From Limnochordales bacterium (lineage in GTDB: Bacteria; Bacillota; Limnochordia; Limnochordales; DUMU01): DNA of 64,000 bases. The notes below the pieces were generated by a model that was not told the origin of the DNA, searched no databases, and saw only the letters and a list, made by a program, of their open reading frames with translations. The DNA is taken from positions 1 through 64,000 of the forward strand of contig JADBKP010000001.1 of the NCBI GenBank assembly GCA_014896315.1, in the 5' to 3' direction. The position numbers and the translations under genes were made by a program. Numbering within the stretch: the stretch's first letter is position 1; every line of letters begins with the position of its first letter. This document shows positions 1-64,000 of the stretch, piece after piece.

Positions 1-113
1 GAATCACGAGCCCGTCTCTCTCGCACTGTTCCGTTTTCAAGGAGCAATCTCGCGGATACGCTTGCGCTCGCTGCACTTGCCGGTCAATGACCGACACTAC
101 ACAGCGGCGACAG
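1..113 (-). other. Leader of an rRNA operon reading leftward (boxA-like element and hairpin)
   Basis: On the minus strand, 46 to 33 reads TGCTCCTTGAAAAC. This closely resembles the boxA antitermination element found ahead of 16S genes and in 16S-23S spacers of Bacillota. A small perfect palindrome, CGGTCAATGACCG, lies at 81-93. Together with the strong promoter just upstream, this suggests the 5' leader of an rRNA operon whose 16S gene starts beyond the left edge. The rRNA itself is not in the window, so this is inferred from the element alone. Confidence 0.55.
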
Positions 114-119
114 CTTACT

Positions 120-148
120 ATTTTAGGAGCTGTTTTACCCCCGGTCAA
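120..148 (-). promoter_or_regulatory. Strong sigma-A promoter reading left (probably rRNA)
   Basis: Minus strand: TTGACC at 148-143, a 17-base spacer, then TAAAAT at 125-120. This is close to the sigma-A consensus with ideal spacing. Transcription would start near position 113 and run through the boxA-like element off the left edge. Confidence 0.7.
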
Positions 149-281
149 CTGCTAATTTACACCATTGCCTGTGGCCACCCGTAGATCAGTTCTGTCTGCC
201 AAAACTTCCCACAAGAGGAGATTGGCAACTCTTGCAGAAATAGCTTCGTGTACTTAGCAAGTGACAGAAGGGGTTGTGGTT

Positions 282-809
282 ATGCGGAGTCGTCTTGCTT
301 GTTCTGGCGGGCTTTTCGGCTTGATCCTGATTCTGGCTCTGGCAGTAGCTGCGGGTACCGCTTCCGCCGAGAATAGCGCCGGCATCGGGTTGAGTCTGAC
401 ACGGCCCGGCATACTTGGCGTCTTTGCCGAGATGGAGGTTTCCTCGGGACTGACGGTACAAGGTAATATCGGTATTGATCGGGAGCAAGATTACGACATT
501 GTCGGTTTCGGTATCAGAGGAATTTACGAGGTCTTCCCTGCTGTCGGCCTGGTTGGCGGGTATACACAGTGGCAGGATAACACGGTGATAATGGCCGGGC
601 TGCGCTATACCGATCGTATCGACCGGATTGCCGTCTTCGGCGGGGTCAGCTACCAGTACGTGCTCGAAAGCAAGAAGGGCAACCCCGGTGTTGAGGCCGG
701 CTTCCGTTTTCTCCTGGCCAACCGGTGGTACCTCGGGGTCGAGGGCGGATATCATCTGATGGAAGACGGTACTCCGGGGGTCTCGGCTTACGCAGGCTAT
801 GTTTTCTAA
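282..809 (+). CDS. Small outer-membrane beta-barrel protein
   Basis: Predicted 175-residue exported protein. Residues 1-29 form a signal peptide with a hydrophobic core and an ASA cleavage site. The mature part alternates hydrophobic and polar residues with many Gly and aromatic residues, as in 8- to 10-strand barrels, and ends in Tyr-Val-Phe; a C-terminal Phe is the usual recognition signal for the BAM complex. The ATG at 282 is preferred over an in-frame GTG at 261 because AGAAGGGG lies 8 bases before it. It stands alone, divergent from the leftward rRNA promoter. The exact family and any ligand are unknown. Its presence argues for an outer membrane. Confidence 0.7.
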   Translation: MRSRLACSGGLFGLILILALAVAAGTASAENSAGIGLSLTRPGILGVFAEMEVSSGLTVQGNIGIDREQDYDIVGFGIRGIYEVFPAVGLVGGYTQWQDNTVIMAGLRYTDRIDRIAVFGGVSYQYVLESKKGNPGVEAGFRFLLANRWYLGVEGGYHLMEDGTPGVSAYAGYVF

Positions 810-955
810 CAGCCAGGCCGTCTGATATCCTCTGCGAGGTTACCAGGCAGGCTTTGGAAGGATAGGAGTTGAGGATGTGGCTGCCCGGGCTCCCCCCCGG
901 GCAGCACTCGCGACGCTGATCGCTTACTCATCGCTCACTCTCCATGATCTCAGCC

Positions 956-1456
956 CTAGATGCGGTTACGGGCCCACAGCATCAACAAACTCAATATCAC
1001 TCCGTAACCCAAAAGCCACGGACCTGCTCCAAGCAGCTTCTCTGCCCAGCGCATGGTGTCGCGTACTCCAGCACCTGCCCCGCCTGTTGCACCCCCCGTT
1101 GCAGCCACCGTCGCACCGCCCGCAGCCGTAACCTCAACTTTCCGGCGGTTGCTGCGGGCAAACCAAAGACCGGTGACGACCGCCATCGCGCCTATGACCA
1201 GCTCCGGAATGGCCAGATACCACCCGGCCCGGAAGCTCCAATCAGGGAACAACTCCGCATTGATGCCCAGCGTCACGCACCAGGGAGTAGCAGCCAGGAT
1301 GTTGAGAAGGGCAAAACTCTTCTCCAGTGTGAAGAGCTTCTCCCTGTCCCACAACAGAATGGCCACGAACAACGCCAGCGGAGCTATCAGCCAGAGTCCC
1401 AACTGCGGCCACTTCCTTTCCAGCCCGAGCTCGGGGCAATCTACCGAACCGCGCAT
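956..1456 (-). CDS. Hypothetical multi-pass membrane protein
   Basis: The 166-residue product has about four hydrophobic segments: roughly residues 18-38, 45-62, 76-98 and 143-162. A Gly/Ala/Thr-rich linker at about 108-130 separates the third and fourth. No family is recognised. The nearest purine-rich stretch (AAGGGAGG) lies more than 20 bases before the ATG and no better in-frame start is visible, so the start is uncertain. It follows leuCD in the same direction, but a strong hairpin separates them and it may be its own unit. The low-complexity linker leaves some doubt that it is expressed. Confidence 0.45.
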   Translation of the reverse strand: MRGSVDCPELGLERKWPQLGLWLIAPLALFVAILLWDREKLFTLEKSFALLNILAATPWCVTLGINAELFPDWSFRAGWYLAIPELVIGAMAVVTGLWFARSNRRKVEVTAAGGATVAATGGATGGAGAGVRDTMRWAEKLLGAGPWLLGYGVILSLLMLWARNRI

Positions 1457-1495
1457 GGTTTCGCCGGCGTTTGCCCGACTCCTCCCTTATTAAGA

Positions 1496-1521
1496 CCGGC
1501 GGGGGTCCAAACCCCCGCCGG
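1496..1521 (-). terminator. Hairpin after leuCD
   Basis: Perfect 11-bp arms (CCGGCGGGGGT and ACCCCCGCCGG) with a 4-base loop lie 66 bases past the leuD stop. On the minus strand it is followed by TCTTAATAAG, a weak U-tract, so it may terminate leuCD imperfectly. Confidence 0.55.
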
Positions 1522-1586
1522 CCCTTTCGGTTCCTGTTTGTACTTGCCGCCGCTTGCCCCCCCGCCGCGACCTGTCCGCATCCTTG

Positions 1587-2189
1587 CTACGCCCCGATCC
1601 CGTGCCGCAGTTCGTAGGCGCGAATGTCATCCTCATAACGCAGCGTAAGATCTATGTCGTCCCATCCTTCCAGCAGGCATTCACGGCGGAACGGATCGAT
1701 AGTGAAGCTCACCTTCCAGCCGCTTTCGTCCCTCACTTCCTGTTTCTCCAGATCGACCGTCAACCTGTAGCCCGCCCGACCGGCAGCTGCGGTACGGCGA
1801 AAAAGCTCATCAACGACGCTCTCTGGAAGGACCACGGGCAACATGCCGTTCTTGAAACAGTTGTTATAAAAGATATCGGCAAACGAAGGGGCGATGATCA
1901 CCCTGAATCCGAAGTCAGCCAAAGCCCAGGGAGCATGCTCCCGCGATGAACCACAGCCGAAGTTGTTGCGCGTCAGCAGGATGCTGGCCTGTGTCCATGG
2001 GTCCTGATTGAGCACAAAATCGGGGTTGGGGCTACCGTCGGGCAGATAACGCCAGTCATAGAAGAGGAACTGGCCAAACCCCGTCCTTTCAATGCGCTTG
2101 AGAAACTGCTTGGGTATTATCTGGTCCGTATCGACATTGACCCTGTCCAGAGGAGCTACGATCCCCTCCACGATCCGCAGCGGCTTCAT
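1587..2189 (-). CDS. leuD: 3-isopropylmalate dehydratase small subunit
   Basis: Small subunit of isopropylmalate isomerase, which with LeuC converts 2-isopropylmalate to 3-isopropylmalate in leucine synthesis. The 200-residue length matches the longer (bacterial LeuD1) form. The family's conserved blocks are visible: [14 protein letters not shown] near residue 18, [12 protein letters not shown] near 37, and [16 protein letters not shown] near 75, with the Gly-Ser-Ser-Arg-Glu substrate loop. The start codon overlaps the end of leuC by 4 bases, implying translational coupling. A hairpin follows the stop. No neighbouring leuA or leuB is present in the window. Confidence 0.96.
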
Positions 2190-3640
2190 GATGCGACTCC
2201 CCCCTGCGCCAGGAACTGGCGGACATCGACGAAATGGCCGGCCACGGCGGCTGCTGCCGCCATCTCAGGGCTGACCAGGTGCGTGCGCCCGCCCCGCCCC
2301 TGACGGCCTTCGAAGTTGCGGTTGGACGTGGAAGCAGCCCGTTCACCCGGTTGCAGGATATCGGCATTCATCCCCAGGCACATACTGCAGCCGGCCTCCC
2401 GCCACTCGCAACCCGCTTCGCGAAAGATACGGTCGAGTCCTTCTGCCTCTGCCTGCCGCTTGACCGCTTGCGAACCGGGGACAACCAGCACACGCACCCG
2501 TGGATGAACCTTCCGCCCCTTCAGCACCGAAGCCGCCGCCCTCAGGTCCTCGATACGGCCGTTGGTGCAAGATCCGATGAAGACCCGGTCGATGGTGATC
2601 TCAGTTATGGGTGTCCCCGGGGTCAACCCCATGTAGGCAAGGGCTGCTGCCGCCGCCCGCCGGGCCGGCTCAGTGGGGAAGAGCTCCCGGTCTTCCGGAT
2701 CGGGCACCCGGCCCGTAACCGGCACAACCTGCCCAGGGCTGGTGCCCCAGGTCACCTGCGGAACAACCTCCGATGCGTTGACGGTAACTGTCCGATCATA
2801 GACCGCCCCGGGATCAGTCACCAGTTTCCTCCAGCGTGCTACCGCCTTCTCCCAGGCTTCACCCTTAGGGGCGTAAGGACGGCCATAAAGATAATTGAAG
2901 GTGGTATCGTCAGGTGCCATCATTCCGGCCCGGGCGCCGGCTTCGATAGACATGTTACAGACCGTCATCCGCCCCTCCATCGACAGAGCGCGGAAGGCCT
3001 CCCCGGTGTACTCGACGACGTAGCCGGTGGCTCCGTCAGTACCGATCTGTCCGATGATATACAGAATCAGATCCTTGGCAGTCACCCCCGGTGCGAGTCG
3101 CCCCTCGGCCCGGATCTCCATGGTCTTCGGCCTGGCCTGCCATAATGTCTGGGTGGCCAGCACATGCTCGACCTCGGATGTACCTATGCCGAAGGCCAGA
3201 GCGCCAAACGCACCATGGGTCGACGTGTGCGAATCACCGCAGACGATGGTCATCCCCGGCTGCGTCAGCCCTTTCTCGGGACCGATCACATGGACAATAC
3301 CCTGTTCGGGAGAGTACAAATCCCAAAGAGTGATTCCGAACTCCTCACAGTTTTTGCGGAGGGTCTCCATCTGCTGCCGGGCTATGGGGTCGGCCACCGG
3401 GAGCGTCCGATCGGTGGTGGGTACATTGTGATCCATGGTGGCAAAGGTCCGCTCCGGACGACGCACCTTCCGGCCTGCCAGCCGCAAGCCCTCAAACGCC
3501 TGCGGCGACGTCACCTCATGAACTAGATGCAGATCGATATAAAGCAGGGCCGGCCGGCCCGGCGGATGTACCACGACATGTTCATCCCAGATCTTCTCAA
3601 AAAGCGTGCGCGGCCGCTCATTCTGGGGTTGCTGGTTCAT
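2186..3640 (-). CDS. leuC: 3-isopropylmalate dehydratase large subunit
   Basis: Large, [4Fe-4S]-bearing subunit of isopropylmalate isomerase (leucine pathway, cytoplasm), 484 residues as usual for the family. The three cluster ligands are Cys358 in GSCTNGR and Cys418 and Cys421 in CSMCLG. The aconitase-type [13 protein letters not shown] block lies near residue 135. TTAGGGGTG lies upstream of the ATG. It forms a two-gene operon with leuD, overlapping by 4 bases. The 119 bases upstream show GC-rich repeats but no T-box, so any leucine control is not evident. Confidence 0.97.
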
Positions 3641-3740
3641 ACGGCAAAGACACCCCTAACACCCGCCGGGGGCGGGCCTGCGGCCGTACAAACCACCCGC
3701 CCCGGACGGGACCGAATGAAAGGTAAAACGAACGTTGGCT

Positions 3741-3770
3741 TATATGATAGCACAGCAAGCTATCGGGCAA
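3741..3770 (-). promoter_or_regulatory. Possible leuCD promoter
   Basis: Minus strand: TTGCCC at 3770-3765, an 18-base spacer, then CATATA at 3746-3741. It overlaps the 3' end of the upstream hydrolase gene. It is the best candidate in the gap before leuC but a weak consensus match. Confidence 0.3.
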
Positions 3771-4653
3771 AACTTTCTTCGAGGAAGGAGAGGAGTGCCG
3801 CGTTAAAACCAGCGGGATTCTCCAGATTGGCCAGATGCCCTGCCTGGGGGATCACCACGAGTTGCCCCCGCGGCAGCACCGACGCGATGGACTCTGCCAC
3901 AGCCACCGGCGTGATGACGTCTTCTGCACCGACCAGTACCAGGGCCGGGCAGTCCAGCCGGGCCAGGATATCCGTAGAATCCGGGCGCAGCGCCATCCCG
4001 CGGGAGGCTGCGGCCACACCGGCCGGCTCGTTCTGCGAGGCCAGGGAGAGTACCACCTCGGCCTCATCCTGGCCGGCGCCCGGCCGCAGCAGGCCCCCAA
4101 GCATCGTCTCGGCTACCGCCCGGGCTCCTTTCTCCAGGGCGAGGGTCGCGGTCCGTTCGCGGTTGGCTCTGGTTTCGGGAGCATCAGCGCTGGCACGGGT
4201 GTCTGCAAGAACCAGGCCGGCGATGCGTTCGGGAAAGGCCCTGGCCATAGCCATGGCCACGTATCCACCCATGGACAACCCGACCAGCACCGCCCGCGGG
4301 AGGCGGTAGTGATCAAGCAGCGCCACCACGTCCTGGGCCATCATCTCCGGGGTTACCGCCTCGCCTGCTGCCGGCAAGGGGCGAGTGCGTCCAAACCCGC
4401 GCAGGTCCGGAGCGTAGGCCGTCCATCCCCGGGCTGAAAACGCCTCAAGCTGCGGCTGCCACATCCCACCGTTAAGCGGGAAAGCATGCAGAAAGATCAC
4501 CGGCACAGGCTGACTTCCGGTGGCAGCCGGAGCTCCGGCTGCCGCTGCGGCCGCTCCGGTCCCGGCCGCCGCCCCGGCTACGTATAAGTGCAGATTGAGC
4601 TGGCGCGATGGCAGCGCGATTGTGAGTGTACCGAGTCTACCCACGCTCACCAC
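3760..4653 (-). CDS. Alpha/beta-fold hydrolase
   Basis: A 297-residue serine hydrolase of the alpha/beta superfamily, close in type to 3-oxoadipate enol-lactonase-like enzymes. Visible landmarks are the oxyanion segment LHAFPLNGGMW (from about residue 55), the nucleophile elbow GLSMGGY with Ser127, an acid in GAEDVITP near 247, and the catalytic His273 in AGHLANLENP. An Ala/Gly-rich, low-complexity insertion at about 27-47 separates the first strands and is encoded by a GCC-rich tract, probably an expanded loop. It starts at GTG 4653 after AAGGACGG. The substrate cannot be told from sequence. Confidence 0.85.
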   Translation of the reverse strand: MVSVGRLGTLTIALPSRQLNLHLYVAGAAAGTGAAAAAAGAPAATGSQPVPVIFLHAFPLNGGMWQPQLEAFSARGWTAYAPDLRGFGRTRPLPAAGEAVTPEMMAQDVVALLDHYRLPRAVLVGLSMGGYVAMAMARAFPERIAGLVLADTRASADAPETRANRERTATLALEKGARAVAETMLGGLLRPGAGQDEAEVVLSLASQNEPAGVAAASRGMALRPDSTDILARLDCPALVLVGAEDVITPVAVAESIASVLPRGQLVVIPQAGHLANLENPAGFNAALLSFLEESFAR

Positions 4654-4699
4654 CCGTCCTTCACCGTACCTTCGTTATGTACAACCGTGATCTGATAGA

Positions 4700-4734
4700 T
4701 ATAAGAGAGGGAGGCTGGAACGACCATGCCTCCC
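4700..4734 (-). terminator. Terminator of the 59-residue gene
   Basis: Arms GGGAGGC (4709-4715) and GCCTCCC (4728-4734), read on the minus strand, are followed by TCTCTTATATC. It lies about 50 bases past the stop of the small gene at 4786. Confidence 0.55.
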
Positions 4735-4785
4735 GGATGACGGGCCGGAATCCGTGCCCGCGCGAAACCAATGGTCGGGTAAGCC

Positions 4786-4965
4786 TTACGCGCGGTTGCG
4801 GGCGCGCCGCACGATGGGCCTAAAGCTGACCTGCAATTCCTCCAGGAGTCGGAGAACCTCCGACGCTGCCTCATACGAGTCTTGATTGTTGCGCTTGGCA
4901 CTTTCGATCACGTTGGCGATGGCCGTACGGACTATGGCCTCCGGATTCTTTATATTTGCACGCAT
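4786..4965 (-). CDS. Small basic helical protein, 59 residues, unknown function
   Basis: This short gene encodes MRANIKNPEAIVRTAIANVI followed by a charged helix and a basic tail ending RRARNRA. TGAGGTGATTC precedes the ATG with 7-base spacing, a near-ideal ribosome binding site. A consensus sigma-A promoter lies about 30 bases upstream of that and a hairpin terminator follows the stop, so it has every part of a single-gene transcription unit. The product looks soluble and mostly alpha-helical, possibly coiled coil over residues 8-45. I do not recognise a family. The codon pattern and signals make it more credible than a chance ORF. Confidence 0.7.
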   Translation of the reverse strand: MRANIKNPEAIVRTAIANVIESAKRNNQDSYEAASEVLRLLEELQVSFRPIVRRARNRA

Positions 4966-5001
4966 TCAAGAATCACCTCACAAATGATTAACTCCTTATC
5001 C

Positions 5002-5030
5002 ATCTTACTCACCTTATGCTGCCAGGTCAA
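5002..5030 (-). promoter_or_regulatory. Sigma-A promoter of the 59-residue gene
   Basis: Minus strand: TTGACC at 5030-5025, a 17-base spacer, then TAAGAT at 5007-5002. Start of transcription would be near 4995, giving a leader of about 30 bases. Confidence 0.7.
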
Positions 5031-5202
5031 GCAAAGTGGAACAAAAGTGGGCCAAGAATGTAATAACCGGCTCAGATTTTATCTGTACGGCCTCAGATGA
5101 TCGAGTATAACAGCGATGACGTCGGACCACCTCCAAGTCAGGAAAGAGAGTGCTGCTGCGGAGAACCTGCAACGCTGTGGGGGAATCCTCTGGAACATAG
5201 AT

Positions 5203-5232
5203 ATGAAAAGAAGGCGGGGAGCGCCCCGCCTT
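5203..5232 (-). terminator. Terminator of the spore coat gene pair
   Basis: Perfect 9-bp arms (AAGGCGGGG and CCCCGCCTT, 5211-5232) with a 4-base loop, followed on the minus strand by CTTTTCATAT. It lies about 30 bases past the stop at 5261. Confidence 0.75.
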
Positions 5233-5260
5233 CCCTCACCCTGGGCTCCTGACCTTGGGG

Positions 5261-5599
5261 CTAGTTGCGCCTTGCCCCATCGGTCTGCATCATAGCGGAC
5301 GTCGACCCCACTCCGGCCGTGGCCGCCCCCTGCTGCGCCTGCATTCCCTGGATCCCTTCGCGATAGGTCTGGGCCAGTCGCTGCACATACTGGGGATCTG
5401 CCGCCGGCGGTACATGATACCAGTTATTGGTCCGGGCCAGTTCAAAAAGCTGCCATTGAGTCTGCTCACACTGGTTCCGCAAGTTGACTAAAAGCTGGCG
5501 CAGTTGCGGGTTGGCCGCTTCAATGGAAGCCTGGGTGAACGACTGTATGCCCATCTTCACGGTATTGAGCATGTCAGAAGCAATATCCTTGTCTTGCAT
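5261..5599 (-). CDS. CotF-family spore coat protein
   Basis: A 112-residue protein of the CotF type, found in the coat of Bacillota endospores. It opens with QDKDIASDML, the family's characteristic N-terminal helix, and continues with two amphipathic helices (about residues 10-60) rich in Gln and Asn. NNWYHVPPA near residue 58 is the segment that usually ends the CotF domain. The C-terminal 30 residues are a Gln/Ala/Gly-rich tail. AGGAGGAG lies 8 bases before the ATG. It sits 14 bases downstream of a related coat gene, with a terminator after it, so the two form an operon. Its presence indicates a sporulating organism. Confidence 0.85.
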   Translation of the reverse strand: MQDKDIASDMLNTVKMGIQSFTQASIEAANPQLRQLLVNLRNQCEQTQWQLFELARTNNWYHVPPAADPQYVQRLAQTYREGIQGMQAQQGAATAGVGSTSAMMQTDGARRN

Positions 5600-5613
5600 T
5601 TGGAAATCTCCTC

Positions 5614-5805
5614 CTACTGTAGCATAGCTATCAGCTGTTGCGACGCCTGGGTGGAACGTGCTGCCATCTGCTGCAGCAGATCCCGCAGTTGCGGATTGGT
5701 AGCCTGCTGAGCGTACTGTTGCGCCTTCTTGGCCGTCAGCTGCTCTGCCCCGATCAGTTCCCGCAGGTACTGCAGTTCAAACTGGGTGAGAGGAACTTGC
5801 GGCAT
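5614..5805 (-). CDS. Small CotF-like spore coat protein
   Basis: This 63-residue protein carries an LTQFELQYLRELI helix and a second helix ATNPQLRDLLQQMAARSTQA. These resemble the paired helices of CotF-type coat proteins and echo the NPQLRQLL motif of the next gene. The ATG at 5805 is chosen over an in-frame start at 5871 because AAGGAGAG lies 6-7 bases before it. It is probably co-transcribed with the longer CotF-family gene 14 bases downstream. In related organisms such short and long CotF-like proteins often occur as pairs. Confidence 0.8.
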   Translation of the reverse strand: MPQVPLTQFELQYLRELIGAEQLTAKKAQQYAQQATNPQLRDLLQQMAARSTQASQQLIAMLQ

Positions 5806-5974
5806 CGGTAACTCTCCTTCCTTTCGTCTTGGGATAAGTTTTTTGCCCAACCGGATGCCGGTCGGTTTCATCGGTTAAAAGCTTCTCCGGCAGCAAGGAA
5901 AGGTACTCATACGCGACCGGACATCTTCTGCCTTACGCTGGTTCTGGTACCATTTCTGCCATCTTGTGGTGCGT

Positions 5975-6003
5975 ATGGTATGACCTGCTGAAGTGGAAAT
6001 GAC
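5975..6003 (-). promoter_or_regulatory. Possible sigma-E-type promoter for the coat genes
   Basis: Minus strand: GTCATTT at 6003-5997, a 14-base spacer, then CATACCAT at 5982-5975. This resembles the mother-cell sigma-E pattern and sits about 170 bases upstream of the first coat gene. The interval 5806-6118 holds no other convincing gene. The distance to the coat gene makes it tentative. Confidence 0.3.
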
Positions 6004-6118
6004 CCTGGCAATCTCCCATGATTTCCTGAATATGGGAGCCCGAAACGGATGAACTCCAGCGGCCGGGCTGCCGATACTTGAGGTAGACTGTTGCTGGTTA
6101 TCTTGATCGCCATCTGGG

Positions 6119-6352
6119 GTGCTGATTCCATTGGACTCGCTGGTTTTTTGGATTACTGCATTTGTCTTAGCAATATTACTAACTGTGGTTGGGTGCGCTC
6201 TATATTACGCCTGGCAGGTAAACCGACTGAAGCGTCAGCAGCAAATTGTACCGCACCGGTTACTGCAAAGGTATCGTCAAGGAACGCAGCTGGCTCTTGT
6301 CGTCGTCGTGGGTGCGGGAATAGGGCTGGCCATAGCGACCCTGCTGCGATAA
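6119..6352 (+). CDS. Small two-helix membrane protein
   Basis: A 77-residue product with two strongly hydrophobic helices (about residues 7-29 and 57-76) joined by a basic loop containing VNRLKRQQQ. Function unknown. The start is uncertain: GTG 6119 gives the full length, while TTG 6131 would have the GGGGTG at 6116-6121 at better spacing and trims four residues. It lies between the divergent coat operon and a beta-barrel gene in its own direction. Confidence 0.5.
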   Translation: MLIPLDSLVFWITAFVLAILLTVVGCALYYAWQVNRLKRQQQIVPHRLLQRYRQGTQLALVVVVGAGIGLAIATLLR

Positions 6353-6487
6353 CCTATCTGATGCCGTCTTGCCGTGCACAGTGAACAATCTTCTGTTCCC
6401 CCCGTCAAAGCAGGATTGGGTGGAGTGCGGGCGAATATCAGAGTACTGGCTCGCAGCATCCACATTAAGATGACGGGGGTGGTAGAT

Positions 6488-7201
6488 GTGCGTCGGATAG
6501 GATCGCTGGTGATTGCGGTCGTGTTGGTATTGGGTATCGGTATCTCCGCCAGTGCCCAGGGCCAGATATCCTTTAGCTATTGGCCGCAGGACACGGAAGT
6601 AACCTTTGCTGCCGCGAATGTTCAGCCCCAGCTGATCAAATCCCATGTCGTGAGCGCTTCGGGTGTGATGACGCTCCTGCCCCGTCTGGCGTTGTGGGGA
6701 GAGTATGCCGTCCTGCCCGAGGCTGAGGGGAAGCAGGGTAGCAGCAAGTTCACTCTTGCCGGCTCCCAGATGCTTATCGTCGGCTCCTACCAGCTCCTCA
6801 ACGAAGGCGGTCTGAGCCTCTCCCCGGCCTTCGGTTACGTCTCTGCGAACAACGAGTACACCTGGCAGAGCGGCGGCTCGAGCGTCTCCTACACAGTCGC
6901 ATACAGCGGTCTGGTGGTCGGGGGGGTAGCCCGGGTCGAACTGGCTCGAGGCTTCAACGCCCGGGTTACTGTTCTGCACGGGCCCAAGCTCACGGTGAAG
7001 GATACGGCCCAAAACAGACCCGCCGACTCCTACGACTCGGCTCTGACCGATGTGACCGCGGCAGTCTCCGTCAACGTTTTCCGGAATCTCGCGGTGGAAG
7101 TAGGTTACCGGGGCATTTCGCAGCTGGCCAGGGTTGAGGACTCTGATGTGTGGGAGCGGACCAGCAACGGCTTCTTCGCCGCAGCCAAAGTAGAATTCTA
7201 G
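6488..7201 (+). CDS. Outer-membrane beta-barrel protein
   Basis: A 237-residue exported protein. Residues 1-25 form a signal peptide ending ASAQG. The mature chain shows repeated amphipathic strands with girdle aromatics (for example SFSYWP, GEYAVLP, SYTVAYSG, EVGYRG) and ends in Lys-Val-Glu-Phe, with the terminal Phe used by BAM. The GTG at 6488 is preferred because GGGGGTGG lies 5 bases before it; the upstream in-frame ATG at 6470 has no site. It may be a porin-like or structural barrel. Ligand unknown. Together with the barrels at 282 and 27639 it supports a diderm envelope. Confidence 0.7.
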   Translation: MRRIGSLVIAVVLVLGIGISASAQGQISFSYWPQDTEVTFAAANVQPQLIKSHVVSASGVMTLLPRLALWGEYAVLPEAEGKQGSSKFTLAGSQMLIVGSYQLLNEGGLSLSPAFGYVSANNEYTWQSGGSSVSYTVAYSGLVVGGVARVELARGFNARVTVLHGPKLTVKDTAQNRPADSYDSALTDVTAAVSVNVFRNLAVEVGYRGISQLARVEDSDVWERTSNGFFAAAKVEF

Positions 7202-7263
7202 GTGGAAGAGTAAGACGCTTCTTTGGTGCAACAGGCGGCTGTCACCGCAAGGCTGGCAGCCGC

Positions 7264-8130
7264 CTAGTCCGTCACATGCGGGGCCGGTTTCCGGAACACG
7301 AGAATGTATTCATGCACCTTGTTGATGCGAAATACGGAAGGGTAGCCCAGGGGGCGCAGGTGGTTGTACTCCTGCCGGCGATCCCAGATGATGATGTCAT
7401 CGAAAACATAACCTATCTGCTGCAAAGCTGCCGCCAGGTCGGAATGGAAGGGATAGAACCGGCTTCCCTGACGCAGGTCCATCACAATGACAATGCAGTA
7501 ATGCCCGGGCTTGAGCACTGTGTAGACTGCCGCAAAGACTTCCCCGAGAGCGGCTATAAACTTATGGTAGTCCGGAATCTGGCTGAGGTCGGCCGGTTCC
7601 TCGCCATAGTCGCGGGTCTCCTTCCGGTCAGCGGTCCGCTTGCGTGACAGGACGTTCCAGTAGGGAGGCGAGGTAATCACCAGGTCGACGCTCTCCGCCG
7701 GCAGGATGCTTGCCAGCTGGCGAGCATCGGCAGCGAAGATGAGACTGTTTGCCCCAGCCCTGTTTGTCTCACCGCCGGCCTCATCCGGACCTTTCTCAGC
7801 AGCCAGGCGAAAAAGGGGCGCCTGGGCCAGGCGTCGGCGGGCCAGGGCCACGAACTCCGGGACCAACTCAATTCCGATGCCCCGGTACCCAAGCCTTTCG
7901 GCCGCCACCAGGGTTGACCCGCTGCCGGCAAACGGATCCAGGACGAGCTGGCCGGAGGGGGGCAGGTAGCACTGGATCAGACGGCTTGCGAGCTGAACGG
8001 GAAAAATGGCAGGATGCCCCAGGCGCAGCTCCTCCTCATCCTTGCGGATGTCGTTCCAGACACTGACGGAGTAGCGGGTCCAGGTCTTGCCATCCAGGTT
8101 GTTGGCCCGTTTGCCCGCTCGTGTCGCCAT
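7264..8130 (-). CDS. DNA methyltransferase (N6-adenine/N4-cytosine type)
   Basis: A 288-residue amino-methyltransferase. Motif X (LGHPAIFPVQLASRLI) precedes motif I DPFAGSGST at about residues 65-73, which binds AdoMet, then GIGIEL (motif II). The catalytic TSPPYW (motif IV) comes later, at about 153-158. TSPPY is common in N4-cytosine enzymes. With motif X and I ahead of IV the order is not the usual beta-class one. ATG 8130 is preferred over 8151 because GGAG lies 9 bases before it. No restriction endonuclease gene is adjacent, so it looks like an orphan methyltransferase. The recognition sequence cannot be inferred. Confidence 0.85.
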   Translation of the reverse strand: MATRAGKRANNLDGKTWTRYSVSVWNDIRKDEEELRLGHPAIFPVQLASRLIQCYLPPSGQLVLDPFAGSGSTLVAAERLGYRGIGIELVPEFVALARRRLAQAPLFRLAAEKGPDEAGGETNRAGANSLIFAADARQLASILPAESVDLVITSPPYWNVLSRKRTADRKETRDYGEEPADLSQIPDYHKFIAALGEVFAAVYTVLKPGHYCIVIVMDLRQGSRFYPFHSDLAAALQQIGYVFDDIIIWDRRQEYNHLRPLGYPSVFRINKVHEYILVFRKPAPHVTD

Positions 8131-8245
8131 CGCCAGCCGCTCCATTCCCATGCATTTTGTTCAGGATGGATAGTATTCTGCGGCCAGGCTGTGTTATCCT
8201 GGGGCTAGGTAAAAGTAATCGTTATTAGAAAGGCGGCTCACATCG

Positions 8246-8725
8246 ATGACTCTATCGATTGGCTCCCCGGCCCCCGCGGTATGCGGCCTCACCCAGGACG
8301 AGACCGAGTTCGATCTCTCCTCGCTGCGGGGTGAGTGGGTCGTACTGTACTTTTACCCGCGCGACAACACCCCCGGCTGCACCCGGGAAGCTCAGGATTT
8401 TAACCGGCATCTGCAGGAGTTTGCCGCCCTGGGCGCCCGGGTAGTAGGCGTGAGCGCGGACACTCCCAAAAGCCACCGGCGTTTTGCAGAGAAATACCAG
8501 CTTGCCTTCCCTCTCCTCTCCGACCAGGAGAAGCAGATCATCAGCAGCTTTGGCGTGCTTAACGAAAAGGGCAGCGGCGCCCGGCGCAGCACCTTCATCC
8601 TCGACCCTGAAGGCAAGATCCGGTACATCTTTCCCAGGGTCACCGTGGAGGGGCACGCAGAGGAGGTGCTGGCCAAACTGAGAGAGCTGCAACAGATGGA
8701 GCAATCCGGCCCGGAGAGAGCCTGA
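8246..8725 (+). CDS. bcp: Thioredoxin-dependent peroxiredoxin (Bcp/PrxQ)
   Basis: A 159-residue peroxidase that reduces hydrogen peroxide and organic hydroperoxides in the cytoplasm. The Prx signature DNTPGCTREAQ places the peroxidatic Cys at 45. The resolving Cys five residues on, found in typical PrxQ proteins, is replaced by Gln50; the only other Cys is Cys13. The enzyme may therefore act as a 1-Cys type or use an unusual resolving partner. AGAAAGGCGG precedes the ATG. It is separated from its neighbours on both sides and is probably monocistronic. Confidence 0.93.
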   Translation: MTLSIGSPAPAVCGLTQDETEFDLSSLRGEWVVLYFYPRDNTPGCTREAQDFNRHLQEFAALGARVVGVSADTPKSHRRFAEKYQLAFPLLSDQEKQIISSFGVLNEKGSGARRSTFILDPEGKIRYIFPRVTVEGHAEEVLAKLRELQQMEQSGPERA

Positions 8726-8726
8726 T

Positions 8727-10415
8727 TCACTCTGCAGGTATTACCGGCAAGATAAGGCATGAGGGGTGCAGCCGGTCGTGATAGACGGTCTGGGAGGCAA
8801 CTACCATGCGCGTCTCCCGGGCCAGGTCACCGCCGGTGTTTAAGTTCCGGTCGTACTTGGGAAAGGCGCTGGACGATATCTCGAGGCGTATGCGGTGACC
8901 TCTACGGAAAACCTGGGACGTGTTCCACAGGTCGATCTCAAACCGGTATATCTTGCCCGGCTTGAGCAATACCTGGCGATCCATACCCTCGCGAAAGCGG
9001 GCCCGAACTATGCCGTCGCAAAGCCGCTGGGCATAACCGTTGGGCCAGACATCGAGCAGCTTGGCCGTAAAGTCGGTATCCAGGGCCGAAGAGGAAGCGT
9101 AAAGCACGACCGTGACCGGCCCGGTTACCTCCATCTCTTCCTCCAGGGGCGGGCTTGTATAGACCAGAACGTCGTCGCGGCGCTCGATCGCCGCATAGTC
9201 GTCCGGGCCCCCGATCTGGTGAGATGTCGGTTCGGTGATGAAGGGTACCGGGTTGGCCGGATCGTACTCGTAACAGTCCGGCGGCTCTTCAGCCGGTGGC
9301 TCCGGGCAGAGCCAGCCATCACCGAAGCGGCTGTTGGCCCGGCCGCCGCTGTGCAGGTAAAGCCGGGTCCAGACGGTGCGGGCGAGCGGCCACTCCCACT
9401 CATCCCGCCAGCAGTTGGCACCCATGACGAAGATCCGCACGGGCGGTTCATTCATGATACCCGTATCGATACCTTTGAGCCAGAAGTCAAACCAGCGCAG
9501 CTCGTAGCCGAGCAGGTCAATCACCGCTTCCCGGCCGAAGTCGACTGCCCCAAGGCGCGTCGTCTGGTTGATCTGATGCGGCCAGGGCCCCATGAGCAGC
9601 TTTTGTGCGGCACGGGTGGCGGCCGAGCGGCCCGAGCGCACCATGCCCATGAAGTTTTTGGGCGTGCCCACCTGTTGATCGTCGTACCAGCCCGAGATAT
9701 GCAGCACAGGCACATCCACCTCGTGATACCGATTCTGGTAGCAGATCGGCCACCAGTACTCATCAAGGGTCGGGTGCTGGAGCGCCTCCCGCCAGTCGGG
9801 TAGCGGTCGTCCCAGGGCTTCGTCCATGGTCAGGAGGGGAAGATGCTCGTAAACCTTTGCCCAGTTGACGACTTCCACATTCTGAACTACCCGCCCGCTC
9901 ACCAGATGCCGCCAGCACAGATGCATCGGCGATTCGGTGCCGGTCGGCGCCTCCACGAACGGATCGGAGGGAGTGACCGACACTATCATCGCTTTGAGGT
10001 GCGGCGGCCGCAGAACCGCCGTCAGCCACTGAATGCGGGCCAGGTAGGAGCTGCCCATGGTGCCGACATTGCCATCGCACCAATCCTGGCGGGCGCACCA
10101 CTCCACTGCGTCGTAACCGTCCACCCCATCGTTCCGGTACGGGACGAAAGTGCCGTCCGAGTCCCCCCTCCCCCGGACGTCCATCCAGACCACCACATAG
10201 CCGCGGGAGGCAAAGTACGCTCCCAGTTCAAAACACTCTCTTGCTGTCTTCTGGTAAGGAGTTCGCAGGAGTATGGCAGGGTAGCGCCCCGCATGGGCCG
10301 GCCGGTGCAGGTCGGCCGAGAGAGTGATCCCGTCTCGCATCGGGACCCTCACATTGAAATCGACCCGCACTTCGTACACCGGCTGTGAAGAGTATGGGGA
10401 ACTCCATGCTACCAT
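8727..10415 (-). CDS. CocE/NonD-family hydrolase (X-Pro dipeptidyl peptidase type)
   Basis: A 562-residue serine hydrolase of the CocE/S15 family, which cleaves esters or acyl peptides. The N-terminal alpha/beta hydrolase domain holds the nucleophile elbow GTMGSSYLA around residue 123, with WMDVRGRGDSDG preceding it. The family's C-terminal jelly-roll domain begins near residue 330 and ends with RGHRIRLEISSSAFPKYDRN, as is typical. The frame stays open to 10772, but ATG 10415 has AAAGGGGG 7 bases upstream and begins the conserved region. No signal peptide is visible, so it should be cytoplasmic. The substrate is unknown. Confidence 0.9.
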   Translation of the reverse strand: MVAWSSPYSSQPVYEVRVDFNVRVPMRDGITLSADLHRPAHAGRYPAILLRTPYQKTARECFELGAYFASRGYVVVWMDVRGRGDSDGTFVPYRNDGVDGYDAVEWCARQDWCDGNVGTMGSSYLARIQWLTAVLRPPHLKAMIVSVTPSDPFVEAPTGTESPMHLCWRHLVSGRVVQNVEVVNWAKVYEHLPLLTMDEALGRPLPDWREALQHPTLDEYWWPICYQNRYHEVDVPVLHISGWYDDQQVGTPKNFMGMVRSGRSAATRAAQKLLMGPWPHQINQTTRLGAVDFGREAVIDLLGYELRWFDFWLKGIDTGIMNEPPVRIFVMGANCWRDEWEWPLARTVWTRLYLHSGGRANSRFGDGWLCPEPPAEEPPDCYEYDPANPVPFITEPTSHQIGGPDDYAAIERRDDVLVYTSPPLEEEMEVTGPVTVVLYASSSALDTDFTAKLLDVWPNGYAQRLCDGIVRARFREGMDRQVLLKPGKIYRFEIDLWNTSQVFRRGHRIRLEISSSAFPKYDRNLNTGGDLARETRMVVASQTVYHDRLHPSCLILPVIPAE

Positions 10416-10672
10416 CGGCCTGCCCCCTTTACGGGTGAACGGTATTCGCCCAAGACCCCCGCATACCTGCCGCCCGCCGTTGTGGCCCACCCGACCGTCG
10501 CGGCCGCCATCCCACGGTCTGCAGGCGACCGACTGCCGCCTTCTGGAAAAGCAGGAACTACCCATGCAACGAAGAAGGTTAGGGTTGGCCGGTTGAAGTT
10601 GGTCTCCTGCTTTAGTTCTGGTTCTGCCGAAACCCACAAATCCACAACTGTGCGGAGGGATGTCTGGTGACC

Positions 10673-10917
10673 ATGAGTACCCGTATCCGTACAGGTAAGG
10701 TAACACAGATTCTCCTGCTACTTGTCGGTGCACTCCTGATCCTGGCAGGGGTTGCCCGGGCAGCCGAGCCACCGGCTTGATGCAGGTCTACCTCAACGAC
10801 CAGCTGGTCAGGGAATGGACCGATCCCGAGCCGATCCGCTCCGGCCAGTATGTCGCTTTGCGGACCAATTCTACCCAGGCCGGGTTCTCATATCTGCGCA
10901 TCCTGGCGGAGGAGTAG
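10673..10917 (+). pseudogene. Remnant of a secreted beta-sandwich protein
   Basis: ATG 10673 opens a clear signal peptide (a VTQILLLLVGALLILAGVARA-like core) that stops at TGA 10778-10780. In another frame, 10780-10917 encodes a 45-residue tail: QVYLNDQLVREW, then SGQYVALRTNSTQAGFSYL. That tail matches the final strands of concanavalin-like sugar-binding or hydrolase domains. The middle of the gene is missing, so this looks like a secreted protein that lost its core by deletion. It lies 2 bases upstream of the glycosyltransferase, whose ribosome binding site falls inside the remnant. Confidence 0.5.
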
Positions 10918-10919
10918 AA

Positions 10920-12230
10920 GTGCCGCCGATCCCTGCCGTCGCCGGTCCGCGCTGCTATGACCGGCCTCTCCGGCGAGTACTGATGGTATTGCCCTACGCC
11001 AACTGGGCAGGCACGGAAAGGCACGTCCTGACCCTGGGCAGCGAGCTCTCGGCGCGAGGCTGGGATGTCACCGTGCTCAGCCCGCCGGGACCGGCGACGC
11101 AGTGGTGGCGCGATGCAAACTTGAAGGTGGAAACCTTCGCACCGCAAGCCGAAGGGATCCGCCGCATGGTCTCCTCCTTACGCCAGCGGGCCAACGCCTG
11201 GGTAACACGGGGCAGGGACGGAGGGGGCGCGCCGGTAAAGGCCGGAATCGTCCACGTGCATGGTGCGCCCGAACTGCTCTTCCTGCTGCGCCACTTGCGG
11301 CCGACCACCGGTATGGTTTTCACCAGCCACGGGTTTGTCGGTCATAACGTAGGGTGGGACTACTGGTGGGCGGCTCTGGCGGGTCGCCGCTGGGCGGATG
11401 CGGTTGTGGCCGTTTCCGAGACGGAGGCCACCCGGCTGCTACAGCATGGGTTGCCTCCGTCACGTCTCAAGGTTATCCGCAACGGGATCGCAATACCTCC
11501 TCCCCGATGTACCCGGCCACGGGTCAGCGCGGCGGACAGCTGTTGCGACCGTAGCGTTGAGCCAGGATACGGTCCGGCCGTCTGGTCCGTAGGATTCGTC
11601 GGTAGGCTCACGCCCGAGAAAGGGCTCGAGTACTTGCTCCAGGCCCTTCCCCTGGCCCTTGCCAGGCTGCGGGCCGAACAGAAGCGGCCGGCGCCGAAGG
11701 CAGGAGTAGAAGGGGAAGCAAAGGCGAAGGCAGAGGCACAGGCAGAGGGAGAGGCCGTTATTCCCCGCATCAAGCTCTGGGTCCTGGGTGATGGCCCGGA
11801 AAGAAGAAGGCTTCACGAGCTCGCCCGCCGGCTGACAGAGGCCGAGCCGGGGCTGGAGGTGGAGTTCGTGGGAGCGGTGGCCGATGTGGCTTCCTGGTGG
11901 CAACGGTTTGATATCTTTGTCCTGCCCTCGCTCGACGAGTCCTTTGGCCTCGTGGTGGCCGAAGCCATGGCATCCGGTCTCCCGGTGATCGCCAGCCGCC
12001 TGCCGGCCACGGCCGAAACCATTCTCGATGGCCAAAGCGGCCTGCTTGTTCCTCCGGCCGACCCCGCCGCCCTGGCCTCGGCCCTGGTCCGGCTTATGAT
12101 CGATAGCGAGTTGAGGCAACGCCTGGCCGAGCAGGCTCAACGCTACGCTCGCGACAACCTGTCCGCGGCCTGCATGGCATCTCTGACGGAGAGGCTGTAC
12201 CTGCAGGTTCTGAGCCTTGACTTTGACTAG
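10920..12230 (+). CDS. Family 4 glycosyltransferase
   Basis: A 436-residue GT-B-fold sugar transferase. The N-terminal domain begins RRVLMVLPYANWAGTERHV, the usual first strand plus glycine loop. The C-terminal nucleotide-sugar domain has GFVGRLTPEKGLEYLL, LGDGPERRRL, and the EX7E element SLDESFGLVVAEAMASGLPV. Between these, about residues 285-315, is a low-complexity Ala/Glu/Lys-rich insertion encoded by GCA/GAG-rich repeats. GTG 10920 is chosen because GGAGGAG lies 5 bases upstream; earlier in-frame codons overlap the remnant gene. It probably acts in surface polysaccharide or glycolipid synthesis. Acceptor unknown. Confidence 0.88.
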   Translation: MPPIPAVAGPRCYDRPLRRVLMVLPYANWAGTERHVLTLGSELSARGWDVTVLSPPGPATQWWRDANLKVETFAPQAEGIRRMVSSLRQRANAWVTRGRDGGGAPVKAGIVHVHGAPELLFLLRHLRPTTGMVFTSHGFVGHNVGWDYWWAALAGRRWADAVVAVSETEATRLLQHGLPPSRLKVIRNGIAIPPPRCTRPRVSAADSCCDRSVEPGYGPAVWSVGFVGRLTPEKGLEYLLQALPLALARLRAEQKRPAPKAGVEGEAKAKAEAQAEGEAVIPRIKLWVLGDGPERRRLHELARRLTEAEPGLEVEFVGAVADVASWWQRFDIFVLPSLDESFGLVVAEAMASGLPVIASRLPATAETILDGQSGLLVPPADPAALASALVRLMIDSELRQRLAEQAQRYARDNLSAACMASLTERLYLQVLSLDFD

Positions 12231-12263
12231 ACCGATAAGCCATCTTCGGCAATGAAAGCCTCT

Positions 12264-12665
12264 CTACAGCCCGACCAGGCGATTCAGCTTGGCAGTGGCG
12301 ATCTCGATGTAGGCAGGATCGATCTCGATACCCAGGAAACGGCGACCGAGTTTGCGAGCGGCCAGCGCTGTCGAGCCCGTCCCCATGAACCCATCGAACA
12401 CCACATCGCCCGGATCGGAGGCGAGACTGACGATCCTCTCCATCAGGCGGAGCGGCAACTGGCAGGGGTGGACGTCCCGATCACGCCTGTGTCTGACGCG
12501 GTAAACATCATGCCAGATGTCGTCAAGCGCCGCTCTTGCCATCTCCGACTGCAGGCGGGACCCTTCAGTTGAACTCCTACCTGACAACCTGGCAGTGCGG
12601 AGCGCGGCAGCGCCCCCTGAGACGGAGACGGCTGGGTGGTGGCGCCGGAAAATCGGTGCCCACAC
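12264..12665 (-). pseudogene. C-terminal fragment of a second DNA methyltransferase
   Basis: About the last 85 residues match the end of beta-class N6-adenine/N4-cytosine methyltransferases: DIWHDVYRVRHRR, then HPCQLPLRLMERIV (motif X) and DVVFDGFMGTGSTALAARKL (motif I), then GIEIDPAYIEIA. The catalytic DPPY/SPPY motif and the target-recognition region, which should precede them, are absent; the sequence before is low-quality Arg/Ser-rich reading. The phenylalanine-glycine of motif I is intact (FMGTGST). It is a 5'-truncated remnant and is unlikely to be active. It converges on the glycosyltransferase gene. Confidence 0.65.
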
Positions 12666-12755
12666 GGTAGTGAATTGGGTTTAGAATGGAAGTTGGTAAC
12701 CAGTTGCAGTAACACCATGTTGGACCGGACCAACCACGGGAGGAGGTTATGCCGG

Positions 12756-13610
12756 GTGCTACCACGCAGGCCCCTGGGAAAAACAGGTGTGGAGCTTTCC
12801 GTCATCGGCATGGGCGGAATCGTCGTCATGAACGTACCGCAAGAAGAAGCTTACCGGGCTGTCGCTCTTGCCGTCGACCGCGGCGTCAATTACTTCGACG
12901 TCGCTCCCAGCTACGGCGATGCCGAGGAGCGGCTCGGCCCGGCCCTCGCCCCCTACCGCGACCAGGTCTTCCTGGCCTGCAAGACCGCTAAACGACGGGC
13001 CGCTGAAGCCCGTCGGGAACTTGAGGAATCGTTGCGGCGACTCAAGACCGATCACTTCGACCTCTATCAGCTGCACGCCATGACCACGGAAGAAGATTAC
13101 CAGATCGCTACCGGCCCGGGTGGGGCCCTTGAGGCCCTGGTCAAGGCCCGGGAAGAGGGGCTGGTTAGGTTTCTGGGCTTTTCCGCCCACTCCGTGTCGA
13201 CGGCCCTGAAGTTGATGGAGACCTTTGCCTTCGACACCATACTCTTTCCCATCAACTGGGTCCTCTTCTTCAACGAGAACTTCGGTCCGCAGGTGTTGGC
13301 CCGGGCCGGGGAGCTCGGCATGGGGCGGCTCGCCCTCAAGGCGATGGCCCGCTCGCTCTGGCCCGAGCATGGCGAACGCCGTTACGCCAAGCCCTGGTAT
13401 GAGCCGGTCGACGACCCGCAGCTTGCCTCTCTCGCTCTTCGGTTCACCCTGTCCCAACCCATCACCGCTGCCATCCCTCCCGGTGAACCGTCGCTCTTCT
13501 GGCTGGCGCTCGACATCGCCGAAAACTTCACCCCCCTGACCGCCGAGGAAGAGGCAATCTTGCGTGAGAAAGCTCGGGGAATCACCCCCATATTCCGCCT
13601 CTCAGATTGA
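12756..13610 (+). CDS. Aldo/keto reductase
   Basis: A 284-residue NAD(P)H-dependent oxidoreductase of the AKR superfamily. The catalytic tetrad is present: Asp48 and Tyr53 (NYFDVAPSYGDAEE), Lys76 (FLACKT) and His107 (LYQLHAM). The C-terminus is shorter than classical AKRs and belongs to the type with LRFTLSQPITAAIPPGEPS near residue 230. GTG 12756 follows GGAGGAGG with 8-9 bases spacing; an ATG at 12749 is out of frame and too close to that site. The substrate is unknown. Confidence 0.87.
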   Translation: MLPRRPLGKTGVELSVIGMGGIVVMNVPQEEAYRAVALAVDRGVNYFDVAPSYGDAEERLGPALAPYRDQVFLACKTAKRRAAEARRELEESLRRLKTDHFDLYQLHAMTTEEDYQIATGPGGALEALVKAREEGLVRFLGFSAHSVSTALKLMETFAFDTILFPINWVLFFNENFGPQVLARAGELGMGRLALKAMARSLWPEHGERRYAKPWYEPVDDPQLASLALRFTLSQPITAAIPPGEPSLFWLALDIAENFTPLTAEEEAILREKARGITPIFRLSD

Positions 13611-13675
13611 GCGTGGCCGATTCCGGGTTGGGCGGCCCGGTTGCTTGACCGTTTTGCATACACAAATGCACGTGT

Positions 13676-13777
13676 GGTGAACAATGCACCATGGCTTGCC
13701 CTCCGGATTGGTGAAAAATGCGCCATGGTCTGCGCTCCGAATTGGCAAAAAATGCGCCAACCAGCTCGAACCGAACC
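13676..13777 (+). repeat. Three imperfect 34-bp direct repeats
   Basis: Copies begin at 13676, 13710 and 13744 and share the core GGTGAAAAATGCGCCATGG. The first two copies match at most positions; the third diverges after about 18 bases. They fill the gap between two genes and are followed by a (CGAAC)4 run at 13767-13786. They are not palindromic and resemble neither CRISPR nor an insertion-sequence end that I know. Confidence 0.7.
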
Positions 13778-13860
13778 GAACCGAACTGAGCCGGGCAGGA
13801 GAAGCCTGCCTTATCGTCGTACTGTAGCCCAAACCCTTCCTAGGCAGGAGTGAGTCTGAA

Positions 13861-15438
13861 GTGCCTGGTTATCGCGCCGATATCATCGTTGCCGGCGGTG
13901 GCGTGGGCGGTTGTGCTGCGACGCTGGCAGCCGCCCGCCTGGGCAAGACTGTGATCATGACCGAGGAGACGGATTGGATTGGAGGGCAGCTCACCGCCCA
14001 GGCCGTTCCCCCCGATGAGAACCCCTGGATCGAGTCCTTCGGCTGCACCCAGCTTTACCGTTCCTTCCGCAACGGTGTGCGGGAGTACTACCGGCGGCAC
14101 TTCCCGCTGACACCCGAAGCCAGGGCCAGGGTCCACCTCAACCCGGGCAACGGCGGGGTCAGCCGACTCTGCCACGATCCGCGGGTGGCATTGGCCGTTC
14201 TTTACGAGATGCTCGCCCCGTACCTGGTCAGCGGACAGGTGACCGTGCTGCTGCGCCACAAGGTGGTCGCGGCGGAAACCGACGGTGATCGGGTCAAGTC
14301 GCTGACAGCCCGCAGCCTCGAAACCGGTAACGAAGTGACCCTGGAAGCCCCATACTTCCTGGACGCCACCGAGATGGGTGATCTCTTGCCGCTTGCCGGA
14401 GTTGAGTACGTCACCGGTGCCGAGTCACAGAAAGATACCGGTGAACCGCATGCCGTTTCCGGCCCGCCCCAGCCCCTCAACATGCAGGCGATCACCTACT
14501 GCTTCGCCATGGACTATCTCCCCGGCGAAGACCACACCATCGAGCGGCCCCGGGATTATGATTTCTGGCGCAACTATCAGGCACCTTTCTGGCCGGACAA
14601 ACAGCTCTCGTGGATAACCCCTCACCCCATCACGCTCGAGCCCCGCGGCAGCGCCCTCTTCCCGGAGGAAGCCCGGAAACTCAACGTGATGAGCCTGTGG
14701 TACTACCGCCGCATCCTCGACAAGAACAACTTCGCCCCCGGCTTCGCCAAAAGCGACATCACCCTGGTCAACTGGCCGCAAAACGATTACTGGCTTGGCC
14801 CTGTGTTCGAAGTGCCGGCCGAGGAAGCAGCCAAGCACCTGGAGGCGGCCAAGCAACTCAGCCTCTCTCTGCTCTACTGGCTACAGACCGAAGCGCCCCG
14901 GCCCGACGGCGGCACCGGCTACCCGGGCCTGCGCCTGCGCAAAGACGTGGTCGGGACGGAGGACGGACTGGCCAAGTATCCGTATATTCGGGAATCCCGG
15001 CGCATCAAGGCGGAGTTTACCGTTCTGGAACAGCACGTAGCTGCCGCCGTCCGCGGCGACAAAGGGGCGGAGAAGTTCCCCGACTCGGTAGGAATTGGGT
15101 ATTACCGCATTGACCTGCACCCTTCTACCGGCGGCAACAACTACATCGACGTGGGTGCGTGCCCTTTCCAGATCCCCCTGGGGGCACTCGTCCCCGTACG
15201 GGTCGAAAACCTGATCCCTGCCTGCAAGAACCTGGGAGTGACGCATATAACCAACGGCTGCTTCCGCCTGCATCCGGTAGAATGGAACGTCGGCGAAGCC
15301 GCCGGGTATCTGGCTGCCCACTGCCTGGAGCACAATCTCAAGCCCCGCCAGGTGCGCAACGACGAAAAACGGCTGAAGGATTTTCAGAACCTTCTTCGCA
15401 ACCTGGGTGTCGAGCTCGAGTGGCCGCGCATTCCGTGA
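13861..15438 (+). CDS. FAD-dependent oxidoreductase
   Basis: A 525-residue flavoprotein of the FAD_oxidored type. The ADP-binding beta-alpha-beta motif is at the N-terminus: [20 protein letters not shown], with GGGVGG at 12-17 and an acid (EE) ending the second strand. The C-terminal FAD-contacting segment is [20 protein letters not shown] near residue 445. The middle shows many aromatic residues, suggesting a carbohydrate or polyol substrate, as proposed for several members. GTG 13861 has GGCAGGAGTGAG upstream. No signal peptide is seen. Its role is unknown, though Gfo/Idh/MocA and HAD genes close by would suit sugar metabolism. Confidence 0.85.
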
Positions 15439-15447
15439 TCGAACAAC

Positions 15448-15485
15448 GGCGGATCGGAGCAGACGCAGTCTGCATACGATCCGCC
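15448..15485 (+). terminator. Nested hairpin after the oxidoreductase
   Basis: Outer arms GGCGGATCG / CGATCCGCC and inner arms GCAGAC / GTCTGC form one long stem 10 bases past the stop. There is no clear T-run after it, so the terminator role is likely but imperfect. The rest of 15486-15689 shows no gene. Confidence 0.45.
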
Positions 15486-15689
15486 ACCAACTCTTGCTAT
15501 CCCATCGGACCCCCTCCCGAGCCTTGGCGTGTCGCCGGCGTACCGCTTGCTTCCAGCAGGTTACCAGTGTGCCACTCTCCCGGTGCCCGGTGAACTGCTG
15601 CCGGTTGCCAAGGCGGGCACTGGCACGTTACTATGCAATCCAAGTGGATTCTTCAGTGCCAAGCATTTTCGACGAGGAGGACGGGCAGG

Positions 15690-16331
15690 TTGCCCCAATT
15701 GATTCGGGCGGTCTTGTTCGACATTGACGGTACCCTGTTGAACACGGAAGAGACGGCCATCTCCTCCCTGCAGCGGCTGCTTGGGGAGCTCCGGCAGCAG
15801 GAGTACACTTACGATGAACTGATCCCTTACTTCGGGTACACCAGCCTCGACACGTTACGGGCGCTGGGCATCCCGGAGGAACAGCTGGAAGAGGTGCTCC
15901 ACCGGTGGGAGGAGTATTACCGGCAGGCCGCCTCCCACACCAGGTTCTTCCCCGGTGCTGAGGAATTACTACAAGAATTGCGAAAGCGGGGGTTCCTCGT
16001 CGGGGTCGTCACGTCGAAAAACCGGGTCGAACTCGAATTCGAACTGGCCCGCTGGCCACAGATCGCCTCGCTGGATGTTCATGTCTCTGCCGACGACGTG
16101 GAGCGGCCCAAACCCGCTCCCGACCCGCTGCTGCTTGCCCTGCGAAAGCTTGGTGTTGCTCCCGCGGCCGCCATCTATGTGGGCGACACCCTCTACGACC
16201 AGGAGGCCGCCCGGGCCGCCGGCGTAGCTTTTGCCCTCGCCGGCTGGGGGGCGCGGGTACTTACCGGGCTCACCCCGGATCTCTGGCTGAGCCATCCCCA
16301 GGAACTCTTGCATTACCTGGTTGCCAGGTAG
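15690..16331 (+). CDS. HAD-superfamily phosphatase (phosphoglycolate/pyrophosphatase type)
   Basis: A 213-residue HAD hydrolase of subfamily IA. Motif I FDIDGTLLNTEE gives nucleophile Asp11 and Asp13. Motif II is VVTSKNRVE, motif III RPKPAPDPLLLAL supplies the Lys, and motif IV VGDTLYDQEAARAAG the metal-binding acids. The helical cap (residues about 18-90) is of the C1 type seen in PpaX and phosphoglycolate phosphatases. TTG 15690 is chosen because GAGGAGG lies 9 bases upstream and it begins directly before motif I. The substrate is uncertain. Confidence 0.85.
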   Translation: MPQLIRAVLFDIDGTLLNTEETAISSLQRLLGELRQQEYTYDELIPYFGYTSLDTLRALGIPEEQLEEVLHRWEEYYRQAASHTRFFPGAEELLQELRKRGFLVGVVTSKNRVELEFELARWPQIASLDVHVSADDVERPKPAPDPLLLALRKLGVAPAAAIYVGDTLYDQEAARAAGVAFALAGWGARVLTGLTPDLWLSHPQELLHYLVAR

Positions 16332-16341
16332 TCCATGGCCT

Positions 16342-16380
16342 GCAGACGGGGGTGCGGTCAGGTGCGGCATCCCCGTCTGC
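16342..16380. terminator. Shared hairpin between converging genes
   Basis: Perfect 10-bp arms GCAGACGGGG and CCCCGTCTGC flank a 19-base loop, midway between the ends of the HAD and Gfo/Idh/MocA genes. It could terminate both. No long T-tract on either side. Confidence 0.45.
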
Positions 16381-16420
16381 TGGTTGTCGGCCCGTTACCG
16401 CCCGGTTTCAGGGCAACCCA

Positions 16421-17491
16421 TCACTCCCATACCGGGACCGGCTTCTTCGCCTCTGCCGAACGGTAGATGGCGTCCAGGATCTGCACCACCATCGCCGCCT
16501 CTTCCGGTTTGACCAGCGGCTCCTTGCGGGTTCTCACACACTCTACAAAGTGGGCAATCTCCCGGTGATAGTTGGAGTCACCCCGAGGTTGGTTGAAGCT
16601 CTGGTCGACGAGCCGTCCCCGCTCCTCGGTGAAAATACGCAGTTGCCCATCGAGCAGCTCCGCCCCTGCCTTGGTTCCGGCCAGTATCGATCCGAAGGGG
16701 GACTCGCGGATGTTCAGGGCCCAGCTGCTCTCTACCGAGACAACCGCGCCGCTCTCAAAGGTAACGAACCCGAAACCAGCATCCTCGACCTGAAACTTTG
16801 CCGGATCCCACGGACCCCAGGCGTTATATCCCGGATGGTCGGCCAGCTTGCGAAAGGTTGCCCCCAGCGCCCAGACCGGCCGCCCAATCTCACCCATGAG
16901 CCAGAGCGTCAGGTCGAGCGCGTGAGTCCCGATATCGATCAGCGGTCCGCCTCCCTGGGCCTCTTTGTTCAAGAAGACGCCCCAGGTGGGTACACCCCGC
17001 CGCCGCAGGGCTAACGCTCGGGCGTAATAGACCTCTCCCAACGCCCCTTCCTCCACCATCTGCCGCAGCAGACGGGCATCATCACCAAAACGGTGCTGAT
17101 ACCCGATAGTTAGGATTCTGTTGTTGCGGCGAGCTGCCTCCACCATCGCCCAGGCCTCTGCCGGCTTTATGGCCATCGGCTTCTCGCAGATCACATCTTT
17201 TCCCGCATTCAACGCCGCAATCGTGATCTCTGCATGGGCTGCGTTGGGCGTACAGACACTGACCGCATCGATATCATCCCGCGCAATCAATTCCCTATAA
17301 TCTTCGTACGCTTTTGCTCCCGGTGCTCCGAATTCCTCGACTCCTTTTTTGGCTCTTTCCGGGATTATGTCGCAAAAAGCCACCAATTCCACATTAGAAA
17401 GCCGTTGATATCCCGGAATGTGGGCGCCCCGAGCGATTCCCCCAACACCGATGATCCCCACGCGCAGCTTTCGCTCCGTTACAGCAGCCAT
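16421..17491 (-). CDS. Gfo/Idh/MocA-family oxidoreductase
   Basis: A 356-residue NAD(P)-dependent sugar or cyclitol dehydrogenase. The N-terminal Rossmann motif is RVGIIGVGGIARGAHIPGY (GVGGIA at 15-20). The conserved CEKP at about 102-105 carries the catalytic-site Lys-Pro. The C-terminal half has the GGGPLIDIGTHALDLTLW segment, with the His and Asp expected for this family. CAGGAGG lies 9 bases before the ATG. It is isolated between convergent and same-strand genes. The substrate is unknown. Confidence 0.93.
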   Translation of the reverse strand: MAAVTERKLRVGIIGVGGIARGAHIPGYQRLSNVELVAFCDIIPERAKKGVEEFGAPGAKAYEDYRELIARDDIDAVSVCTPNAAHAEITIAALNAGKDVICEKPMAIKPAEAWAMVEAARRNNRILTIGYQHRFGDDARLLRQMVEEGALGEVYYARALALRRRGVPTWGVFLNKEAQGGGPLIDIGTHALDLTLWLMGEIGRPVWALGATFRKLADHPGYNAWGPWDPAKFQVEDAGFGFVTFESGAVVSVESSWALNIRESPFGSILAGTKAGAELLDGQLRIFTEERGRLVDQSFNQPRGDSNYHREIAHFVECVRTRKEPLVKPEEAAMVVQILDAIYRSAEAKKPVPVWE

Positions 17492-17619
17492 CGTCGCCAG
17501 CCTCCTGCGTCAAGAGCATAACGAACGCTCTCATATCTTTCGCTCCCAACCGATCATTTCCTACTGCTTCTGCGGCCGGCGGAGGGAGCAAGCCGCGCCT
17601 GCGGGACGCGGGACGGTGA

Positions 17620-18072
17620 TCAGTCGCGATTCCCCCTGATGAGCAGGAACAATCCCTTGCGCACTCTCAGATTCTGCTCGATCAGCCGCGCCTGCTCTTC
17701 CAAGCACTCGCACTCGATATACTCCAGGATCTCCCGGAGAAGCCGGTCGCGAACTGCGTGGGTGGTGATGCCAGGCAATACCACTTCACGCACGTACTGG
17801 CAGCTCAGGCTGGCGAGGACCGCATCCTCGAATTTGAAATAAGGGTAGATACGGCAGATTAACGGCCGACGGCCGTCATGAATGCTGCACAGCCCTTGCG
17901 CGTCCAGGCAGCCACAGGTGTCCTTGCCCAGCCGGGGATAGTTCGCGCTCCAGAACTCATAGCTCAACTCTTCGCCCGGGAGCGTCCAAACGTCAGCAAC
18001 CCTGCAACACCGGCTTCTGCATATCTGTGTGCAATAGGATACGTCAGGATAAGGTGCGAGCACCTGTATCAC
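17620..18072 (-). CDS. YkgJ-type cysteine-cluster protein
   Basis: A 150-residue protein with the YkgJ/Fe-S cluster pattern: Cys14, Cys18, Cys22 and Cys23 at the N-terminus, Cys53, Cys55 and Cys62, and the signature RRPLICRIYPYF with Cys73. The family is thought to bind zinc or an iron-sulfur cluster; its biochemical role is not established. Translation probably begins at GTG 18072 (a second GTG follows two codons later). The second half is helical and charged. It is transcribed toward the Gfo/Idh/MocA gene with a gap of about 130 bases. Confidence 0.85.
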   Translation of the reverse strand: MIQVLAPYPDVSYCTQICRSRCCRVADVWTLPGEELSYEFWSANYPRLGKDTCGCLDAQGLCSIHDGRRPLICRIYPYFKFEDAVLASLSCQYVREVVLPGITTHAVRDRLLREILEYIECECLEEQARLIEQNLRVRKGLFLLIRGNRD

Positions 18073-18204
18073 AGGGTCCTAAAAGCAACGGCCCCAGATC
18101 AACTTACCACGAACATAAGGCCGTGTCACCGATCAGGATGTTCGGTGCCCTGCTTAGCCCGGTCTTCCGTCCGTCTGCCCGCCCCGTGGCTCCGGTATTC
18201 GGGC

Positions 18205-19311
18205 CTAGCTCCAGAGATGTCCGAGCGCCTGCCACTCTGTCTCATCGGTGGTCCATTCGGCATACAGTGAATAGCCCATCTTGAGCTGTAAAGGAAGCTC
18301 CCCCCGCTCTCGGCAGCGTGCAAAGGCGGCTACCAGGGCTTGACTGGCGGCGACCACGTTCTCCGCCACCGGCCAGTGGGTGAACCGGGGATCGTCAAAG
18401 CTTGGCACGGCGAAGAGTAGACTGAAATCTCTGCTGTCGTACTTCTCCTCGCGCCGGCGGACTTCTGCTATCGCCACGTTCACCACACTCTCCACCTGGC
18501 TCTCCAGCCACCGCTGGTACAAGCCGGGCAGCGGCAGGGCGGAATCGTACGTCAAGACAGCCAGTTGATCGACCCGACCGGCCACCTCTTGCAAGTAATC
18601 GGGCGTAGCAAGATCGGAGCGTAGCCAACCCCCGTTCCAGCCGGAACGGAGCGGCCGGACGGCCACTGAGAGAATCTGACCGGGCAGCAGTCCGTTCGTC
18701 CGGATCTCATCCAGAAGGGCAAGGAAGAAGGGATCCCCACTCCTTATGGACTTGATGTCCAGCTGGATGCCGTCGACGGAATTGGCAACCATCAGTTCGC
18801 GAACGGTGGCCGTGATGGCGCGGCGAATTTCGGGATCCTCAAGGTCGACCCCCGGCCCGTACTCGGCATTCTTCCCGTTCAGCCAGGCCAGCACTTTACC
18901 CTCATATCCCGCACCGTGCAGAGCGTCAAGAAGTTTGACCAGGCCTTCTCCCCGCGTCTGGGCCAGACGGCCACCGGCATCGAGAGAACCAGCGTTGAGC
19001 AGGAGGTAGCCAAAGCGATGCTGCCGTACTCGTTCTACAAGTTTCAGGAGCTCAGCGTCGGAGAAAGCACCGCTGAACCAGCGGTATCCCAGCCAGATGG
19101 CGTTCTCCTGCTGCTCCAGCTCGGGAGGCACCACAGCTGCCACCGGGTAGTCACGGTAAGAGCCAAGGGCTACCAGCAAGGCGGCTGCCACCGCCAACAC
19201 CATCAGGGTCAGGATCGTTGCCCGCAGCCGAACTGCCGCCGACCGGTGCACCGCCCCGGGTCTGGTAGCGATCGGTCCGGTAGCTCTGCTCGGCGTCCGG
19301 CGCTTTGCCAT
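18205..19311 (-). CDS. Membrane-anchored glycoside-hydrolase-like TIM-barrel protein
   Basis: A 368-residue protein with a basic N-terminus and one hydrophobic anchor at about residues 31-50, so the barrel should face outward. The barrel strands resemble GH18-like putative hydrolases: FGYLLLNAGSL, VLAWLNGK, DGIQLDIKS near residue 180, LSVAVRPL, LAVLTYDSALP and a final LKMGYSLYAEW. In relatives the key strand usually ends in a glutamate (as in LDIEP); here it is Lys187, so hydrolysis may be lost. ATG 19311 follows GGGGAGAGGCGGCG. An upstream in-frame ATG at 19434 also has a strong AGGAGG and would add a 41-residue basic extension. Confidence 0.65.
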   Translation of the reverse strand: MAKRRTPSRATGPIATRPGAVHRSAAVRLRATILTLMVLAVAAALLVALGSYRDYPVAAVVPPELEQQENAIWLGYRWFSGAFSDAELLKLVERVRQHRFGYLLLNAGSLDAGGRLAQTRGEGLVKLLDALHGAGYEGKVLAWLNGKNAEYGPGVDLEDPEIRRAITATVRELMVANSVDGIQLDIKSIRSGDPFFLALLDEIRTNGLLPGQILSVAVRPLRSGWNGGWLRSDLATPDYLQEVAGRVDQLAVLTYDSALPLPGLYQRWLESQVESVVNVAIAEVRRREEKYDSRDFSLLFAVPSFDDPRFTHWPVAENVVAASQALVAAFARCRERGELPLQLKMGYSLYAEWTTDETEWQALGHLWS

Positions 19312-19745
19312 CGCCGCCTCTCCCCGTCCCTCTGCCTCGTGCCGTCCCTGATCCCGCCCGCGCCAGTCCCAGTTAGACCGGCGGTGCAGAGGCCGCCAGC
19401 GGCGACGTCCCGCCCGCATCCTCAAGAGGTCCATAGCTCCTCCTCCGCCACTCTCCATCCTGCGTGCTCTTATTTCTTCTGAACTTCAGGCCGTCCTGCC
19501 CCTTTCTGGAAGTTAGGGAAAGTCTTGTACGGGCTCGGCAAGATTCGTGGTTCAATCGGATGGTACAATTAAATGTAAAGATTGTGCGACAGCCTCCAGG
19601 TGGTCTGCGCGGACGGACAGGCCGGCCGCTTGCTCCCGCTCTGGCCGATCTGACTTATCAGCCACCGGTTTCGCCTTTTCCACGTTGCTGATACAGGGCC
19701 GGGCCCAGAACGCGTGATTCCAGAACAGGAGGTCGTCATCGCACC
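19312..19745. other. Intergenic region between divergent genes
   Basis: Apart from the possible N-terminal extension of the minus-strand gene, this interval shows no gene. On the plus strand an extended -10 element (TGG then TACAAT at 19564-19569) could drive the TGS-kinase gene about 180 bases downstream, without a good -35 box. Confidence 0.35.
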
Positions 19746-21449
19746 ATGACTGAGAGCGATCGCAACACCATCATGATCGAACTCATGCACCGGCAGGCAA
19801 CCGCCCCCGTGCAGGTGGAGCTCCCCGCCGGCCGCACGGTCCTGGAAGTCCTCGACCTATTGCTTGCTCACGATCCGGGTAAGCACCGTTCACCTATCCT
19901 CGCGGCCAAGATCAACAACGTCATCAAGAGCCTCTACTCCCGTCTCTCCCCCGGAGACAGAGTGGAGCTGGTGGATCTGGAAACCGAGGATGGTCTGCGC
20001 ATCTACACCCGCAGCCTGGTCCTGGTCCTGGCCCGGGCGGCCCGGGAGGTGCTGCCCGGCTGCTCCGTCAAAGTGGAACACTCGCTGGGAAACGGCATCT
20101 ACGGCGAGTTCCGTTATGAACGGCCGGTCAAAGGAGACGACGTGGCCCGCATCGAAGCCCGCATGCGGGAGATTGTCGCCGCGGACGAACCCATAGTCCG
20201 CCACCGCTTAAAGAAAGAAGAGGCCGCCGCCATACTGCGTGCCAGCGGCCGTCCGGATACCGCCGATCTGGTGGAAAGATATGTCCCCACCAGCACTGTA
20301 CAGGTCCACACCTGCGGCTCTTTCACCGACTACGCTTACGGAGTGCTTGCTCCCCGTACGGGAGTCTTGCGCCTCTTCAAGCTTCGCTACTACCTGCCCG
20401 GCTTCATTCTGGAACTTCCCCGACCCGAAGACCCGACCACCATCCCTCCCTACGTGGAGCAGGGCAAGCTTGCCAACATCTACTACGAGGCGGAGCGCTG
20501 GGGGCGGATCCTAGGCGTGCGGACCGTCAGCGAGCTCAACGACGCCATCCGGTCCGGGGCTATAGGGGATCTGATCCGGGTGGCCGAGGCCTTCCACGAG
20601 AAGAAGATCGCCCAGATCGCCGACCTTATTGCCGCCAACATCGACCGCATCCGGATCGTCCTGATTGCCGGTCCATCATCCTCCGGCAAGACCACATTCG
20701 CCCACCGCCTCGGAATCCAGCTGCGGGTGAACGGCATCCTGCCCGTCCCCATCTCCATGGACAACTACTTCATTGAACGGGATAAGACACCGCTTGATGA
20801 AGAAGGCCGCCCGGATTTCGACTCACCCGCCGCCGTCGACCAGGAGCTTTTCAATGACCACCTCACCAAGCTGATCCAGGGGGAGGAGGTGGAGCTGCCC
20901 ACGTTCGACTTCTTGACCGGCAAGCGGGTGTACAAGGGTGACCGGGTGAAACTCTCGCCACGGCACCTCGTGGTGGTGGAGGGCATTCACGGGCTGAACG
21001 ATGCTCTGACGGCCTCCGTGCCGGCCGGAAGGAAGTTCAAGATCTACGTCAGTGCTCTGACACAACTAAACCTTGACGACCTCAACCGGATCTCCACCAC
21101 GGACGTACGCATCATCCGGCGCATCGTGCGGGACCATCAGTTTCGTGGCAGATCGGCAGTGGATACCATCAGAGCCTGGCCCGTCGTGCGGCGAGGTGAG
21201 CGGCGCAATATCTTCCCTTTCCAGGAAGCGGCCGACATTATGTTTAACAGCGCGCTCGTCTACGAGCTAGCAGTGCTCAAACGGTGGGCCGAACCCCTGC
21301 TCAAGCAGGTGCCGCCTGACGTTCCCGAAGCCACCGAAGCTCGGCGGCTGCTCCGCTTTCTCAGCTACTTCCTTCCTTACGGGGACGAAGAGATTCCCGC
21401 GACTTCAATCATCCGGGAATTCATCGGCGGCGGGTGCTTCCCGACCTGA
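19746..21449 (+). CDS. TGS-domain nucleoside kinase (uridine kinase-like)
   Basis: A 567-residue multidomain protein common in Bacillota. Residues about 10-85 are a TGS (ubiquitin-like) domain. About 90-290 resembles the second additional domain of threonyl-tRNA synthetase, including VHTCGSFTDYAYG. From about 300 there is a P-loop kinase related to uridine kinase and phosphoribulokinase: Walker A GPSSSGKTT at 309-317, ISMDNYFIERDKTP, and VVVEGIHGLND. It presumably phosphorylates a nucleoside or ribose derivative; the true substrate is unproven. AGGAGG precedes the ATG by about 13 bases, rather far. Its 3' end overlaps the converging YgjP gene by 45 bases. Confidence 0.9.
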   Translation: MTESDRNTIMIELMHRQATAPVQVELPAGRTVLEVLDLLLAHDPGKHRSPILAAKINNVIKSLYSRLSPGDRVELVDLETEDGLRIYTRSLVLVLARAAREVLPGCSVKVEHSLGNGIYGEFRYERPVKGDDVARIEARMREIVAADEPIVRHRLKKEEAAAILRASGRPDTADLVERYVPTSTVQVHTCGSFTDYAYGVLAPRTGVLRLFKLRYYLPGFILELPRPEDPTTIPPYVEQGKLANIYYEAERWGRILGVRTVSELNDAIRSGAIGDLIRVAEAFHEKKIAQIADLIAANIDRIRIVLIAGPSSSGKTTFAHRLGIQLRVNGILPVPISMDNYFIERDKTPLDEEGRPDFDSPAAVDQELFNDHLTKLIQGEEVELPTFDFLTGKRVYKGDRVKLSPRHLVVVEGIHGLNDALTASVPAGRKFKIYVSALTQLNLDDLNRISTTDVRIIRRIVRDHQFRGRSAVDTIRAWPVVRRGERRNIFPFQEAADIMFNSALVYELAVLKRWAEPLLKQVPPDVPEATEARRLLRFLSYFLPYGDEEIPATSIIREFIGGGCFPT

Positions 21450-22271
21450 TCCGTCCGGCCAGTATTGATCCACCCGAAGCTTGTCCGCCCCAGGCTGATG
21501 CGCCCCCGGCTGACTTGGCAGGCGCTCACCTGCTTCCAGTTGCCGGAGTTGCTCCCTGTGAATGCGGTAATCAGGGTCGGCCCGCTCCACCAGCGCCCAG
21601 AAACGAGGTGAATGATTGAACTCAATCAGATGAGCAAGCTCGTGGATGCAGACGTACATGACGAGTTCGTCGGGCACGTCAAGGAGACGGTAGGAGAGGT
21701 TGATGTTCCCGCGGCTGGAGCACGAACCCCAGCGGCGTTTCTGCTCGCGAAAGCGGATCTCGCCGATTCGCAAGTTAAACTCGGGAAACTTCTCCTTCGC
21801 CAGCCGCAGAATCCGCTCGCGCAAGCGAGGGAGGCGGCGAGTGGCTACCAGGCGGCGGACCAGGTGCTCGATCTGTTTCTCCCGCTCGGAAGGGGAAAGC
21901 CCAGCCAGCAGCTCCAGACGGATGGAGTCCCCGACAAATCTCCCAACTGAGCTACGGGTTCGACGGGCAGACGCGGCCGTGTAGATCTCAACGCGGTAAC
22001 CATAGGCATAACGGACTTCAACGGGCCGAGGTGCTTCGGCCCTATCAGCGGCGCCGGCCATGCTGTCGGCCTCAACCGGGCTGCGGACCAGTGCGGTCAA
22101 TACCTGCTCGAGTATACGCACATTCTTCCCGATAAGCCGGGCCACACTCTCCCGGGCCTGGCGCGCGGCGTTGCTCTCACCGGGAAAGCAAGCCGTCAAA
22201 ACGTGAGCGGCGTGCGTAAGATCCCGGATCACACCGGCAAGCTTCTCCCGCTCCTGCGACCGTCCGGGCAC
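21405..22271 (-). CDS. YgjP-family metal-dependent hydrolase
   Basis: A 288-residue zinc-metalloprotease-like protein (YgjP/DUF45 family). The motif HELAHLIEFNH at 210-220 gives the HExxH zinc site plus a third His. RRWGSCSSRGNINLSYRLL at about 179-197 is the second family hallmark. The first 75 residues form an extra helical N-terminus beyond the usual domain, and the last 45 are a Pro/Gly-rich tail. It starts at GTG 22271 after GAAGGGAGAG. The 3' end overlaps the end of the kinase gene on the other strand. The substrate is unknown. Confidence 0.87.
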   Translation of the reverse strand: MPGRSQEREKLAGVIRDLTHAAHVLTACFPGESNAARQARESVARLIGKNVRILEQVLTALVRSPVEADSMAGAADRAEAPRPVEVRYAYGYRVEIYTAASARRTRSSVGRFVGDSIRLELLAGLSPSEREKQIEHLVRRLVATRRLPRLRERILRLAKEKFPEFNLRIGEIRFREQKRRWGSCSSRGNINLSYRLLDVPDELVMYVCIHELAHLIEFNHSPRFWALVERADPDYRIHREQLRQLEAGERLPSQPGAHQPGADKLRVDQYWPDGSGREAPAADEFPDD

Positions 22272-22345
22272 CTGTTGGTCTCTCCCTTCACCTCCAGCAT
22301 TCTACCACGCCGGCAGCCCGCCACCGGTTTGAGATCGTAGCGGGG

Positions 22346-22354
22346 TGGTATGAT
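22346..22354 (+). promoter_or_regulatory. Extended -10 promoter for the SPFH gene
   Basis: TGG followed by TATGAT at 22349-22354 forms an extended -10 element about 45 bases before the SPFH start codon. No good -35 box is present. Confidence 0.4.
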
Positions 22355-22398
22355 GTTCACGGGCAAGAAATGGCAAGATCGACAAGGGAGGCATTATC

Positions 22399-23367
22399 AT
22401 GAGTACCCTGATTGATGGGACGTCGATGTTACCTTTCATGCGGACTCTCTACTGGCTGATCCTCGCCTGGTGGGTGGTCTGGGCCGGTCTCGCACTGGCT
22501 ACCAGGGCCCGGGCCGTACTGGTATTTCTGGTTGTAGCAGGTGGTCTCTGGGCGGCCGTGGGCTGGCCGCTTACCCGAACCTTCTGGTTCATCCCGTTTC
22601 TGTTGGTTCCGGTCGTCTTCCTTCCCAGCATGGTACGGATCATTACCGAGTACCAGCGAGGAGTGCTCTTCCGTTTCGGTCGGCAGGCGGGGGTGCTCGC
22701 ACCCGGGCTCAACGTGGTCTTCCCCTTCGGCATCGATCAGGTACGCAAAATCGACCTGCGTACCTTCACCATCGACGTTCCCCGCCAGGAAGTGATCACC
22801 AGGGATAACGTCCCGATCCAGGTCGATGCGGTCGTCTACTTCAACGTGTTCGATCCGGTAGCCGCAGTGGTCAAAGTAGCCGACTACGTTAGCAGCACCA
22901 CGCTTCTCGGGCAGACCGTGCTCCGCTCCGTACTCGGGCAGCACGACCTGGACGACATGCTGACCAAGCGGGCCGAGCTCAATGCCGTCCTGCAACGGTT
23001 ACTGGACGAGGCGACAGACCCCTGGGGTATCAAGGTGACCGCCGTCGAGATTAAGGCGGTCGAGCTCCCCGAAAGCATGAAGAGGGCTATGGCAAAACAG
23101 GCGGAGGCAGAGAGGGAGCGCCGGGCCAAGGTGATAACCGCCGAAGGCGAGCTGCAAGCTTCAGAGAAACTGGCTTTGGCCGCCAAAGTCATTGCCTCTC
23201 AACCGGCCGCCATTCAGTTGCGCTATCTGCAAACTCTGACGGAGATCGCCGCCGAGCACAATTCGACTATTCTCTTCCCGCTTCCCATGGAGTTCTTCCG
23301 GATCTTCTCTAGTCGGTCCAGCCCGGCAGACGCAGCCGAATCAACCCCTCCTCGTCCCGCAGATTGA
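22399..23367 (+). CDS. SPFH/band-7 (slipin-like) membrane protein
   Basis: A 322-residue flotillin/stomatin-type protein. Two or three hydrophobic stretches cover residues about 14-72. The SPFH domain follows, with RIITEYQRGVLFRFGR, PGLNVVFPFGIDQV and DVPRQEVITRDNVPIQVDAV, and the coiled-coil KQAEAERERRAKVITAEGE near residue 235. These proteins organise membrane microdomains or work with an NfeD partner, but no NfeD gene is adjacent. GGGAGG precedes the ATG by 8 bases. The last 59 bases overlap the converging gene on the other strand. Confidence 0.92.
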   Translation: MSTLIDGTSMLPFMRTLYWLILAWWVVWAGLALATRARAVLVFLVVAGGLWAAVGWPLTRTFWFIPFLLVPVVFLPSMVRIITEYQRGVLFRFGRQAGVLAPGLNVVFPFGIDQVRKIDLRTFTIDVPRQEVITRDNVPIQVDAVVYFNVFDPVAAVVKVADYVSSTTLLGQTVLRSVLGQHDLDDMLTKRAELNAVLQRLLDEATDPWGIKVTAVEIKAVELPESMKRAMAKQAEAERERRAKVITAEGELQASEKLALAAKVIASQPAAIQLRYLQTLTEIAAEHNSTILFPLPMEFFRIFSSRSSPADAAESTPPRPAD

Positions 23368-24904
23368 GCCGGGAGACCATGTCGTGGAAGTGGCGGGCCA
23401 CGGTGGCGGGAGCAACTTGAAAGGCTCGCGCCACCTCGCTCTGTTTCAGGTTTTCTCCTCGCAAAGTCCTGGACACATACACAACCGTGGCCGCCCATGG
23501 CTCTACCCTGCGCAGCCGCGGCCGGGCCATGTACACGTAAGCGGCCCACAGGGCAAGGGCCCCACCGATCTCCTCGCGCTTCCAGCCGGCTCTTCCCAGA
23601 GAGTCTTCCACCCGCTGGGCCACTTCGGCTGCCACACCTTCCAGCAACGGCCGGGGATTGCGCTGAGCCATCAGATCAACGCTGGGGTTGTCACGGCTTG
23701 CACCGATCAACTCCTCCCCCAGAATCCAAAAGTCTAGAAAACCCCGGAAGGCATGGAGTGAGTCGGGAAGTCCTTCGCTGCGCTCCCGCCGCTCTTCCCA
23801 TGCCTCGGCGAGCAGCTGGCGGGCCGCGCGGAAGGGGAGTCTTTCGATTCGCACCACGCTCTCCGGCAAGTAGGGGAAGAGGATCAGCTGTGCCATAACC
23901 GGCGGCGGGAAGAGCCGCGAGATGTAGCCGTCTACCAGTTCGACGGGCTTGTGCGGTCGGCGACGCAAGAGAAAACCAGCCCCCTGTACGAGGCCGCTTT
24001 TAAACTGCCAGAGTATGTGCAGGCTTTCTTCGGTTCCGGCCGTCGTCTCTTTCTGGTTGGCCCTCCGGCTACCTGCCAGTAGCGGAGGCTGGGGCAGGGA
24101 TAGCGCTGGCCCATAAACTCGAAATGCACCGGCAAAGCGGGCAGACGCCAACTCTTCCAGGGCCGCACTGTCCGGTTCGATCCCGCGCCGGGCAAGACGA
24201 ATCAGAGCCCGCCGGGCCTGGGCCCGGATCGGAGCGTTTTCCCCTCCGACAGCCAGGGCCGCCAGCACGTTGGCTGCCGCTGTGCTGCCAGTCTCCACGA
24301 GTCGCGGTATGACATTGAAGAGATCATCGCCCACCGCGTCCTGGAAGATGAGCGCTGCTTCGATGGCCTCCTCCACGTCTGCGGGGTGCCCCACCTCCTC
24401 GACCAAGCTGACTACGCTCTCCTGCGCCAGCGAGTAGAGGACCATCCCTACCTCCTCGGTCAGCAACCCCAGTTCGGCCAGCTGGTCTTCAAACGTCTTT
24501 TGTCCCTGTTCGCCCTCGCCCAGAACTGTTGCTACCTGGGCTGCCTTAACCCTTACAACCATGCTGAGCGTCTCATCGCGGGCGATCCGTAAGAATGCAG
24601 GGAGGACCTTGTCCACCGGCAGCTGCTGCGCCACCCACGCCACTACGCCGAGCTCCTTCACAGAGACCTCATCCCGCAGGTACGCCGTGAGTTCGCCGAT
24701 GAGGTCGTCGCCCAACCGCTCGTAGAGGGCCGCGATCTCTCTTCGGACGGTGCCCGGCTGTTTCTCACCGCGCTCTAGGGACTTGAGAAGCGCACTCAAG
24801 CGTCCGACCCAGTCAGTCTCACGCTGACGCTGGCCGGAGGTTTTTTCTACGTTTGTATGGCCGTGATTCTCCTCGCTTCTACCCTGTCCGCGTCGCGAAT
24901 CCAA
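23309..24904 (-). CDS. HEAT-like protein with TFIIB/cyclin-like C-terminal domain
   Basis: A 531-residue soluble protein. Residues about 50-245 look like consecutive helical hairpins of HEAT type (DKVLPAFLRIARDE, PIRAQARRALIRLARRG). The middle is unassigned. About 440-525 resembles one cyclin-fold repeat of TFIIB-type factors: EEIGGALALWAAYVYMARP, RRVEPWAATVVYVSRTLRGE, then a helix-turn-helix LKQSEVARAFQVAPATVARH. It is therefore a candidate nucleic-acid binding or regulatory protein; this is inference from sequence pattern. TTG 24904 is preferred because AGGAGG lies 7 bases before it. It overlaps the end of the SPFH gene by 59 bases. Confidence 0.6.
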   Translation of the reverse strand: MDSRRGQGRSEENHGHTNVEKTSGQRQRETDWVGRLSALLKSLERGEKQPGTVRREIAALYERLGDDLIGELTAYLRDEVSVKELGVVAWVAQQLPVDKVLPAFLRIARDETLSMVVRVKAAQVATVLGEGEQGQKTFEDQLAELGLLTEEVGMVLYSLAQESVVSLVEEVGHPADVEEAIEAALIFQDAVGDDLFNVIPRLVETGSTAAANVLAALAVGGENAPIRAQARRALIRLARRGIEPDSAALEELASARFAGAFRVYGPALSLPQPPLLAGSRRANQKETTAGTEESLHILWQFKSGLVQGAGFLLRRRPHKPVELVDGYISRLFPPPVMAQLILFPYLPESVVRIERLPFRAARQLLAEAWEERRERSEGLPDSLHAFRGFLDFWILGEELIGASRDNPSVDLMAQRNPRPLLEGVAAEVAQRVEDSLGRAGWKREEIGGALALWAAYVYMARPRLRRVEPWAATVVYVSRTLRGENLKQSEVARAFQVAPATVARHFHDMVSRLNLRDEEGLIRLRLPGWTD

Positions 24905-25171
24905 AGCCGTACCTCCTACCCGCACCTGAACCCGTCATGTCATAACTACGGCGCCCGGCGTTGCGTTCCTGTTCAGTTCAGCCTGAACGACACGGGGCTC
25001 GCCCCCTTTCGACAAACGGGAAATATATGAAAAGCGAACCGGGAGGCAACCTCTGCCTGTTCACCTCACCTGTTCGCCTTGCCTGTTAGCCCTCTCTGCT
25101 TGCTTTGCCTGTCAGCCATGTCTCTGCCTTGGTTGTCGGCCTTCGCGGTCGAAACCACCTGCGCTTACCAA

Positions 25172-26173
25172 CTACCAATGGAACTTGTGCGGGCCAAAAT
25201 CGGCCTGGTAGTAGGGGACGATGGCACGTCCGGGAGGCGCCACCTGGTCGAGGCGGGCCCGGTCCTCATCGGTGATGGTCACCTGGAGCGCTCCCAGGTT
25301 GTCTTCGAGTTGCTCCAGCGTACGAGGACCGATGATGGGGCTGGTCACGCCCGGCTGCTGAACTACCCAGGCTAATGCCAGCTGGCTGGGGGTACAGCCC
25401 TTGGCAGCGGCCAGTTCTTTGATCACGTCCAGGACGGCAAAGGCTTGCTCGCTGAACATATCGTCCCTGGCCGGGCGTTTCTCGTACCGGGAACCCTCGG
25501 GCGGCTGCCGATCTCGTTCGTACTTGCCGGTGAGAAAACCTCCGGCCAGCGGGGACCAGGGGATGATGCCGAGCCCGTATGTCCGCGCCATAGGAATGAG
25601 TTCCCGCTCGATGCTGCGGTCAAGCAGGTTGTAGGGAGGCTGTTCGGTGACAAAGCGGTTGAGCCCAAGCTCCTTGGAGACCCAGAGCGACTCCACTACC
25701 TGCCAGGCGGCAAAAGTGCTGGTGCCGATGTAGCGCACCTTGCCGGCCCGGATCAGATCATCCAGCGCCCGCAGCGTCTCATCAATAGGCACATCCGAGC
25801 TGGGCCGGTGGATCTGGTAGAGGTCGATGTAATCGGTCTGCAGCCGGCGCAGCGACGCCTCGCACTGCTCAATTATGTGGCGGCGGGAGTTGCCCCAGGC
25901 GTTGGGATCATCATCGGCCATACGCCCATGCACCTTCGTGGCAAGTACCACCCGGTCGCGTTTGCCGTTCTGTTTCAGAGCCTTGCCCACCACCTCCTCG
26001 CTCCGCCCCCGGTTATACACATTGGCGGTATCGATGAAGTTGATTCCGGCGTCGAGAGCCCGGTCGATAATCCGGATCGCCTCAGACTCCTCGGTGCGGC
26101 CACCAAAGAGCATGCACCCAAGGCAGAGCGGGCTCACCTTCACACCCGTACGGCCCAGGTTGCGGTACTCCAT
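25172..26173 (-). CDS. Aldo/keto reductase (YajO/YghZ type)
   Basis: A 333-residue NADPH-dependent reductase. It starts [19 protein letters not shown], typical of the family. The tetrad is visible: Asp and Tyr in [16 protein letters not shown], Lys in LATKVHG, His in LYQIHRP. The C-terminal cofactor segment is [22 protein letters not shown] lies 11 bases before the ATG at 26173; the in-frame ATG at 26182 would be only 2 bases from it. The substrate is unknown. Confidence 0.92.
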
Positions 26174-26526
26174 CCGTAACATCGCCTCCTGTCTCTTGCC
26201 AGATGCGGGTGCGGTAGAGCGCGGCGATCAGCTTTACCGGCCCGAGGGGGCCCCAATCGTCCGACCCCTCCCCCCGCCCTCGCTCTGCGGGGTTACCGTA
26301 CCCATACAGGTATACCTCGTCGTGCCACAGATTCCTTCGCCCCGGACCATTGGAGAAGGAGACCCCACCACCAGCGGTTAATCCTTGCTATACAGAGCTG
26401 TAAAAGAGGTGACCGGCGAGCAGCCTCGTTGAGGATGGTGAGATCGTTCGGCACAGGCACAGCAGGGTGTACATCGAATAGACAGTTCATTTCTGATCGA
26501 CTCTGTTCCGAAGGGGAGGAGACGCG
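26174..26526. other. Intergenic region between divergent genes
   Basis: About 350 bases upstream of both the aldo/keto reductase and the DUF5694 gene. I find no consensus promoter, RNA or repeat that I would defend. A GC-rich half adjoins the reductase and a more AT-rich half adjoins the DUF5694 gene, with the change near 26300-26380. Confidence 0.3.
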
Positions 26527-27285
26527 ATGGACAAATCTGATAGCAAACCCGCAGTGATGGTCCTGGGCACTTTTCACATAGCCCGTAGTGGTATCGACAT
26601 CATGAGCCCAAGACGCCAGGCGGAAATCCGCCAATGTATCGAACGCATCAAGCTCTTCCGCCCTTCTAAAGTGGCGGTAGAAGTGGTCACTGAGAGAGAC
26701 GAGGAATTAAACGAAGAGTACAGGCAGTACCTCGCAGGCGATCTGACCCTCAAAGACAATGAAGTACACCAACTGGCCTTCCGTATAGCAGCCGCACTAG
26801 GGCACGAACGTCTCTACGCGGTTGACTGGATGAAGTCCCGAGGTCAACGAGCATTCGGTGATGTTTACGAGTGGGCAAAGACTAACCAACCAGACGTTTT
26901 CCAATTCCTTTGGGGTGACCGGAGCGAGCGAGGGGGCGCACCCAAAGAGCAAACCATTCTCGACATGCTTCGATCATACAACGATCCGGAAAACGTAAGA
27001 CAGAATCATCAGTTCTATATGCATGTCGCGCGGATTGGGGCTGCTGATGACTACGTAGGGATTGATTGGCTGCGGTGGTGGTACGAGCGAAACCTGATCA
27101 TCTACGCAAACATAGCCCGTCTGGCCGAATCTCCTGCTGATCGCATCTTGCTCATTATTGGGGCAGATCATGTATACCTGGTTTCTCAATTCCTGCGCGA
27201 GAGCGGCCTTTTCGAAGTGGAATCCGCTCATACATATCTTTCTAAGCAATTGGATCGGGACGAACAACACCCTACCAGCTCTTAG
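26527..27285 (+). CDS. DUF5694 / TraB-like protein
   Basis: A 252-residue protein with the layout of the TraB/TIKI-like superfamily: GTFHIARSG near residue 14, KVAVEVVTERD near 49, NLIIYANIARL near 195, and IIGADHVYLVSQFL near 215. In TIKI proteases the GxxH and E motifs form a metal site; whether DUF5694 members are active is unknown. GGGGAGGAG lies 6 bases before the ATG. By eye the gene is less GC-rich than its neighbours, which may indicate transfer. No signal peptide. Confidence 0.75.
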   Translation: MDKSDSKPAVMVLGTFHIARSGIDIMSPRRQAEIRQCIERIKLFRPSKVAVEVVTERDEELNEEYRQYLAGDLTLKDNEVHQLAFRIAAALGHERLYAVDWMKSRGQRAFGDVYEWAKTNQPDVFQFLWGDRSERGGAPKEQTILDMLRSYNDPENVRQNHQFYMHVARIGAADDYVGIDWLRWWYERNLIIYANIARLAESPADRILLIIGADHVYLVSQFLRESGLFEVESAHTYLSKQLDRDEQHPTSS

Positions 27286-27395
27286 CGCAACTTGAACCCT
27301 AGCTGCAACGGCAATGCTATAAGGAGGAAGAAGAGCCTCACGACTACCAATAGTCCCCGATCTACGCTTGCACGGTTGCGAGAAACCGTTCACAT

Positions 27396-27595
27396 ATGCC
27401 GGGAATCATCTTCCAATACAAGGTGGCGCACCGCAGCTGGCAGGTGGCGCACGATACCACGCCCGCCCTTCGCCGGTTGAACTACCTTCGCGACCTCCTC
27501 GCTCAGAGGCGGGCTGCCAAGGAAATGCGGCTCTTCGGCCTCGTACCCTGGATAAACGCCCACTACGAGGCGGAGTATGCGGAGTATGGTACTTC
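27396..27595 (+). pseudogene. Fragment of an ABC transporter transmembrane domain
   Basis: About 40 codons, RRLNYLRDLLAQRRAAKEMR then LFGLVPWI, match the cytoplasmic loop of fused permease-ATPase ABC exporters, where the pattern REAAKEVRLFGL is common. Nothing of the rest of an ABC gene is present. The frame continues open only because it runs antisense through the barrel gene. It is an isolated relic. Confidence 0.45.
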
Positions 27596-27638
27596 CAACG
27601 GTCTACCAGCTCGACCTCCTTTGGTGCTCAGACCGATA

Positions 27639-28829
27639 CTAGAACGCCATTTCCACCCCGGCGTAGAGATAATCCTTCTCTGCGAAGTTCCCGAACCTGG
27701 TCCCGGCCGGGCCGTGGAAGAGGAGGAGGCCCGTCGAGAACGTCACCCCGTCTGCTGGGGAATAGGAGAGGCGCGGCCGGAGGAGGAAGTCCCGGCCGGT
27801 CAGATTATATATGCAGTCCAGACCGCAAGTGAGCTCAAACCTGGGCCGGTACTCCGCCGTCAGCATCAGGGTGGAGGTGGTCCCCTCCTCTAGCGGCCCA
27901 CCTTTCAGACTGACAGCGGACTTCGCGACATGCTCCACAGCCACCGCACCGTTGAAGTAATACGCGTCGCTGGGTGTGAAGTCGGCGCCGAGAACCACCT
28001 GAAGGTAGGGGTTTTTGATCGCCGGATCGGTCCTTTCCCTATCCTCGGTCAGGAAGTAAGCGGCCTCTCCCCGGAATCCCCACTTCCCGCTCGCCGTGGC
28101 AAAATCGGCACCCAGGACACGGAGGCGATGGTAGACCGGGACGATCGTCATCGAGTCAAGGTCCGGGTGCAAGCTCGGGAGGTCGTCCCAGCCATCGAAA
28201 TAGCTCAGCGAGAAGTCGGCTTTCCCGCCCATACGGCTGAGCTTCAGGGCAAATTCCGAGTTGTTCAACTCCTTGGCGGGTTCCTGCGGCGCACCCAGGG
28301 AAAACCCCGGAGGCAGTGGAACCGGCACGTACCAGCGGCTTCCCGGCTCCGGCTGCGGGGAGGGGACAAAAAATGGAATCCACACAAACTCTGCCGTCCA
28401 GTCGCCCCAGTAATGCTGGGCTCGCAGGGCGAGAACCTCGAGACGGTTCTCTTCGGCAAACGGGTGGGTATAGTCAACAGGGTTAAGGTTGTCGGTAGGG
28501 TTCGAGATATCGGCCGTACCCCAGGGTATCCGTTGGCGGCCAAGTCGCAGGTCAGTGTCCTCCAGGTATATGTCGAGGAAAGCCTCGCGAAGGCGGATCG
28601 ACCGGTCAACCTCCACCCGTGCCCGGAGAGCCCCGGAGGAAAAAGGCTGCTCGAACTGGAGGGTGAGCCGGACTCCGCCCAGCTCCACCTTCGGCCCGGC
28701 CAGCGAGATCTCCGCCCCGGCCGTCACCAGGCCGTCGACGGTGAGTCCCCCGGCAGCGACCGGCGAGGCGAAGAGCAGCTCCGTGACCAGGATCGCTACC
28801 GGGCTGAGAAAACTCCTCCTGCTCCGCAT
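27639..28829 (-). CDS. Outer-membrane porin-like protein (DUF1302-like)
   Basis: A 396-residue exported barrel. The signal peptide covers residues 1-26 (SPVAAG). The body consists of repeated amphipathic strands. Early blocks such as RLGRQRIPWGTADISNPTDN and LNPVDYTHPFAEENR are characteristic of the DUF1302/alginate-porin-like group. It ends VEMAF, with the terminal Phe used by BAM. GAGGAGGG lies 7 bases before ATG 28829. It is the last gene of a marR-RND-LolA-barrel operon, with gaps of 31-80 bases, suggesting it forms the outer-membrane end of that export route. Confidence 0.8.
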   Translation of the reverse strand: MRSRRSFLSPVAILVTELLFASPVAAGGLTVDGLVTAGAEISLAGPKVELGGVRLTLQFEQPFSSGALRARVEVDRSIRLREAFLDIYLEDTDLRLGRQRIPWGTADISNPTDNLNPVDYTHPFAEENRLEVLALRAQHYWGDWTAEFVWIPFFVPSPQPEPGSRWYVPVPLPPGFSLGAPQEPAKELNNSEFALKLSRMGGKADFSLSYFDGWDDLPSLHPDLDSMTIVPVYHRLRVLGADFATASGKWGFRGEAAYFLTEDRERTDPAIKNPYLQVVLGADFTPSDAYYFNGAVAVEHVAKSAVSLKGGPLEEGTTSTLMLTAEYRPRFELTCGLDCIYNLTGRDFLLRPRLSYSPADGVTFSTGLLLFHGPAGTRFGNFAEKDYLYAGVEMAF

Positions 28830-28865
28830 AGCCCGTCCCTCCTCGCACCGCGGTTCCACTGCAGT

Positions 28866-29669
28866 TCACCTTGACGTCCGGGTTAGCTCGCGAGTGGTGA
28901 AGTAGTCATCGGGTATGCCCGAATTGACCTTGATGTTCTTGAACGTTATTATAGTTCGGGAACCGGTCGTCAGGTTTTGCATCTCTAGCCGGCTGGACAA
29001 CCAGGCCCCGCTGCCCAGATCCACTACGTCCGACCCGGTCAACACTTTGATGACTTTCCCGTTGTTGTCCAGGAACTCCGCCCTGGCCAGGGTGAAGGTG
29101 CTCTTGCGGATCCACCAGATCTTCTTGGCGAAGCCGTCGGCCCTTCTGACCTTGTCCGAGACTGGCACAGATTCGACTACGTAGACCTCTTCATTGCCCA
29201 GGCGCTCCGTCCGCAGCAGGGTGTGGCGGTAATCGTCGATCTTCAGCAGGCCGATGTCGGCATAGGTGAAGTCGGAACCCATGAAGCTGTTGCTCCGTTC
29301 CTCCGAGGCGATCCGGCGGGGCTTCCCGAGAGCTGGCAGGTATAGCCAGTTCTCATCCTCCCCGCGCACTCCGGAGATACTGAGGAAGGCGGTTCCCTTC
29401 ACATCGGCCGGGGAGAGAAAGCGGAGCAGCACCTTCCGGGTCGCATCATCACCGCGCTTGCTAACTATGGTGAGCTGCCGCACGCGCTCCTGGCCCGACT
29501 TGCTTATGATCCGCATCTCTATTTCGGCTGACATATCCATGACCGAACCCATCTCGTTGTATCGCTTGATTATCTCCGTACCGGAAAGTTCGGCGCGGGC
29601 TGGCGTGCTCAGAGCGAGTGCGAGACCGCAACAGATCAGGCTGAAAGTTACAAACCCGACTTTTTTCAC
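28866..29669 (-). CDS. LolA-like outer-membrane lipoprotein-sorting protein
   Basis: A 267-residue periplasmic protein. The signal peptide is residues 1-26 (TPARA cleavage). The mature protein matches the LolA-like family that accompanies RND transporters: SGTEIIKRYNEMG, then MRIISKSGQERVRQL, then GEDENWLYLPALGKPRRIA and SFMGSDFTYADIG. These proteins adopt a half-barrel that can hold an acyl chain. It sits between the RND gene and the outer-membrane barrel, which suggests it ferries a lipid or lipoprotein across the periplasm. Cargo is unknown. No lipobox. Confidence 0.9.
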   Translation of the reverse strand: MKKVGFVTFSLICCGLALALSTPARAELSGTEIIKRYNEMGSVMDMSAEIEMRIISKSGQERVRQLTIVSKRGDDATRKVLLRFLSPADVKGTAFLSISGVRGEDENWLYLPALGKPRRIASEERSNSFMGSDFTYADIGLLKIDDYRHTLLRTERLGNEEVYVVESVPVSDKVRRADGFAKKIWWIRKSTFTLARAEFLDNNGKVIKVLTGSDVVDLGSGAWLSSRLEMQNLTTGSRTIITFKNIKVNSGIPDDYFTTRELTRTSR

Positions 29670-29749
29670 AACATACTCCTCCTTCCCTTAATGACGGCCG
29701 AGTAAAGAAGAGCTGACTGAACCAACAATCGTAACTGCACCGCCTGCTC

Positions 29750-32095
29750 TCACTCCCCCGGGGTGATGCTCTTGCCCGGCAGTGACGTTGACGTTGTGGA
29801 CGCATTCCTAAGCATCCGCTTCTCAAACCGGTTGCTGAGCCCCAGTGCAATCGTGGCCGGCACCACCGTGAGGGCGCCGGCACCAGTCAGCAGCATGGTG
29901 AGGGCGATGAGCGCTCCGAAGTTCCGGAAGATGGGCAACCGGGAGAAGAGCAACACGGCAAAGCCCACCGCCACCGAGACGGCGTTGAAGACGATGGCCG
30001 CACCTGTGGTTGCGGAGGTCTCAAGAAGGGCTTCACGGCGCGCCAACCCCCGGCGTCGCTCTTCCAGATAGCGACGGAGGTAGTGGACGCTGTAGTCGAC
30101 GCCCATCCCCGTCGCCAAGCTGGCCATGGTGGTTGTGGCTGCGTTCACCGGTATGCCGGCCCAACCCATGAAACCAAAACTGTACAGGATGGCGAGGGCG
30201 ATCGGAAGCAGGCAGCCGATTCCCGCTGCCAGTGAACGGAAAGCCACCACCACCAGGGCGAACACGACTGCGAGAGAGGAGTAGACGTTCTGCATCTGCT
30301 CGTCGCGAATGAGGTCCATCATCACCTGTTCAATTACTGGTATGCCCGTTATCCGAACTCGGGCCCGGTCGCCAAAGATGGCCTTGGCCTCAGACTCGAG
30401 GGCGGTGATCAGCCGCGTTCTCCCGGCCGTGCTCATCACGTTGCTGATCCGGGCCGATATGCGTGCTTCACGCTGGTCGAATCGCATGAACTGCTGCAAT
30501 TCGTCGGGACTCGTCGAGAGGGTGAGCAGGAAGAGATACTGGGGTAGCAGGGCCGGATCGTCCGGCACGACTTCGTAAGCCGGATCACCGCCGTGAAGAG
30601 CACGGTTCACCCGCGCGAGAAGATCGACGATGGAGATTGGCCGGTTAGCTCCGAGGGCGCGCATCCTCTCCTGGAAGCGCTGTATGTCCAGAAGGATCTC
30701 CGGATTCGAAAGATCCGCCTCCACCAGGACTTCGAGCTCCGCAGAGCCGCCAAACTCTTTATCCACGAGCGCCTCTGCTTTCCGGTGTTCGCTTCCGGGT
30801 GGCAGGAAGTCTTCCATTTCGAATGTGGCCACCATACGCGACCAACCGGCAATAGCGATTACTGCGAGCAGCCCGGCCATGGCAAGGACCAGCACCGGTC
30901 GCCTGGCAAAGGCACGTGAGAGGTAGGCAAGTCCCCGCTCGAGTACTGTTTGCGCCACTCGGGCTTCTCTTCCGCTTTCACGCTGTGGGAGGCGGGGAGT
31001 GGGAAGGAGCAAGAGGAGGGCGGGGATGAACGTAATGGAGATGGCGAATGCGACCGCCACACCTAGAGCGGAGAAGACCCCGAAGTCGAAGATCATCCTG
31101 ATCTTGGAGAGCGCCAGCGACCCGAAGCCCGCCACAGTGGTGATCGCCGCCATCCAAACCCCCCAACCTGTGGTGGCCACTGTGAAATTGACCGCCTCCT
31201 CCCTGCTCAGCCCGGCCTTGATCTTCTCCTGGAAACGGGCTACGATGTGGATTCCATAGGCAGATCCCACCCCGATCAGGAGAACGGGAACGAGGTTGCT
31301 GACGAGGGACAGAGGTCGGCCTAGCAGCGACATGATGCCCAGGGTCCATATCACGCTTATGCCCATGGTAACGAGGGGAAGGATGACACCCCGCACCGTA
31401 CGGAAGCTAAGGAAGAGCACGACGGCGATGGCCAGCACAACGATGGGGAACAGGACCGCCACGTCTTCCCCCAAAGCGCGGTCGATCTGCTCGTTCATGA
31501 CGAGCGAACCGGCAAAGCTCACCTCGAGATCGCCCTTGGCCTGGTTTACGTACTCCCGGATGCGATCCAGGGTACGCAAGGATTCGTCGAGCGTTTCCGC
31601 GTTGGCGAGGCTCACTGCAATGATGGTGGCTCGTCCATCCTCCGAGACCAGGCGACCGGCGTACCATGGATCGCTGAGAACCCGCTCCCGGAGTCTTAGG
31701 GCTTCGGCCTCGTTCGTGGGCAGGGACGAGATTACCGGACCGCTCCGGAGGGTATCTCCCTCACCCACGATATCGGTCAAGTTTGTCAGGCTGGTGACGC
31801 CTTGAACTCCTTCCAAATCGAGAAGGCCGTTGGTAAGGCGATCAAGCGTGGCAAGGGCTGCGGGAGCGAAGATGTCCTCTGCGGTTACAATGATCACCAG
31901 CCCATTCCCACTCCCGTACTGCTCCCGGAACTCATGGAAAACTGCAAGGCGGGGGTTGGTCCGAGGCAAGTTCTCCTCGAGATCCACCCTCCGTTGAATC
32001 CGGAGTGCGGCCAGCCCCAGTACGACCGTGGTGAGAAGAACCGCGGCGATGATAGCCTTAGGAAAACGGGCAACGAAACGGCCCAGTTTTTCCAT
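29750..32095 (-). CDS. RND/MMPL-family transporter
   Basis: A 781-residue inner-membrane transporter made of two similar halves. Each has one N-terminal helix (about 12-32 and 398-418), a periplasmic porter domain and five clustered helices. Landmarks include LLIGVGSAYGIHIVARFQEK in the first half and MASLATGMGVDYSVHYLRRYLEERR in the second, the typical GxGxDY/GxGSAY segment of SSD/MMPL proteins. ATG 32095 is chosen over 32125 because GGAAGGAGA lies 6 bases upstream. It follows marR by 31 bases and precedes the LolA-like gene. It is more like lipid or hopanoid exporters than drug pumps with a fusion protein, as no such partner is present. Confidence 0.93.
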   Translation of the reverse strand: MEKLGRFVARFPKAIIAAVLLTTVVLGLAALRIQRRVDLEENLPRTNPRLAVFHEFREQYGSGNGLVIIVTAEDIFAPAALATLDRLTNGLLDLEGVQGVTSLTNLTDIVGEGDTLRSGPVISSLPTNEAEALRLRERVLSDPWYAGRLVSEDGRATIIAVSLANAETLDESLRTLDRIREYVNQAKGDLEVSFAGSLVMNEQIDRALGEDVAVLFPIVVLAIAVVLFLSFRTVRGVILPLVTMGISVIWTLGIMSLLGRPLSLVSNLVPVLLIGVGSAYGIHIVARFQEKIKAGLSREEAVNFTVATTGWGVWMAAITTVAGFGSLALSKIRMIFDFGVFSALGVAVAFAISITFIPALLLLLPTPRLPQRESGREARVAQTVLERGLAYLSRAFARRPVLVLAMAGLLAVIAIAGWSRMVATFEMEDFLPPGSEHRKAEALVDKEFGGSAELEVLVEADLSNPEILLDIQRFQERMRALGANRPISIVDLLARVNRALHGGDPAYEVVPDDPALLPQYLFLLTLSTSPDELQQFMRFDQREARISARISNVMSTAGRTRLITALESEAKAIFGDRARVRITGIPVIEQVMMDLIRDEQMQNVYSSLAVVFALVVVAFRSLAAGIGCLLPIALAILYSFGFMGWAGIPVNAATTTMASLATGMGVDYSVHYLRRYLEERRRGLARREALLETSATTGAAIVFNAVSVAVGFAVLLFSRLPIFRNFGALIALTMLLTGAGALTVVPATIALGLSNRFEKRMLRNASTTSTSLPGKSITPGE

Positions 32096-32126
32096 CTCGG
32101 GTCTCCTTCCATCATGGAGTCGCACG

Positions 32127-32576
32127 CTACCTGCACCGGTGCGATAGGACCTCCAGCACCTCGGAGATAAGGCCCAGAAGCTTCGCCTGGTCCTCTTCGG
32201 GAAGGACTGTCAGGATTTCCCTCACCGCCTGAACATACTCCTGGCGCTGCCGAGCGAAGAGGGTCTGCCCCGCGGAGGAAAGGGAAACCAGTACCACACG
32301 GCGGTCCTCCTCGGTACGGCGCCGCTCGAGATACCCTTTCTCCACCAGTCGTCCCACAATGCTGGTCATAGTGGTGAGGGGGACAGCCAGAGCTGAGGCA
32401 AGTTCGGTCATGGTAGCCTGCCCCAGGCGGCTCAGGGTCTCCAGGACGAAGATATCCTTCATAGTAAGATCTTCGCTCTTGGAGGCGAAGTAACGGAGCA
32501 GGCGCTGGCCGATGGAAAGGATCAGGTCGTCGAGGAGCGCCGCCCTCTCCTCCCAGTTTACAGGCGATTCGGCCAT
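32127..32576 (-). CDS. MarR-family repressor of the RND operon
   Basis: A 149-residue winged-helix regulator. The recognition region is LGQATMTELASALAVPLTTM then TSIVGRLVEKGYLERRRTEE, followed by the wing DRRVVLVSLSSAGQ. It is the first gene of the RND-LolA-barrel operon. Upstream it has a palindrome between promoter and start codon, so it probably represses itself and the exporter until a ligand, perhaps the exported molecule, binds. GAAGGGGG precedes the start codon. Confidence 0.93.
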   Translation of the reverse strand: MAESPVNWEERAALLDDLILSIGQRLLRYFASKSEDLTMKDIFVLETLSRLGQATMTELASALAVPLTTMTSIVGRLVEKGYLERRRTEEDRRVVLVSLSSAGQTLFARQRQEYVQAVREILTVLPEEDQAKLLGLISEVLEVLSHRCR

Positions 32577-32596
32577 ATGCTACCCCCTTCGCCAGG

Positions 32597-32617
32597 ATAT
32601 TTCCGTCCCGGAAATAT
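32597..32617 (-). promoter_or_regulatory. Palindromic MarR operator
   Basis: ATATTTCC and GGAAATAT form perfect 8-bp inverted arms around a 5-base centre. The element lies just after the predicted transcription start and about 20 bases before the marR start codon, a normal site for an autorepressor. Confidence 0.7.
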
Positions 32618-32634
32618 ACGATGGTCGTAGTATT

Positions 32635-32664
32635 CTCTTACCATCTCCTCCTCTCTCCTGTCAA
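32635..32664 (-). promoter_or_regulatory. Promoter of the marR-RND operon
   Basis: Minus strand: a perfect TTGACA at 32664-32659, an 18-base spacer, then TAAGAG at 32640-32635. The predicted start near 32628 places the palindrome at about +10 to +30. Confidence 0.6.
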
Positions 32665-32840
32665 GGTCCAGCCAGACGCCGGCAAACTACCCGAACAGCC
32701 GAGCACGCTCTGTCAGGGCTGTCGCCGTAACAGGCCCAGGAACTACTCCCAGACCAATTCGCAACAGAGGAGGCGCAACGGCGCTGCGGGAGACGACAGC
32801 GCGCTGGAAGCCGGAGTCCCGTGGAAAGGAGAAAAGGGAA

Positions 32841-33341
32841 ATGGCCGGAAAGGTCGAGGGCAAAGTGGCGGTAGTCACCGGGGCCGGCTCGGGGATCGCC
32901 GGGCAACTGCTATGTTCTTCGCCCGCGAGGGAGCGAAGGTGGTGGCCATGGATTATATGGCCCAGAGCGCCGAGGAATCGGCGAGGTTGATTCGCAGTGA
33001 AGGCGGGGAAGCGATAGCCGCCACGGAGACGTGTCAAAATGGTCGGATCTGGATCGGGCGGTAAGCGAGGCAGTCGGTCTCTGGAGTCGGCTTGACATCA
33101 TGGTCAACAACGCGGGCGTGTTCGACGGTTTCGCGTCATGCCTTGACACCGACGAAGCTTTGTGGGATCGCGTTATCGATATCAACGTCAAAGGTGTCTT
33201 TTTCGGCTGCAAGCGGGCTATCAAACAGTTCCGGCACCGCCAGAGGAGATCGCCCGGGCGATACTCTTTCTGGCAAGCGAAGAATCAAGCTACATCACCG
33301 GAGAGGCTTTGCGGGTCGACGGCGGCTGGCGGGCCAAGTAG
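32841..33341 (+). pseudogene. Broken short-chain dehydrogenase/reductase gene
   Basis: The ATG at 32841 opens GKVAVVTGAGSGI, the SDR glycine motif. A one-base loss near 32900 shifts the frame, and RATAMFFAREGAKVVAMDY continues in the next frame. A second shift near 33031 leads to VSKWSDLDRAVSEAV and VNNAGVFDGFAS. After AIKQF the sequence jumps to the C-terminal [20 protein letters not shown] and VDGGWRAK. About 100 residues, including the catalytic YxxxK, are missing. This dead gene has two frameshifts and an internal deletion. Confidence 0.85.
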
Positions 33342-33476
33342 CTCCGACTCAGGGCAGCCGTCCTTGGAACCGGAAAGCTTGTTGCTCTCCGGCTTCCTTA
33401 CTTTTTCCGTGCATCCCTCTCTCGGGTAGCGTACTCTTTCGGGGCAGGACTCGCCCTCGATCAGACCGAAGAGGAG

Positions 33477-33866
33477 GTGTTCGTACCTGAGGTCGAAGCC
33501 GTCGACGGGCGGGGCTTGAGGCAGATTCTCTGCTGCCTTGCCAAACTGGCAATCGAGCGGCGGGTCGGGCAGGTTACCTTCTTCATCCACCCGGAAAGTG
33601 ATATGGCTCTCCTGTTGCGCTTTTTCGGTGCGGAAGTCACCATCACTTACAATTTCGATCGGGGCAGCATGGCCCGGGTGATCAACCTGGCCAGCACTCT
33701 TCAAAAGCTTAGCCCGGTTCTGCAGCAGTGTATGACGTCGGCACTGGGTTCGGCGGCCGATATGCTGTCTGAACCGTCGGTGCGGGTAACTCCCGGGCTT
33801 GCACCGGTGATCGAGGCCCTCTTTCCTGCGGGCATGCCTTACGTGCCGCGGGTCAACCGGCTCTGA
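33477..33866 (+). pseudogene. Probable truncated GNAT/SCP2-type acetyltransferase
   Basis: The 129-residue reading frame begins inside what looks like a GNAT domain (VFVPEVEAVDGRGLRQILCC, HPESDMALLLRFFGAEV). It runs into SMARVINLASTLQKLSP, which resembles the junction to a C-terminal sterol-carrier-like domain in Eis-type proteins. The body of that domain is missing; the end, LAPVIEALFPAGMPYVPR, is preserved. The frame is open further upstream without a start codon, suggesting 5' loss as well. It adjoins the SDR wreck and ends 2 bases before the converging ABC gene. The family call is tentative. Confidence 0.45.
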
Positions 33867-33867
33867 G

Positions 33868-36222
33868 TCAATACCCTTTGGTGCGCGACAGCTCCAGCTG
33901 GGCCATGACAAGTTTGTAGTAGATCCCGCGCTGGCGGATCAACTCCTCATGAGTCCCCACTTCGGCTATCCGTCCCTTGTCGAGCACCACCACCCGGCTG
34001 GCGTTGCGCAACGTCGAGAGACGGTGGGCGATCACAAACGTCGTCCGGTTCTTCACCAGCCGGGCCAGGGCCTCCTGAATCTGCATCTCCGTCTCCGAGT
34101 CCACCGAAGCGGTCGCCTCGTCCAGGATCAGGATGCGCGGGTCCCGCAGCACGGCACGAGCGATCGCAATCCTCTGCCTTTCGCCCACCGAGAGCAACTG
34201 ACCCCGTTCACCCACTCGCGTGTCGTACCCATTGGGAAAACGGACAATGAAATCGTGGGCGTTGGCGATCTTGGCCGCCCGGATTATCTCTGCAAGCGAG
34301 GCATCCGGCCGGGCGTAAGCGATGTTCTCCAGGATCGTCCCGGAGAAGAGGAAGGACTCCTGCAGTACCACTCCTATTTGTGAACGGAGACTTGCCTGAG
34401 CGTAATCCTTCAGGTTGATGCCATCGATCAGGATCTCGCCCTCGTCAGGATCGTAAAAACGGCAGAGCAGGTTGATAAGCGTTGATTTGCCCGCGCCGGA
34501 GTGACCGACCAACCCGATCATCTCGCCCGGTTCCACCTTCAGGTTTATGTCGTGGAGCACCGGATTGTGGGCCTCGTAGCCGAAGCTGACGCCCCGAAAT
34601 TCAACTGCCCCCTCGATCCGCCGGTGAATGGGCCGGGCGGCTTCCTTGACCGCCGGCTCCTGATCAAGCACCTGGAAGATCCGTTCCGCTGCCGTCATCG
34701 CCTCGGTGAACCAGCGGGGAACGAAGCTGGCAAACTGCATCGGTCCATAAATCATGCCGGCGTAAGAGGTAAACTGCACCAGCTCCCCCAGCTGAAGTTC
34801 ACGCTGGAGTACAAGGTGGCCGCCAAAGTACAGGATCAAAAACTGGCCGGCGCTGATCAGGAAGCCCAGCGACGGAAAAAGAGTGTTCCACGCTTTCTCA
34901 TTGTTGGCCGTGATATCTCGCATTACCGCTGCCTGTTGCGTGAATCGTTTTGCTTCCCTCTCTTCCTGGCCAAACGCTTTCACGACGCGGATGCCAGACA
35001 GAATGTTGTGCAGCAACGAGTTAGTCTTGTCCCAGGCCCGCCACTGCACATGATACATGTGGTGTATCTGATGCCAGACTCGGCCCGACCAGTAGGCCAC
35101 AAGCGGGGCGGGCAACAGGACGAGAAGCGCCAGCCGCCAGTCGGTGGCAAAGAGGATGATCAGTACCCCGATGAAGACGAGGCTCTCGTTGAAGAGCATG
35201 GCCGCCTGGTTCTGGAGGAACTGCTGGATAGTACCTGTGTCACCGGTGACCCGGTTCATCAGGTCACCGGTCTTCTGCCGGTTAAGGTACCCGAGAGAAA
35301 GCGTCTGGATCTTGGAGTAGACCATCTCCCGCAAATCCCGGGCAAAGCGGGTCCCCATCACGTTCATGGTACGTGACCGGACGATACCGACCGCCTGGAT
35401 GAGCAGATTGGAGAGCCCTATCAGCCCTACGTAGATCAGAAGCTGGCGTATCAACTCACCGGTAGCCCGGCTTCCCCCTGTTGGCGTACCGGGGAACCCC
35501 ACCCGCAGCACATCATCGATGAGAATACGGTACAGTTGCGGTTGTACGAGCCTGAGGCCGGTCAGCACCCAGAAGGTCGCCACACCTACGAAAAAGAGCG
35601 GCAGATGCGGACGGGCCACCTCAACCAGCCGGTGCAGAATCGACCACTTGTCGGCACAAAACGCACAGAGACTGACTCCTTCGGGCAGAACCCTGCCACA
35701 ACGCGGGCAGCTGCGGGGCGGAGCCGGCTCGATGCGGGCCGGGATGGTGCCGGTCGCCAGTTTGTTAAGGTAATGTGCCAGCCGAACAAACTGGGCCAGA
35801 TAACGTGCCGTGTAGGCAGCGAGCCTTACCGGCTCCCCATCCACCGTCGCGATCAGCTCTCCCGCCCCCACCAGTCCCTCGGCCTGAAAGTCCCGCGCCC
35901 GGGTAAGGTCGATCTCCCGGACCAGCTCGCCTTCGCGGATGATCCAAAGATACCGGCGGCTGGCCAGCACCCAGCCCGTGCCAAACCTCTGGTCCGGGCC
36001 CAGGTCAAAAGGAGCACCAAGTAGCAACTCCCCGTCCGCGCCGAGAACCCGCAGCCGCTCCGCCAGAGCTTCCGGCAAAGGGTCGGGGATGGGAAAGCCG
36101 GTGGCAGTTCTGGCTACGGCCCGGTCCGGCTCAGTCACCGGCGCCTGCCGTTTCGGTCTCAGCCCGAGCCGGCGTCCGGTCCGGGCAGGTTTGATCGTCC
36201 TGGTCACGCTCAAGCAGTCCAC
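33868..36222 (-). CDS. ABC exporter half-transporter with N-terminal zinc ribbon
   Basis: A 784-residue fused permease-ATPase. Residues 1-165 are an unusual N-terminal extension, followed by a zinc ribbon with Cys172, 175, 186 and 189 (CPRCG...CAFC). Six transmembrane helices span about 200-500. The ATPase has Walker A GHSGAGKST, Walker B ILILDEATASVD and the H-loop IAHRLSTL. Its signature reads LSVGERQRIAIARA instead of LSGGQ/E, so one of the two ATP sites of a heterodimer may be impaired. It lies 20 bases downstream of the 1013-residue partner gene. Together they are likely a heterodimeric exporter. The start codon (GTG 36222) is not certain. Confidence 0.9.
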   Translation of the reverse strand: MDCLSVTRTIKPARTGRRLGLRPKRQAPVTEPDRAVARTATGFPIPDPLPEALAERLRVLGADGELLLGAPFDLGPDQRFGTGWVLASRRYLWIIREGELVREIDLTRARDFQAEGLVGAGELIATVDGEPVRLAAYTARYLAQFVRLAHYLNKLATGTIPARIEPAPPRSCPRCGRVLPEGVSLCAFCADKWSILHRLVEVARPHLPLFFVGVATFWVLTGLRLVQPQLYRILIDDVLRVGFPGTPTGGSRATGELIRQLLIYVGLIGLSNLLIQAVGIVRSRTMNVMGTRFARDLREMVYSKIQTLSLGYLNRQKTGDLMNRVTGDTGTIQQFLQNQAAMLFNESLVFIGVLIILFATDWRLALLVLLPAPLVAYWSGRVWHQIHHMYHVQWRAWDKTNSLLHNILSGIRVVKAFGQEEREAKRFTQQAAVMRDITANNEKAWNTLFPSLGFLISAGQFLILYFGGHLVLQRELQLGELVQFTSYAGMIYGPMQFASFVPRWFTEAMTAAERIFQVLDQEPAVKEAARPIHRRIEGAVEFRGVSFGYEAHNPVLHDINLKVEPGEMIGLVGHSGAGKSTLINLLCRFYDPDEGEILIDGINLKDYAQASLRSQIGVVLQESFLFSGTILENIAYARPDASLAEIIRAAKIANAHDFIVRFPNGYDTRVGERGQLLSVGERQRIAIARAVLRDPRILILDEATASVDSETEMQIQEALARLVKNRTTFVIAHRLSTLRNASRVVVLDKGRIAEVGTHEELIRQRGIYYKLVMAQLELSRTKGY

Positions 36223-36242
36223 ACTCCCGCTCGGTTTCTCGA

Positions 36243-39200
36243 CTAGAGCATCGACTCGATCTGACGGAAGGCTGCCGGGGTCAGCGACTGGTAATCAGGG
36301 ATGGCAAACCGGTTACCGTCCACATCGATCAGGATCAGCCCCCGCTCGCCGACGGTTAGCACGTTCTCATGACTGTTGCGCATGGTAAACCGGCGCCACC
36401 CGCGGTCTGTCTCGACCTCCCAGTAACTGTATCCGAACTCCTCCTTGACCGATAGCACCCGCTGAATCGTAGGGGTGAAGTACCGCCGATCCAGCTCCTC
36501 GCGCAGAAGCTTTTGCATCTCCGGAGGCAGCGCTCGTAGATCCTCGATGATACCAATCTCTTTGCCCTGCGCGTCACGGACCGATATAAACTCATCCGGC
36601 CTGCTCAAGGGGAAAGAGCGGTAGACCGTAACGCGCGAGTACTCCTCGGTCCGATCTCCGGCGAAACTGTCACTTGTCCCCGCCCCATCGGCACAGGTAC
36701 TTCCCGCCCCTCCCGAACCGCCGTCTATCCCCTCCGCCATCCCAACAGCTCCCGCCGCTGCCGCTCCACCGTGCGCCCCCACTGCCACCACCGTGCAGGT
36801 CTCCTGTGACCTGGCAGGTGCCTGCACCACCAGTCCCAGAAAGCCACCGGCGGTCCGGTAGAACCTTACCCGCTCGGGGTCCAGGTAGCGAACTTCCACA
36901 TACTCTTTCAAGCGATCTTGGTCCTGTTTCTCCCCATCTCGCTCTACCTGCGCCAGCATCTCGTCATCGACCCCCCGGATCTTCAAAGCCTCTCGCTGCA
37001 GCTTGAGCAACTTGAAATACGTGCCTTCTTTGGCCACCAGCTCTTCATGGGTGCCGGTTTCGACATTTCTGCCCTGCTCCAGCACAAAGAGCCGGTCTGC
37101 GTCCCGCAGGGTCGAGAGCCGATGGGCAATGGCGATGGTGGTCCGGTCCTGGACCAGCCAGCGGAGCGCCGCCTGAATCCTCTGCTCGGTCTCGGTATCC
37201 ACCGAAGAGGTGGCCTCGTCCAGGATCAGGATGCGGGGATCCCGCAAGATGGCCCGGGCAATCTCGATCCGCTGCTTTTCCCCGCCGGAAAGATCCCTCC
37301 CCCGGTGTCCGATCACTGTGTCATAGGCATCGGGAAGCTGTACGATAAAATCATGGGCGCTGGCCGCCTTAGCCGCCCGCAGGATCTCCCGGGGTGTTGC
37401 CCCCGGCCGGGCATAGGCGATATTCTCCGCCACCGATCCGGTGAAGAGGAACGGATCCTGCAGTACCATGCCGATCTGTTCCCGCAGATCCTTGAGCGCG
37501 ATCTGCTTCACGTTGACACCGTCGATCAGTACCTCGCCTTCGTCCACGTCGTAGAGCCGGGTTATGACGTTGGTGATGGTCGATTTGCCGGCACCTGAGT
37601 GCCCCACCAACCCCAGCATTTCGCCGGGCTCGATCTTGAGATTGATATCGTGCAGCACCGGTTTGTGCGGCTCATACCCAAACCTCACACCCCGAAGCTC
37701 AATTCGTCCCTGAATCCGTGGCAGGCGAACTGCCTGCGGATGATCGGTGATATCAGGAACGGCATCCAGCACTTCAAAGATGCGCTGGGCGGAGTTCATG
37801 CAGGATGACCACCAGTCGACGATGTGGGCCAGGAAGTCGAGGGGCCCGTAGAGCATGCCAAGATACCCGACGAAGGTCATCATCGTACCAAAGGTCAAGC
37901 GACCCTGAATCACTTCCGCTCCACCCAGTCCCCATACGGCCAGTCCGCCCAGACTCATGACAAAAGAGAGGGCCGGCCAGAGGGTGGCACCCAGGTTACC
38001 GGTTTCGAGCGCCACCTGGAAAAGCTCATTGTTGCGTACGCCGAAGCGACAGATCTCCGACTCCTCTCGTCCAAATGCCTTCACTACACGTACACCGGTA
38101 AGAGCATCGTTCATCAGGGCGTTGAGAGCGCTGTGTTTGTGGTAGTTGCGGGAGAAGAGTCGCCAGAGGCGTGGCATAACCACCCGGGCGATCCAGACGA
38201 TCACCGGGGCCGGCAGCAACACCAGCAGTGTCAGCCGCCAGTCCATGCTGAACATGATGATCAGCACACCGACCAACATGAGCACGTTGACAATAAAGTA
38301 CGGGACGCCATCATGGAAGAAATACTGCAGGTGCATGGCGTCATGGTTTACCCGCGTCATGAGGCTTCCGGTCTGCCGTGAACTGAAAAACCGCATTGAC
38401 AGACGCTGCATCGCCGCGAAGACCTCTGTCTTGAGGTCGTAGATGACCTGTGCGGTCATCACCGAGTTGAGGCGGCCATAAGCAATGCTGATCACCAGTG
38501 CCAGGAGCTGGGTGAGAAAGATCAGCAGCACCACCGGGCCAAGCTGGCCAAAGTAGCGGCCGCCCGGAGTGAGTACTTCGTCGTAGAGAATCCGTCCGCT
38601 CAGAACAGGGCTAACCACCCGCAAGGCGGAGCTGGCGAGCATACAGAGGAGGATGAGAGCTATCTGCCGCTTGTAGCGGGGAACGAAGGAAAGCACCCGC
38701 AGGAAAAGGCGTCCCCGATCAAGACAGCGGGGACAGACGGGCCGGTTGGGCTCCGGATACATCAACCCGCAGCGGGGGCAGTACTGCGGCATCTGATCTT
38801 CCCGGATGTCGCTCTCCTGGATCTCCTCACCCCGCCGGACCTTGTCGACAAGCCGGCAGAAGAGCCCGAACTTGCGGGCCTGGGAGTTGGAGAAGCGGCA
38901 CAAGATTATGTCCTCGGTGTTTGCCTCCTTGCGCACCGTCGCCACCAGAAGGCCGTTGCCGGTCAAACTCTCGACCCGGATGCCCTCAAGATCGGCCAGG
39001 GCAACGCTCCGCAGTGGCTCACCCAGGGGAGCAGGTGACGGTGCGGGCCTGTGAACTCCCGAGCCCACGACGGCCGGCCTGCCGCCGGTGGCTTTCGCCG
39101 CTGGCGGAGCGTGTAGCTCCGGGATAACCCATAGCATATCCCGGGTACAAACAACCCAGCTCGGGCTGAAGCTTCCGTTTTCGTCCAGATCAGCTCCGGC

Positions 39201-39284
39201 AATCAATACAACTGCGGCCGAAGTCAAGCCACGACGGCGCAGCCAGGCATCCAACTGCAGCGGGGCGGGTTCGAGTCGATCCAC
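36243..39284 (-). CDS. ABC exporter half-transporter with zinc ribbon and C-terminal DUF1854
   Basis: A 1013-residue protein. An N-terminal extension (1-160) is followed by a zinc ribbon with Cys169, 172, 184 and 187. A six-helix permease comes next, then an ATPase with Walker A GHSGAGKST, an intact signature LSGGEKQRIEIARA and Walker B ILILDEATSSVD. After a Gly/Ala-rich linker (about 830-870), the last 130 residues match DUF1854, which elsewhere is a separate gene beside cyanophycin-associated ABC transporters: FPLSRPDEFISVRDAQGKEI, DLRALPPEMQKLLREEL. GTG 39284 follows GGGAGG at 7 bases. First gene of the two-gene exporter operon. Substrate unknown; no cyanophycin genes are in the window. 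Confidence 0.9.
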   Translation of the reverse strand: MDRLEPAPLQLDAWLRRRGLTSAAVVLIAGADLDENGSFSPSWVVCTRDMLWVIPELHAPPAAKATGGRPAVVGSGVHRPAPSPAPLGEPLRSVALADLEGIRVESLTGNGLLVATVRKEANTEDIILCRFSNSQARKFGLFCRLVDKVRRGEEIQESDIREDQMPQYCPRCGLMYPEPNRPVCPRCLDRGRLFLRVLSFVPRYKRQIALILLCMLASSALRVVSPVLSGRILYDEVLTPGGRYFGQLGPVVLLIFLTQLLALVISIAYGRLNSVMTAQVIYDLKTEVFAAMQRLSMRFFSSRQTGSLMTRVNHDAMHLQYFFHDGVPYFIVNVLMLVGVLIIMFSMDWRLTLLVLLPAPVIVWIARVVMPRLWRLFSRNYHKHSALNALMNDALTGVRVVKAFGREESEICRFGVRNNELFQVALETGNLGATLWPALSFVMSLGGLAVWGLGGAEVIQGRLTFGTMMTFVGYLGMLYGPLDFLAHIVDWWSSCMNSAQRIFEVLDAVPDITDHPQAVRLPRIQGRIELRGVRFGYEPHKPVLHDINLKIEPGEMLGLVGHSGAGKSTITNVITRLYDVDEGEVLIDGVNVKQIALKDLREQIGMVLQDPFLFTGSVAENIAYARPGATPREILRAAKAASAHDFIVQLPDAYDTVIGHRGRDLSGGEKQRIEIARAILRDPRILILDEATSSVDTETEQRIQAALRWLVQDRTTIAIAHRLSTLRDADRLFVLEQGRNVETGTHEELVAKEGTYFKLLKLQREALKIRGVDDEMLAQVERDGEKQDQDRLKEYVEVRYLDPERVRFYRTAGGFLGLVVQAPARSQETCTVVAVGAHGGAAAAGAVGMAEGIDGGSGGAGSTCADGAGTSDSFAGDRTEEYSRVTVYRSFPLSRPDEFISVRDAQGKEIGIIEDLRALPPEMQKLLREELDRRYFTPTIQRVLSVKEEFGYSYWEVETDRGWRRFTMRNSHENVLTVGERGLILIDVDGNRFAIPDYQSLTPAAFRQIESML

Positions 39285-39492
39285 ATGCTCGCCTCCCGAC
39301 ACGCCATTCGCCAGCAATCACCCGTATCCTGCCGGCTTATTCTGTTTGAAAAAGATTTGGCTGAACAACAAGAAGCTTCCTCCGGAATTCCTGTTCCAGA
39401 AGAAGCCTCTTGCCATCCGGGCTATCGAGCAGGCCAGGGAAAGTAACCCGCCCCAGCAGCCATCCTAAACCGTACGGCGCAGTCCCGCCGCG

Positions 39493-40923
39493 CTACGGGC
39501 CGCCCACCCCAGGATGGCGAGCAGTGTTGGCCAGGCTCACGTAGAAGGGAACGATGGTGATGAGGATCCCTTCGCTATAGGTGAGCTCCCGTATGATCTG
39601 GGATGCGACTCCGTTGTGGAGATACGCATCAAAAGGCTCGTCGGTCACTATGACGGGCACCAGAAGATTGAGCAACACTCCGGGCTCCTGGCGCTGCAGG
39701 TTCTCGAGGAAGTCGCGCAGCGGTTCGATGATCTCCCGGTAAGGCGATTCAATGACGGTGAGCGGGACGCCTCCGTGGCGCTGTGCGTCCCATTCGCGCC
39801 GGATCTTCTCTGCCTGTTCTGGGTCGGAGGCAACATGTACCGCCACGATATCGTCGGAAATCCGCCGGGCCACCCTGAACGAGTGATCGATGACAGGACT
39901 CAACCCGCCGATGGTGAGCACCACTTTGGTGCGCCGCGCCTCGTCAATCGCCATCGGTACCCTGGCCAGCCCCCAGCGCAAACTTGGTCACTACCGTGAC
40001 GGCGAAGGCAAGCCCGCTCAACACCGCACCTGCCCCGTTGAGGACCAGCGCCGTTACCGGTAGCCGCCCGGTCTTTTTCCGCTGCCTCAGCCAGTGCACG
40101 ACCATGACCGAGCGCAAACGCTAGAAAGACACCAACGGCATAGAGGGGAATGAGGTGATGGACGTTGCCCCGAAACACCACGAGCAGTACCGTGCCCGCC
40201 CCTGCGAGGATATAGATCCCCAGGTTGTGAACCAGAGTGTCGCCGCGGTTGGCAAAACGTCTCGGCATGTAGCCGTCGCGGGCCATGAACGCCGCAAGCC
40301 TTGGGAAGTCCTGGTAGGCGGTATTGGCCGCCAGGAGCAGAATGGCCATGGTTGTGGCCTACAGCAGGTAGTAGAGCGGGCCCTGGCCGAACACCGCGCG
40401 CCCGAGCTGGCTTAGCAGCGTCTCATTCTGACGCGGCATGAGGCCGAAGCCGTAAGATAACAGCGTCACGCCGCCGAAGAGCGTGTACATGATGGTTCCG
40501 CTCGAGGTTCATGGTGCGGATGGCGTGGGTGTCCTCAGGTGGAGCAAAGGCCTGGACGCCGTTGGAAATAGCTTCGATCCCGGTGAGGGCGGTCGAACCC
40601 GACGCAAAGGCCCGCAGCAGCAGAAGCAGGCTAACACCCGGGAGAACCGGTGATGCCGGTCCGAGTCCAAAAGCGGCGGCCGGGCTAACGGGCGGCACCC
40701 AGGCACCGTGAAGCGCCCGCCAGGCTCCTACGCCGATGAGAAGAAGCCTCGTCCCGATGAACGAGTAAGTCGGTACGGCGAAGTGCGCCCCGACTCCCGG
40801 ACGCCGCGCAGATTCGTGGCGCTCTTGATCGGTGCGCTTCGGAGGGCCGAAAACCACAAAGCGGAGTGTACGCAACAGACGGTGCCGGGGGCTGCTAGGA
40901 AGATGATTGGAGAAGGTGGTCAT
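39493..40923 (-). pseudogene. kimA: Destroyed KimA-like potassium transporter gene
   Basis: Pieces of an APC-superfamily KimA/YdaO-type transporter appear in several frames. They include a start-like RFVVFGPPKRT, NLRGVRESG then FAVPTYSFIGTRLLLIGVG, GSTALTGIEAISNGVQAFAP, IMYTLFGGVTLLSYGFGLMP, TAYQDFPRLAAFMARDGYMP and a cytoplasmic C-terminus VVLTIGGLSPVIDHSFRVAR. The first five or so helices are deleted, at least three frameshifts are needed, and an in-frame TAG lies at 40359-40361. The c-di-AMP riboswitch sits directly upstream, as for kimA genes elsewhere. The gene cannot make a working transporter. Confidence 0.88.
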
Positions 40924-40929
40924 AGCTGA

Positions 40930-40966
40930 CCAAAGAGGCGGCCGCCTTCACAGGCGGCGTCTTTGG
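40930..40966 (-). promoter_or_regulatory. Expression-platform hairpin of the riboswitch
   Basis: Outer arms CCAAAGA / TCTTTGG enclose inner arms GCCGCC / GGCGGC. It lies between the aptamer and the ATG at 40923. No U-tract follows, so it would act by hiding the start region, or the terminator has decayed with the gene. Confidence 0.45.
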
Positions 40967-40985
40967 GCGTAAACCTCCCTCGCTC

Positions 40986-41158
40986 AGGCTTACGGGGTTA
41001 GCTGCCGGTTCGGGCGGCGAGAGTCGCCCTACCACCGCGGAACGGACATTCGGGCCGAAGCCTGAATGCCATCCGGGCGGATTCACCGCTGAAACCGGGG
41101 TCTTCCCCGGCCATTAGGGTCCCCCGCCCCGGCCGTGACTGACGGCCGGGCTCAGCCT
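40986..41158 (-). ncRNA. Cyclic di-AMP riboswitch (ydaO/yuaA type)
   Basis: On the minus strand the leader carries the conserved ydaO-class elements in order: GGGGGACCCTAATGG, GGTGAATCC, GGTAGGGCGACTCTCGCCG, CCGAACCGGCAGCTAACC, then CGTAAGC. The ends AGGCT (41158-41154) and AGCCT (40990-40986) can pair to close the aptamer. This RNA senses c-di-AMP and usually shuts off potassium uptake and wall-lytic genes when the signal is high. It has a good promoter upstream and faces a KimA-like pseudogene. Confidence 0.88.
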
Positions 41159-41178
41159 AGTTTGCGTAACTATCGTCC

Positions 41179-41207
41179 ATCATACGCCGGGGCGACCACG
41201 CACGCAA
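41179..41207 (-). promoter_or_regulatory. Sigma-A promoter of the riboswitch transcript
   Basis: Minus strand: TTGCGT at 41207-41202, a 17-base spacer, then TATGAT at 41184-41179. It lies between the coaBC stop and the aptamer; transcription would begin near 41172. Confidence 0.65.
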
Positions 41208-41216
41208 GGACGGCTT

Positions 41217-42524
41217 TTACTCAATGCGCTGGGCGATCAGGTCCAGCAGTCGGGCCGCTATTTCCCGCTTGGTCATGAGCGGCCATGCCTCTGTTGTGCC
41301 GTCCGGAAAGAGCAGCGTCACGATATTCGTGTCGACGCCGAAACCCGCCCCCGGCGTTGAGACATCGTTGGCTACCAGCAGGTCAGTACCCGGCTTGCGA
41401 GCCAGTTTGGCTGTCGCACGGGATACGGCCTCTCCGGATTCGGCAGCAAATCCCACCAGGAAGGGCCTGTTGCTACCTCTCTCGAGCTTCGCCCGGCCAA
41501 GCGTGGCCAGGATATCCGGGTTGGGTACGAGGGTAAGAGTCAATTCCTCGTCCGGATCGCCCCGACGCTTGATCTTCTCCTCCGAGTACTGCTTGGGCCG
41601 GAAGTCGGCCACGGCGGCGGCCATAACGACCACATCCTGTTCCAGGCCACAAGCCATCACTGCCTGCAGCATCTCCTCTGCTGTTTCCGCCCGCACGATT
41701 TCCACCTGGTTCTGGCCCTGGCCGCCTGCAGGCGTCACCTCATTCAGGAAGGATTCGTAGACCTTTGGGTCGACAGTGCCCAGCACCACGGTTACGGCGG
41801 CTCCTCTGCGCACTGCTTCCGCAGCAATGGCGAGCCCCATCTTCCCTGAGGAACGGTTACCGATATACCGCACCGGGTCGAGCGGCTCCCGCGTACCGCC
41901 CGCCGTGACAAGTACTCTGCGGCCCTGCCAGGCTGAGCCGGAAATCTCACCCTCTGCCGCCCGCTGTCGCAAGGCAGCCTCCAGCGCGGCCAGGATCTTG
42001 TCGGTTTCGCTGAAGCGGCCCCGGCCGACGTGGCCCGTGGCCAGCCGGCCCTCTTCTGGTCCGACAAAGATGCAACCACGGGCTTTCAGCCGGGCAATGT
42101 TCTCCTGGGTCGCCGGATGGGAGTACATATTGGAGTTCATCGCCGGCGCGATAATCACGGGGGCCCGAACCACCAGGTACGTAGTGGAGATGGGATCGTC
42201 AGCCAACCCGTGTGCCAGCTTGGCAATGAGGTCGGCGCTGGCCGGAGCAATGACCAGGGCATCGGCTTCCAGTCCGAGCTGCACGTGGGTGACTACATCC
42301 CCTGCTCCTTCCGGATGGAAGAGGTCCGTAACCACAGGAGCACGGGAGAGCTCTCGCAAAGTTACCGGGCTGATGAACTGCTGGGCGGCGGACGTCATGA
42401 GCACCCTGACCCTCGCACCCCGTTCCACCAGCCGCCGCACCAGGTCGACCGCTTTGTATGCCGCAATGCTACCGGTTATCCCCACCAGGATCAGCTTGTC
42501 CCGCCAGAGGGCGGATTCCGTCAT
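41217..42524 (-). CDS. coaBC: Bifunctional phosphopantothenoylcysteine decarboxylase / phosphopantothenate-cysteine ligase
   Basis: A 435-residue coenzyme A synthesis enzyme. The N-terminal CoaC flavoprotein half (about 1-190) has LVGITGSIAAYKAVDLVRRL, the active-site His-containing THVQLG segment and PAMNSNMYSHPATQEN. The CoaB half (about 200-435) starts RVLVTAGGTREPLDPVRYIG and has NRSSGKMGLAIA and VVMAAAVADFRPK. AAGGAG precedes the ATG. It follows the lipoprotein gene by 39 bases and may be co-transcribed with it. Confidence 0.96.
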   Translation of the reverse strand: MTESALWRDKLILVGITGSIAAYKAVDLVRRLVERGARVRVLMTSAAQQFISPVTLRELSRAPVVTDLFHPEGAGDVVTHVQLGLEADALVIAPASADLIAKLAHGLADDPISTTYLVVRAPVIIAPAMNSNMYSHPATQENIARLKARGCIFVGPEEGRLATGHVGRGRFSETDKILAALEAALRQRAAEGEISGSAWQGRRVLVTAGGTREPLDPVRYIGNRSSGKMGLAIAAEAVRRGAAVTVVLGTVDPKVYESFLNEVTPAGGQGQNQVEIVRAETAEEMLQAVMACGLEQDVVVMAAAVADFRPKQYSEEKIKRRGDPDEELTLTLVPNPDILATLGRAKLERGSNRPFLVGFAAESGEAVSRATAKLARKPGTDLLVANDVSTPGAGFGVDTNIVTLLFPDGTTEAWPLMTKREIAARLLDLIAQRIE

Positions 42525-42563
42525 CGGCTCGTCGTCTCCTTAGCGAGAATAGCTAAAATCAGG

Positions 42564-43343
42564 CTAATCTGATCCAGATCCTACGCCTGCATTGTACCGC
42601 GGGTCACCTTTACTCGCTATACCAGTCCACTTCAGGCGGGAGGCAACCATCGCCTCACCCTCTGTGAAGCGTCTTTCTATCAACCCTACTCCGGGGGCGT
42701 AGTAGCAGTCGACCGGCCCGATATTCACATGGACAACCCGATCAAACTCCCCCAACGGTACGGTTCTCTGCTCGCTCACGGAGACAAGGGTGGCCAGCTC
42801 TCCGGAGGGGAGCGTCCAGGTGCTGCCCTCGGAGAGCGGCCAGGGGAGAAGCTTTCTGCCTACGTCGGGGCGTCCGGCCCGCTCCCGAACGGCCTCACTC
42901 TGCAGGAGACTCTCGGCCGAATAATGCTCCTCCTTGGTGTAGATCTCGTACACGCCATCGTCGCGCAGTTCCAGGATGCGGGCGAGCACCGTCCCGCCGG
43001 AATCCTCCTGGACCTGGTACAGGTTACCGGAAGCATGGGCCACCCAGGCCGAGAAGGCCGCAAACTCGTTGCCTTCTCCTTCGTACTCCCAGCGCCGGCC
43101 AAGCTCAAGCCCGAGCAGATTGGCCAGTGCTGTTCTGGCATTGGAGGGGTGCTCTGCCTGCTCCCGCCGGTCGCCCGACTGTTGATCATCCTTCTCCCGG
43201 TCTGGCTTCGCCTCAGATGAAGGTGATTCCTCCTCTGTGCCCGGCAGTTCACGGTTCGGGCGAAGCCAATCACAACCAGCCTGGCCTGCAGCCAACAACA
43301 CGGCAACCAGGCCCAGCACAATGCGCCTGCGTCTACTCATCAT
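42564..43343 (-). CDS. Hypothetical lipoprotein
   Basis: A 259-residue secreted protein with a lipoprotein signal. A basic start (SRRRR), a hydrophobic core and the lipobox AGQAGC put the lipidated Cys at 24. A charged, Glu/Ser-rich linker (about 30-68) leads to a folded domain with GRRWEYEGEGNEF, VDCYYAPGVGLIERRF and similar strands, resembling secreted beta-sandwich domains of unknown role. It is the only clear lipobox protein in the window, in contrast to the solute-binding proteins. It precedes coaBC. Confidence 0.75.
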   Translation of the reverse strand: MMSRRRRIVLGLVAVLLAAGQAGCDWLRPNRELPGTEEESPSSEAKPDREKDDQQSGDRREQAEHPSNARTALANLLGLELGRRWEYEGEGNEFAAFSAWVAHASGNLYQVQEDSGGTVLARILELRDDGVYEIYTKEEHYSAESLLQSEAVRERAGRPDVGRKLLPWPLSEGSTWTLPSGELATLVSVSEQRTVPLGEFDRVVHVNIGPVDCYYAPGVGLIERRFTEGEAMVASRLKWTGIASKGDPRYNAGVGSGSD

Positions 43344-43419
43344 CTACGCCACCCACCTTTGAAACTACAGACGTAGCATTCCCTGGGCGGAGCGTAGACG
43401 GGATGGTGGCAACGTAACC

Positions 43420-44400
43420 CTAAGCTACCAGCGCCGGCGGCAACTCCTCCAGCCGAACCGTGTCTGTCACCACTTTGCCATCTCTGACCAGAAGCAAGCG
43501 AACCGATTCGCCGACCTGCCGCCCGGCCAACCGCCGTCGGATATCGCCGGGAGTTCTAACCGCCGCATCGTCGACGGCAAGGATGAGATCGCCCGGCTGC
43601 ACTCCGGCCCGCCAGGCAGGGCTGTCCGGGTAGACCCGGGTTACGAGGACCCCACGATCTGCCGGCAAACCAAATACCTGTACCCAGACCGGATCGACAA
43701 CATGCGGTTCACCGCTGATACCCAGCCACGGATGTGCCGCTCGACCCCGAGAGAGCAGCTGTTCCACCACGCTACGCACGAGATTGGAGGGGATGGCAAA
43801 CCCAAGCCCCTGCGCAGTCCGCAACATCGCCGTGTTGATCCCGATAACCTCTCCTTCCAGTGTCGCCAGCGGACCGCCGGAGTTGCCGGGGTTGATGGCC
43901 GCATCCGTCTGGAGTAGCCCATCGAGGGGATAACCGGAGGGGGAGATCAGCGACCTATCCCGAGCGCTGATAACACCCATGGTTACCGTTTTCTCAAGTC
44001 CCAGCGGGCTTCCCAGCGCGATCACCACCTTGCCGGGGCGCACCCGATCGGAGTCCCCCAGCCGGGCCGGGTAGAGGCTGACCCGGTCGCCCTGGCCCGC
44101 GCGGATCCGTAGCACCGCCAGATCGTACGCTGTATCCATGCCCACTATCTCGGCTATATAACTGCGGCCATCGGCCAGCGTCACCCGCACTTCTTGAGCT
44201 CCGTTCACCACGTGCGCGTTGGTAACTATGTGTCCTCGCGCATCCCAAACAACTCCGCTACCAAAAGCCTCTCCCCGGTGTATCCCGGCAGGGGTGCGTG
44301 CCAGAACCGAGACGCTAACGTGCACCAGTGACTTGCCCACCTCGTCGGCAGCGGCTTCGATCGCTGCCGAAAACGGGTCGTGGCGCTGCAAAGTGCTCAT
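43420..44400 (-). CDS. HtrA/DegP-family serine protease with PDZ domain
   Basis: A 326-residue trypsin-like protease. The triad is His63 (VTNAHVV), Asp93 (AYDLAVL) and Ser174 (NPGNSGGPL). A PDZ domain covers about 225-318, with RAGVQPGDLILAVDD. Most bacillary HtrA proteins have a membrane anchor; here the chain starts STLQRHDPFSAAIEAAADEV with no signal or anchor, so it should be cytoplasmic unless an upstream start was lost. GAGGAGGG precedes the ATG. It has its own strong promoter. Confidence 0.92.
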   Translation of the reverse strand: MSTLQRHDPFSAAIEAAADEVGKSLVHVSVSVLARTPAGIHRGEAFGSGVVWDARGHIVTNAHVVNGAQEVRVTLADGRSYIAEIVGMDTAYDLAVLRIRAGQGDRVSLYPARLGDSDRVRPGKVVIALGSPLGLEKTVTMGVISARDRSLISPSGYPLDGLLQTDAAINPGNSGGPLATLEGEVIGINTAMLRTAQGLGFAIPSNLVRSVVEQLLSRGRAAHPWLGISGEPHVVDPVWVQVFGLPADRGVLVTRVYPDSPAWRAGVQPGDLILAVDDAAVRTPGDIRRRLAGRQVGESVRLLLVRDGKVVTDTVRLEELPPALVA

Positions 44401-44474
44401 CCTGCTCCCTCCTCGGTGCTTGCCAGGCCTTCTCCGGGCAACCCTAATTGACTATTCCTGATGTTTCTCCCCGC

Positions 44475-44503
44475 ATTATACCCGTGGGGGTATTCCCGGT
44501 CAA
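44475..44503 (-). promoter_or_regulatory. Sigma-A promoter of the HtrA gene
   Basis: Minus strand: TTGACC at 44503-44498, a 17-base spacer, then a perfect TATAAT at 44480-44475. It is the best promoter in the window after the rRNA-type one and lies about 75 bases upstream of the start codon. Confidence 0.75.
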
Positions 44504-44677
44504 TAGGAAGTCACGCTTCTCTTCAGCTGCCTCTCGATTCTGGCTACCGATTGGCTAAGCTTGCCTGCCAAGAAAGGAAAGGGCGCAAATGAGGCGAATA
44601 TGTAATTCGGTTAACCATAAATCAAAAAATGGGGTAACCTACCCACACTGCTGCAAGCGGGCCTGGCGCAGGCCTTT

Positions 44678-45112
44678 GGATCTAAGGAGGAATCTACATA
44701 TGCCTTTAGTTACCAAAGGCAGCCACCAGTACGTGGTGCGGTCTAACGGAAAGGCCAGCGGCTCCTGGGATTCACTTTCCAGACCACAGGTGCGCGATGG
44801 GGCCGAAGGCAAGCTTCCCGTGGACGCCGTCTGACTCCAGCAACTCCAAGCCACACGGGGGCTGGAATCACTGGCCGATTGGTTGCTGCCTGTGGGACTG
44901 TGGCTTGGCCGTACGATAACAACACAGGATGGTAACTCCGTCGAGATCGGTCGATATCCCCTGGACGGACAGCTGCACACGCGCTGGTACTCGATTCCTG
45001 GTTCCGTTCCGGATTTCTCATCTCGCTGCCGCAGGCTGGCCAATACGAATTGGTAATGAAAGGAGGTGAAGTGAAAGTACAAGAGGCCTGGTTGATTCCG
45101 CTAGGTAACTGA
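44678..45112 (+). pseudogene. Decayed DUF4855 paralogue (C-terminal part)
   Basis: In shifting frames this stretch encodes EESTYAFSYQRQPPVRGAV, LADWLLPVGLWLGRT, then ITTQDGNSVEIGRYPLDGQL and HTRWYSIPG, and finally QAGQYELVMKGGEVKVQEAW. Each matches, in the same order, the intact DUF4855 protein downstream (for example EETYAFARNHYVPRSF, ITTQDGDSVEIGRYPLDGEL). Frameshifts and deletions separate the blocks and the N-terminal half is absent. It lies just upstream of the first binding-protein gene, so the gene plus binding-protein unit was probably duplicated once. Confidence 0.8.
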
Positions 45113-45171
45113 GGGGCATGGGTAGAGTCCGAAGCTCTCAAGCGAAACTTCTGTGGAGGAGGAGGGCACCC

Positions 45172-46455
45172 GTGTTAAGTGCTATGCTGGAAAAGCTGCC
45201 AGGCCGGTCAACCCCGGTTGAGGTAATGTTTGTGCTGCTCGTCTTCTCCTTGTCTTGGCTTCTCGTGGCGTTCCCCGCGGCGGCTGCCACCACGCTCACG
45301 GTCTGGCTAGCCGACTATACGGATCTGGTGGAAAAGGAGATCATACCGGCCTTCGAAAGGCAACATCCGGGAGTCAAGGTAACGGTCACCCGCGTACCTT
45401 GGAGCCAGTTGGATGCCAAACTTGCCGCTGCTTTTGCAGGTGGGGCGGCGCCTGACATCTTCCAAGCGGGAGCGGAGTACCGGGCTGTCGTTGCCGAGCA
45501 GGGACTAGGCCGGCCGATCGACGATCTGGTGGCATCCTGGCCCGACAAGCAGGCCTTCTTCCCGGGAACCTGGGCGGCTGTAGTCTGGCGGGGCAAGACT
45601 TACGGTGTTCCCTACTTGACCTCACCTCGTACAATTCTTTACCGTACCGACATATTCGAAGAAGCGGGTCTCGATCCCAATAACCCGCCGTTGACATGGG
45701 AAGGTTTGTTAACGACCGCGCTCAAACTGAACCGTCAGAACGCGGAAGGTAAGTTTAGCCGGGTCGGGATCATCTCCCGTCCGCATTCCTTCCATTTCGT
45801 TTTGCCCTTCTTCTTACAAAACGGAGTACAGATGGTGTCGGATGATGGGCGTCGAGCGACGTTTTCCACTCCGGCAGGAGTCGAGGCAATCGAGTATGTC
45901 CTCAACCTCGAACGGAAAGTGAGTCCCCCCGAGCGGATGGCCATAGCCCAGACTGACGATGTTGAGAACCTCCTGACGGGTGCAGCGGCCATGATGTACG
46001 GCAATGCGGGAATCTTCCGCGTGGCTGAGTCTCGGAGTGCGGGATTGGCCAGGTTCATCGGTATCTCGCCACCTCTCAAACGGGTCCAGCAGGCTGGAGT
46101 GACCTATACAGACTGGTGGGTGATCTCCAGCACCACCCGGCATGTGGAGCTCGCCTGGGAACTGGTGAAGCTGCTCAGCACTCCAGAAAACGTCAGACGG
46201 TACAATGAGCACTTCAATTCCATTCCTCCCCGTCAGGATGCACTCAATCAAACATACATATCTGCCAATCCCCATGTCGTGCAGATGATACAGAAGGTTA
46301 TGCCGTTTGTTCAACCATACTTCTCCAGCATTTATGCCAATCGCATGAGAGATATGGTTACCCAGTACATCATTAAAGCGAGAAACGGTGAACTCACGGT
46401 CACCGAGGCTCTTGCCGAGGCTGCCCGTCAGTATGAACTCCTCTTTAAGCAGTAA
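45172..46455 (+). CDS. Sugar ABC transporter solute-binding protein (first of three)
   Basis: A 427-residue periplasmic binding protein of the family-1 (MalE-like) type. The signal peptide covers about residues 1-39 and ends in AAA, with no lipobox Cys. The body shows FERQHPGVKVTVTRVPWSQL, the GGAAPDIFQAG hinge, KTYGVPYLTSPRTILYRTDI and, late, DWWVISSTTRHVELAWELVK. GTG 45172 follows GGAGGAGG at about 6 bases. The next gene, also a binding protein, starts 42 bases later. No permease or ATPase genes are nearby. The sugar is unknown. Confidence 0.88.
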   Translation: MLSAMLEKLPGRSTPVEVMFVLLVFSLSWLLVAFPAAAATTLTVWLADYTDLVEKEIIPAFERQHPGVKVTVTRVPWSQLDAKLAAAFAGGAAPDIFQAGAEYRAVVAEQGLGRPIDDLVASWPDKQAFFPGTWAAVVWRGKTYGVPYLTSPRTILYRTDIFEEAGLDPNNPPLTWEGLLTTALKLNRQNAEGKFSRVGIISRPHSFHFVLPFFLQNGVQMVSDDGRRATFSTPAGVEAIEYVLNLERKVSPPERMAIAQTDDVENLLTGAAAMMYGNAGIFRVAESRSAGLARFIGISPPLKRVQQAGVTYTDWWVISSTTRHVELAWELVKLLSTPENVRRYNEHFNSIPPRQDALNQTYISANPHVVQMIQKVMPFVQPYFSSIYANRMRDMVTQYIIKARNGELTVTEALAEAARQYELLFKQ

Positions 46456-46497
46456 GTTGTTGGGTGGAAATTTCACCCGCATCGGAGGTGGAATATC

Positions 46498-47820
46498 ATG
46501 AGAATGAAGCCGATTCTAATTGGCATCTTTGTAGGACTACTAACAATCAGCATCGTGAGCCCGGCCCAAGCTGCCAGGATAAGTGGTAAGATCCAGGTGT
46601 TTGCCACTGCGGAAAGGATCGCAGAACGTAGTAACTACCAGGATACAGTTCTTAAACAGTTTGAAAAGCTCCATCCAGGCGTCACCATAGAGACAATAAG
46701 AACGCCCTGGCCTGAGAACACTCGTTTTCAAGCACTCCTGGTAAGCGGTACACCTCCCGATATCTGGATGTCTGTGGGAATGAAGAGCTCCAACCTATAT
46801 GTAGACCAGGGTGTATGGATGGATCTCACACCTCTGATTACCCGGGACAAGATCGATCTAAGTCAGTATTTCCAGCCCGCCCTGGATGTCACCACCTTTC
46901 GGGGAATGCGGTACGGCTTGCCGATAGTGATGTTCACCGACGCCCTCATCTACAACGTCGATCTTTTCAACGAGGCCGGACTACCGCACCCTCCACATGA
47001 TTACAACGATACCAGTTGGACCTGGGAGAAGTACCTTGAATACAGCAAAAAGTTGACCAGAGACACGAATGGAGACGGTGTCCCCGAAGTCTGGGGTAAC
47101 GACGGGATTGTACCGGCTCATATCCCTACGGTGGCCGCGTCATTTGGTGGCTTTCCCTTCTCACCTGACTTTCGGAAGGCACAGTTCGACTCGCCAGGCA
47201 TCATAAAGGCGTACGAACTGATCCGGGACATGCAGTTCAAATATCACGTAACTCCTACAAACAAAGAACGCACCGCGCTGGGCCTGGGTAGCGTTGCCTT
47301 CGACCGGGGCGTTGTGGGCATGCGCATCGACTTTATCATGCGCGCAGGCGACTACGCTTATAGGAAGGACCTCCACTTCGACCTAGCTGCCAAGCCGCGC
47401 GGTCCAGCTGGCCCTAAGGTACTGCTTTATCTCAATACCCTCAACATACTGGCAAACGCCCCCAACCCCGAAGCCACGTGGGAGCTGGTAAAGTACCTTT
47501 CGCGGCCCGACGTTCTGCCGGGACTGGCGGTGTATGGTTACAACGGAATACCGGCCACCAAGAACGGCGCAGGTCTCTTTGTTGAACATATGAAAAAGAT
47601 ACGGCCTGACGTGGACTGGATCGTTTTCATCAAAGGAGCTCCTTACGCCATGTCCGTCGAGTACTGGCGGCCGAACTACACGGAAATCGACGCCCTTGTC
47701 GCGCAGATGACCAGCCCGATTCTGAACAATGAGAAAGACGTAGCCAGCGGCTTAAAGGAGCTGAACGACCGGGTGCAAGCGATCCTGGACAAGTACTGGG
47801 CGTCCAGGGAGAAGAAGTAA
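46498..47820 (+). CDS. Sugar ABC transporter solute-binding protein (second of three)
   Basis: A 440-residue exported binding protein. The signal peptide is residues 1-25 (SPAQA). Landmarks are KQFEKLHPGVTIETIRTPWP, VSGTPPDIWMSVG, MRYGLPIVMFTDALIYNVDL and, near the end, LNILANAPNPEATWELVKYL. It is only distantly like the first protein, so this is not a recent tandem copy. GGAGGTGG lies 6 bases before the ATG. A GC-rich hairpin after the stop may reduce read-through into the DUF4855 gene. Confidence 0.9.
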   Translation: MRMKPILIGIFVGLLTISIVSPAQAARISGKIQVFATAERIAERSNYQDTVLKQFEKLHPGVTIETIRTPWPENTRFQALLVSGTPPDIWMSVGMKSSNLYVDQGVWMDLTPLITRDKIDLSQYFQPALDVTTFRGMRYGLPIVMFTDALIYNVDLFNEAGLPHPPHDYNDTSWTWEKYLEYSKKLTRDTNGDGVPEVWGNDGIVPAHIPTVAASFGGFPFSPDFRKAQFDSPGIIKAYELIRDMQFKYHVTPTNKERTALGLGSVAFDRGVVGMRIDFIMRAGDYAYRKDLHFDLAAKPRGPAGPKVLLYLNTLNILANAPNPEATWELVKYLSRPDVLPGLAVYGYNGIPATKNGAGLFVEHMKKIRPDVDWIVFIKGAPYAMSVEYWRPNYTEIDALVAQMTSPILNNEKDVASGLKELNDRVQAILDKYWASREKK

Positions 47821-47837
47821 GCGAGCCGTATCGAATA

Positions 47838-47860
47838 GGAGGGGGCGTCGCGCCCCCTCC
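47838..47860 (+). terminator. Hairpin between the second binding protein and the DUF4855 gene
   Basis: Perfect 10-bp arms GGAGGGGGCG and CGCCCCCTCC with a 3-base loop, 17 bases past the stop. No T-run follows, so it may protect the mRNA 3' end or lower downstream expression instead of ending transcription. Confidence 0.45.
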
Positions 47861-47985
47861 GGGCAATGTAAAGTTCACGAGCAGGAGTGCTCTCAAGTGA
47901 AAAGAACTAGTATAACGGTTGACTTACTGCCGCGGTATCCAAGCAGCTACCGGAAATCGCTGGGCAGGAAAAGCTGGTTTGGGGG

Positions 47986-50238
47986 ATGACCGGCCGAATG
48001 CGCAGCATCATCGGGTGCGCCTGCAGGCGGAGAGCCGATGGGGGAATCGTCAGGCCCGCAGTTGTCGCCACTGCCGCGATCACAGGAATATGTTTCCTTA
48101 TGCTTGCAGTGGCTTCCGCTGCCACCCTGCCGGCCGGTTACTGGACTACCGCGGCAGAGACGGTTCTTGTCGCCTATACCAGGGAAAAGAACCTGTCCCC
48201 CGATGAGTTTGTCCCTTTTTTGACCTACGTGGACCGGGAGGGCAGGCCGCGGGCTCCCTTCTTCGACGGTTTCATCATGACCCCCACAATCCAGACATTC
48301 GCTGGGTGGGAGGAGAATCTCTTCCGATCCGGCATCATGCTCTCCGCCGTGGACGAAGCTGCCGGGAGAGTAGCCAGGTTGTTTCCCGGGTTGCCTCCCT
48401 TCCGTGTTTATGTCGCCATTGCCAATCTCGAGGGTGCAACCGGCGAAGAACGCGCACAGAATGCCCGCCATTTCATAGATAACGTCCGCCGCCGGTTTGC
48501 CGCGGCCGGCTACAAGCATATCCAACTTGCAGGGTTTTACTGGCATCAGGAGGGGTTACGTGATCCGGTCAGTTACGAAGCAGCCCGACTGACCGCCGGC
48601 TACCTGCATTCGCTGGCCGGTTCACCTCCACTGGAACAACCCCGGCTACAGCTGCTGTGGATTCCCTACGATTTCGGCCATCCGAACCGCCCGCAGGTAC
48701 GTGACTGGGCTCAGGGTAACCTTCCGCTGGATGCAGTCTGGTTGCAGCCCAATTTCCTCTGGGCCGAACGGAGCGGCTACGATAAGCAAGATCTCGATGA
48801 GACCGCCCGGTTCGCCCAGAGTCAGGGTGTCCCCATCGAGATCGAATTTGACGGCGGCGTTTTCACCACCGGCTGGAAAGCTTCCCGCTACCACCATTAT
48901 CTTGTCTCGGGCCTTACCTACGGGTATATTGCCTTGCCCCTTACCTATTACGAAGGGGCCGGCGCCCTGTTGAGTGCCGCCAGGAGTCCGCTCTCGTTCC
49001 TGCGCCAGCTGTACGAAGAGACTTATGCCTTCGCCCGAAATCACTACGTTCCCCGGTCGTTTATCCTCGGCGGCCGGTGGCTGGGGCCGGGCAGCGAGCA
49101 TTTTGAGGCCGCCCGTTCCCTGCAATTCCTGGCCGATGCCTTTCTGCCCCTGGGGCTCTGGCTTGGCCGCACGGACAAGCCCGAAGCTGTTCAATCCCTG
49201 CGGCTGGTGGAACCAGACCCGAACCAGTCCTATTGGCTGGTGCTGACGTTCCGGGCCGGTGCCAGTCCCGAGTCGCAAGCCGAGGGGGTCATCACCATCA
49301 CCACGCAGGATGGTGACAGCGTTGAGATCGGCCGCTACCCGCTGGACGGAGAACTGCATACGCGCTGGTATACAATCCCCGGTGAGCTGCTTCGCCAGGG
49401 GGTACCCCCCGTCCCCACCTCCCGGCTGGTATACCCGATCCACTTCTCTACCCCGGTTGAACTGCATGCCAGCTGGCTCCGGTCCGATCAGTGGGTCATG
49501 CGCTGGGATGCACAGGCCGCCCGTTTCTGGGACAGTGTGGACCCCGAGGCTTTTGTGGCCCAGGAGGGACGGCTGCTGCCCGGTGTGCGTTTTGATGCCG
49601 CCACCAACCGGGTTCACTGGTCGGGGATGGACGATTCACAACCGTTGCTTGTGAGTATCGAAACTACCAGCGGCTGGTCCCGAGTCTATACGCTGCCACC
49701 AGAGTTGACAGACGGCAGTGGCCAAGGCAGCTTCAGCCTAACCGACCTGCCGGATGACGCCACCGTCACCAGCGTCTATGCCCAACCGGTCCGTCTCCCC
49801 TTCCATACCGTCTTTGGCGCCGAAGGTGACACGGCCGCTCCCTGGCGCAGGCCGGGCATAGCCCTGCAGCCCGGTGAGGCCTGGGCCTTTGCCGGCAAAC
49901 CGGTAGGTGTGACCCGGAAACTGGTAGGACAGCAAGGTCGGATCCTGCTGTCTGCCCCCGCGACCGGTACGCCCTACCGGGTACTGATTCTTTTTGCAGG
50001 AGTGACCGGGAACGTGCGATGGAGTCTGCAGCCGGCGGCAGCACCCACCGGCAAGCAGGATGCACCTGTCTCCAAAGCCCCTCTCGCCTCCGGCCGATTG
50101 AATCCGGCCGACACCGAGCTTTCTCTCCTGCTGTCGGAAGCAGGCAATTACGAACTGATATTGGAAGGAGGGGAGGTCCAACTGCGCGAGGCCTGGTTGT
50201 TTCCTGCAGCTGACCAAGTTGAGCCAGACATTCCTTAA
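47986..50238 (+). CDS. Secreted DUF4855 protein
   Basis: A 750-residue exported protein. After a basic start, a hydrophobic signal (about residues 24-44) ends ASAATLP. About residues 55-380 match DUF4855: VLVAYTREKNLSPDEFVPFL, FFDGFIMTP, VYVAIANLEG, FYWHQEGL, GIPIEIEFDGG-like QGVPIEIEFDGG, then LPLTYYEGAGAL. It is probably a TIM-barrel-like fold of unknown activity. The rest is beta-rich, including ITTQDGDSVEIGRYPLDGEL and a C-terminal domain ending YELILEGGEVQLREAWLFP. ATG 47986 is directly preceded by GGGGG; the in-frame ATG 47998 is equally possible. Neighbours are solute-binding proteins, which suggests work on an extracellular glycan. Confidence 0.8.
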   Translation: MTGRMRSIIGCACRRRADGGIVRPAVVATAAITGICFLMLAVASAATLPAGYWTTAAETVLVAYTREKNLSPDEFVPFLTYVDREGRPRAPFFDGFIMTPTIQTFAGWEENLFRSGIMLSAVDEAAGRVARLFPGLPPFRVYVAIANLEGATGEERAQNARHFIDNVRRRFAAAGYKHIQLAGFYWHQEGLRDPVSYEAARLTAGYLHSLAGSPPLEQPRLQLLWIPYDFGHPNRPQVRDWAQGNLPLDAVWLQPNFLWAERSGYDKQDLDETARFAQSQGVPIEIEFDGGVFTTGWKASRYHHYLVSGLTYGYIALPLTYYEGAGALLSAARSPLSFLRQLYEETYAFARNHYVPRSFILGGRWLGPGSEHFEAARSLQFLADAFLPLGLWLGRTDKPEAVQSLRLVEPDPNQSYWLVLTFRAGASPESQAEGVITITTQDGDSVEIGRYPLDGELHTRWYTIPGELLRQGVPPVPTSRLVYPIHFSTPVELHASWLRSDQWVMRWDAQAARFWDSVDPEAFVAQEGRLLPGVRFDAATNRVHWSGMDDSQPLLVSIETTSGWSRVYTLPPELTDGSGQGSFSLTDLPDDATVTSVYAQPVRLPFHTVFGAEGDTAAPWRRPGIALQPGEAWAFAGKPVGVTRKLVGQQGRILLSAPATGTPYRVLILFAGVTGNVRWSLQPAAAPTGKQDAPVSKAPLASGRLNPADTELSLLLSEAGNYELILEGGEVQLREAWLFPAADQVEPDIP

Positions 50239-50278
50239 CATGGTATTCACAAAATCACGACGCGAGGAGGGCTAACAC

Positions 50279-51580
50279 ATGGTGCATATTAGATTTCGCT
50301 TGTCTGGCAAAGCTGGCACTGCATTGTTTCGTACGGTATCCCTCGCGGTTGCGGCAGTACTGGCCACAGGAATAGCTGCTCCCGGTGGCACAGCCAAGAC
50401 CAGGATAGTCTGGTACAATGTGCCAGGCAACCATAACAGCTACCAGATAACCATAGAATCCATGATGGCTGAGTTCAAGAAGCGGTTTCCCGATGTGGAC
50501 CTAGACGTCCAATATTCGAACTCCAGCTTTGAAAAGGCTTTGATCGCCCTCGCCGGCGGTGCACCGCCTGACATTCTTACCCTCAGTCACCGGAATGCGG
50601 TCGGCGCCATCCTGGACGGACTCTTTGCCCCTGTCGACCTGAGTGTTTTTGGGGCAAACTCGCTGGCCGATCTGGAAAAGCAATTTATTCCCGGTACGCT
50701 GCGGACTATGATTCACAACGGCAAGCTGTACTATATGCCCAGCGAAGTGAGCGTCATCGCTCTCTATTACAACAAGGACATGCTGGAACGCTCTGGTTAT
50801 GCAAAACCGCCAGCAACATGGGAAGAGATGATCGACATCGGGCGGAAAATCCGCAATCGGGACGCAAACGGGGAGTACACCCGCGTAATCATGGGCAATC
50901 CGGACACATGGATCGGCTCTGATTTCTTGTGGCCGACTGTGATGCGTCAAAACGGTGTCGATTGGATTGATAGCCAGGAACGTGCCAATTTCTTGCATCC
51001 GAAGGCGGTGGAGGCACTTACCATCTACAACACTCTTTTTACGGCTGGCATAGTTCCCAACGTGAACGCATACCACTTCTTCAATGATGGTAAGGCCCTG
51101 ACCAAGATAGGTGGTTCGTACGAGATCTTTGATCTTACCCAGAAGAACCTTCCTTTCGAGTTGGCTGCCGCCCCCCTCCCCCGCCTGCAAAACGGCAAGC
51201 GGGTCTCGCTGGCTTACGCGTTTGGAAACTTCGTACTGAGTACGTCGAAGAATCAGAAGCTGGCCTGGGAAGTGATAAAGTTCTTCACAGGGCCAGAGAG
51301 GGCGGCCGCCTGGTTCGAACGAGCCCTCTTCATCCCGTGGCAGGGTAAGTGGTTGAATGACGTGATCGCCCGGTATCCGCTCTACATCCCCTTCATCGCC
51401 GAGTTCAACTATGCGCAGGCCCAGATTCTGCATCCCAACTGGCCTGACATCTCCCGGGCGATCAAAGACGCTCAGAAATCTATCATCGAGGGCAAGCAGA
51501 GCGTAAGCCAGGCACTGGCCGAAGCCAACAGCAAGATTCAAGCGGTGCTTGACAAGGCGGCGGCAACAAGAAAGCGATAA
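50279..51580 (+). CDS. Sugar ABC transporter solute-binding protein (third of three)
   Basis: A 433-residue exported binding protein. The signal peptide is about residues 1-40, with a basic start and APGGTA before the mature KTRIVWYNVPGNHNSY. Landmarks are FKKRFPDVDLDVQYSNSSFE, LAGGAPPDILTLSHRN, KLYYMPSEVSVIALYYNKDM and LAWEVIKFFTGPERAAAW. GAGGAGGG lies 7 bases before the ATG, 40 bases after the DUF4855 stop, so the two are co-transcribed. No lipobox and no transport partner nearby. Confidence 0.9.
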   Translation: MVHIRFRLSGKAGTALFRTVSLAVAAVLATGIAAPGGTAKTRIVWYNVPGNHNSYQITIESMMAEFKKRFPDVDLDVQYSNSSFEKALIALAGGAPPDILTLSHRNAVGAILDGLFAPVDLSVFGANSLADLEKQFIPGTLRTMIHNGKLYYMPSEVSVIALYYNKDMLERSGYAKPPATWEEMIDIGRKIRNRDANGEYTRVIMGNPDTWIGSDFLWPTVMRQNGVDWIDSQERANFLHPKAVEALTIYNTLFTAGIVPNVNAYHFFNDGKALTKIGGSYEIFDLTQKNLPFELAAAPLPRLQNGKRVSLAYAFGNFVLSTSKNQKLAWEVIKFFTGPERAAAWFERALFIPWQGKWLNDVIARYPLYIPFIAEFNYAQAQILHPNWPDISRAIKDAQKSIIEGKQSVSQALAEANSKIQAVLDKAAATRKR

Positions 51581-51611
51581 CGATTGCCACGTTAGAAGCG
51601 GGGCAGCCCGG

Positions 51612-51749
51612 GTGTGGGCAGTGGCCGCCAACCGGGATCTGAAGCACGGCTCTGTGCTCCGTTCAATCGATGAATTGATCACCGAGGTCGAAGCTCACAT
51701 CCGCAACCACCAGGCTAAACTGCAACGGCAGTTGCACCGGCGCGTTTGA
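51612..51749 (+). pseudogene. Possible C-terminal relic of an IS630-type transposase
   Basis: The last 40 codons, including NRDLKHGSVLRSIDELITEV and EAHIRNHQAKLQ, resemble the end of IS630-family transposases, where a G-F/V-x-S-V-x-E-L segment is followed by an AYIxxHN helix. The DDE active-site region is absent and no inverted repeats were found, so this is at most a scar. Confidence 0.3.
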
Positions 51750-51770
51750 AACATGCCGGTGAAGATACAT

Positions 51771-53035
51771 TCAACGTGGTAACTCCCTCAACGCCCGCAG
51801 CAACGCCTCAACCTCTTCCTCCGTGTTGAAGAAGTGGAGTGACGCCCGCAGCGCCCGGGGGTAGGAAATCGATCTGATCAGGATCTTCCTCTCCCGCAGC
51901 AGCCAATTGACCGCCTTCTCCGGTTCGACGCCCTCAAGGGCAAAGGTGACCAGTCCGGCAGAAGCATCCTCAGCCACGGGTGTATATAGCTTCACTCCCG
52001 GCAGGCGCTGCAGCTCCTGCTTGAGGAGAGTAGCCAGGCTCCTGACTCGCTGGAAGACCCAGTCCCAGCTCCATCCCGCCATCCAGTCGATGGCCGCCAC
52101 CAGGGCCGCTTCTGCCGCCACCGGCAACATGGCTACCTCATATCGGCCCGCACCGGGCTTGAAGGTGTAACCTCCTTCCAGATCATGCTCGTCCACAGAT
52201 GCCCAACCGACATGGGCGGGTGCCAGCTTCTCAATCGCCTCCTTGCTCACGTACAGCCCGCCCGTACCGTCGGGACCGAGCAACCACTTCTGTCCCGACA
52301 CGGCATAATACTGAATTCTTAGCTTCTTCACGTCTACCGGGATTGCACCCACCGCCTGGGCCCCGTCGACGAGAACATCCGCCCCCGGCGAGCCGCTATC
52401 TCCGCGATCTCCTCCACCGGCAAACGAGCCCCGGTCGCATAAGAGACGTGGCTGATCGAAATAAGCCTGGTCCGCGGGGTGATGGCGGCAGCCACCGTCC
52501 GTGGATCGAGCGTGCTGCCTGTTTCCGGAACCCAAACGAGCTCGATCCCGTAGAGCCTGCGGTAGTGAAACCAGGGCAGCAGGCCGGAAGTGTGCTCCAG
52601 GCGCGAAACAATGACCTGGTCTCCCGGCCGCCAGCGCAGGCCGCTGGCGACAATGCTGATTCCATGGCTAGCGCTCTGGGTGAGGGCGATCTCCGCCTCG
52701 CTGACGGTCCCAGTATCACCCCCAGCACCGGTTCCGGTCACAATGCCTTTACTGAGAGTCCCTCCCAGGCAGCTGGCCAATCGCTGGCGGGCCTGTGCGA
52801 GAATCCGCTCCATATAGGCTAGAGACGAGGGCAGTGCCGGGCCATCGTCATAGATCCGCCGGCTGGCCGCTGCCTCGGCCTCCTGAGCCGCCCGGGGAGA
52901 CGGCCCGGAGCTACCCGTATTCATATAGATGACCCGCCCCAGGGCGGGAATCTCCTTTCTCAACTGCTCCAGATCGATGCTGCCTCTGCGGGTACCACTA
53001 CCGCACTCGATCATGCCCGCCGCTATTCCGTCCAT
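51771..53035 (-). pseudogene. Class V aminotransferase / cysteine desulfurase-like gene with one frameshift
   Basis: The gene encodes a PLP enzyme of the class V family (isopenicillin-N-epimerase/SufS-like). The first part has RVIYMNTGSSGPSPRAAQEA and WRPGDQVIVSRLEHTSGLLP. It reads to ARRG and then loses frame. The remainder, ADVLVDGAQAVGAIPVDVKK, then SGQKWLLGPDGTGGLY with the PLP lysine, continues one frame away to the normal end. The fault is a single missing base in the C-run at 52382-52386. Everything else looks intact, so it may be a sequencing error or a recent mutation. ATG 53035 has AGGAGG upstream. It follows the MATE gene on the same strand. Confidence 0.8.
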
Positions 53036-53088
53036 ATCGTCCTGGCCTCCTAACCCACCCATTGCGAGCGCGCCACCTTCACCCGTAG

Positions 53089-54714
53089 TCAACCGCATAA
53101 ATTCTCACTGCGCTTGCTCTCTTTCGCTGGCAACTCTTTTGCCACAGCACCGGACGGCGCCGGGCGCTCACCTTCAGCGTATCCGGCGTAGCGGGCCTCC
53201 TGCAAGGCAAAGATTCTCTTCCAGGCGCCACTGCGAAAGCGCCAGACCATGATCAGTGACCGGATACTAACGTCCAGCAACATTGCCAGCCAGACGCCGT
53301 TCAACCCCAGGCCCAACCCCAAGGCTAGAGCAAAAGTGAGAACCAGGCGAATGCCCCACTGGCCCAGCGCAGTGGCATACATGACAAACCGGGTGTCGCC
53401 TGCCCCCCGCAGTGAACCGCTGGTGATGATCACGACGCTGAAGGGGATGCTTGCCACCGCCACTATCCGCACAGTATCAACGGCCAGCTCTATCACGCCT
53501 GGATCAGCGGTATAGAGCGATACAAAAGGACGGGTGAAGATGCCGAACAACGTGGCAATAGAAGTCATGAGCAAGGTGCCCATCTTGTTGGTCTCTGTCG
53601 CGTAGCGCGAGGCTACCTCCGGGTGGCCGGCTCCCAAACTCTGCCCCACCAGTGTCGTGGCCGCTACGGCAAAACCCATACCCGGAAGCATGGCCAGGGA
53701 GTTGACGTTGCCTGTTATCTGATGAGCGGCCATGGCCAAAGTACCCATACTGGCAATGAAGACGGTGTAGATGACCATGGCGCTCTGGCGAACCAGCTGT
53801 TCACCGGCGGAGGGCAAACCAATGTCGAGCACCTGCCTGATGGTACTCCAATCGAGTCGCCAGCGCTCCTTGAAACGCAACCGGACCACGGAGTAGGGGC
53901 TGACCGCCCACGCCACCGCCAGCGCCGAGCCAACCACTCGGGCAGTGGCCGCGGCCAGAGCCGCCCCTACAATCCCGAGCTCCGGGAAGGGGCCCAGCCC
54001 TCGCACAAGGATGACCGCCCCCACCACGTTGATCAGGTTGACCACTATCATCGTGTAAAGCGGAGTACGGGTATCCCCCGCCCCCTCGAGCGCGCCGTTG
54101 ATGATGATGAGCAGCACGCCGACAATCATCGAAAGAGCGACGTAGCGCAGGTACACTGCGGCCATGCTGATGACAGTCTCGTCGTGGTTGCTCACCATGA
54201 GGAGCCTTACCAAGGTCTCCGCCGAAAAGTAGACGGTAAGCGAAAGGAAAGTGGCCACCGCTACCCCGGCCAGCAGGGACTGGCGCAGGGCGTTCTCAGC
54301 TCGCTCCGGGTGTCCGGCGCCAATTCCGCGAGCCACGAGCGCCGTAGTTCCCACTGAAAACGCCGTCAGCACACCGATCATGATGAAGATGACGAGGTTA
54401 CCCAGCCCGACTGCCGCCAGAGCGGCAGGGCCGAGTGAACCGACAGTCATCATGGTCACCATGCCCACGAGGGTCTGCAGCGCCAGGCTGGCCACCGACG
54501 GCCAGGCCAGGATGAGGACGTTCCGGCGCATCTCACCGACGGTCAGCCCCTCGCGAAAGAAGCGCCTGGGCACCGCCCTCCGGCCTCTTCCTGCCTGCGC
54601 CTGATTGGCTGCCTCCGGCCGACTCGTCACCTCTGGCGTCTTTGCTGCCTCTGGCAGATTTGCTGCCTGCTTCGGGCCTGCAGCCTGCAAGTCATCGTGG
54701 ATCTTGCCGCCCAA
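53089..54714 (-). CDS. MATE-family multidrug/metabolite exporter
   Basis: A 541-residue cation-coupled exporter with twelve predicted helices in two repeats. Conserved pieces are LAWPSVASLALQTLVGMVTM at the start of the first bundle, GALEGAGDTRTPLYTMI, LDIGLPSAGEQLVRQSAMVI at the second, MAAHQITGN and GSLRGAGDTRFVMY. The first 65 residues are a poorly conserved Ala-rich tail. TTG 54714 (GGAGGAG, 9 bases) is preferred; it overlaps the end of marR by 23 bases, so the two are translationally coupled. The MarR protein upstream is the likely regulator. Confidence 0.9.
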   Translation of the reverse strand: MGGKIHDDLQAAGPKQAANLPEAAKTPEVTSRPEAANQAQAGRGRRAVPRRFFREGLTVGEMRRNVLILAWPSVASLALQTLVGMVTMMTVGSLGPAALAAVGLGNLVIFIMIGVLTAFSVGTTALVARGIGAGHPERAENALRQSLLAGVAVATFLSLTVYFSAETLVRLLMVSNHDETVISMAAVYLRYVALSMIVGVLLIIINGALEGAGDTRTPLYTMIVVNLINVVGAVILVRGLGPFPELGIVGAALAAATARVVGSALAVAWAVSPYSVVRLRFKERWRLDWSTIRQVLDIGLPSAGEQLVRQSAMVIYTVFIASMGTLAMAAHQITGNVNSLAMLPGMGFAVAATTLVGQSLGAGHPEVASRYATETNKMGTLLMTSIATLFGIFTRPFVSLYTADPGVIELAVDTVRIVAVASIPFSVVIITSGSLRGAGDTRFVMYATALGQWGIRLVLTFALALGLGLGLNGVWLAMLLDVSIRSLIMVWRFRSGAWKRIFALQEARYAGYAEGERPAPSGAVAKELPAKESKRSENLCG

Positions 54715-55183
54715 TCCCGCGATCTCCTCCACCTGCTTCACCACCGGGAATTCCCTGTAGCAACAGTTCCAAAAACTCCAGGAGTGAACGTAATTGCTCG
54801 GGGGCAAGAGGATGGACCGCCGCCTGCAACAACTGGAGACGGTATTCCCATGATTTGTTCAGAACTTCAAATCCGTTTTCCGTCAGCCGTACCAGTACGA
54901 CCCGCCGGTCGTTGGGCGATCTCTCCCGGACAGCCAGGCCAGCTTCCACCAACCCGTCGACCAGCTCGGTAACGCTGGAAGCAGCCAGACCCAGGCGGTC
55001 CTGCAACGCACCCATCGTCAACCCGCCGCACCTGCCGCACCTGCCCAGCATCTGCAGCACAAAGAAGCGGCTGGGTGTAAGCTCGTACTCGGCAAGATGC
55101 GCGCTGGTGGCCCGGTTCAGCTGCCTGACCACCGCCCGCAACAGTGTATCCAGCCGTTCCAGCTGAACCCTCTGGTCGGACAA
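54692..55183 (-). CDS. MarR-family regulator of the MATE exporter
   Basis: A 163-residue winged-helix regulator with TMGALQDRLGLAASSVTELV, then DGLVEAGLAVRERSPNDRRV for the recognition helix and wing. TTG start at 55183 with GGAGG 9 bases upstream. It is the first gene of the MATE operon and sits behind a palindrome in the promoter region. A Cys pair (GRCGRCGG near residue 50) is unusual and might give redox or metal sensitivity; this is speculation. Confidence 0.92.
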   Translation of the reverse strand: MSDQRVQLERLDTLLRAVVRQLNRATSAHLAEYELTPSRFFVLQMLGRCGRCGGLTMGALQDRLGLAASSVTELVDGLVEAGLAVRERSPNDRRVVLVRLTENGFEVLNKSWEYRLQLLQAAVHPLAPEQLRSLLEFLELLLQGIPGGEAGGGDRGIGRQDPR

Positions 55184-55200
55184 ATATTTCTACCTCCGAA

Positions 55201-55219
55201 CATTTCGAAGTGCGAAATG
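55201..55219 (-). promoter_or_regulatory. Palindromic MarR operator of the MATE operon
   Basis: CATTTCG and CGAAATG form perfect 7-bp arms around a 5-base centre, between the predicted promoter and the TTG start codon. The layout ATTTC-N7-GAAAT is shared with the operator of the RND operon at 32597-32617. Confidence 0.65.
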
Positions 55220-55229
55220 GCTGCTCTGT

Positions 55230-55259
55230 AGCATATCACAAGCGCACCCTCCAAAACAA
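55230..55259 (-). promoter_or_regulatory. Promoter of the marR-MATE operon
   Basis: Minus strand: TTGTTT at 55259-55254, an 18-base spacer, then TATGCT at 55235-55230. A moderate sigma-A match. Its -35 box overlaps the U-tract of the upstream terminator. Confidence 0.45.
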
Positions 55260-55292
55260 CGGCAGGCAACCGCACTTAGGCCGTTGCCTGCC
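55251..55292 (-). terminator. Terminator of the O-antigen-ligase-like gene
   Basis: Arms GGCAGGCAAC (55261-55270) and GTTGCCTGCC (55283-55292) form a 10-bp stem. On the minus strand the tract GTTGTTTTGG follows. It lies about 70 bases past the stop at 55364. Confidence 0.65.
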
Positions 55293-55363
55293 GACAAAAA
55301 ACGGATGGTAGAACCGGACCGGCCGGTGTTCCATTCATACGTCCTGCTGCTTACCGGTAGATT

Positions 55364-56560
55364 TCAGCCCGCAGGGGCGTCAGCAGACTCGGCCGCCAGC
55401 AGCGCACCCGCCAGGCCGCAGACCAGGACTGCCTCATTCCAGTTGAGCAACGCCCCGTCAAACTGATCACGTACGATCATCGCGACGAGTAGGGAGTATG
55501 CGAGCATCCTGGGCGGATTGGCCAAGCGGCTTGGGAAGCCTCTTATCAACCAGACTCCTACCAATAGCAGCATTGCTAACCCGCCCAGGATTCCAGTCTC
55601 GGCCAGAGCCTGCAGTTCGAGATTGTGGGCGATCCCCTGGGTTCCGGAAGCGCCAGCAGGCCGGTACTCTTCATACCGCCATTTCAGGTTATTCAGTCCA
55701 ATACCGGCGATGGGGTTGTCCAGAAAAGCATTCCAGCTCGTCTCGTAGACTGTCAGGCGATCTTGGTTGGCGTCCAGGTCAAAGATGGTCTGCACTCGCT
55801 CCATCAATCGCTGCTCGGGAGCGACCATCCCCACGACGGGTAAAGCCAGAAGTAAGGAGACAGTACCCGTCACCAATGGCTTACGCAGCCGGCTCCAGGA
55901 GACCGACCGGGCCGCCAGGACGAGAAAGGCAACTCCTCCCGCTACGAGACCGACCCAGGCACCGCGAGACTCGCTTGACAGCAACCCGAGCAGGATCAGG
56001 AACTCGTAAGGGATGACCCAGAGCCTTCTTCTTCCGCTGACAGAAGCAAAGTAGATGCCGCCCAACCAGAATGCCACGAGCATAAGTGTTCCCAGGTGAT
56101 TGGGGTTGCCTGTCATTCCGGCAGTGCGGGTGCCGGTTTGCAGATAGAAGCAGATGGCAACCGCTGCATGGAGACCGGCCGACAGCGACAGAGGCCACAA
56201 GTGTGTTCTAATCCAGTCGCGGGTTAAGTACTCGGGATGCCGGGAGATGCTCAGCCCGATGAACAGTGCGACGGCAAAGCCGACCGTTGTCCCAATGGCG
56301 TCCAGCTTTGAGACAGCCGGGATCCAGCTGGCTACATAGCTGGCGATCATGAGGAGGACCGCCCGGTAATACCAAATATCCCAGGAGGTGGCCCGATCCG
56401 GGCCGCGCTCAAGATGCCGGTGGCGATGGCGGTGGCGCTTGACTGCCGCCGCCAGCAACACCAGGATGCCCGGGCTGCTCCAACCGCTAAAGGGCACTCC
56501 GGCGAAGTAGAGCCACCAGCCCCACTGCTCCAGACGGCTTTCTAAGCCTCCAGTATCCAT
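55364..56560 (-). CDS. O-antigen ligase / Wzy-like membrane protein
   Basis: A 398-residue polytopic protein with about 11 helices, of the Wzy_C (O-antigen ligase/polymerase) family. The large outer loop near residues 255-320 carries the family's GIGLNNLKWRYEEYRPAG and IAHNLELQALAETGILGGL, with the catalytic-loop His. A His/Arg repeat (RHRHRHRH near residue 40) is encoded by a CGCCAC repeat. ATG 56560 is chosen because GAGG lies 8 bases before it. Such enzymes join or polymerise surface glycans, which fits an outer membrane or S-layer polymer. Substrate unknown. Confidence 0.85.
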   Translation of the reverse strand: MDTGGLESRLEQWGWWLYFAGVPFSGWSSPGILVLLAAAVKRHRHRHRHLERGPDRATSWDIWYYRAVLLMIASYVASWIPAVSKLDAIGTTVGFAVALFIGLSISRHPEYLTRDWIRTHLWPLSLSAGLHAAVAICFYLQTGTRTAGMTGNPNHLGTLMLVAFWLGGIYFASVSGRRRLWVIPYEFLILLGLLSSESRGAWVGLVAGGVAFLVLAARSVSWSRLRKPLVTGTVSLLLALPVVGMVAPEQRLMERVQTIFDLDANQDRLTVYETSWNAFLDNPIAGIGLNNLKWRYEEYRPAGASGTQGIAHNLELQALAETGILGGLAMLLLVGVWLIRGFPSRLANPPRMLAYSLLVAMIVRDQFDGALLNWNEAVLVCGLAGALLAAESADAPAG

Positions 56561-56845
56561 GCATTGAACCTCACAGTGCCTTGCCGGCAGCAACCAGGAT
56601 CTCACCCGCCTCCAACCTGGTTCGTCCCCGCGGGCACAAACACCTGCCACCCCACCGCACGGCCAAAGACCTGAGCCACAGCGCACCCCATTGTACGTAT
56701 CGACGTCGCCCCTGGTAGTTCTGTTCGGAGATCGGGGCCTCAGAGAGTGGGGGAGAGGAACGCCTGAGTGCGGCTCCGGTTATCTAAAACGTATGGATTT
56801 ACTAATGAAGCCCGACGAAGGGTACCCGGCCAAGGAAGATGAGGA

Positions 56846-57186
56846 ATGTCCACAAGACGAGTAGTTTTCGTAGTGGTGGCCTCGCTCCTGGTTGCGGCCA
56901 TCACCACCTTCTTGCATCTCAGGGCAGCGGGCGGCGCTCCCGACTTCGCCACGACCTGCTCGTTCAGGATGATCTCGAGGATGTCAAGACCTTCGTTGAC
57001 GTCTTTAGATACGAGTTTCCGGTGCTGCTGGACAAGAAGGGCGAGGTCGCCCGGCAATACCGGGTCGTTGGCATCCCCTCGTCTTACTTCATCGATAAGG
57101 ACGGACAGATCAAGTACCAGCTTGTCGGTGTGACAACCCCGGCCAACCTCGACAAAATGTTCCGGAGTCTGATCGAACCCGAGTGA
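56846..57186 (+). pseudogene. Broken TlpA/ResA-like thioredoxin-family gene
   Basis: From ATG 56846 one frame gives a membrane anchor, TRRVVFVVVASLLVAAITTF, then AAGGAPDFA, the usual start of the thioredoxin fold in TlpA/ResA proteins. In another frame there follows DDLEDVKTFVDVFRYEFPVL, then YRVVGIPSSYFIDKDGQI with the cis-Pro, to the normal C-terminus. The stretch between, which should hold the CxxC active site, is deleted. The product would have no redox centre. Confidence 0.75.
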
Positions 57187-57486
57187 CCAGCGGGAAGTGA
57201 GGTGGCATGCCGGACATTACATAACCGGCGTTTCCGCTCGGGGAAGATCATGGGCTGGCAGTTCCGCTGGCATCGTTACACTGCCAGCATGGCAGCCCTC
57301 GTTCTTGGTGCGGGAGCTCCTCTTCCAGTTGAGTTCACATTGACCCAGCTGGCAGGCGGTCTGATTTACACCCACTCCGTCTTGAGGTGTCACCCCTAGT
57401 GTGCGAACGTAGCCCGCGGGCAAAGCTGCACGGTCCGGAACCCGCGGGCCACGCTGCTTTTCCAACATCCTTCTCCTTACTTCAGC
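57187..57486. other. Region without recognisable genes
   Basis: Open frames exist on both strands here but have no good ribosome binding sites and no family resemblance. I see no promoter, RNA or strong hairpin. Confidence 0.3.
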
Positions 57487-58809
57487 TTACTTCAACGCAG
57501 ACTCAATCTTGGACTTGATCGCCCGGGCTACGTTCTCGGGAGAATCCTTACCCTGCCAAACCGGCAGGTAGGCGTTGCGCAAGGTTGCCTCTATCTGGGA
57601 CCAGTTGTCCACGTACGGCAGCATGCGGGCATCGCCCGCCTCGAGCGGAAAGAGGAAGACCTCTTCCTGAACGGGAGTCCTGGGGTTTACGAAGTACTTG
57701 AGCGCATACTCCCGGATGGCGGGGATACCGAATCCGGAAGAGAAGAGCGCACCCTCGCCTTCAAAGGTATGGGTTACCCATTTGACGACGTCCGCCGCCA
57801 GGTCGGGATACCTGGTATTGGCATGTACACCCATATAGAATACGTCCAGGGATACGGCTTCGTTCTTGCGTATCGGATAGGGGCCGGCATCGACGGTGAA
57901 CTTGCGCCCGCGCTCAAGACTCCAGGGACCGCTGGGATACATGGCCGCCTTACCATCTTCGAAATACGTCCAGGGAGAGCCGTAGAGGACTGAGCCCGGC
58001 GGCGTGACCTTGTACCGGTTGGTCAACTCGGCCAGGAATTGAATGGCATGCACTGCTGGTTCTTCTCCCAGCGTAAACCGCTTGCGGGTTTTGTCAAAGA
58101 GATCACCGCCATTACGCCAGATCCAGGGCATCCAGTCCCGGATGGTAAACGAATACCAGACGAAGCCGAAGACATCGACATTGCCGTCGGCGTTCCGATC
58201 GAAAGTGAGCTTCTGAGCCTTGGCCAGGAAGTCTTCCCACGTATCTTTGCGCGCCAGGGGGGCTACGCCCCGTTCATCGAAGATGTCCATGTTCTCCAGA
58301 ATGGCCAGAGTTCCTACCAGCCCGGGTAGAGCGTAGAGCGTTCCTTCGTAGCGAGAAGCCTCAACAGCATTCGGGTAGTAGTCCTTCAGAAAGTCGGCAG
58401 TCACATACTTGTCCAGTGGCATCAGCAAGCCGGTGCTGGCCAGGTTACGGAAGTTGATACCCCAAAGCCACATAATATCCGGCGGCGTACCGCCTACCGT
58501 CATGGTCAGCACCTTGTCTTGCCAGATGAGCGGATCGGCAATGGGAGTTGTGGTGATCTTGACTCCCGGATGCGCCTCTTCATAAAGTTTGAAGGCAGCC
58601 TCGTAGGCCTTGGTCTGGCGGTCGCTGCTTGCGACTACCAGAGCTGTGAGTTCGACGGTCTTGCCCGCAGACGACGCTGCAACCGCCACGCCTGCGGCAG
58701 GCAGAACGCCCACCAGAGTCGTGATGGTCACGGCCACAACAGTACGGGTAACCCTGCTTCGCCATGCAAGGCATTGCCCCGACCCCAACCGGACACCTCC
58801 GCTTCTCAT
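57487..58809 (-). CDS. Sugar ABC transporter solute-binding protein (cell-wall salvage operon)
   Basis: A 440-residue exported binding protein. The signal peptide covers about residues 1-44 and ends GVAVA before ASSAGKTVEL; no lipobox. Landmarks are YEEAHPGVKITTTPIADPLI, VGGTPPDIMWLWG, GTLYALPGLVGTLAILENMD and SPWTYFEDGKAAMYPSGPW. AAGGAGGAG precedes the ATG. It is the last gene behind namZ, the sugar kinase and the AmiE-like gene, so amino sugars or muropeptides released from murein are plausible ligands (inferred from context). No permease follows it. Confidence 0.9.
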   Translation of the reverse strand: MRSGGVRLGSGQCLAWRSRVTRTVVAVTITTLVGVLPAAGVAVAASSAGKTVELTALVVASSDRQTKAYEAAFKLYEEAHPGVKITTTPIADPLIWQDKVLTMTVGGTPPDIMWLWGINFRNLASTGLLMPLDKYVTADFLKDYYPNAVEASRYEGTLYALPGLVGTLAILENMDIFDERGVAPLARKDTWEDFLAKAQKLTFDRNADGNVDVFGFVWYSFTIRDWMPWIWRNGGDLFDKTRKRFTLGEEPAVHAIQFLAELTNRYKVTPPGSVLYGSPWTYFEDGKAAMYPSGPWSLERGRKFTVDAGPYPIRKNEAVSLDVFYMGVHANTRYPDLAADVVKWVTHTFEGEGALFSSGFGIPAIREYALKYFVNPRTPVQEEVFLFPLEAGDARMLPYVDNWSQIEATLRNAYLPVWQGKDSPENVARAIKSKIESALK

Positions 58810-58930
58810 CGGCGCTCCTCCTTTCCCTCTGGCCTCCTACCTCTTGCCTCTGATGGGAAAGTTCGTGCCGGTGGCAACAACTCCTTGTTATTCAGGCGGT
58901 TTTCGCCAAGCACTCCGATAACAGGCTCGT

Positions 58931-60019
58931 CTACTCATCCAGTGCGCCGACCACGGCGTTAGCCACCAACGGCCGCAGGCGGATATGGTTGTCGTTGTTG
59001 CGGGTCGGATGCACCCGGTTGGTCAGGAGAACCACGTACAGCTCCCGAACGGGATCGATCCAGATCGAAGTGCCGGTAAAGCCGGTATGACCGAAGGAGG
59101 CGGGCGACATCAGGTCACCTGCGGACGAAAAACGACCATCGCCCCTTATCAGCCAACCCAGCCCGCGCTCCTCCTCCAACCCGGTCGTATATGAACAGGT
59201 TGCTGCCTTGATGACGGCCGGGCTGAGAATGCGCACGCCCTCCAGCGTTCCACCCTGCAGGTACATGCGGCAGAAACGCCCCACGTCCCGGGCCGTGGAG
59301 AAAAGCCCGGCGTTACCACTCACTCCCTGCATCGCCCGGGCGTTCTCGTCATGCACCTCTCCCACCAGCGCCCCGGAACGGTTTGGTTTTACCTCCGTCG
59401 CGGCAATCCGCGGCCTGAGACTCGCCGGCGGGCAGTACATGGTGTCCGGCATGTTCAGCGGTTCAAACACCTCTTCCGCCAGGAACTCGTCCAGTCGCTG
59501 CCCCCGCACCCGCTGGATGATCTCGCCAAGCAGTATGAAGCCGAGGCAGCTGTAGACTACATGTTCACCGGGGGAATACTCCAGCGGCATGCTGCAGATC
59601 TCGGCAATCACTTCGGTCGGGCCCTGTCCTTTGGAGTAGAGATCCTTCCACGCCGGCAGCCCCGAGGTGTGGGTCAGGAGATGCCGCAGACGAACCTTAT
59701 CTTTGCCTTCTCCCTTCCACTCGGGTACAAAGAGCGAGACCGGATCGTCCAGGCGGATCTCCCCCCGGTCGAGGAGGATCAGGGCGGCGGTGGTCGTAGC
59801 GATTACCTTGGTGCATGAGGCCATGTCGAAGATGGTGTCCTCCCGCATCGGTCGCTTCTCGGACTCCGGCTCGATCTGAGCCCACCCGTAGGCGACCGGC
59901 CCGTATTCCTCCCCGCGATAGCCTACCAGCAGAACAGCTCCGCAGATTCTCCCCTCATCAACAAACTTCTTGACCACGGCGGCTGCCCGTCCGAAGCGGG
60001 CGCTGATATTGCTGCCCAC
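58931..60019 (-). CDS. Beta-lactamase-fold serine hydrolase, AmiE-like
   Basis: A 362-residue penicillin-binding-protein-like hydrolase. The SxxK motif is Ser68-Cys-Thr-Lys71 (ASCTKV). The second motif is Tyr156-Ser-Cys where a YxN or YSD is usual. The third is HTG in FGHTGFTGTSIW near residue 313. In Bacillus subtilis the neighbour of namZ of this fold, AmiE, removes the peptide from N-acetylmuramic acid. The operon here (namZ, kinase, this gene, binding protein) suggests the same job. No signal peptide is apparent. Starts at GTG 60019 after AAGGAG. Confidence 0.85.
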   Translation of the reverse strand: MGSNISARFGRAAAVVKKFVDEGRICGAVLLVGYRGEEYGPVAYGWAQIEPESEKRPMREDTIFDMASCTKVIATTTAALILLDRGEIRLDDPVSLFVPEWKGEGKDKVRLRHLLTHTSGLPAWKDLYSKGQGPTEVIAEICSMPLEYSPGEHVVYSCLGFILLGEIIQRVRGQRLDEFLAEEVFEPLNMPDTMYCPPASLRPRIAATEVKPNRSGALVGEVHDENARAMQGVSGNAGLFSTARDVGRFCRMYLQGGTLEGVRILSPAVIKAATCSYTTGLEEERGLGWLIRGDGRFSSAGDLMSPASFGHTGFTGTSIWIDPVRELYVVLLTNRVHPTRNNDNHIRLRPLVANAVVGALDE

Positions 60020-60076
60020 CCGTTCATCACTCCTTTGCCTGCGGTTGCAACAAAGCTCACACCTGCGTCTGCGCTG

Positions 60077-61300
60077 CTAGAGCTGCGAAGCTGACGTGCC
60101 CCAGGCCTCATAGCTTTGGCGCAGGCGAACAAAAAGCCCGCTCCCGGGAAGATCCCATGCTTGAGAGGGCGACATCCGTGCGAGGGAGTTGCGGGTCAGC
60201 GCCAGCAAAACCGCTCCCACTGCCGGCTCCACGGGCAAAGGTATCAACCTGATGCTTGCCTGCGGGCAGAGCTCCGCTAAAGCCTGCCGTACCCATTCCC
60301 ACATGGGTGAACCGTCGGCAAACAATCCCCCCGCCACGACCACCTTGACCCCCGGCTCGTCCAGACGCCCCAGCCGGCGCAGTGCCGTAATGACCAGCTC
60401 GGCCAGTGCGGCCGCTCCCGAACGCACCAGCCCCAGGGCGACCTCGTCACCGGCCTGGGCGCAGGCCACCACGATGCGGCTGAGGGCGGCAATGCGCGGA
60501 CGGTCGAGACCGCCCCGGTAAACCAGGGGTGGCAGAGCAAACGGGCTGGAAAGACCGAGTTCAGCGAGAATCTTCTCCGTGAGCGCCGTCTGCGGGCCAC
60601 GGCCGTCGGCTGCCCGCAACACGGCGACCAGCGCCCGGCGGCCCAGGTCGTAGCCGCTGCCCTCGTCCCCGAGGATCGGGCCCCAACCCCCGACCCGGAC
60701 GGCCGGGCCGCTCTCGCCGTCAGCGCCGGTTTCTGCCTGGGCGTAGACAATCGAACCGGTGCCGGCGATCAGGGCTGCGACCGCTCCTTCGGTCCGGCCG
60801 GCGGCCAGGACAATGGCCGCGTCATTGACCCAATGCAGGGGCCAACCCTGCCAGCCCCGGGCGGCCAGGGCCTCTGTCAGAACCCGCTGGTCGTCGGGCC
60901 GATCTGCTCCGGCCATCCCCAGGCAGATTGCAGTGGGAGTCTCAGCCAGCGGCGCCCCTGTGGCCGTACCGGGAGCGCCCCCGGAGGGCGTTGCCGATGC
61001 CGCCTGCGATTCTCGGACGCCCCCTGAGAGCCCGGTCTCCGTCCGCGCCCTCACCCTCGCTTCGGTCAGCGCCGCCCGCAAAGCCTCATCAAGAGCCCGG
61101 GCCGCCGCCTCGGCCCCCACTACCATGTAATTGGACGGGCCGCTCTCACCCCGCCCAAGCAGCGTACCGTCCAGGGAAGCCACCCAGCAGCGGGTCCGGG
61201 TCCCTCCGCCGTCGATACCGGCAACCCACGGCCGGGGCGCCCGTACCAGTACCATCCCGGGCTCATCTGCCACCGCCGCTTCCGGCCGCACTCCTTCCAA
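60077..61300 (-). CDS. BadF-type N-acetylglucosamine / N-acetylmuramic acid kinase
   Basis: A 407-residue sugar kinase of the BadF/BadG/BcrA/BcrD ATPase family, to which NagK- and MurK-type kinases belong. The phosphate-1 motif AGIDGGGTRTRCWVA is at about 27-41. The adenosine and phosphate-2 pieces are GTGSIVYA and GDEGSGYDLGRRAL, and near the end VKVVVAGGLFADGSP. A Ser/Gly/Ala-rich insertion (about 100-130) is unusual. TTG 61300 has AAGGAGGG 7 bases upstream. In the namZ operon the likely substrates are GlcNAc and MurNAc, as for clostridial MurK. Specificity is inferred. Confidence 0.88.
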   Translation of the reverse strand: MEGVRPEAAVADEPGMVLVRAPRPWVAGIDGGGTRTRCWVASLDGTLLGRGESGPSNYMVVGAEAAARALDEALRAALTEARVRARTETGLSGGVRESQAASATPSGGAPGTATGAPLAETPTAICLGMAGADRPDDQRVLTEALAARGWQGWPLHWVNDAAIVLAAGRTEGAVAALIAGTGSIVYAQAETGADGESGPAVRVGGWGPILGDEGSGYDLGRRALVAVLRAADGRGPQTALTEKILAELGLSSPFALPPLVYRGGLDRPRIAALSRIVVACAQAGDEVALGLVRSGAAALAELVITALRRLGRLDEPGVKVVVAGGLFADGSPMWEWVRQALAELCPQASIRLIPLPVEPAVGAVLLALTRNSLARMSPSQAWDLPGSGLFVRLRQSYEAWGTSASQL

Positions 61301-61371
61301 TCCCTATCCCTCCTTCTCTGCCGCTTGCGGCCGTTTGCTGCCGCTCTCGCCGCGTCGCCAGGCGCCGCCTG

Positions 61372-62571
61372 CTATTCATACAGGTGGTACTTCCGGGTTT
61401 CGGCAGCAAAGCGCCGCGCCTGTTCATCCCAGTCGGCCAGAATCGCCTGCGCCTCATCGCCGGCGTCGATCCGGCGTCGCAACTCGTCCCCACCGGCGAG
61501 TAGGTCGATGAAGAGATGCCGGGGGGACCGATCTCCTACCTCCGTTACCGGCTCATGAGGCCTGCGCCAGTCAAACTGCTGCGGAAAGAGCCGACGAGCG
61601 CAAACCAGCATGTGCACACCAACAGCGACAGCACGCACCGCAGTCCGTTCAACAATATGAACCTGTACGCCGCCACACAGCTGGCCCTGATGCTTGCTGA
61701 ACGTAGGTACAAACCAGAGCGGGCGGAAGATCACTCCGGGCAATTCCAGCGCATTGAGGGCGTCCGCCCACTTGTAAGGATCGATCCCCGGAGCGCCGAT
61801 GATCTCAAACGGCCTGGTCGTCCCCCGGCCCTCGGAGAACGTGGTTCCTTCAAAGAGACATGTGCCGGGGTAGAGGGTAAGCCCCTCAAGCGTAGGGAGG
61901 TTCGGTGACGGCATCACGTACGGCAGCCCGGTATCGTCATACCACATCTCCCGCCGCCACCCCAAAAGCGGCACCACCGTCAGGTCGGCCGGCCTGGCCT
62001 GGCGGTCGTTGAAGAACCGGGCAAGCTCCCCGATGGTCATCCCCGTCCGGATGGTAATCGGCTGCCTGCCCACGAATGAGGCAAACTCCATGTCAAGAAC
62101 GTTGCCCTCGCAAACCACGCCAGTGATGGGGTTTGGTCGGTCGAGTACGACCACCGGGAGGTTATAGTCGGCCGCCGCTTCCAGTAAGTAGGCAAGGGTA
62201 TAAAGGTAAGTATAATAACGGCAACCGGCATCCTGGATATCAAAGATGAAGACGTCGATGTCACGCACCATCTCCGGCGTCGGACGGCGTGTCTTACCAT
62301 ACAGGCTGTATACGGGAAGTCCGGTGCGAGGATCGATTTCGTTACCGATATGAACTCCGTCCTGCGCCGCCCCCCGGATGCCGTGCTCGGGTCCAAAAAG
62401 CGCTGTCAGCCGGACCAGTTCCCGGCTGGCCAGAAGATCTATGTTGGCGCGCAGCCGGCTGTCGACACCGGTCGGGTTGGTGACCAGCCCCGCCCGAGCG
62501 CCCCGAAACCTCCGGGCGGCCTCATGTTTTCCGGAAAGAAAGACTTCGAGACCACTGGCCACTCTTGCCAT
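61372..62571 (-). CDS. namZ: Exo-beta-N-acetylmuramidase (DUF1343, NamZ family)
   Basis: A 399-residue enzyme of the DUF1343 family (glycosidase family of B. subtilis YbbC/NamZ), which removes MurNAc from the non-reducing end of glycan chains. Family blocks are LFGPEHGIRGAAQDGVHIG, GLPVYSLYGKTRRPTPEMV, FDIQDAGCRYYTYLYTL and PSPNLPTLEGLTLYPGTCLF followed by EGTTFSEGRGTTRPF. There is no signal peptide, as in several relatives that act on internalised fragments. AAGGAGG precedes the ATG. It is first in the wall-salvage group, 31 bases behind ispDF. Confidence 0.93.
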   Translation of the reverse strand: MARVASGLEVFLSGKHEAARRFRGARAGLVTNPTGVDSRLRANIDLLASRELVRLTALFGPEHGIRGAAQDGVHIGNEIDPRTGLPVYSLYGKTRRPTPEMVRDIDVFIFDIQDAGCRYYTYLYTLAYLLEAAADYNLPVVVLDRPNPITGVVCEGNVLDMEFASFVGRQPITIRTGMTIGELARFFNDRQARPADLTVVPLLGWRREMWYDDTGLPYVMPSPNLPTLEGLTLYPGTCLFEGTTFSEGRGTTRPFEIIGAPGIDPYKWADALNALELPGVIFRPLWFVPTFSKHQGQLCGGVQVHIVERTAVRAVAVGVHMLVCARRLFPQQFDWRRPHEPVTEVGDRSPRHLFIDLLAGGDELRRRIDAGDEAQAILADWDEQARRFAAETRKYHLYE

Positions 62572-62602
62572 CAGCCCGCCTCCTTGCCCTGAGTCCGTTT
62601 GA

Positions 62603-63964
62603 TTAGCACGTTACCGAACCGGCGCGCAAAAGCAGCACAACCGCCTCCGCCGCCATACCCTCACCCGCTCCCACCCATCCGAGCCCCTCGCCGGTCTTGG
62701 CCTTGAAGCTCACCTGCGTCCGGTCGACGCCCAGCGTCTCAGCCAGCCGGGCCACTATCGCCTCCGCATAGGGAGCGAGCCTGGGCCGCTCCGCTGCCAC
62801 CACCGTGTCCACGTTCACTACCTGCCAGCCCTTTTCCTCCAGTAGCCGGCGCACCCTGGCCAGAAGAGACAGGCTGCTCACACCCTCCCACCGGGGATCG
62901 GTGTCGGGAAAGTGCCGACCGATGTCACCCAGACCCGCCGCTCCCAGACAGGCGTCGATCACGGCATGGGTGAGCACATCGGCATCAGAATGACCGGCCA
63001 GGCCCAGATCGTAAGGAATGGTTACGCCTCCCAGCACTAGCGGTCGCCCCGCCACCAGACGGTGAACGTCCGTCCCCAGTCCCACCCGCAACTTAGGCAG
63101 TTGCATCACCGGTCTCATGAGCCCTCCTGCTTCTGCCACCTCCCGCAGCCGCCTTGCCATGATCGCCTCAGCCAGCTCGAGATCCTCCGGCACGGTGATC
63201 TTGATATTTGCCCGTTCACCCGGCACAAGCCGTACCGGAAAACCAGCCGCCTCAAGCAGTCCCGCCTCGTCGCTGGCCACCCGACCGACCGCCCGCGCCT
63301 GGCGCAGGGCCTCCTCATACCAGTCGATCCGGAAAACCTGCGGCGTCTGAACCGCCCACAATCCCGTCCGGTCCACGGTCTCCGCCACCAGCGGCAGCCT
63401 TTCTTCCGCCTGCGCCCCCTCCCCCGGTTCGCCGCGCTTGACCGTGTCGCTCACCGGCAGGGCGGCCACAGCCGCCCCCGCCCCGGGTGCTCTCGCTGCC
63501 GCAATCACACGCCGGAAAAGCCGCGGCGTGGCGAGCGGTCGTACCCCATCGTGAACGGCGACCCATTCCCACCGCCGCTTCCGGTCGGCAGCAAGCAGCG
63601 CCGAAACGCCCCGGGCCACTGACTCCTGCCGGGTTATCCCACCTTCCACAACGGCTATGAGTTTGGGTCTAACTGTGGCGGGTATGAGCGAACTCCAATC
63701 TCCCTCTGACCCGGTTGCCCCCCGATCGGGGGGTAGGACGAGAACCAATCCCGCCACCTCGGGTGTTTGCACCACCGCTTCCAGGGTCCAGGCCAGCAAA
63801 GGCCGGCCAGCTAAGGGAAGAAACTGTTTGGGGATGGCACCTCCGAAACGCTCTCCCCTCCCGGCGGCCACAACCACCGCACCAACAGCCGGACCTGTCT
63901 CCACAGAACCTGTGTCGCCTATACCTGCCTGCGGTCTCCCTGTCAAGAATCCCTCACCGGTCAT
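62603..63964 (-). CDS. ispDF: Bifunctional IspD/IspF of the MEP isoprenoid pathway
   Basis: A 453-residue fusion. About residues 26-270 are IspD (2-C-methyl-D-erythritol 4-phosphate cytidylyltransferase), with VVVAAGRGERFGGAIPKQFL, VHDGVRPL and IKITVPEDLELAEAIM. About 290-450 are IspF (MECDP synthase), with GLGTDVHRL, AGHSDADVLTHAVIDACLGA and GDIGRHFPDTDPRW, which bind zinc and substrate, ending in FKAKTGEGLGWVG. The fusion catalyses steps three and five of the MEP pathway. GAGGAAG precedes the ATG, which lies 36 bases from the right edge. Confidence 0.96.
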   Translation of the reverse strand: MTGEGFLTGRPQAGIGDTGSVETGPAVGAVVVAAGRGERFGGAIPKQFLPLAGRPLLAWTLEAVVQTPEVAGLVLVLPPDRGATGSEGDWSSLIPATVRPKLIAVVEGGITRQESVARGVSALLAADRKRRWEWVAVHDGVRPLATPRLFRRVIAAARAPGAGAAVAALPVSDTVKRGEPGEGAQAEERLPLVAETVDRTGLWAVQTPQVFRIDWYEEALRQARAVGRVASDEAGLLEAAGFPVRLVPGERANIKITVPEDLELAEAIMARRLREVAEAGGLMRPVMQLPKLRVGLGTDVHRLVAGRPLVLGGVTIPYDLGLAGHSDADVLTHAVIDACLGAAGLGDIGRHFPDTDPRWEGVSSLSLLARVRRLLEEKGWQVVNVDTVVAAERPRLAPYAEAIVARLAETLGVDRTQVSFKAKTGEGLGWVGAGEGMAAEAVVLLLRAGSVTC

Positions 63965-63982
63965 CCCGCTAACTTCCTCTGG

Positions 63983-64000
63983 CCGACCGGCACCGGTCGG
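63983..64000. terminator. Palindrome at the right edge
   Basis: CCGACCGG and CCGGTCGG are perfect arms with a 2-base loop, cut off by the window end. It may terminate the gene upstream of ispDF or be part of the ispDF leader. Confidence 0.3.

Follow-up and report, generated by a model that had tools for sequence, protein, structure and literature searches.

The 64,000-nucleotide stretch of DNA analyzed here (the window) carries a genuine c-di-AMP riboswitch of a known class, which is very probably the relic of a recently dead and probably horizontally acquired kimA gene. The Rfam scan matched RF00379 (c-di-AMP, ydaO/yuaA) at 41167–40972 on the minus strand with 69.3 bits (E = 5e-14 for the window), well above the gathering cut-off of 38 bits. 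The match spans the full model (1–134 of 134), corresponds to an aptamer of 196 nt and is the sole gathering-level RNA match in the whole window. The riboswitch call of the preliminary description was thereby confirmed, and folding of 41172–40900 recovered both the closing stem and the hairpin that it had named. A whole-genome search of the host assembly (2.59 Mb, 20 contigs, 96.8% complete) returned no further RF00379 copies. The features of the locus are collected in Table 1.

Table 1. Coordinates of the riboswitch, the kimA remnant and the flanking genes in the window.
Feature	Position	Strand	Basis
dfp/coaBC, intact, upstream neighbor	41217–42524	−	Pfam DFP 4.5e-63; syntenic in G001
Candidate sigma-A promoter: TTGCGT (41207–41202), 17-nt spacer, TATGAT (41184–41179)	41179–41207	−	8/12 consensus
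c-di-AMP (ydaO/yuaA) riboswitch aptamer, RF00379	40972–41167	−	69.3 bits, full model; helices covary across 22 aptamers
Post-aptamer hairpin, U-poor tail (CUCUUUGG)	40930–40966	−	fold; function inferred
kimA remnant, start and N-terminal piece (ATG 40923 ... PKRTDQERHE)	40813–40923	−	matches L124/L083/L084 KimA N-termini
kimA remnant, resumes at NLRGVRESG past the ~135-codon deletion; frame change near 40791	40498–40814	−	homologue comparison
kimA remnant, transmembrane core, new frame, TAG 40361–40359	40110–40496	−	PDB 6S3K, E 5e-34
kimA remnant, short third-frame piece (MVVHWLRQ...VTKFALG)	39971–40105	−	homologue comparison
kimA remnant, C-terminal cytoplasmic domain past the ~110-nt deletion	39493–39954	−	PDB 6S3K, E 1.6e-16
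ABC exporter gene, downstream neighbor, same strand	36243–39317	−	homologous to G001 from 39298 onward

An alignment of 22 aptamers showed standard pairing in 98.4% of cells (25 pairs in seven helices) and two-sided changes at 10 pairs, a level reached in none of 500 shuffles. The window aptamer is altered at 7 of 48 near-invariant positions, as compared with 0–3 in each of the others. Decay of the aptamer was rejected as the reason, since the pairing count puts most of these changes in restored pairs. In P1, a C-G pair became G-C, which is also found in one other aptamer; in P2, a U-A pair became C-G, a change unique among the 22. Read by eye, a G to C change in helix 5 gives the pairing CGG:CCG, provided that the alignment is shifted by one base. 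A candidate loop–tail pseudoknot, likewise read by eye, would join the loop CUCUCGC to the tail GCGAGGG through seven pairs, one of them G-U. Judged from the alignment, the compensated changes indicate that structural constraint shaped the evolution of this RNA; they say nothing on constraint today. The aptamer may bind c-di-AMP. It shares with its class the full-length covariance match, the core helices, the conserved blocks and the potassium transporter gene behind it, but differs in its mostly compensatory changes at near-invariant positions, its dead controlled gene and its poor terminator tail.

Alignment to intact homologues with blastx and blastn located the lesions of that gene. Two segments of the remnant, 40508–40113 and 39981–39493, matched the KimA structure (PDB 6S3K) with E values of 5e-34 and 1.6e-16, respectively. 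About 135 N-terminal codons are deleted near 40814, the frame changes near 40791, 40497 and 40107, an in-frame TAG stands at 40361–40359, and a further 110 nt or so are missing near 39970–39955. The locus contains no complete kimA open reading frame. As in the KimA (YdaO) importer, the transmembrane core, the C-terminal cytoplasmic domain and the family-invariant residues are kept; unlike it, the remnant has no intact frame and has lost most of the N-terminal helices. The wrecked KimA-like gene seen in the preliminary description was thus borne out, and we read this copy as a pseudogene, not as a functional KimA member.

The remnant keeps all 28 invariant columns of 32 intact KimAs. Measured against a smaller set of 13 KimAs, 61 of 67 invariant columns are retained; five of the six apparent losses were discounted as misalignment at the deletion junction, and the 32-KimA set loses none of its 28. 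The codon-position ratio (p1+p2)/2p3 was 0.46 between the remnant and L124, as compared with 0.47 between the live genes L125 and L124. Some neutral time has elapsed, because the remnant departs from the clade at 22 of 184 clade-invariant residues, more than any of the intact clade members tested (0–13 of 162–175). From one loss in about 62 columns, and assuming about 2.25 amino-acid-changing sites per codon, we estimate that neutral divergence since the death of the gene would be roughly 1%, with an upper bound near 3–5%. A recent death is well supported by the kept invariant residues and the codon-position pattern typical of live genes. Since the remnant shows almost no substitutional decay, there was little time for the aptamer to degenerate either. 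At about six indels per 1.4 kb, a 196-nt aptamer would stay free of indels nearly half the time, with few conserved bases altered. Recent death and these odds together mean that survival of the riboswitch is expected without selection. Two explanations had been offered for an RNA outliving its gene, and it is the first of these, recent loss, that agrees with the retained columns and the codon-position ratio.

The nearest intact kimA among the named contigs belongs to an uncultured Firmicutes MAG (L124, 64% identity), followed by those of Thermaerobacter-like genomes (57%). Among 398 genomes of the phylum, the best KimA matches were found in G126 and G164, which we take to be Thermaerobacter; the C-terminal piece of the remnant is 56% identical to their KimA. 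The order riboswitch–kimA recurs in the intact relatives L083, L084 and L124, and a tree placed the remnant and the relatives' kimAs in one clade (support 1.0). In L124 (73–4200), kimA is present as two tandem copies whose proteins are about 96% identical, and a riboswitch and a clear terminator precede the second copy. We rejected kimA as a class-wide gene: it was detected in 1 of 73 class genomes, the window's own, apart from one marginal and weak match to a generic permease. Because the class otherwise lacks kimA, the riboswitch–kimA unit was probably acquired horizontally, a reading drawn from the patchy distribution and the tree, not from transfer marks. The GC content of the remnant is close to that of its surroundings, a DNA search against plasmids returned no match to the locus, and aptamer identity, used as a probe of co-transfer with kimA, was 66% to G126 and G164 and equally 66% to G003a. 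The gap between the dfp and ABC genes of the sister species G001 is filled by a CDF cation-efflux-like transporter gene (L119:2831–3808), with neither riboswitch nor kimA. Insertion of the unit in the window's lineage is the simplest reading, the alternative being loss elsewhere.

A search of the genome for another kimA or ktr gene, proposed in the preliminary description, found no second kimA; it did find a TrkH/KtrB, as well as KdpA with frames resembling kdpB, kdpC, kdpD and kdpE. Three TrkA_C domains are also present, together with two DAC domains, a DisA-like one next to a radA-like gene and a CdaA-like one ahead of glmM. The loss of kimA was tolerable because Kdp, TrkH/KtrB and two c-di-AMP synthases were kept. 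KimA was therefore dispensable in the host, and c-di-AMP is presumably still made. The kdp operon of the window's genome is complete, with KdpD- and KdpE-like genes, and lies near cdaA–glmM–glmS (G000:C16:190112–197903, L206); no KdpA match was found in the congener G001. The kdp-adjacent DAC domain was considered as an oddity and rejected as such, as glmM and glmS follow it directly, which is the usual setting of cdaA.

In Bacillus, transporter expression falls when c-di-AMP binds and termination is favored; the kdpFABC riboswitch of Bacillus thuringiensis was experimentally shown to be an OFF switch acting through transcription termination, and kimA is also described as controlled by this class (PMC6488665). 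Unlike the riboswitch described here, that of B. thuringiensis controls an intact operon and has a canonical hairpin with a U-tract. We propose that the riboswitch–kimA unit, acquired horizontally, landed between dfp and the ABC exporter pair. Binding of c-di-AMP to the aptamer would have lowered KimA expression at high c-di-AMP, and hence at high potassium, as an OFF switch. The gene, redundant beside Kdp and Trk/Ktr, recently lost its function through deletions, frame changes and a premature stop, leaving a riboswitch that has not yet decayed for want of time. Transcription of this relic and its binding of c-di-AMP may both persist, but it probably has no target and no present function.

Well-paired helices would equally result from continued selection. 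Selection is nevertheless unlikely to be keeping the orphaned aptamer, whether as an independent RNA that binds c-di-AMP or as a switch newly put to use for the ABC exporters. Re-use for the exporters, with a transcript reading through the remnant to control the downstream pair (39317–33868), appears quite improbable. The pair lies on the same strand behind a gap of about 200 nt, in which no T-rich terminator was detected on that strand. However, the ABC gene carries its own ribosome-binding site, the same gene stands without a riboswitch in G001, the post-aptamer hairpin and the stops of the remnant would oppose read-through, and such exporters have no known link to c-di-AMP. The GTG start of the ABC gene is near 39285, and homology to G001 sets in just upstream, at 39298. 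The two tandem exporters (33868–39317) have zinc-ribbon-like N-terminal parts (YCPRCG...CPRC), and of the NCBIfam models the cyanophycin-associated ABC transporter fits them best, with a score below its cut-off.

The second explanation offered earlier was a stand-alone transcript, that is, a short c-di-AMP-binding RNA (sponge or trans-acting) ending at the hairpin near 40930. Such an RNA would fit the intact aptamer with its paired core helices, the c-di-AMP synthases of the genome, and the flanks of the aptamer, one bearing a promoter-like site and the other a strong hairpin. The promoter had been described as good. The two boxes are present at the 17-nt spacing, but the −35 box matches the consensus at 3 of 6 positions and both boxes together at 8 of 12, a score that 14% of shuffled versions of the stretch equal or exceed; a standard scan (≥9/12) found no promoter upstream of the aptamer. 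The match is modest, and a promoter here is plausible, not good. The fold of 41172–40900, which includes the hairpin at 40966–40930, scored z = −3.55 against shuffles, and this hairpin occupies the terminator position of the nearest intact relative, L124, where a hairpin is followed by TTTT. We rejected it as a repeat element, no second copy being present in the window. Against a stand-alone RNA, it has no proper U-tract, and in the nearest relatives these elements act in cis. Intactness of the aptamer is equally expected without selection, the death of the gene being recent. No positive evidence for a stand-alone transcript emerged, the survival of the RNA is already explained by recency, and we regard this explanation as highly improbable. 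There is no clear Shine–Dalgarno sequence ahead of ATG 40923; because of this and the poor U-tract, the output side of the relic may be damaged too. A GGAGG lies in the aptamer tail directly ahead of the kimA ATG in G126 and G164, an arrangement that suggests translational control of those genes.

An artifact of sequencing or assembly, with kimA intact in the organism, is a hardly credible source of the broken frame: single-base frame errors are possible in a 20-contig assembly, but here a single gene between intact dfp and ABC genes combines two large deletions with several frame changes and a TAG, and a sequencing slip is a very unlikely cause.

As a relic of a recently dead kimA, the locus cleanly captures a riboswitch in the course of losing its gene. 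No other c-di-AMP riboswitch was detected in the genome, and this one controls nothing visibly intact, though the genes that make the messenger remain. Riboswitches beside pseudogenes have been reported and were judged fortuitous by the authors (PMC9943018); those cases are antisense-oriented, whereas the riboswitch in the window stands in normal cis order. Our literature search found nothing on an orphaned cis riboswitch of the c-di-AMP class. The case urges caution, as survival of a regulatory RNA is no proof of function unless the death of the gene is dated first. We consider the locus a real but fairly ordinary evolutionary leftover, in which the survival of the riboswitch needs no special explanation; it would matter more if the RNA evolved slower than the dead gene across strains.

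A more promising lead than the kimA relic appears to be the association of the c-di-AMP riboswitch with a gene of the octopine/nopaline-dehydrogenase family (PF02317), which it precedes repeatedly across the order (L032:6405–9923 and L033:2390–6208; also G004, G005, G006, G007, G008, G010 and G012). In G001 and G002, the gene after the dehydrogenase encodes a B12-binding protein whose body is mutase-like. The window's genome contains no dehydrogenase homologue and has evidently lost the gene. No paper linking c-di-AMP riboswitches to this dehydrogenase was found in the literature search; speculatively, the dehydrogenase might make an osmolyte, and these loci could possibly represent a c-di-AMP-controlled osmolyte pathway. 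The dehydrogenase is split between two frames in G010 (C8:245951–247022) and carries an internal stop in G007 (C12:19264–20358) and G011 (C75:659–1759). These damaged genes are possibly further decaying riboswitch targets, or else sequencing errors; those of G010 and G007 sit behind a c-di-AMP riboswitch.
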